Shown here in pieces: positions 1 through 9,341 of a stretch of DNA of 9,341 nt. The position numbers were made by a program, and so were the translations under genes. Under the pieces are notes generated by a model that was given only the letters and a program-made list of their open reading frames with translations, did no database searches and was not told the DNA's origin. How positions within the stretch are numbered: position 1 is the first letter of the stretch; each line of letters opens with the position of its first letter. Source of the stretch: Chloroflexota bacterium (GTDB lineage: Bacteria > Chloroflexota > Anaerolineae > J102); the NCBI GenBank assembly GCA_013152695.1, contig JAADFV010000080.1, positions 1 to 9,341 of the forward strand. The letters are read 5' to 3'.

Positions 1-345
1 GAGAAAGAGTCGCCCGCTGCCATCGCCGGCATGGGTAAGATAGGTGATCTGGTTCGAGTTCTTAAGCCAGGGGCTCACCCCGATCTGAGGAGGGTAGGGA
101 GAGCGAGGAAATGGTGTTGCCGTGGGAACAGGCGTGGCCGTTGGCAGAGGTACCGGCGTATCTGGAACCGAAGTGGCAGGTATTTCCGTTGGAGGAGGAA
201 TGGGGGTAGGTGTGAACGTGGAGGGAAGGGCAGTAGTCGTAGGTGGAGGCGTCAAGAGAGGGGTCGGTGTTTCGCCCGCACCACAGGCGCTGACGATCAA
301 AGCGACAATTATTCCTCCCAGCCAAGTGGAAATTTGCTTAGACAT
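1..345 (-). CDS. Lipoprotein with Thr/Pro-rich spacer, N-terminal part; probable glucose/sorbosone dehydrogenase-like protein (partial)
   Basis: Only the first 115 codons are present; the gene continues past the left edge. Residues 1-21 form a lipoprotein signal: a hydrophobic core (WLGGIIVALIVSAC) and a lipobox V18-S19-A20-C21, so C21 would be lipidated and the protein held on the outer face of the membrane. Residues about 25-86 are a low-complexity Thr/Pro spacer, common in secreted Chloroflexota proteins. The folded part starts near residue 88 and contains LTHAGDGSGRLFL (103-115). This closely resembles the first blade of PQQ-type glucose/sorbosone dehydrogenases (known pattern: THAGDGSGRLFVVEQ), so an extracytoplasmic sugar dehydrogenase-like beta-propeller is the best guess. 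The catalytic region is outside the window, so activity cannot be judged. It lies 45 nt after the helix-hairpin-helix gene on the same strand, probably co-transcribed. No Shine-Dalgarno is visible before this ATG; an in-frame GTG at 355-357 is an alternative start. Confidence 0.72.
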   Translation of the reverse strand, partial: MSKQISTWLGGIIVALIVSACGAGETPTPLLTPPPTTTALPSTFTPTPIPPPTEIPATSVPDTPVPLPTATPVPTATPFPRSPYPPQIGVSPWLKNSNQITYLTHAGDGSGRLFL

Positions 346-390
346 AATGATTAACACGTGGTAAAAGGATGGGACTCCCGCCTAGCGAGG

Positions 391-1029
391 CTATGACTTA
401 CCCTGGCTCAATTTTCGTGCCTGGTATATCCAGCTGGCGTAGTCGGGCTTACGCCAATCGGGTGCCTGGCAAATTGCTTCGAGCTGAGCAGGAGTCTGGT
501 TGGCAAGCTGTGCAAAGGAGCTAATCCCTGCTTCGACGAGTTTCTTGGCAAAAACGGAGCCAACACCTTGGATACGCGTGAGATCATCACTGCTCGGTGC
601 TTGTAAGACCTGTTCCAGCAGTGCTCGTGCTTGTTGTCGCCAGCTTTCGTAATCTAGCTTTTGAAATTCACGCGGTTGCAAAATGCGATCGAGTTCGCTA
701 TCGCTGGCCGCGGCCAGGCTGGCAAAGGAATCGATGCCGGCTTCCTGAAGTTTGCTACTGTAGCCAGGGCCAATACCTTGAATTTGCCTTAAATCATCGC
801 TCTGGGCCTTCGCCGAAGCTGATGCAGAAGGAGCGTCATTTTCTGGGGTGGGAGGTGGCGCTGGGGTTGTAGGAGAGAATGGGGATGTAGCTGGTGTTAC
901 CTCAGCCGGAGCTAAATACTGCCTGAGCTTGACAATGGCCCAAACAATAAGGGTAAGTGCCACAATACGCAGAAAACAGCCCCCACAACTGCGTTTTTGC
1001 TGAGTACTTTCCTTATTTCTATGTTTCAT
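391..1029 (-). CDS. Membrane-anchored protein with two tandem helix-hairpin-helix modules
   Basis: This 212-residue protein has a short basic Cys-containing N-terminus (residues 1-17), one membrane segment (about 18-34, FLRIVALTLIVWAIV) and a Pro/Thr/Ala/Ser-rich linker (about 40-76). Two related 61-residue modules follow at 78-138 and 148-208, offset by exactly 70 residues. Each begins with a helix-hairpin-helix core (QGIGPGYSSKLQEAGI at 84-99, QGVGSVFAKKLVEAGI at 154-169), continues with a SFAxLA helix, and ends with a DYxSWxxQAR helix. The core matches the helix-hairpin-helix/DUF4332-like domains often appended to bacterial proteins; such domains bind DNA non-specifically or mediate protein contacts. 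No enzymatic domain is present. The predicted topology is a short N-terminal tail with both modules on one side of the membrane; which side is not certain. The start is supported by AGAGGAGAG about 8 nt upstream. It lies 30 nt after the phosphohexomutase stop on the same strand, so it is probably the operon's second gene. Its biological role is unknown. Confidence 0.85.
   Translation of the reverse strand: MKHRNKESTQQKRSCGGCFLRIVALTLIVWAIVKLRQYLAPAEVTPATSPFSPTTPAPPPTPENDAPSASASAKAQSDDLRQIQGIGPGYSSKLQEAGIDSFASLAAASDSELDRILQPREFQKLDYESWRQQARALLEQVLQAPSSDDLTRIQGVGSVFAKKLVEAGISSFAQLANQTPAQLEAICQAPDWRKPDYASWIYQARKLSQGKS
406..588 (-). repeat. Second copy of the intragenic helix-hairpin-helix module (residues 148-208)
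   Basis: This segment codes for the second 61-residue module. It aligns without gaps to the module at 616-798: DDLTRIQGVG against DDLRQIQGIG at the start and DYASW against DYESW near the end. The DNA copies are clearly diverged, so this is an old duplication held at protein level. Confidence 0.75.
616..798 (-). repeat. First copy of the intragenic helix-hairpin-helix module (residues 78-138)
   Basis: This segment codes for the first of two gap-free 61-residue modules. The hairpin is GIGPGYSSKLQEAGI and the distal helix contains DYESWRQQAR. A nine-residue linker separates it from the second module. Confidence 0.75.
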
Positions 1030-1059
1030 AATCTCTCTCCTCTGACTTAGGTATTCTGT

Positions 1060-2496
1060 TTATACGGGCTGGGCCTGGACGAACTGCGCCAGTTGTCCTC
1101 CTGCCACCAACAAGGCCTGCACGGTCCTTTTGTCCGTGGCCTCGGCGTAGACTCGCAGCACCGGTTCCGTGCCCGAGGGCCGAATCAGAAGCCAGCCGTC
1201 ATCATCTAACAAGTATTTTACGCCATCTCGAGTATTGATGCTATTCACGGCTTTACCGGCCAGTTTGGCGGGAGCAGTCTCGACCAATTGTTGCACCAAC
1301 TCTGCTTTAGAGAAGGGTCGCACCTCGTAGTCGTGACGCCCATATTCAAAACGGCCAATGCGGTCCATGATGCGATCGATGAGTATCTCGACATCGCCGC
1401 CTTGTTTGGCCACTAATTCGGTCAAAAGAAGACCCATAAGCACACCATCACCTTCGGGAATATGCCCCTGGATAGAAATACCCCCTGATTCTTCACCACC
1501 AATGAGCACATTGTCCTCCAGCATCAGATTGGAGATGTAATTGAAACCGACAGGGGTTTCATGAACGACCAGATCCGACTCAGCTGCCAGGCGATTGAGC
1601 ATTTGCGTGGTACTTACCGTTTTGACCACGGCTCCACGTTTGCCCTGCTGGAGGAGATAGTCGAGAGTCAGGGTCATGATCCTATGCGGGTCGAGAAAGG
1701 CGCCTGAGGCACAGACAGCACCTATGCGATCGGCATCACCATCGGTCGCCAGCCCCAGATCAATCCCTTGTTCCGGCACCAGGCGCATGAGTTCTTCCAG
1801 GTGCCGGCCGATCGGTTCCGGATGCAAACCCCCAAAGCCGGGGTTCATCTCATGATGAAGGCGTAAGGGCGTGAGTCCTGCTTCTTCTTGTAGGAGACGA
1901 TCGGTATAATGAATACCGGCGCCGTACATGGCGTCAATTGCCAAACGTAAGCCCGAAGCAGCAATGGCATCAAAATCGATGAGCTGTCGAACATGGGCGG
2001 CATAGGCTGGATAGGGATCGAAATAATTGATCCACTCCTGACGAATGGCTTCCTCCATATCCATAGTTCGTGGTGCTCGACCAGCCGCTCTATGCCTTTG
2101 TAAAATTTCTTCGACACGCTGACCGATGGCGCCGTCACAAGAACCACCATAGGCAGCTTTTAATTTGATTCCATTGTAGCGAGGAGGATTGTGGCTGGCG
2201 GTAATCATGACGCCACCCTGGGCCTCGTTAGCGACAATAGCATAAGAAATGGCTGGCGTGGGTGCAAAACTACGGCTTAGCATCACGCGAATGTTGTTAG
2301 CGGCTAAAACGCTGGCCACAGCCGCGGCATAGCGGTCAGAAAGAAAACGCGTATCGTAACCGACGATATAAAGGGGGGTATCATTATCGGCACGCGCCAT
2401 GTCGGCAATGGCCTGAGCCACGCGTTGAACATTCGCAAAAGTAAAGTCTTCGCTAATTACAGCACGCCAACCATCAGTACCAAAACGAATAGTCAT
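1060..2496 (-). CDS. Phosphoglucomutase/phosphomannomutase family protein (alpha-D-phosphohexomutase)
   Basis: This cytoplasmic enzyme of 478 residues interconverts hexose 1- and 6-phosphates through a phosphoserine, supplying sugar 1-phosphates for nucleotide-sugar and glycan synthesis. All four family signatures are intact and in order: TASHNP at 99-104 with S101 as phosphoserine; DGDADR at 252-257 for Mg2+; GEESGG at 334-339 for sugar specificity; RPSGTEP at 439-445 for phosphate binding. The opening IRFGTDGWRA and the full length are typical of the group. The sugar loop GEESGG is also found in phosphoglucomutase-like members, but glucose, mannose and glucosamine substrates cannot be separated from sequence alone. 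The ATG at 2494-2496 was chosen because AGGAGGA lies 9 nt upstream and the protein begins at the conserved domain. The reading frame stays open upstream to an ATG at 2646, but that 50-residue extension lacks a domain. It is the first gene of a likely three-gene minus-strand operon. Confidence 0.95.
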   Translation of the reverse strand: MTIRFGTDGWRAVISEDFTFANVQRVAQAIADMARADNDTPLYIVGYDTRFLSDRYAAAVASVLAANNIRVMLSRSFAPTPAISYAIVANEAQGGVMITASHNPPRYNGIKLKAAYGGSCDGAIGQRVEEILQRHRAAGRAPRTMDMEEAIRQEWINYFDPYPAYAAHVRQLIDFDAIAASGLRLAIDAMYGAGIHYTDRLLQEEAGLTPLRLHHEMNPGFGGLHPEPIGRHLEELMRLVPEQGIDLGLATDGDADRIGAVCASGAFLDPHRIMTLTLDYLLQQGKRGAVVKTVSTTQMLNRLAAESDLVVHETPVGFNYISNLMLEDNVLIGGEESGGISIQGHIPEGDGVLMGLLLTELVAKQGGDVEILIDRIMDRIGRFEYGRHDYEVRPFSKAELVQQLVETAPAKLAGKAVNSINTRDGVKYLLDDDGWLLIRPSGTEPVLRVYAEATDKRTVQALLVAGGQLAQFVQAQPV

Positions 2497-2505
2497 GGGG
2501 TGGGG

Positions 2506-2512
2506 TCCTCCT
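2506..2512 (-). promoter_or_regulatory. Ribosome binding site for the phosphohexomutase
   Basis: On the minus strand this reads AGGAGGA, nine bases before the ATG at 2496. It decides between that start and the longer in-frame ORF beginning at 2646. Confidence 0.8.
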
Positions 2513-2688
2513 GATGACATTATTAGAATACTCTGCTTCACTGCAGATGAGTTCATGTGACACAGTTTCTTGCTCCAGCCACTGGTATCGTCAAGGGGCA
2601 AGCGGCCAGAAGCGAACAATGAACTGGTGCCCCTCATTTGTACCACAAGGGGAACGTTCTATCCAAGAAAAAGGAAGGTGCACAAAGA

Positions 2689-2727
2689 AAAAAGCAATGA
2701 TTGTGTGTTTGAAAAGAGTTGCTTTTT
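2689..2727. repeat. Perfect 9-bp inverted repeat in the divergent promoter region
   Basis: AAAAAGCAA at 2689-2697 is the exact reverse complement of TTGCTTTTT at 2719-2727, separated by 21 nt. It lies 87 nt upstream of the transpeptidase start. It could be an operator half-site pair, a weak long-loop hairpin, or chance in A/T-rich DNA. Confidence 0.35.
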
Positions 2728-2801
2728 GGGCCAAACTACGTCTCTATAGGTGAATGCTCCCCCCGACCTCTCTCTGTGTCCTCTTCCCCCATACCGTTTC
2801 T

Positions 2802-2807
2802 AAGGAA
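2802..2807 (+). promoter_or_regulatory. Ribosome binding site for the L,D-transpeptidase
   Basis: AAGGAA lies six bases before the ATG at 2814. It selects this start over the in-frame ATG at 2754, whose extra 20 residues would precede and spoil the signal peptide. Confidence 0.75.
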
Positions 2808-2813
2808 AGTGCC

Positions 2814-3644
2814 ATGAAGTATCGAAGTTTATTAATTGCATTATTGGTTTCTTTTGGTTTGATGGTGGGGGCTATGCCTGGTGTGATTAGCGCAGCACCC
2901 CATGAAAGTGGTGGTAAGGTGCATGTGGTGCGCCGCGGTGAAACTCTTTCCGGCATTGCGGCGCGCTATGGCGTATCTGTCAGTGCGGTCGCCCGTGCTA
3001 ACCATATCCAAAACCGTAATCGTATTTATGTGGGAATGCGGTTGTGGATTCCAAACAGTGGCAGCTCAGGGAACACTGGTTCATCGCCTACAAATTCGGG
3101 TATCTATACGGTGCGGCGGGGAGACACGTTGTCGTCTATCGCCCGGCGTTTTGGTGTTAGTGTGGCAGCATTGCGCACGGCCAACAATATCCGTAACGTC
3201 AACCGTATCCGTGTGGGGCAGCGCTTGCAGATTCCGGGTAAACGTAAGGCCAGCAAATCGCCGCCAGCAACAACGCCACCTGTCAGTAGCGGCAAGAAGT
3301 GGATTGAAATCGATCTATCGCGCCAGCGCTTGATTGCCCACCAAGGGAATCAGATTGTATTGAATACGGCTGTGAGCACGGGGCTGGCCCGTACACCCAC
3401 ACCCATTGGACGTTATCGGGTACGGGTCAAGATTCGCCGTCAAACGATGTCGGGCCCAGGCTACCGGCTTCCTAATGTGCAGTGGGTAATGTATTTTGTG
3501 GGTGCCTATGCCATCCATGGTGCCTACTGGCACAATAATTTTGGGCATCCCATGAGCCATGGCTGTGTGAATATGCGTAACGCCGATGCACGACTGCTTT
3601 ACAAATGGGCGTCAAGAGGAACAACCGTGATCGTCCACCGCTAG
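2814..3644 (+). CDS. Secreted L,D-transpeptidase (YkuD domain) with two LysM domains
   Basis: This 276-residue cell-wall enzyme is exported. Residues 1-28 form a signal peptide (basic MKYR, a hydrophobic core, cleavage likely around ISAAP). LysM1 spans about 36-80 and LysM2 about 97-141; both have the RRGxTLSxIAxRxGVSV pattern and should bind peptidoglycan N-acetylglucosamine. A Lys/Ser/Pro linker (142-160) leads to the YkuD catalytic domain at 162-275. The active-site motif is complete: H235 in AIHG, then SHGCVN at 248-253 with H249, G250 and catalytic C251. The family forms 3-3 peptide cross-links or attaches proteins to peptidoglycan; which applies here is not visible. No membrane anchor other than the signal is present. 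The ATG was chosen for its AAGGAA site and because the signal peptide begins directly there. It is divergent from the mutase operon and ends one base from the stop of the opposing epimerase gene. Confidence 0.95.
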
Positions 3645-3645
3645 A

Positions 3646-4611
3646 TCAGGCAATAGCGCTCAAAGTACCTTGGTTATCGAGAATAGCCTGAAAACGCGGG
3701 TCTGCTTGCACGGTGCGCTGGAGTCCTTCTTGTAGCGACACTTTCGGTTCGTAGTCCAACAAGGACTGAGCTTTTTCGATATCGGCCACCAGCCGGGCAA
3801 CGCCGCCGCTGTGCTCCTGATTGTGGAGCACATGAGCCGATCGTTTCGTTGCCGTCTCGATGTGCTCAATCAACTGATTTACACTCGTCTCCACGCCCGA
3901 ACCGATATTGATGATCTGTCGATCAATCTCGTGGCGCTCTCCCGCTTGAATCAAAGCATCGACGACATCATCGATATAAACATAGTCGCGAGTTTGTTCA
4001 CCGTTGTCATGAACAACGACTGTGCCCCCCAGTAAAGTTTCCTGAATCATTTTGGGGACAACAGGGGGATAGGCCGGGGGCAGGGCTTGTCCTGGCCCAT
4101 AGGCATTGAAAACACGTAGGGCTACTGTTTCAATGCCATAATGGACACCTAGGGTAAACATGTAATGCTCGGCAGCAAATTTACTCACGGCGTAGGGCGT
4201 GAGAAGCTCGGGAACAACGGTTTCATCGACGGGCTGGCGTTTTTGATCACCATAAATGGTGCCGGAGGAGACCAAGACCACTCGCTGTACGCCTACAGCA
4301 CGCATCGCCTCCATGAGACATACGGTTCCCCCCACGTTGATGTCGTTATACTCGCGGGGGTAGAGAACAGATTGGGGGAGAGAGACTTTGGCTGCGAGAT
4401 GATAAACACAATCGATATCATGAAGCAAGGTCCACAATTTAGGTTGATCGCGCACATCGCCACGAGTAAACAGGACCTTACTGTCCAACAAGTTAGGGTC
4501 GCCAGCACTTAGATCATCGATAACACGGACATGGTGCCCATCGGCAACCAGCCGGTTCGCGAGGTGGTGCCCAATAAAACCTGCACCGCCCGTAATAAGG
4601 TATCTTTTCAT
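3646..4611 (-). CDS. NAD-dependent epimerase/dehydratase (extended SDR, UDP-glucose 4-epimerase-like)
   Basis: This 321-residue cytoplasmic nucleotide-sugar enzyme has an N-terminal Rossmann fold with TGGAGFIG (7-14; G8, G11, G14) for NAD binding and D32-D33 at the end of strand 2, which favours NAD over NADP. HLAA at 71-74, the SSG triad region at 115-117 and YAVSK at 140-144 (catalytic Y140, K144) complete the extended short-chain dehydrogenase active site. RVFNAYGPGQ (166-175) and QTRDYVYIDDVVDA (206-219) are typical substrate-domain signatures of GalE-like epimerases and related nucleotide-sugar dehydratases. Substrate (UDP-Glc, UDP-GlcNAc or another) cannot be fixed from sequence, so no symbol is given. 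There is no clear Shine-Dalgarno; the leader is pyrimidine-rich. A strong promoter-like element lies about 60 nt upstream. It appears to be a single-gene unit, convergent with the L,D-transpeptidase and divergent from the large gene at 4722. Confidence 0.93.
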   Translation of the reverse strand: MKRYLITGGAGFIGHHLANRLVADGHHVRVIDDLSAGDPNLLDSKVLFTRGDVRDQPKLWTLLHDIDCVYHLAAKVSLPQSVLYPREYNDINVGGTVCLMEAMRAVGVQRVVLVSSGTIYGDQKRQPVDETVVPELLTPYAVSKFAAEHYMFTLGVHYGIETVALRVFNAYGPGQALPPAYPPVVPKMIQETLLGGTVVVHDNGEQTRDYVYIDDVVDALIQAGERHEIDRQIINIGSGVETSVNQLIEHIETATKRSAHVLHNQEHSGGVARLVADIEKAQSLLDYEPKVSLQEGLQRTVQADPRFQAILDNQGTLSAIA

Positions 4612-4667
4612 AAATATGAGGGATTTTTATAGAACCAAGAGAATCAGGGGAAGGGAAAAGGCAATTT

Positions 4668-4694
4668 ATTATAGCATAGAGGAGTGCTTGTCAA
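4668..4694 (-). promoter_or_regulatory. Sigma-70-type promoter for the epimerase gene
   Basis: On the minus strand, TTGACA (4694-4689, full -35 match) is followed after 15 nt by TATAAT (4673-4668, full -10 match), itself preceded by TGC, giving an extended -10 (TGCTATAAT). The spacer is two bases shorter than the usual 17. A start near 4661 would give a leader of about 50 nt. The element ends 27 nt before the divergent gene's start at 4722. Confidence 0.65.
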
Positions 4695-4721
4695 CAGATT
4701 GAGAGCATGCTAGGATTGGGT

Positions 4722-6968
4722 ATGAGCACAGGGGCAGTTTTATCCGCCTTGAGACCTTCGTGGCCTCCAGTTCCGGCGCTGTCGATGTCTGAGGTGGTCG
4801 GCGCTGGTTTTACTGCGCCTGCTGTTGCCGACGGCCTTGCCCAGGCACCGGCGGGCGTGCTTGCCATGGCTCTGATGCCCAATGAGAGCTTGCTTAGCAA
4901 CAACACTCGCCCTGTCTTTGCTTTGGATGCCGATCCCTTGCGCCTGTTGGCTCTGGTCGTGCAAATGAACGGGCCTCCTCCCGAAGTGGTCAGCCGTGTC
5001 TTTACCCGCCTGTTCGACACACCCTACCGGGGACGACCCTGGGGCCGAGTAATCGAAAGTCTGTATCATGTCACCTGCCCTGCGTGTTGGCGTCAAACGA
5101 GAGCTGAATACTTTCGCTGGCGAGGTTTACCGCCCGCCTTGCAGAGTCGCTTTGTCCACTGCGAGCACTGCGGCTATAGTGGAGAAGCCGCTGCCGAAGA
5201 CGAGGAACGGGCTTTTGCTGCAGAAATCATGCCCAGTCCCGCTCAGGTTTGGGAAATGACGGGACGGGTTCTACCGCCGGAACATGGGCTCAGAACCAAA
5301 GTAGAACATGCTCACCAGTTTTATACAACCCGCAATCTCTGGGTGCTCTGGGAAACCCTACGGATTCTGGCAGAACTCGAGCTCTCTGCACCGGAACGAC
5401 GGGCCTTACAATGGATTGTGGCCCGGGCATTGTGGTGGGGCAGCAATCTCGCGCAACAACCCGCCTTGTTGTGGCAGCCCCATCTTCGACGACCAAGGCA
5501 GTTTCTCGAACCCAATATGCACATCGTCTTTGAGAAGGCTTTACAAGAGGTGCGGGACTGTTCTGGCCGTCTGCCACGCACGCAGGTAACCCAGGTTGCG
5601 CCTTTGTTGGAAGGAGAAAAGGGACGGATTCTTCTCACTCAGCGCTGGCCGATCTCCCTAAAAACAGGACCTTCCGCCCGACCCCTTGCCCTCGTCCTCC
5701 TTTCTGTACCTCCTCCCACCCCATTGTACTGGCTCTTGCGCTTCGTGTGGAGTGGCTGGCTGTTCGGTCAACGGGCTGCCCGGCCCCTGCTCCCCCTGTT
5801 AGAACTACGCCAAACTACCACGGCCGCCCTGCCCGAAGGTTTTGAGGAAATGGTGGCCTGGCTGGAAGATGCTCTGCACGAAGAGGGTGTCCTGGTGGTA
5901 CAGTGGCGCTGGCGAGGAGTACCCACGCAAACGGCTGCGCTTTTAGCAGCGCTACCCCCCGTTAGTGCGCCACCTCTGGTTGCCCGTGTGGATGAGCACG
6001 AATGGTTGGGCATGGTGAGCTGCCGGCCGCAGCCTTCCGCCGCTGAGCAGGTTATTTCTGAAAACAGACTTGTTGTGGGAGCAGAGGCTATGCGGCAGAC
6101 CCTTAGGGAACGAGGAGAGCCGCTGTTGTATCCGCCTTTGCAGGCGGCTGTCTTGGCTGCCTGGCAATCACACCGTCTATTGGAGGCTGATGATCTTTCT
6201 CTACTCCAACGTTTGTTCGATCCCCAGACTCCCCCCCAGGGGATAACGGCAATCAACAACGCCGGCGAACCAGCTACCAGCGAAAAGGATGTGTGGTGGT
6301 GGCTCGAAATACCTCCCGATCCCTGGCAGCCTGCTTCCGACTCGGCCGAAAGAAAGCTGGTAGAACTCTTGGCAGAACAGCCCCCCAACAAGCAAACCCT
6401 TTTACAAACTTTGACGCAAGCGCTTTCGCCTGCGGCCATTCCCGACCGGCCCTGGTTCGAGGCCTTGCTGAATTCCTACGCAGTCAGTGAGGATGGCAGG
6501 ATCCACTTGCGAAAAAAAGATGAACCTGCAGCCCGGCATGAGGAAATCATGGCCTTTGCAGAAATGTTGATGGAAAGGGGACGCGATTTTGGCTTTGATA
6601 CCGTCCATTGGTGGGAAGAGAAAACGCGCTTGTTGGTTGAATGGTATCGAGAAAAACAACGCCGTCTCAGCTTCCTTCTCTCTGCCAACACCAATCTCAC
6701 TCCCCGTTTGTGGCTTAGTCGCACCCCTCTGCCCCCTGTGCAGCGCTACCTTGTCTTGCCCGGAGGACGGGCGGGCCTGGTGCGCTGGCGCATAGAACAT
6801 CAACCCTTATGGGCCACCATTGCTTCCGCCCAGGGCTGGTCATTTGTCAAATTCAGACAATTGCGTACCAGCTTATCTCAACCCCCTTCCGATCTCGAAC
6901 TTTGGTTGAACACATTGCAATTTGACCCTCTCTTCTCTGAACCCGGAGAACAATTACAACTCTGGTAA
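4722..6968 (+). CDS. Large zinc-ribbon protein with a degenerate DNA-methyltransferase-like fold; function unknown
   Basis: Not matched with certainty. Residue numbers count from the longer start at 4707 (753 aa). The order resembles Zn-ribbon-containing adenine-specific DNA methylases: a Rossmann-like strand FALDADPLRLLALV (71-84), then a zinc ribbon (CPAC at 124-127 and CEHC at 152-155), a helical middle, and PLYWLLRFVWSGWLFG (339-354) after VPPP (334-337). In active enzymes the first strand follows a glycine-rich SAM loop (DPFxGSGT) and the second region carries D/N-PP-Y/W; here these places read AMALMPNE (53-60) and SVPPP (333-337). It is therefore probably catalytically inactive. The C-terminus (RYLVLPGGRAGL at 680-691, WSFVKFRQLR at 711-720) resembles the end of related proteins I recall from Chloroflexota. 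ATG 4722 has AGGA six bases upstream; ATG 4707 has no well-spaced site. The next gene starts 31 nt downstream, so they may be co-transcribed. No membrane segments or signal peptide are seen. Confidence 0.62.
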   Translation: MSTGAVLSALRPSWPPVPALSMSEVVGAGFTAPAVADGLAQAPAGVLAMALMPNESLLSNNTRPVFALDADPLRLLALVVQMNGPPPEVVSRVFTRLFDTPYRGRPWGRVIESLYHVTCPACWRQTRAEYFRWRGLPPALQSRFVHCEHCGYSGEAAAEDEERAFAAEIMPSPAQVWEMTGRVLPPEHGLRTKVEHAHQFYTTRNLWVLWETLRILAELELSAPERRALQWIVARALWWGSNLAQQPALLWQPHLRRPRQFLEPNMHIVFEKALQEVRDCSGRLPRTQVTQVAPLLEGEKGRILLTQRWPISLKTGPSARPLALVLLSVPPPTPLYWLLRFVWSGWLFGQRAARPLLPLLELRQTTTAALPEGFEEMVAWLEDALHEEGVLVVQWRWRGVPTQTAALLAALPPVSAPPLVARVDEHEWLGMVSCRPQPSAAEQVISENRLVVGAEAMRQTLRERGEPLLYPPLQAAVLAAWQSHRLLEADDLSLLQRLFDPQTPPQGITAINNAGEPATSEKDVWWWLEIPPDPWQPASDSAERKLVELLAEQPPNKQTLLQTLTQALSPAAIPDRPWFEALLNSYAVSEDGRIHLRKKDEPAARHEEIMAFAEMLMERGRDFGFDTVHWWEEKTRLLVEWYREKQRRLSFLLSANTNLTPRLWLSRTPLPPVQRYLVLPGGRAGLVRWRIEHQPLWATIASAQGWSFVKFRQLRTSLSQPPSDLELWLNTLQFDPLFSEPGEQLQLW

Positions 6969-6989
6969 TCCTTACGATCAAGATTCATT

Positions 6990-6994
6990 GGAGG
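6990..6994 (+). promoter_or_regulatory. Ribosome binding site for the PLP-dependent desulfhydrase gene
   Basis: GGAGG lies five bases before the ATG at 7000. It selects this start over the in-frame ATG at 6922, which lies inside the upstream gene. Confidence 0.8.
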
Positions 6995-6999
6995 ATATT

Positions 7000-7967
7000 A
7001 TGCGAACCGACCTTCCCACCCTTTCTCTTACCCAACTTCCAACCCCGCTTCACCCCCTCCCACGCTTCTCTGCCTGGCTAAAAGCTGATGTCGAAGTTTG
7101 GATCAAACGAGATGATCTGACAGGCCTCGCTCTAGGCGGAAACAAGCTACGAAAGCTCAACTATCTGGTTGCAGATGCCTTAGCTCAAGGTGCTACGGAT
7201 TTGATTACGACCGGTGCTGCCCAGAGTAACCACTGCCGTCAGACCGCGGCCGCGGCCAGCAGATCAGGCCTGGGCTGCCATCTCGTCTTGCGAGGAAATC
7301 CTGAGGATCGACCGGGCGGCAATTTGCTTTTGGATCGGCTATTCGGTGCCCAGTTGCATTGGGCCGGAGTTCCCGATACCGCTGAGGCTATGCGCCAGCT
7401 GGAAATGAAGCTCAAAGCAGAAGGGCGTCAACCCTACGTGATTCCGCTTGGCGGTTCTACAGCTCTTGGTGCCGCCGGTTATGCTGCGGCCTGGCTGGAA
7501 ATGGCCCAGCAAGCGGACGAAAAAGGGACTACATTTACGGCCGTCGTCTTTGCCACCAGTTCGGGAGGCACACAGGCGGGATTGAGTGTGGGTGCGGGAG
7601 AGACTGGCTGGCCGGGCGAGATTCACGGTATTTCGGTAGATCATAAGGTGCCACACTTAAGCCAGGTCACGGCCGCCCTCACCGAGGCCGCTGCCGACTT
7701 GCTGGAAATCTCTACACCGCACCCCGTCATTCTCCATGATCAGTATACGGGGGGTGGCTATGGGGTCGTGGGAGATCGGGAACGAGAGGCAATCAAAGCC
7801 ATGGCTCGGCAGGAGGGCATCCTCGTTGACCCGGTGTACACCGGCCGCGCTCTGGCAGGATTGATCGATCTGGCACGCCGGGGAGTTTTGCATGGTCGGT
7901 GTTCTGGCACACGGGTGGCACCCCCGCACTTTTTGCTTATGAAAAGGAGTTGGAATTGGCCTCCTAA
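7000..7967 (+). pseudogene. PLP-dependent D-cysteine desulfhydrase/ACC deaminase family protein, frameshifted near the 3' end
   Basis: Family enzymes use pyridoxal phosphate to break D-cysteine to pyruvate, H2S and ammonia, or ACC to 2-oxobutyrate and ammonia. Visible residues are the PLP lysine K49 in GGNKLRK, S76-N77-H78 (the usual nucleophile region QSNH), the phosphate loop TSSGGTQAG (186-194), Y254, and Y280 in DPVYTGRA. The frame is intact to about residue 299 (HG), then goes wrong. As read it gives no family motif and runs to a stop at 8070 (356 aa), antisense to the Nudix gene. One base inserted near 7897-7898 restores VFWHTGGTPALFAYEKELE and a TAA at 7965-7967, giving the family's usual length of about 322 aa. 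T281 (not Glu) after Y280 and HTGG (not HLGG) in the restored frame favour D-cysteine desulfhydrase over ACC deaminase. A sequencing or assembly error is as likely as a genuine mutation. GGAGG five bases upstream sets the start. Confidence 0.85.
7894..7901 (+). other. Frameshift site in the desulfhydrase gene (one base apparently missing)
   Basis: Upstream codons to CAT GGT (7891-7896) are in family register. From GTG at 7899-7901 the register that encodes VFWHTGG is shifted, leaving the two bases CG (7897-7898) as an incomplete codon. A single added base here restores the whole C-terminus. Confidence 0.8.
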
Positions 7968-7974
7968 GGACTTT

Positions 7975-8463
7975 TTAAAGACTCTCTTTCTTCACTCCCC
8001 AGCGCCCATAGCCGGTACGGCCCTCCTTCCAATCGGCCAGGGCCTGGGGAAGCCCCGGATCGAGAGGTGAGGGTAGGTTCTCAAGAGAAAACCAGCCAGC
8101 TTCGGCGATCTCGCCTTGTTGAATCTGCAAGCTGCCGCCCAGACGACGACAGGCGAACACAAAGATATGATCGCGCTTATAGGCACCTGTCCAATAATAC
8201 ACCCCCACCAATCGCGTGATCTCAACCTCGAAACCGGTCTCCTCCCGCATTTCCCGCAGTAAAGCCTCAGCCGCTGTCTCATCACCGCTACCGCCGCCGC
8301 CAGGCAGATACCAACGGCGGCTACCATAAGTATGGCGCACCAACAAAATCCGGCCAGCCTCGTCACACAAAATGCCTCGCACGCCAATCGTGCGAGGCCG
8401 CAGCAGCCACCACACCACCAGCATCCCTTTGAGCGCCCAATTTCGCCAGTTGAGCCGTTTCAT
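7975..8463 (-). CDS. Nudix hydrolase
   Basis: This 162-residue protein has a complete Nudix box at 56-78 (G-x5-E-x7-REMREETGF), with R70, E71, E74 and E75 expected to bind the catalytic metal, and the preceding WYLPGGG loop. Nudix enzymes hydrolyse a nucleoside diphosphate linked to another moiety; the substrate is not predictable here. Residues 10-22 are a hydrophobic Trp-rich helix before the domain, a feature of one Nudix subgroup, perhaps a packing helix and not a transmembrane segment. The ATG at 8463-8461 overlaps the psuG TGA (8462-8460) as ATGA, which strongly supports this start and translational coupling. The open frame continues upstream to 8736 inside psuG, but that part is just out-of-frame psuG. 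The gene ends 7 nt from the corrected end of the opposing desulfhydrase gene. Confidence 0.92.
   Translation of the reverse strand: MKRLNWRNWALKGMLVVWWLLRPRTIGVRGILCDEAGRILLVRHTYGSRRWYLPGGGGSGDETAAEALLREMREETGFEVEITRLVGVYYWTGAYKRDHIFVFACRRLGGSLQIQQGEIAEAGWFSLENLPSPLDPGLPQALADWKEGRTGYGRWGVKKESL
8460..8463 (-). other. ATGA stop-start overlap coupling psuG and the Nudix gene
   Basis: The minus strand reads ATGA here: ATG starts the Nudix gene and TGA ends psuG. No strong independent ribosome binding site precedes the ATG, consistent with re-initiation by terminating ribosomes. Confidence 0.85.
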
Positions 8464-9314
8464 TTGCTCAAGGCGAGGGCAATACGTGCGCCCAGGCGAG
8501 CATTGTTTTCGAGTAAGGCCAGATTTGCCCGCAACGAGGCTTCGCCCGTAAGTTCGGCAATGCGCGCCAGCAAGAACGGCGTCAGAGACTTGCCCCGGAT
8601 TTGCTGTTCCTCTGCTTCTAGCAGGGCTTGCTCTATGGCGGAAGCGGCTAGCACCTCCTCCATAGCTGCCTCCTGCGGTACAGGAACCGTTACCAACATG
8701 CCCGTCTGTAAACCGAGGCGGCCATGGGCTCGCCATAGTGCCGCTACTTCCGCCGGACTATCGCAGCGGGCATCGACAGGAAGACCGGAAGAACGTGTGT
8801 AAAAAGCAGGCATGTCATAGGTGCCGTAGCCGATGACTGGTACGCCCAGGGTTTCCAGGCGTTCGCGCGTACGCGGGAGATCGAGAATCGCCTTGGCACC
8901 GGCGCACACCACCAGTACCGGAATCGTGGCCAGAGCCGTGAGATCGGCCGATTCATCATAATCCTGGCCGCGATGTACGCCCCCCAGCCCCCCCGTGACA
9001 AAAACATCGATGCCAGCACGACGCGCCACCCACATGGTGGTAGCTACAGTCGTAGCAGCATCCAATCTGCGGGCGGCGACAATGCTCAAATCGCGAAGTG
9101 AGGCCTTGATGATGTGCTGGCCCTGGGCAAAGTGGGAGATCTGTGCTCGCGTCAGACCGGCGACGGGTTCCCCCTGAATAAAGCCACAGGTACGCGGAAT
9201 GGCACCTTCTGTGCGGATGATCTCTTCCAAACGAAGGGCTGTTTTAAGATTTTGGGGATAGGGTAATCCTTGGGCAATAACCGTACTTTCGAGGGCAACA
9301 AGCGGTTGGGTCAT
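8460..9314 (-). CDS. psuG: Pseudouridine-5'-phosphate glycosidase
   Basis: This 284-residue enzyme cleaves the C-C glycosidic bond of pseudouridine 5'-phosphate to uracil and ribose 5-phosphate, the second step of pseudouridine breakdown. Family landmarks are intact: VALEST with E9 (equivalent to E. coli E31), K70 in HIIKAS (the Lys that forms the ring-opened ribose adduct), TGGLGGVHRG with H114, the metal-binding acidic patch DESADL (120-125), K141 in CAGAKA, and ENNARLGA (269-276). The ATG at 9314 places ALEST only six residues in, whereas many homologues have about 20 more N-terminal residues; the frame is open to the right edge, so a start outside the window is possible. No Shine-Dalgarno precedes this ATG; the upstream 27 nt are pyrimidine-rich on the coding strand. 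It ends by overlapping the Nudix gene start. The usual kinase partner PsuK is not visible and may lie to the right. Confidence 0.94.
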   Translation of the reverse strand: MTQPLVALESTVIAQGLPYPQNLKTALRLEEIIRTEGAIPRTCGFIQGEPVAGLTRAQISHFAQGQHIIKASLRDLSIVAARRLDAATTVATTMWVARRAGIDVFVTGGLGGVHRGQDYDESADLTALATIPVLVVCAGAKAILDLPRTRERLETLGVPVIGYGTYDMPAFYTRSSGLPVDARCDSPAEVAALWRAHGRLGLQTGMLVTVPVPQEAAMEEVLAASAIEQALLEAEEQQIRGKSLTPFLLARIAELTGEASLRANLALLENNARLGARIALALSK

Positions 9315-9341
9315 GGGACAGAAGGAAGGAGAGAATAAAGG

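Follow-up and report, generated by a model that had tools for sequence, protein, structure and literature searches.

The closest described relatives of the protein considered here are the zinc-ribbon DNA methyltransferases, represented in this study by an outgroup that, by COG name, we take to be COG1743-like. Its C-terminal part recalls another group of proteins, the PD-(D/E)xK endonucleases, which possess a core of the order alpha-beta-beta-beta-alpha-beta-alpha; Cap4 is a protein with an endonuclease-like part. Among methyltransferase-fold proteins, METTL14 supports METTL3. The window, that is, the whole stretch of 9,341 nt from a Chloroflexota bacterium that was analysed, carried a gene whose product is probably a pseudo-methyltransferase: a former zinc-ribbon DNA methyltransferase, joined to a winged-helix-like and endonuclease-like part, that would have lost methyl transfer and been kept in single copy for nucleic-acid binding.

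The gene occupied a single open frame at nt 4707–6968 on the + strand (753 codons), and the well-preserved frame of about 750 codons noticed earlier was thus borne out, with homologues of approximately full length. Of the in-frame ATGs at nt 4707, 4722 and 4785, that at nt 4722 was favoured as the probable start because several homologues possess about 26 additional N-terminal residues, the other two being alternatives. The clustered public protein of this gene (P0001) starts at ATG 4785, and residues are numbered here from that methionine. Four other proteins shared 42% to 44% identity with the window protein across 89% to 99% of its length, four genome loci (partly the same genes) shared 42% to 46%, and one full-length copy was present in each of 12 related genomes; a chance origin of the frame is thereby excluded. 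A frameshift hiding a genuine motif I was considered and rejected, as the other two forward frames over nt 4590–5400 contained stops and, by eye, no such motif, and the homologues had the degenerate region in frame.

For comparison, 106 complete members were counted among 120 unique hits. The 14 left out were the outgroup of ten related zinc-ribbon methylases, which were weaker hits of the same search (L055 and L058–L066), two very divergent sequences (L056 and L057) and two incomplete ones (L011 and L030); L067, with 195 residues, was below the length limit and was excluded, and L001–L004 were dropped because they were the same genes as L005–L008. The members were found with profiles built from degenerate members, so the sampling favours degenerate sequences. 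Features of the gene and of the methyltransferase region, all on the + strand, were as follows.

nt 4722–6968, + strand: predicted pseudo-methyltransferase gene (open frame, homologues of about full length, stop codon at nt 6966–6968)
nt 4785–6032, + strand: methyltransferase-fold region with inserted zinc ribbon and helical module, residues 1–416
nt 4851–4895, + strand: degenerate motif I (SAM loop), AMALMPNE replacing DPFxGxGxT in alignments
nt 4914–4937, + strand: motif II strand FALDADP, with the acid D48 retained in the alignment
nt 5076–5171, + strand: zinc ribbon CPAC/CEHC, C98/C101...C126/C129, invariant in 106/106 members
nt 5319–5339, + strand: FYTTRNL motif with R183, present in 106/106 members and 10/10 outgroup methylases
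nt 5508–5516, + strand: ExN segment with E242 and N244, in 106/106 and 103/106 members, respectively, and each in 9/10 outgroup methylases
nt 5688–5723, + strand: degenerate motif IV, VLLSVPPPT replacing (T/L)DPPY in alignments

The earlier note had described the architecture of a zinc-ribbon DNA methylase, and its elements, namely the SAM-methyltransferase Rossmann fold, the inserted CxxC...CxxC ribbon and the aromatic helix, were all found in the window protein; by alignment, the helix YWLLRFVWSGWLFG following SVPPP was the counterpart of the post-DPPY helix in active zinc-ribbon methylases. FALDADP, which had been read as a Rossmann strand, lies directly after the degenerate loop and was placed by alignment as the motif II strand and acid, not the SAM loop. 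The replacement of the SAM loop by AMALMPNE also held, with a short deletion in addition, where most relatives read LDPFC(Q)G, and so did that of D/N-PP-Y by SVPPP, where active relatives read (T/L)DPPY; neither an FxGxG loop at motif I nor (D/N/S/T)PP(Y/F/W) at motif IV was present in the window protein. The fold itself was examined with a structure model built from 13 sequences, an earlier six-sequence model having been set aside (pLDDT 54.7, with nothing usable from its Foldseek search). Its best structural matches were the tRNA m2G methyltransferases Trm11 and TrmN, the VIA-align rows lying chiefly over residues 1–417, and the methyltransferase fold was well preserved; a Foldseek search of the whole model gave no match at E 0.001 or better.

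Loss of both motifs with retention of the zinc ribbon was a property of the whole sampled family. GxG at motif I was present in 5 of the 106 members, all in one clade (DPWAGTGWT or DPWSGTGWT), motif IV in place in one (L034, TPPY), and the two together in none, whereas the outgroup methylases had GxG in 10/10 and a strict motif IV in 9/10, the tenth, L055, reading EPPF. The four zinc cysteines were found in 48/48 members of a first alignment and in all 106, and the same columns held cysteine in 39 of 40 cells of the ten outgroup methylases. Nor did intact motifs turn up elsewhere in the homologues: motif IV anywhere in the protein was found in 6 members, versus 5.9 in shuffled sequences, and strict motif I in 12 versus 10.55, never together with motif IV; a looser motif I was found in 19 versus 5.9, and in one of these (L082) a motif-IV string was also present, though elsewhere than at the motif IV site.

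Position by position, the outgroup-conserved residues fell into two sets. Besides R183, E242 and N244, those retained were the second P of motif IV (97/106), W325 (94/106) and the motif I D (89/106), P (76/106) and F (78/106); those mostly lost were the first G, second G and T of motif I (retained in 8, 21 and 8 members, respectively), the motif II D (15/106) and the motif IV D (9/106), with the first P of motif IV being intermediate (54/106, 27th entropy percentile). When entropy was ranked over 760 columns, a ranking that ignores kinship of the rows, the cysteines, R183 and E242 stood at percentile 0 and N244 at 1.7, while near-average ranks, from the 34th to the 78th percentile, were taken by both glycines and the T of motif I, the acid of motif II, and the D and Y/F positions of motif IV. 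The motif I D, P and F were fairly conserved (7th to 14th percentile), suggesting that some pocket or structural need remains and that a ligand pocket may partly survive in the family.

Several relatives departed from this pattern. One clade (L050, L052, L123, L132 and L134) carried a GTG SAM loop without motif IV; its members might still bind SAM without catalysis and are good comparison proteins. The very divergent L056, L057 and L067, from genomes of 1.1–1.2 Mb, had the zinc-ribbon cysteines and almost no methylase motifs. L055 was a zinc-ribbon methylase with DPFGGNGTT and EPPF that, by eye, was apparently fused in frame to a ferredoxin-reductase/electron-transfer-like C-terminal part.

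Beyond the methyltransferase region, two further parts and the site of a possible second active centre were delimited.

nt 6066–6509, + strand: helices and beta hairpins, putatively winged-helix-like, residues 428–575 (from the secondary structure of the model)
nt 6525–6878, + strand: putative restriction-endonuclease-like domain, alpha-beta-beta-beta-alpha-beta-alpha, residues 581–698 (from secondary structure and Foldseek)
nt 6633–6686, + strand: site of the D...ExE-type motif of other clades, reading LVEW...FLLSANT in the window, with the aligned acidic residues lost in alignments

In the model, a helix (581–601) was followed by strands 605–612, 615–622 and 625–633, a helix (639–644), a strand (652–658) and a helix (660–672), an order that is that of the PD-(D/E)xK core. 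The best Foldseek match of the whole model was EcoT38I endonuclease (probability 0.99, E 0.021), and Cap4 ranked 12th. The C-terminal domain alone gave no meaningful match against solved-structure sequences and Pfam. Thus, since no Foldseek match reached E 0.001, no sequence match was meaningful and the EcoT38I match was to the whole model, the predicted endonuclease-like nature of this domain is likely but not proven. In one group of relatives, a conserved D at strand 2 and FEVEWTAML at strand 3 were observed, where the window protein has L and FLLSANTNL, and no acidic residue of a catalytic D...(E/D)xK was found at its aligned sites. A D...[E/Q/D]x[E/D] motif was present in 28 of the 106 members, 21 of them with exact ExE. 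In a FastTree tree rooted on the outgroup, for which the program flagged odd composition and long branches, the members fell into two sides, one of 29 rows (support 86) and one of 77 rows (support 95). All 28 motif-bearing members lay within the 29-row side, as did L043, which belongs to the same group and fails the motif rule, and the window protein lay in the 77-row side, within a clade of seven rows whose SAM loop is the most altered of all. Tree and motif counts together show a methylase site that is degenerate throughout the sampled family and an endonuclease-type site that the larger side lacks, from which the order of the two losses may be inferred.

The sequences were also compared with profile databases. 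The window protein matched no NCBIfam model, no Pfam model above its cut-off and, at E 0.1, not PF01555, the zinc-ribbon methylase profile; among 48 aligned members, PF01555 matched 17 (best 6.1e-07) and NCBIfam, at E 0.001, two, with a DNA methyltransferase model. Matches of SnoaL_2 to the winged-helix/C-terminal part (E 0.0028–0.0032, under the cut-off) and of Lar, MqsA and other weak Pfam models were taken as chance. In the titles and abstract openings of the open-licence literature, no published description of the family was found. The family would constitute a family-wide pseudoenzyme branch of zinc-ribbon DNA methylases.

The four named loci were from Chloroflexota, one of them from Caldilineae; one Chloroflexota genome served as the centre of the genome searches, and the scan of the collection relied on two peptide patterns from the subfamily to which the window protein belongs. 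A narrow profile (E ≤ 0.001, with no more than three candidates scored in each genome) was applied to 298 genomes sampled from one relative's class and matched in 106 of them, a number that coincides by chance with that of the counted members; a wide profile (E ≤ 1e-10, no more than two candidates in each genome) was applied to a sample of 400 genomes of the phylum and matched in 126. In 87 of these 400, at least 500 of the 775 profile positions were matched, 85 strongly and two by very divergent sequences; the other matches were incomplete copies or covered a portion of some different methylase-like protein. The gene is therefore far from universal in the phylum. Exhaustive scoring gave one match in each of four genomes with the narrow profile and exactly one full-length match in 12/12 with the wide one (next best ≤46 bits); in the latter set, which had two genomes in common with the former, all candidates were scored except in one genome (83 of 84). 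Protein searches of a 5.8-billion set returned at least 5, at least 5 and at least 8 proteins, including the window's own, and the window protein as query matched nothing in plasmid records, phage records or viral contigs.

Nineteen pairs were tested for selection. Among the relatives, the 12 pairs whose dS was below 1 gave a dN/dS of 0.107 to 0.308, and three further pairs with dS of 1.35 to 2.12 gave 0.076 to 0.102; dS was saturated in L118/L145, L118/L119 and window/L008, and window/L006 gave 0.177 at a near-saturated dS of 2.93, so pairs with the window protein were not relied on. One internal stop was found among the 85 strongest long rows of the phylum listing. These ratios indicate purifying selection on the relatives and, with the long stop-free frames, exclude a decaying pseudogene for the family, decay of the window copy itself being excluded by its conservation with relatives.

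Neighbouring genes were compared at 106 loci, a set that overlaps the 106 counted members without being identical to it, in which many flanks are 1.5 kb or less and one genome appears twice (L002 and L005). Those near the gene in the window were as follows.

nt 2754–3644, + strand: LysM and YkuD L,D-transpeptidase (Pfam), within 1.6 kb in 7/106 loci
nt 3646–4611, − strand: NAD-dependent epimerase (Pfam PF01370), on the opposite strand within 1.5 kb in 8/106 loci
nt 7000–8070, + strand: D-cysteine desulfhydrase-type PLP enzyme, 31 bases downstream (PF00291 and D-cysteine desulfhydrase family models, the NCBIfam matches being below their cut-offs), adjoining on the same strand in 8/106 loci

Conserved neighbours were thus found, and the arrangement of the gene with these three neighbours recurred, L093 and L101 of a different clade being among the loci concerned. 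Loci on the endonuclease-motif side had other neighbours: in 24 a same-strand TPR protein adjoined the gene or lay nearby (at 12 of these within 200 bases), in 10 a DUF885 protein came immediately downstream, and in 16 a PHP-type DNA polymerase X was encoded upstream. Another clade had a CAP-domain protein within 200 bases downstream in 12 loci, and genes for a histidine kinase or a response regulator were often no more than several kb away. The order of genes varied between clades and recurred within them, as expected of a resident chromosomal gene. In a Pfam scan, the six neighbouring ORFs of the window were housekeeping genes, and no restriction or defence gene was among the ten named (commonest) neighbour families in relatives.

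Further details of nearby genes were as follows. The frame at nt 7000–8070 ends in an unrelated tail, and the relatives' C-terminal motif FWHTGGTPALFAYE lies in another frame near nt 7890–7967, pointing to a frameshift in the desulfhydrase gene, natural or from sequencing. The TPR protein (PF07719; L051:2537–3487 and 23 other loci) accompanies the endonuclease-motif group; its C-terminal half gave no Pfam match at 0.001 and by eye presumably resembles a HIRAN-like domain. The DNA polymerase X with PHP domain (L140:3864–5720 and 15 other loci) lies 1.4–6.1 kb upstream on the same strand, a possible DNA-repair context. At nt 391–1029 (− strand), a helix-hairpin-helix protein (HHH_5, DUF4332) with, by eye, an N-terminal hydrophobic stretch adjoins a phosphoglucomutase gene.

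The repurposed, non-methylating role proposed in the earlier note is thus supported by family-wide motif loss, invariant cysteines and purifying selection, and would consist in the keeping of parts that probably face nucleic acid in active relatives. By analogy with the DNA methylases, with which they have a common origin, the zinc ribbon, the ExN segment and the helix bearing (F/Y)TxRN would read or hold DNA, possibly RNA, and the winged-helix-like segments would add affinity; with no chemistry left, the protein of the window lineage may act as a bound platform or regulator. As the identified neighbours have housekeeping functions and stand in an old local order, a housekeeping role was favoured over one in defence; the single copy, the neighbours and the selection observed make the latter less likely. 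A fuller scenario is offered tentatively: an unnamed, largely vertical Chloroflexota family would derive from a methylase–winged helix–endonuclease chain that lost its two active sites successively, the methylase site no later than the base of the sampled family and the endonuclease-like site in the larger branch with the window protein, and would now be a sequence-reading chromosomal protein with a housekeeping task such as DNA repair or regulation; the endonuclease-motif branch, with its TPR partner and nearby DNA polymerase X, may still cut DNA.

RNA or protein, instead of DNA, is a possible partner, and the protein might for instance be a METTL14-like scaffold for another enzyme. Points in its favour are the resemblance to Trm11 and TrmN, the ability of zinc ribbons to bind not just DNA but also RNA, and the same-strand TPR protein beside or near the gene at 24/106 loci; such a role nevertheless has a rather small probability as a replacement for DNA binding. 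An anti-phage sensor or restriction-modification leftover, in which a dead methylase and a dead or altered endonuclease would sense foreign DNA and signal or sequester, would account for the presence of a methylase fold and an endonuclease-like domain in one chain. PADLOC models gave PglXI alone for the window protein (E 0.047), while many members resembled the models for PglXI and type II MTase, the best model matching 21 of 28 members at E ≤ 0.1 with a lowest E of 1.7e-11; such a likeness is expected of any DNA-methylase relative. Inactive REase domains are proposed as sensors in BREX-type systems in a 2026 paper (PMC12839542), which discusses nuclease and other domains that are inactive but retained for sensing, a useful parallel from a different family. 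However, with housekeeping genes both around the window gene and among the named recurrent neighbours of relatives, and with one copy, an old gene order, purifying selection and no phage or plasmid match, unlike mobile defence genes, the sensor appears improbable. A methyltransferase still active with an unusual SAM site would explain the intact fold and the motif I D, P and F of most members, but the loop glycines, the motif II acid and the D and Y/F of motif IV are no less variable than an average position, and the window clade also deletes loop residues, the model having just a short helix (H34–38) after strand 1; this is very improbable. The active-site losses could also mark a decaying pseudogene family, which full-length frames, dN/dS well under 1 and invariant C, R and E leave with practically no likelihood.

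For the pseudo-methyltransferase favoured here, the contrast between SAM and catalytic positions that vary and a zinc ribbon plus three other methylase residues that are almost invariant over 106 members is unusually clean. Counting against this reading are the well-preserved fold with its partly conserved motif I and motif IV prolines, the five members with GxG, the limited occurrence of the gene in the phylum, the sampling through degenerate profiles and the Foldseek result, in which E 0.001 was not reached. Dead enzymes under selection point to chemistry-independent functions of a fold, and related active methylases are available as controls with which binding, SAM affinity and dependence on zinc can be directly compared.

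Compared with the zinc-ribbon adenine/cytosine DNA methyltransferases (PF01555 type; L058–L066), the family showed the same order of motif X-I, zinc ribbon, (F/Y)TxRN helix, ExN, motif IV and aromatic helix, and the four cysteines, R183, E242, N244 and W325 were largely common to both. It differed in that GxG plus DPPY/F was found in 0/106 members, further cysteines of the outgroup (columns 191, 194 and 326) were absent, and a winged-helix-like and endonuclease-like C-terminal part was added. The beta-class methyltransferases of solved structure, RsrI and 2zie, gave a profile match over motif X-I, which in RsrI lies near the C-terminal end, versus the N-terminal end in the family; the motif order therefore differs, and the loop of the family is degenerate. 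EcoT38I and other PD-(D/E)xK endonucleases resemble the C-terminal strand and helix order of the model, and the D...ExE-type motif of 28/106 members aligned with strands 2–3, being absent from the window lineage; the family has ExE rather than ExK, for which BamHI is a precedent. METTL14-type pseudo-methyltransferases likewise possess a methyltransferase fold that does not catalyse and is retained to bind nucleic acid or to act as a scaffold, but they belong to a different family, whereas the family described here is bacterial and combines a zinc ribbon and a putative endonuclease-like domain in one chain.
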